7,370 bases of DNA, taken from Akkermansiaceae bacterium (GTDB taxonomy: Bacteria; Verrucomicrobiota; Verrucomicrobiia; Verrucomicrobiales; Akkermansiaceae). Shown piece by piece: positions 1 through 7,370 of this stretch (position 1 is the stretch's first letter; every line of letters starts with the position of its first letter). Location: the NCBI GenBank assembly GCA_903909905.1, contig CAIVXP010000163.1:1-7370 (forward strand). The letters run 5' to 3'. A program made the translations under genes and the position numbers. A model generated the notes under the pieces. The model searched no databases. It saw nothing but the letters and a program-made list of their open reading frames with translations, and was not told where the DNA came from.

Positions 1-856
1 TGGCATTCTCGTAGCACCAGCCGTGTTCAGTGAAATTACTTGCGATTTTGCCATTGTTCTTCATGGCCATGTCGACGAGATAGACGATCCCCTTGAGGCA
101 GGAGTCGCCGAATTCGTCCGAGGCTGGTGTTTCGCAGTGGCCGAAGTAGGCGAGCAGAGCAAGTCCGGTCATCGCCACGGAGTGCGAGCCGGCCCATGAG
201 CCGTCGGCCGATTGGTTTGCCTTAAGCCAGCGCAGGCCCTTGAGGACCGCCTCCTCACAAGCAGGAATTCCGCCGTTTTCTTTGAGGCGTTGCAAGCGGT
301 CCTCCTTTGAGCAGCGCTTGCGCATGGTTTCCGGGATGAGGCCGAAAAGTTTGCCAACGCCACCACCATTGCCCATGCCCGTGCCACCGCCGAGGCCATC
401 GCCTTTTCCGAAAGACTGCCCGACGCCGCCACCCAATCCGCCACCGCCCATTCCGCCGCCGCCCAGCGACGCAAGAGCGGACATCTCGCCGAAGCTGTCG
501 CCCGGATCGGGAATCGAGTAAGATGAAGTCGCACCTTCCGCAAAGACGCGCTTCACATTGGTCGAAGGGGTGATTTGCTGGCGCTTTTTCTGCTGGACCT
601 TGGTTTGTGCGCTGCGCTCGCCACCACCGCCACTGCCAGCCGGCATGAAATCGACTTTTTTCTCGGCCTCGACGATTACCTTATAAACCCAGAACCCGCC
701 CGCAATGAAGAGCACGGCATGTATGATGGCGGCAATCATCAGCGAGCCACCACCGAGCTTCATCCACCAAGTTTGTTTCTTGGGCGTGATCGGTGTGATC
801 GGTGTGGAGTGCTCGTCTTGATGGACGGCATTCTCATCGCTATCGTGATTTTCCAT
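1..856 (-). CDS. TonB-like membrane-anchored protein with squalene-cyclase-type (alpha/alpha-toroid) repeat domain, partial at 3' end
   Basis: I translated this frame by hand from the ATG at 856-854; it stays open for 285 codons and runs off the window. Residues 1-33 are hydrophilic and Thr/Pro-containing, ending in KKQTWWMK. Residues about 39-58 form one transmembrane helix containing His46, so the N-terminus is probably cytoplasmic and the rest periplasmic, as in TonB. Residues 77-128 are a polar linker with the basic stretch KVQQKKRQQ. Residues 132-168 are glycine-rich (24 of 37). From about 185 a helical region begins. It contains a clean QW-type motif, K206-G-L-R-W-L-K-A-N-Q215-S-A-D-G-S-W221, followed by the helix MTGLALLAYFGH and a weaker second repeat start (KGIVYLV, 255-261). 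This motif is characteristic of the squalene/hopene cyclase and prenyltransferase alpha/alpha-barrel superfamily. The catalytic part, if any, lies outside the window, so enzyme activity cannot be judged. The gene starts 37 nt after an exbD gene, in the place TonB would occupy. No Shine-Dalgarno sequence is visible before the ATG. I am sure of the reading frame and domain order, and unsure of the function. Confidence 0.85.
   Translation of the reverse strand, partial: MENHDSDENAVHQDEHSTPITPITPKKQTWWMKLGGGSLMIAAIIHAVLFIAGGFWVYKVIVEAEKKVDFMPAGSGGGGERSAQTKVQQKKRQQITPSTNVKRVFAEGATSSYSIPDPGDSFGEMSALASLGGGGMGGGGLGGGVGQSFGKGDGLGGGTGMGNGGGVGKLFGLIPETMRKRCSKEDRLQRLKENGGIPACEEAVLKGLRWLKANQSADGSWAGSHSVAMTGLALLAYFGHCETPASDEFGDSCLKGIVYLVDMAMKNNGKIASNFTEHGWCYENA
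353..463 (-). other. Glycine-rich low-complexity linker coding segment
   Basis: This segment encodes residues 132-168 of the TonB-like toroid protein. Glycine makes up 24 of 37 residues, in runs of three or four broken by Met, Leu, Val, Phe and a few polar residues. It lies between the membrane-proximal polar linker and the toroid domain, so it is probably a flexible spacer. On the opposite strand it reads as a proline-rich open frame, which is only its mirror image. Confidence 0.8.
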
Positions 857-893
857 GGTGTCGGTGAGGAATCGCGCAGGCCGAACGGGTGGA

Positions 894-1352
894 TTATTCC
901 GGACTTCCGGCCTGGAAGCTGACATTCGTGATTTTGGCTCGACTCAAGGCATCGAGAACATCGACCACCCTTTCGTAGCGCGCAAGTTCGTTGGCATAGA
1001 TCGTGACGAGCACTTCGGACTTCGAAGCGGCACTGCTTTCTCGAAGCTGGGAAAGGTTGCTGGCCAGTTCAGGCAACAGCTTGGCTTCGGGCGTGTCGAG
1101 CGGGTCGTCGTTGAGGGACACCTGTCCGTCGTCCTCGATGGTGACGGCAATCTCGTCGGGTGTCGGGGTATCGCTCTGGGTTTCGACCGTGCCGGGAAGT
1201 TTCGTGACATGCGCATTTTCCACCTGGATATCGCTCGCCGACACGATGAAGAAGAGAAGAATCACGAAGACCACGTCGATCATCGGCGCGATCTGGAACC
1301 CGAGGTTGACTTCGGCGTTGGCTTTCCGGCGGTGACGGTGTCTTCTGCTCAT
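894..1352 (-). CDS. exbD: ExbD/TolR-type biopolymer transport protein (second copy)
   Basis: This is a 152-residue ExbD/TolR family subunit of a proton-driven inner-membrane motor. The N-terminus is strongly basic (MSRRHRHRRK), which suits a cytoplasmic tail. The single transmembrane helix covers about residues 20-41. It contains the family signature FQIAPMIDVVFVILLFF, in which Asp26 matches the essential membrane aspartate of ExbD (Asp25 in E. coli). The periplasmic domain follows, with a beta-rich pattern (EIAVTIEDDGQVSLND, then SEVLVTIYANELARYERVVDVLDAL) typical of ExbD C-terminal domains, and the length is normal. I chose the ATG at 1352 because it directly precedes the basic tail. The longer frame from 1415 would overlap the preceding exbD and adds an unrelated Ser/Pro-rich stretch. 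The gene begins 7 nt after the first exbD, so the two are surely co-transcribed. It may form a mixed dimer with that copy. Confidence 0.93.
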   Translation of the reverse strand: MSRRHRHRRKANAEVNLGFQIAPMIDVVFVILLFFIVSASDIQVENAHVTKLPGTVETQSDTPTPDEIAVTIEDDGQVSLNDDPLDTPEAKLLPELASNLSQLRESSAASKSEVLVTIYANELARYERVVDVLDALSRAKITNVSFQAGSPE

Positions 1353-1359
1353 GGACGTG

Positions 1360-1794
1360 TCACTTGTTGGAAGAGGCGAATGCGATGTCGGCGATGCCGG
1401 CCTCACCGATGACATTCATGACCTTCTGAATCTCGCCAGCGGGTACGGCAGCATCGCCCCGAACGACGATGCGCAGTTTCGGGTCGCGCTGGCGTTTTTC
1501 CTGAAGGATCGGGACGACCTCTTGCCAGTCATTGAAAATCCGATCGTCGACGACGAGCACGCCTTTGTTGTTGGCGGCATCGTGACGGAGGTTGACCGCC
1601 ATTTCGTGCTTGGCCATCTCGGGTTCGCGCTGCTTGGCGTTTGGCGAAACGGGTAGCTTGAGGTTCTTGTCGACCTTAAGCACCTCTGCGGAGGTGATCA
1701 TGACGAAGAAGACAAGCAGCACGAGCAGCACGTCGATCATGGGAGCAATCTGGAACTCAGGTTCCCCGTCTCCTCCTCCTCCACCACCGGCCAT
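1360..1794 (-). CDS. exbD: ExbD/TolR-type biopolymer transport protein (first copy, glycine-rich N-terminus)
   Basis: This is a 144-residue ExbD/TolR family protein. The transmembrane helix (about residues 16-36) carries FQIAPMIDVLLVLLVFF, with Asp21 in the place of the proton-relay aspartate. The periplasmic part has the usual alternation of strands and helices: HEMAVNLRHD, KGVLVVDDRIF, KLRIVVRGDAAVPAGEIQKVMNVIGEAG and a final IADIAFASS. The N-terminal tail MAGGGGGGDGEPE is unusual, because it has six consecutive glycines and net negative charge where ExbD proteins normally carry basic residues. It follows exbB by 48 nt and precedes the second exbD by 7 nt. It should sit inside the ExbB oligomer and couple proton flow to movement of a periplasmic partner. 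No Shine-Dalgarno sequence precedes the ATG. Family assignment is secure; whether it is specialised relative to the second copy is not known. Confidence 0.94.
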   Translation of the reverse strand: MAGGGGGGDGEPEFQIAPMIDVLLVLLVFFVMITSAEVLKVDKNLKLPVSPNAKQREPEMAKHEMAVNLRHDAANNKGVLVVDDRIFNDWQEVVPILQEKRQRDPKLRIVVRGDAAVPAGEIQKVMNVIGEAGIADIAFASSNK

Positions 1795-1842
1795 AGTATC
1801 AGTTGTTTATGGGTTGTTGAAAAAACTTCGGGATTGCGGTGC

Positions 1843-2649
1843 TCATGCCTCGGCAACTTCCGCGCCTTCCACGGCTTCCGCGCCCTGGACCCAGTTCGGC
1901 AATGCGGCATAGGTTTCCTCTTGGCCGACATCGGCGTCCTTGAGGTATTCGTAGGGCGCGTTGCGGAAGATGCGTTCGCTTTCCTCGTGGAGGTGATGAA
2001 CGGCACCTTGAAGTTTGTTGCGCAGGAAATAGAAAGCCATGAATGCAGGAATGGCCACAAGCAGACCGGCCGCCGTCGCGACAAGCACCTCACCGATGTG
2101 ACCGGCAAGCTCGCCCACGCCGCTGGAAAGGCCACCTGAGCCAAGGCTGCCGAAGGCGCCTTTCATACCACCCACGGTTCCGAGCAGACCAACCATCGGC
2201 GCGCAGACACCGATAACCGAAAGGTAGTTGATGCGGGTTTGCAGCGTGGAGTTGATTTTTTCGACCGTGGCATACAGAGCCTCTTCGGTTGCTTCCTTTC
2301 CGTAGCCGACCGAACCGAGACCGGCGCGCATCACCTCGGCAAAGGGACTGAAACTTGCCTTCATCGCTTGATAGGCGCCGACATAATCACCCGAGCGAAA
2401 CAGGCCTTGGGCAGTCGCGACATCATCAGCCGGCGTCATCTTCTTGCTGTTGGTGCGCATCCAGATGTCGATGATCAGCCACAACATGCCGATGGAGAAA
2501 ACCAACAGGAAGTGCATGACCCAGCCGCCTTCTTGGTAGGTGTCGAGAATGGTTTTTTCGGTGACGCCGGCCTTGGGTGCGGAGGCAAAGGCAGTCACGG
2601 GAAGCAACAGAAGCGCGGTGAGCGCGGCTTGGCGAATGGTGGATTTCAT
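1843..2649 (-). CDS. exbB: MotA/TolQ/ExbB-type proton channel protein
   Basis: This 268-residue protein is the channel-forming subunit of an ExbB-ExbD type motor in the inner membrane. Residues 1-24 look like a cleavable signal peptide (MKSTIRQAAL, a Leu-rich core, then AFASA). A short periplasmic segment follows. Three transmembrane helices are visible: about 42-62, about 143-163 (APMVGLLGTVGGM), and about 186-208 (GEVLVATAAGLLVAIPAFMAFY). Glu187, Thr158 and Thr192 correspond by motif to conserved polar residues of the ExbB channel (Glu176, Thr148 and Thr181 in E. coli). The cytoplasmic loop between helices 1 and 2 is about 80 residues, as expected for the family. The C-terminus ends in an Ala/Glu-rich acidic tail (255-268). 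ExbB proteins with an added N-terminal signal peptide occur in several phyla, so the extension is not in itself strange. It begins 42 nt after the 278-residue TPR-like gene and is followed by two exbD genes. Confidence 0.94.
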   Translation of the reverse strand: MKSTIRQAALTALLLLPVTAFASAPKAGVTEKTILDTYQEGGWVMHFLLVFSIGMLWLIIDIWMRTNSKKMTPADDVATAQGLFRSGDYVGAYQAMKASFSPFAEVMRAGLGSVGYGKEATEEALYATVEKINSTLQTRINYLSVIGVCAPMVGLLGTVGGMKGAFGSLGSGGLSSGVGELAGHIGEVLVATAAGLLVAIPAFMAFYFLRNKLQGAVHHLHEESERIFRNAPYEYLKDADVGQEETYAALPNWVQGAEAVEGAEVAEA

Positions 2650-2691
2650 GACGGTCGTTTGGTAAGATGTTTGTGAAAGAAGGATGAACGG

Positions 2692-3528
2692 TTATTTCAA
2701 TGATTCAAGAAGCCTGTTGGCTTGGTCGGCCAAAATCGTTTCTTGACAGACAAGCAGTGCCGATTTGACCAACACGCCTGCCTCATCGCGGCGGTTGAGT
2801 ATCTCGAGCAGGCTTGCGGCATGGATTTCCGCAGCCGCATTGATGATGAGTCCACCCGAGGGAAAGAGGCCCGGAACCGAGAGATACGCTTGGAGCGCTT
2901 CGGTGTTTTTCTTTTGCTCCTTCAGCAACTTGGCGCGGAAGAACGTAGCGTAAGCTGCAACATCGGCAGGCAGGTTGTCGGTCGTCATGTCCTTGAGCGC
3001 CATTTCACGGTCCTCGAAGCTTGCGCTCGAAGACATGAGCAGGGCTTTGCCGAGCGAAACAAAAGGATCGCTGCCTTGGGCTGGAGTCGCATCGGAAATG
3101 TCTTTGCCGATCTGGGTCGCGCGAGCGGCATCTCCCATCAATGCATAGGCGACGAGCAGGGCGCGGGCCGACTCGGTCCAGAAATTACCCGCAATCTTTG
3201 CCGAAACACGATGGGTCGCGGCCACTGGCTCGAGCTTGGCAATCGCGTCCTGAGGTTTCTCGACAAGCAGCAGCGCGATGGCTTGATTCAGCTCTGGCGG
3301 TCTTTCACCAAAGACGTGGCTCACGGCAGCCAGCGGAAAAGCCTGTCCTGGGTTGAAGCCCTCGGTGGCGGCTTTGATGACGACTTTGTCCTGTGCGATA
3401 TCAACGGCATTGAGCGGCACCGAACGGCCGTTCTGAAAAACCAGCTGCGCGGACGATGCAATGAGCGGCGCGGACGAAAGCGCCAGTACGGCGGCGACGA
3501 GTCGGGTGATTGAAGTCATGGTGGACAT
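2692..3528 (-). CDS. Secreted protein with N-terminal beta-rich segment and TPR-like helical repeats
   Basis: This is a 278-residue protein with a signal peptide (hydrophobic core VAAVLALSSAPLIA, cleavage probably after A27 in SSA-Q), so it is likely periplasmic. Residues 28-75 look like a small beta domain: QLVFQNGRSVPLNAVDI, then DKVVIKAA, then AFPLAAVSHVFGE. From about 82 to the end it is all helical, with TPR-like pairs at 82-105, 113-143, 188-218 and 230-260 (for example YATFFRAKLLKEQKKNTEALQAY). The ATG at 3528 lies 12 nt after the stop of the large TPR gene. A second ATG three codons on (3519) would give nearly the same signal peptide and cannot be excluded. I do not recognise a named family. 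By position and architecture it is probably an accessory protein of the ExbB-ExbD system. That role is inferred only from the neighbours. Confidence 0.85.
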   Translation of the reverse strand: MSTMTSITRLVAAVLALSSAPLIASSAQLVFQNGRSVPLNAVDIAQDKVVIKAATEGFNPGQAFPLAAVSHVFGERPPELNQAIALLLVEKPQDAIAKLEPVAATHRVSAKIAGNFWTESARALLVAYALMGDAARATQIGKDISDATPAQGSDPFVSLGKALLMSSSASFEDREMALKDMTTDNLPADVAAYATFFRAKLLKEQKKNTEALQAYLSVPGLFPSGGLIINAAAEIHAASLLEILNRRDEAGVLVKSALLVCQETILADQANRLLESLK

Positions 3529-3540
3529 GGCCTGGGCGTA

Positions 3541-6420
3541 TTAATTCATCTCTGCCGCCTTTTTCGCGGGTTTGGTATTTTTGAGTTTTGGGTGTTCGGC
3601 CAGCGCCTTGAGGGTTTCGGCCGCGAGCGTTTCTTCGCCAAGTTCTTTGGCCGTCTCGTAGGCCTGCCAGTAGGCTTCGGCGCAGACCTCGGGGAATCCT
3701 TGGTAGGCGACATAAACGCGCTGATAGGTGCCATGCGCTTTCTTGAGAAGTTCGGTGCCCTCGGGTCCGGTCGCCTTGGCCGCCTGCTTGCGATAGGCTT
3801 TGGCGAGCAGCATGTAGGCTTCGCCGGCCGACTGGCCGCGGAACATCTTGTCGCCCACGGTCTGAAGCGCGAGCTTGGTGGCATCCTCATATTTTTCCAG
3901 ATCGACCAACGCCTGGAGCTTGCCAACGGTGGCTTCCTTGAAGCGCGACATGCCTGGATTGTTCTGTAGGGCCTCATCAAAAATCTTGAGGGCATCCTGA
4001 GGTTTTTTGCGGGCGAGCGCCACCAAGCCCATGCCCACAGGGCCGGAATCGGAAAATGACGACTCGCTGTAACGCTCGACCAAGCGCTTGTACATGGCCT
4101 CGGCTCCATCGAGATCGCCGTTTTTGAGGAGAATGTCGCCAGAAACCGTGAGCAGGGCGGGACTGAGCACCGTCGGATCCTTGGCGTTGGTGGTGGCGAT
4201 TCCCTTGAGGTAGAGGTCGGAGCGGTCGCCGCGGCGAAGAAGTTGGGCGAGGCGGGCCCGCGCGTAATAAATCCGTGCGGCGGTCGTCGGGTTCTCTTGG
4301 CCGGCAACAACCTTCGCGAGAATATCGGTGAGTTGCTTGTCGACGGCATCGACGTCGATTTCCGAAGGTTTCTTTCGCGGCACAAGTGTTTTGACCAACT
4401 CGTCGATGAGGAATTCCACCTGCTCACTGGAGGGCTGGCCGATGCGGCTCTTGAGCGACTCGCCCAGCAAGTCGGCGGCCTCAGCGGCCTTGCCGTCGCG
4501 AGTTTTCATTTTTGCGACCCATGTGGCGGAAAGCAGCGCGAGCGAGCTGTCTGGCTTGCGCTTGAGGAATTCGCCATGCAATTCAGCGACGCCCGCCCAG
4601 TCCTTGCGGCCCTGAAGGATCGTTGTGGCAGAATCCAACGCGTATTGGATCACATCTTCGGGACTGGAGGTCCAAACCGCTTTTTTGTAAGCCTCGAGCG
4701 CCTCGTTCTCCTTGTTCTTGCGCTTGTAGGTATCGGCGAGGAGGCAGAGCATCGAAGCATTGGCATCGTCATCCGGGTGATCGTTGAGGAATTTGGTCAG
4801 GTCGCGGATGACTTTGTCGGATTGATCTTCCTCCTTGTCGTTGAAGTCGATGAAGGACAGACGATAGCGCATGTCGCCGGCGTAGCGGCCATCGGGAAAT
4901 TTCGTGAGGTACTCGTTGCATGCCGCCAGCGTCTCCTTGTACTTGTTGGTAAGAAAATTCGACATCGCCACATAATAGAGGGCGTTCTCGATGAGCGGAC
5001 TGTTGGGGTAGGATTTATTGAACTTAGCAAACATCGGCGACGACTCGGCGAAATTGCCTTGCTGGAATAGGGAAAGCGCTTGGAAGAACACGAAGCGGTC
5101 GATATTGGCCGATTGCGGGAATTTGATTTCGAGATTGCGGTAAAAATTGCCGACTTCCTTCCAGTCGCCACTCTGGACAAGCACCTCACCCGCCAAGGTG
5201 GCGACCTGCTCGATGTTCTCGGCATCGGGGTATTTGCGCATGTACAGCTCGCACATCTCCTTGATGCCCGCAATGTCCTGGCGCTTGTTGAGAAGCACGA
5301 TTTCGGCAAACGCGGCCGCCTTCGCATCGGCCGAGGATCCGTACTTCGTGCGCAGCGCACGGAAGCAGACCAGGGCCTCCTCGTAGCGGTCGAGATAAAA
5401 AAGGCAACGACCGCGGCGCATCAGCAAGGCGGCATCGAGATCTTTCTTGTCTTCTATGGCCTTGAGCGCTTCTTCCGCGACTTTGACTGCGGGCTTGAGC
5501 ACGGCGACCAGTTCGGGCGCCTTGCTGCGTTGGTTGACCGGCTTGGTTTTGTCCGCCTCGGCACGAGCCTCAAGAATGCCGAGCTCCCGGCGCATTTCGT
5601 CGAGCGCCAATGTCTGGGTCGCGATGATCTGGCTGCGGGGAGGAATGGCGCGGTAGATGGCCAAGGCCGACTCATAGGACTGCTTCGATACCAACTCGTC
5701 GCCAAGCACCAGCATCTGATTCACATACCAGGCCAGCGCGTCGCGCACGCCCGCCTGCCCGGACAGGCGGTCGAGGTAGGCGATCAGATCGCGGACGCTG
5801 CCACCATCGGCAAGAAGGGTCACCGACTCAACCGCCGCCGTCGTCTGCTGCGGGGTTCTCACATCGGAACCCATCAAGCTGCGGAAAACCTTAAGCGCAT
5901 CATCATGCTTGCCGAGGTCGGTGTAAACCTGGCCAAGAAGCAGGCCCGCCTCCGAGCGGAACTTGGGATCAGCCGCGGCGTTTTTCAACAACTCGATCGA
6001 CTGGAGCTTTTTCTCTTCCGTGCCTTGCATGGTGCAGGCGCGACCAGCGCCAAGGTAGCACCGCGATGCGTACTCGCCCTTCGGAAAACGCTTGAGGCAG
6101 TTGAGAAATGCGACCTCCGCTTCCGGCGCTTTGTTGGCAAGCAAATTGGCCAGGCCAATGTTGAAATAGAGCGTCTCGAATGGCGCGTCCGGCGTGTTGG
6201 CCAGCGCTTTCAGCAGTTGGCCGATCTTTGAAATGACCGAGGCATAATCTTTTGAAGAAAACGCGGCATCAACTTCATTGAAAAGGCGATTGATCGCCGC
6301 CGGCGAAATCAACTCTGCGGGTGCAGCAGGTGGATCTTGGGCCATGGATGTGGCAGCAAGCCCAGCAAAAAGCGCTGCGCCGACGAGGCGCACAGGGTAT
6401 TTGGCGAACTGGATCATCAT
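3541..6420 (-). CDS. Large secreted tetratricopeptide-repeat protein
   Basis: From the ATG at 6420 this encodes 959 residues. Residues 1-27 form a signal peptide (FAKYPVRLVGAALFAGLAA, then SMA before Q28), so the mature protein should be periplasmic. The rest is a nearly continuous array of TPR-type helical pairs. Clear units lie at about 82-114, 156-187, 330-362, 443-474, 479-511, 553-583, 752-786, 791-822 and 866-905. Those at 443-520 resemble the BamD/YbgF type (YPNSPLIENALYYVAMSNF, then KFPDGRYAGDMRYRLSF). The tail is Lys-rich (KLKNTKPAKKAAEMN). The frame is open 46 codons further, to 6558, but that would run into the queA stop region and bury the signal peptide inside the protein. A start at 6417 (second Met) is equally possible. 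It is the first gene of the presumed operon, and its stop is 12 nt before the next gene. TPR arrays bind proteins, so a scaffold role for the envelope machine encoded downstream is likely but inferred. Confidence 0.9.
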   Translation of the reverse strand: MMIQFAKYPVRLVGAALFAGLAATSMAQDPPAAPAELISPAAINRLFNEVDAAFSSKDYASVISKIGQLLKALANTPDAPFETLYFNIGLANLLANKAPEAEVAFLNCLKRFPKGEYASRCYLGAGRACTMQGTEEKKLQSIELLKNAAADPKFRSEAGLLLGQVYTDLGKHDDALKVFRSLMGSDVRTPQQTTAAVESVTLLADGGSVRDLIAYLDRLSGQAGVRDALAWYVNQMLVLGDELVSKQSYESALAIYRAIPPRSQIIATQTLALDEMRRELGILEARAEADKTKPVNQRSKAPELVAVLKPAVKVAEEALKAIEDKKDLDAALLMRRGRCLFYLDRYEEALVCFRALRTKYGSSADAKAAAFAEIVLLNKRQDIAGIKEMCELYMRKYPDAENIEQVATLAGEVLVQSGDWKEVGNFYRNLEIKFPQSANIDRFVFFQALSLFQQGNFAESSPMFAKFNKSYPNSPLIENALYYVAMSNFLTNKYKETLAACNEYLTKFPDGRYAGDMRYRLSFIDFNDKEEDQSDKVIRDLTKFLNDHPDDDANASMLCLLADTYKRKNKENEALEAYKKAVWTSSPEDVIQYALDSATTILQGRKDWAGVAELHGEFLKRKPDSSLALLSATWVAKMKTRDGKAAEAADLLGESLKSRIGQPSSEQVEFLIDELVKTLVPRKKPSEIDVDAVDKQLTDILAKVVAGQENPTTAARIYYARARLAQLLRRGDRSDLYLKGIATTNAKDPTVLSPALLTVSGDILLKNGDLDGAEAMYKRLVERYSESSFSDSGPVGMGLVALARKKPQDALKIFDEALQNNPGMSRFKEATVGKLQALVDLEKYEDATKLALQTVGDKMFRGQSAGEAYMLLAKAYRKQAAKATGPEGTELLKKAHGTYQRVYVAYQGFPEVCAEAYWQAYETAKELGEETLAAETLKALAEHPKLKNTKPAKKAAEMN

Positions 6421-6437
6421 GTTCGGGTGATGTAAAA

Positions 6438-6465
6438 ATGAGAGGCGTGATCGGTGCGCTGTCAA
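6438..6465 (-). promoter_or_regulatory. Candidate sigma70-type promoter of the TPR-exbBDD-toroid operon
   Basis: On the minus strand a perfect -35 hexamer TTGACA (6465-6460) is followed after 16 nt by TCTCAT (6443-6438), which matches TATAAT at four of six positions. It sits in the only sizeable gap, between queA and the TPR gene. Transcription would begin near 6431, about 10 nt before the ATG at 6420. That gives a very short leader, in keeping with the missing Shine-Dalgarno sequence. The -10 match is weak, so this is a candidate only. Confidence 0.35.
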
Positions 6466-6539
6466 GAACGCTTTGGATGAATCAGGGGAATTCGGCATGA
6501 AATCGACAAGTCGGAAGAGACCCAGCGTGAAAGGGACTT

Positions 6540-7370
6540 TCAAACAATCAACATGCAATCGCCATAGCTGAAGAACCGGTAACGATTCTCCACCGCCTGA
6601 CGATAGGCGTCCAGCATCAGCTCGCGACCGGCGAGGGCACTGACGAGCATCAGCAAGGTGCTTTGCGGCAGGTGGAAATTGGTGAGCAGGCCGTCGATCG
6701 CGCGAAACTCGTGCGGCGGGTGAATGAAGATATCGGTCTCGCCCGCGTGGCGGGTTTCCGCGATGCGCGTTGCGGCTGACGGGTTTTGTTTTGCCAGAGC
6801 CTCGAGCACGCGGGTGACTGTGGTGCCGACCGCCAGCACGCGGCCTGCGGCATTCACGCGTTTGGCGGTTTCCTCGGTGACCATGAATTTCTCCAAGTGC
6901 ATCACATGGTCGGTCACCACATCAGCGCTCACCGGGCGAAAAGTGCCGACGCCAACATGCAGGGTGAGGAAGGCGTGCGAAATACGCTCGAGCATTTCGG
7001 AGGTGAAATGAAGTCCGGCGGTCGGCGCAGCGATGGCGCCTTCCTCCTGAGCATAGACCGTCTGATATCGTTCGCGGTCGGCCTCGTCCTCGACGCGACC
7101 CATGTAGTGCGGCAGCGCGAGTTGGCCGTGCTTCTCAAGGTCGAGCGGCGAGTCCCAACGGATTAGGCGGTCGCCATTTTCAAAGACCTCGGTCACCACG
7201 CCGCGAATGCCGCCGACACAAACTTCGCGCCCTAGCTTCATGCGCTTGCCCGGCCGCACGAGGCAACGCCATTCGAGATCGGACAAACGATCGAGGCAGA
7301 GCAACTCGATGCTGCCATCATCCGAAAACACGCGCGCCGGAATCACCCGCGTGTTGTTGAGCACCAGCAA
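6540..7370 (-). CDS. queA: S-adenosylmethionine:tRNA ribosyltransferase-isomerase QueA, partial at 5' end
   Basis: QueA transfers and isomerises the ribosyl part of S-adenosylmethionine onto preQ1 in tRNA, making epoxyqueuosine, the penultimate step of queuosine synthesis in the cytoplasm. The window holds the last 276 codons. The family is about 340-360 residues long, so some 65-80 N-terminal residues lie beyond position 7370. The first codon seen is TTG and should be read as an internal Leu, not a start. Family motifs, numbered from the first codon present, are NNTRVIPAR (5-13), RYQTVYA (101-107), APTAGLHFT (115-123), LHVGVGTFRPV (137-147), AVGTTVTRVLE (180-190), LTNFHLPQSTLLMLVSALAG (229-248) and YRFFSYGDCML (264-274). 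No frameshift or loss is visible. Its stop is 119 nt before the TPR gene. It is on the same strand but probably belongs to a different transcription unit. Confidence 0.97.
   Translation of the reverse strand: MLVLNNTRVIPARVFSDDGSIELLCLDRLSDLEWRCLVRPGKRMKLGREVCVGGIRGVVTEVFENGDRLIRWDSPLDLEKHGQLALPHYMGRVEDEADRERYQTVYAQEEGAIAAPTAGLHFTSEMLERISHAFLTLHVGVGTFRPVSADVVTDHVMHLEKFMVTEETAKRVNAAGRVLAVGTTVTRVLEALAKQNPSAATRIAETRHAGETDIFIHPPHEFRAIDGLLTNFHLPQSTLLMLVSALAGRELMLDAYRQAVENRYRFFSYGDCMLIV

Follow-up and report, generated by a model that had tools for sequence, protein, structure and literature searches.

In textbooks, the proton gradient is put to work at the outer membrane through two arms, TonB and TolA. 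According to a passage in PMC12215075 the two share the motif Ser-x3-His-x6-Leu-x3-Ser, whose Ser and His contact ExbB/TolQ, and a passage in PMC10907165 gives the pattern of the TonB D-box, the strand bound by ExbD. In 2025 arms with a vWA head were proposed for the PVC group; these transducers have a disordered linker and are encoded behind genes for a TPR protein, a tolQ-like protein and two tolR-like proteins (PMC12204202, Williams-Jones et al. 2025). The terms "squalene", "toroid", "prenyl", "cyclase" and "PA14" are absent from the main text of that paper, and a published toroid-headed transducer was not found among the matches listed for the open-licence literature. The locus described here, from an Akkermansiaceae genome, encodes an anchored protein whose predicted toroid would be a further head type, if the reading given below is true.

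Gene layout of the window

The window, i.e. the whole stretch of DNA analysed, is the complete contig C163 of 7370 bases from a draft genome of 2.06 Mb that is 92% complete. All genes named here lie on its minus strand according to the ORF list and the Pfam and NCBIfam scans, in the order queA, TPR, hypothetical, TolQ/ExbB, ExbD, ExbD and, last, the toroid gene. The queA gene (ORF and family scans) is cut at 7370. It is followed by the gene for a TPR protein with YbgF/CpoB-type repeats (3541..6420, ORF to 6558), which scored 106.8 bits against the NCBIfam model TIGR02795 (cut-off 90.1), and by a gene for a hypothetical protein (2692..3528) that is kept in the operon; both proteins have a signal-peptide-like start as judged by eye. 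Family scans identified a TolQ/ExbB-like motor subunit (1843..2649) and two ExbD/TolR-like proteins (1360..1794, and 894..1415 with a likely start at 1352), which differ from each other and each carry a transmembrane Asp in the motif PMIDV. The operon order TPR-hypothetical-ExbB-ExbD-ExbD-toroid recurs among the loci of relatives.

The toroid gene (2..856; ORF and relatives) comprises codons 1-285 of a protein of about 538 aa at full length. Its start was placed at 856 on the basis of a comparison with the relative P0002, and starting at the in-frame ATG at 925 would make the gene overlap exbD; it is incomplete because the contig ends, leaving base 2 as its last. The remaining 3' sequence, which the initial annotation had proposed to obtain, lies on no contig of the draft genome, as a search with P0002 returned only residues 1-285 on C163 and two distant toroid proteins on C57 and C356. 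Full-length relatives were used in its place, the nearest being P0002-P0004 (535-538 aa, 93-94% identity over 93% of a 308-residue query), while the nearest named relatives belong to the Verrucomicrobiota (Akkermansiaceae/Verrucomicrobiaceae). The window's genome encodes another small anchored toroid protein of 355 aa (L053 8062-9129, G000 C57), which is located among large membrane proteins with no Pfam match and near lpxI.

The RNA scan of the window revealed no tRNA and no Rfam match, promoter-like sites were not above the level in shuffled sequence (1 vs 1.9), and terminator-like sites numbered 16 vs 8.6 in shuffles (sd 3.1). A function in anti-phage defence was rejected, as none of the six scanned proteins matched PADLOC at E 0.001.

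Anchor, linker and head of the toroid protein

The short tail, single transmembrane helix, flexible linker and QW-like repeats noted in the initial annotation are present as it described them. The helix spans about residues 39-60 (677..742, minus strand) and carries Ala-x3-His where TonB and TolA have Ser-x3-His, so that His46 (codon 719-721) sits at the place of TonB His20 and TolA His22. In 232 of 239 relatives the residues preceding the helix carry a more positive net charge than those following it, which fits a tail on the inside. The block VDFMP directly after the helix (641..655, minus strand) is common to toroid, PA14-like and vWA heads and is a candidate motor-binding strand; it is followed by a Gly-rich linker (317..640, minus strand) in which the alignment contains the conserved blocks VKRVFAEG and IPDPGD. 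Together with the position of the gene behind ExbB and two ExbD genes, the His and the conserved block after the helix support the TonB-like anchor and motor that had been postulated.

Two groups of relatives were compared at these positions. Among the 120 best relatives of one full-length query, representing the window's type, the His is present in 120/120, with Ala at -4 and Gly at +7. The 120 best relatives of a second full-length query, the distant type, have it in 119 cases (one protein is without a helix), as chosen by a script favouring a His preceded by S, T or A; the residue at -4 is Ser in 102, Thr in 13, Ala in 3 and Leu in 1, and Leu occupies +7 in 77/119. After the helix, 57/119 distant-type proteins show the D-box pattern (300 shuffles averaged 11.6 and never gave more than 21), and 7/119 have it with both flanking prolines (shuffles 0.48, maximum 2). 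The window's type has the pattern in 0/120 (shuffles 4.3) and the VDFxP block at that place instead. VDFxP occurs in 31/41 ExbD-adjacent toroid proteins, in 3/11 with the His and no ExbD, and in 0/31 without the His; it tracks the anchor and not the head, which would fit a motor-binding role. Cys182 and Cys241 are both present in 25/25 rows of the window's type and absent in 41/41 distant-type rows, a contrast that amounts to one lineage split, with position 182 a gap in the distant type. This pair would fit a periplasmic disulfide.

After tail, helix and linker, repeats of the type LRWLKANQSADGSW form the start of the head, the first two of about 6 repeat units lying at 2..316 (minus strand; profile and self-comparison). 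The window's piece alone reached no Pfam family, and its NCBIfam matches to squalene/oxidosqualene cyclases were weak (E 0.017 and 0.019). A profile of 66 relatives (A3) matched squalene-hopene cyclase in the PDB with E=2.4e-15, summed over repeats; single stretches were weak when a 92-row profile was aligned with this enzyme. Comparison of the profile with itself gave repeats at offsets of 49, 58, 59, 108, 117, 153, 166 and 261, scoring 15.4 to 32.9 bits against a maximum of 14.3 bits in 100 column permutations. Repeat units lie at about residues 201, 248, 306, 364 and 470, so that five of the six expected for a six-fold toroid are accounted for; this self-comparison detected no unit between residues 390 and 465, where the remaining one would fall. 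The head is thus predicted to be an alpha/alpha toroid of the squalene-cyclase repeat family, as the initial annotation had it. Relatives of the toroid are present in 89/97 genomes of the family and 195/387 of the phylum. Y282, Y289, E293, D342, S344, Q351, Y389, Y447, Y448, W461 and N465 are invariant polar or aromatic residues in the 66 A3 rows.

In the profile search against cyclase and thioester families that the annotation had suggested, the cut-off of SQHop_cyclase_C was passed by three of the four scanned relatives, with P0002 at 25.4 bits vs a cut-off of 26.1, whereas TED_complement matched P0002 only weakly and below its cut-off (E 0.055); weak Pfam matches to Pec_lyase and Glyco_hydro_88 were mostly below cut-off as well. 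The middle Asp of DXDD is, by the numbering and role that we assume for squalene-hopene cyclase, the catalytic one, and at its place the alignment to this enzyme has T, G, V, P, A or C in 92/92 rows, as judged on full-length relatives over a weak local stretch of about 8 bits that lies beyond the end of the window's piece. The last Asp of DXDD is kept (D342) in 92/92 rows. Anywhere in the protein, position disregarded, D.DD occurs in 1/120 of the window's type and 21/120 of the distant type. Judged by this motif, the toroid protein is no terpene cyclase. CGEQ or GC.EQ, which we take to be the thioester motif, is absent from 240/240 relatives.

Motor neighbourhoods and other heads on the same anchor

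Two samples of loci were drawn, one by the toroid and one by the motor. The toroid-drawn sample consisted of the best 80 loci among 469 stretches encoding a relative and gave 91 toroid rows, 11 of which were dropped (6 with no room upstream, 5 short), leaving 80 to be judged. ExbD is immediately upstream of 41 of these 80 genes, and for 35 of these an ExbB gene lies no more than 2.5 kb away. All 41 ExbD-adjacent toroid proteins of this sample have the helix His, and the 39 without ExbD include 28 lacking it, one in which no helix was found and 10 that have it. Counted row by row, the association gives a Fisher p of 1e-13. The proteins are related to one another, however: a quick tree of 103 heads shows only 5 changes of the His state, and the link was not significant after correction for kinship (10 independent pairs, 0-2 along and 0 against, long branches flagged). 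In 21 further loci of the phylum ExbD and His occurred together in 12 cases, ExbD without His in 3 (one of these rows being a miscounted tandem ORF), His without ExbD in 7 and neither in 4 (p 0.41). A link between His and motor by raw count was therefore rejected, being strong in one sample and not on the tree.

The motor-drawn census was based on a profile of operonic ExbB proteins (A4) with 11 rows, every one toroid-adjacent, so that the census leans to toroid-linked motors. A4 matches 221/367 genomes of the phylum, and 47 loci were taken from the best matches listed, one per family (one family twice). For both samples of loci, the tree and the VDFxP counts, the head model was cleaned of the PA14-headed L059 and neighbours were sought among all ORFs. 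The place after ExbD is occupied by a toroid in 28 of the 47 loci (one of them, L245, a partial ORF with E 3e-8), by a vWA head in 3 (L225 by search, L224 and L248 by eye), by a PA14-like head in 1 and by an unrelated or spurious ORF in 4; it is empty in 8 and falls at a contig end in 3. Reading by eye gave a His at the motif place in 16 of the 28 toroid proteins and none in 12, with Pro there in 8; the script's count of 18 with His wrongly included L231 and L245. The toroid is the usual occupant of the place after ExbD in the census sample, and the TonB-type His is common, not universal. The motor-adjacent toroid proteins with Pro in place of this His are L245, L247, L253, L260 and L263-L266.

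The transmembrane Asp motif of ExbD is present in 118/129 proteins, and for ExbB the helix 2 pattern fits 63/72 and the narrow helix 3 pattern 16/72. Downstream of 56 ExbD-adjacent toroid genes there is a same-strand ORF in 38 cases. These downstream genes were rejected as a clue to cargo, since most often the gene is another ExbB (12), and in the other main group, of 6 genes, both scanned members are mutL. In relatives of the window a second block of ExbB, ExbD and a TPR protein of about 800 aa is located downstream of the toroid operon (L034 10476-14155; L036 3840-7520). The toroid transducer of L112 (9560-11464) has an extra N-terminal SAM domain before its helix.

Many toroid paralogs stand without motor genes; L105, L113, L117 and L123-L129, for instance, are toroid proteins with no His, no adjoining ExbD and a different type of helix. 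On plasmids one distant Planctomyces match to the toroid was found, with no motor gene annotated nearby in an incomplete gene table. The genus g3, perhaps Akkermansia, has toroid proteins without an adjoining motor in three loci, and 20 of its genomes are among the listed misses of motor profile A4 at E 1e-45. Its loci L200-L202 contain an ExbB-ExbD-TPR block followed by a PBP1A-type gene (one was scanned and fell below the model's cut-off), an arrangement suggestive of a motor that serves cell-wall synthesis. A mucin-utilisation locus in Akkermansia has reportedly been described in earlier work. Passages of PMC11790493 mention Mul1A once. A link of the toroid to mucin use in Akkermansia was rejected, as the g3 toroid proteins have no adjoining motor in the three loci.

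The toroid's anchor is not confined to toroid heads. We found 13 distinct proteins of the family that carry it with another head, PA14-like in 10 and vWA in 3, with [S/A]xxxH in 13/13 and VDFxP in 12/13, although this sharing is partly selection because the 13 were found by similarity of the anchor. Above cut-off, Pfam gave one PA14 head (L109, which is identical with the L040 gene) and one VWA_3 head (L198), and the remaining heads were assigned by similarity to PA14 or vWA heads, L050 by eye alone; L049, L050, L052 and L196 matched no Pfam family. Four further other-headed proteins (L203, L204, L208 and L213) lie outside the 13, L208 without VDFxP. Relatives of the PA14-like head are present in 26/94 and of the vWA head in 62/94 genomes of the family, with the anchor checked in part of them. 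PA14-headed and toroid-headed proteins occur in one cluster in L038, L039, L040, L059 and L061. One genome of the window's genus (G082) has nine matches to the PA14-like head.

These combinations raise the possibility, which we put forward tentatively and hold at somewhat less than even, that Verrucomicrobiota have a modular pulling machine driven by protons, whose motor-docking anchor can be fitted with a toroid, vWA or PA14-like head encoded at one operon position, toroid heads being the commonest. The head would choose the cargo, and the squalene-cyclase fold would serve as a mechanical grip and not as an enzyme.

Proposed mechanism and comparison with known systems

The operon order, the helix His, the Gly-rich linker, the repeat head and the fusion of the anchor to PA14-like and vWA heads can be read directly from the sequences. 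On this basis we consider it probable that the protein is a periplasmic transducer of the TonB/TolA working type, driven by the proton-motive force through its own TolQ/ExbB-ExbD-ExbD motor and bearing a predicted toroid head instead of a beta-rich domain. His46 would dock the helix laterally on the ExbB ring and VDFMP would bind the ExbD dimer, as the D-box of TonB does. Proton flow would then drive the motor of ExbB and two ExbD proteins, which would pull the linker, while the toroid, through its conserved polar and aromatic residues, may grip a partner at the peptidoglycan or outer membrane, assisted in the periplasm by the CpoB-like TPR protein. Several observations weigh against this reading: the His is missing from 12/28 motor-adjacent toroid proteins of the census, its link to the motor loses significance once kinship is considered, the window's type has no D-box pattern and has Ala at -4 and Gly at +7, the narrow helix 3 pattern fits few ExbB proteins, and many toroid paralogs occur without a motor.

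The initial annotation had left open whether the toroid is a binding head or an enzyme acting on a lipid or polyisoprenoid, and the missing catalytic acid at the aligned place makes the polyisoprenoid enzyme the weaker branch and a binding head the likelier one. More broadly, the protein might be a membrane-tethered periplasmic enzyme with a catalytic toroid, acting on a polyisoprenoid or, as in toroid-type lyases and hydrolases, on a glycan, with a motor that merely shares the operon or positions the enzyme. The residues invariant in the 66 A3 rows, kept although the distant type is about 30% identical to P0002, would speak for such an enzyme, as would the weak, mostly sub-threshold matches to Pec_lyase and Glyco_hydro_88. 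The replacement of the middle Asp in every row, even given the weak local alignment, and the scarcity of D.DD at any position in both types speak against it, however, as do the two toroid domains that triterpene cyclases contain, where this protein has one, and the other heads that fill the same operon place; we regard a catalytic toroid as unlikely. The anchored head could also be a thioester trap like that of alpha-2-macroglobulin, or a zinc domain like that of protein prenyltransferases. The related fold and the weak TED_complement match of P0002 would speak for this, whereas the thioester motif is absent throughout the relatives; we give this explanation next to no credence.

It is also conceivable that the toroid is merely co-transcribed as a passive anchored scaffold and that the real transducer is another protein, PA14- or vWA-headed, or that there is none. 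Such a scaffold would account for the motor-adjacent toroid proteins of the census that have no helix His, for the PA14-headed proteins with the same anchor near the operon in the five clusters named above, and for the paralogs without a motor. Yet it is the toroid itself that follows ExbD in most of the sampled loci, the His is kept in all 120 nearest relatives, and the anchor letters are common to the other heads, so that a passive role appears improbable to us. If the toroid protein is instead the transducer we propose, proton-driven envelope machines would be modular with exchangeable heads, the toroid being frequent behind the motor in the phylum (28/47, in a sample leaning its way), and a head made of a ring of helices would be a new grip for machines reaching across the bacterial envelope. 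It would then follow that part of the large group annotated as "prenyltransferase/squalene oxidase repeat-containing" or as "terpene cyclase/mutase family" consists of mechanical components instead of enzymes.

As for the place of the toroid system beside TonB, an ordinary TonB C-terminal domain was found above cut-off in 20/21 genomes of the genus and TonB-dependent receptors in 21/21, the domain not being found in the window's own draft genome. Since the genus has TonB and its receptors, the toroid-motor system is an extra one. The earlier proposal that the toroid takes the place of the TonB head thus holds for the predicted architecture of the protein but not in the sense of TonB being replaced in the genus.

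Like TonB and TolA, the toroid protein has a single helix at its N-terminus that contains the SHLS-motif His, a periplasmic linker, a C-terminal head and a motor of the ExbB/ExbD or TolQ/TolR type whose genes adjoin, ExbB, ExbD and ExbD being directly upstream. It differs from them in a head that is not a beta-strand-adding domain and in Ala for Ser at -4; TonB_C was not found in Pfam scans of the four full-length relatives and of L184, L174, L186 and L112, which gave cyclase-type families instead. The operon TPR protein resembles CpoB/YbgF, the TPR partner of Tol-Pal, in exceeding the cut-off of the YbgF model, and departs from it in its length of about 960-1000 aa and in that neither TolB nor Pal is among the window's genes. 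With squalene-hopene cyclase (SQHop_cyclase_C, PF13243) the head shares the QW-type repeats of an alpha/alpha toroid; unlike this enzyme, the toroid protein has a transmembrane anchor, a single domain and no DXDD acid at the aligned place. The vWA transducers of PMC12204202 resemble the toroid protein in their helix bearing a conserved His, linker and globular head and in their operon of TPR, tolQ-like, two tolR-like and transducer genes, which the window matches with the addition of the hypothetical gene between TPR and tolQ-like; its linker is Gly-rich, in contrast, and its head is a toroid of the squalene-cyclase type. Because TonB_C, a vWA head and DXDD are each lacking, the protein belongs neither to the TonB/TolA family nor to the vWA transducers nor to the terpene cyclases. 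On our best reading it works as a transducer of the TonB/TolA type and fits the newly proposed wider class, to which its head would be the new part.
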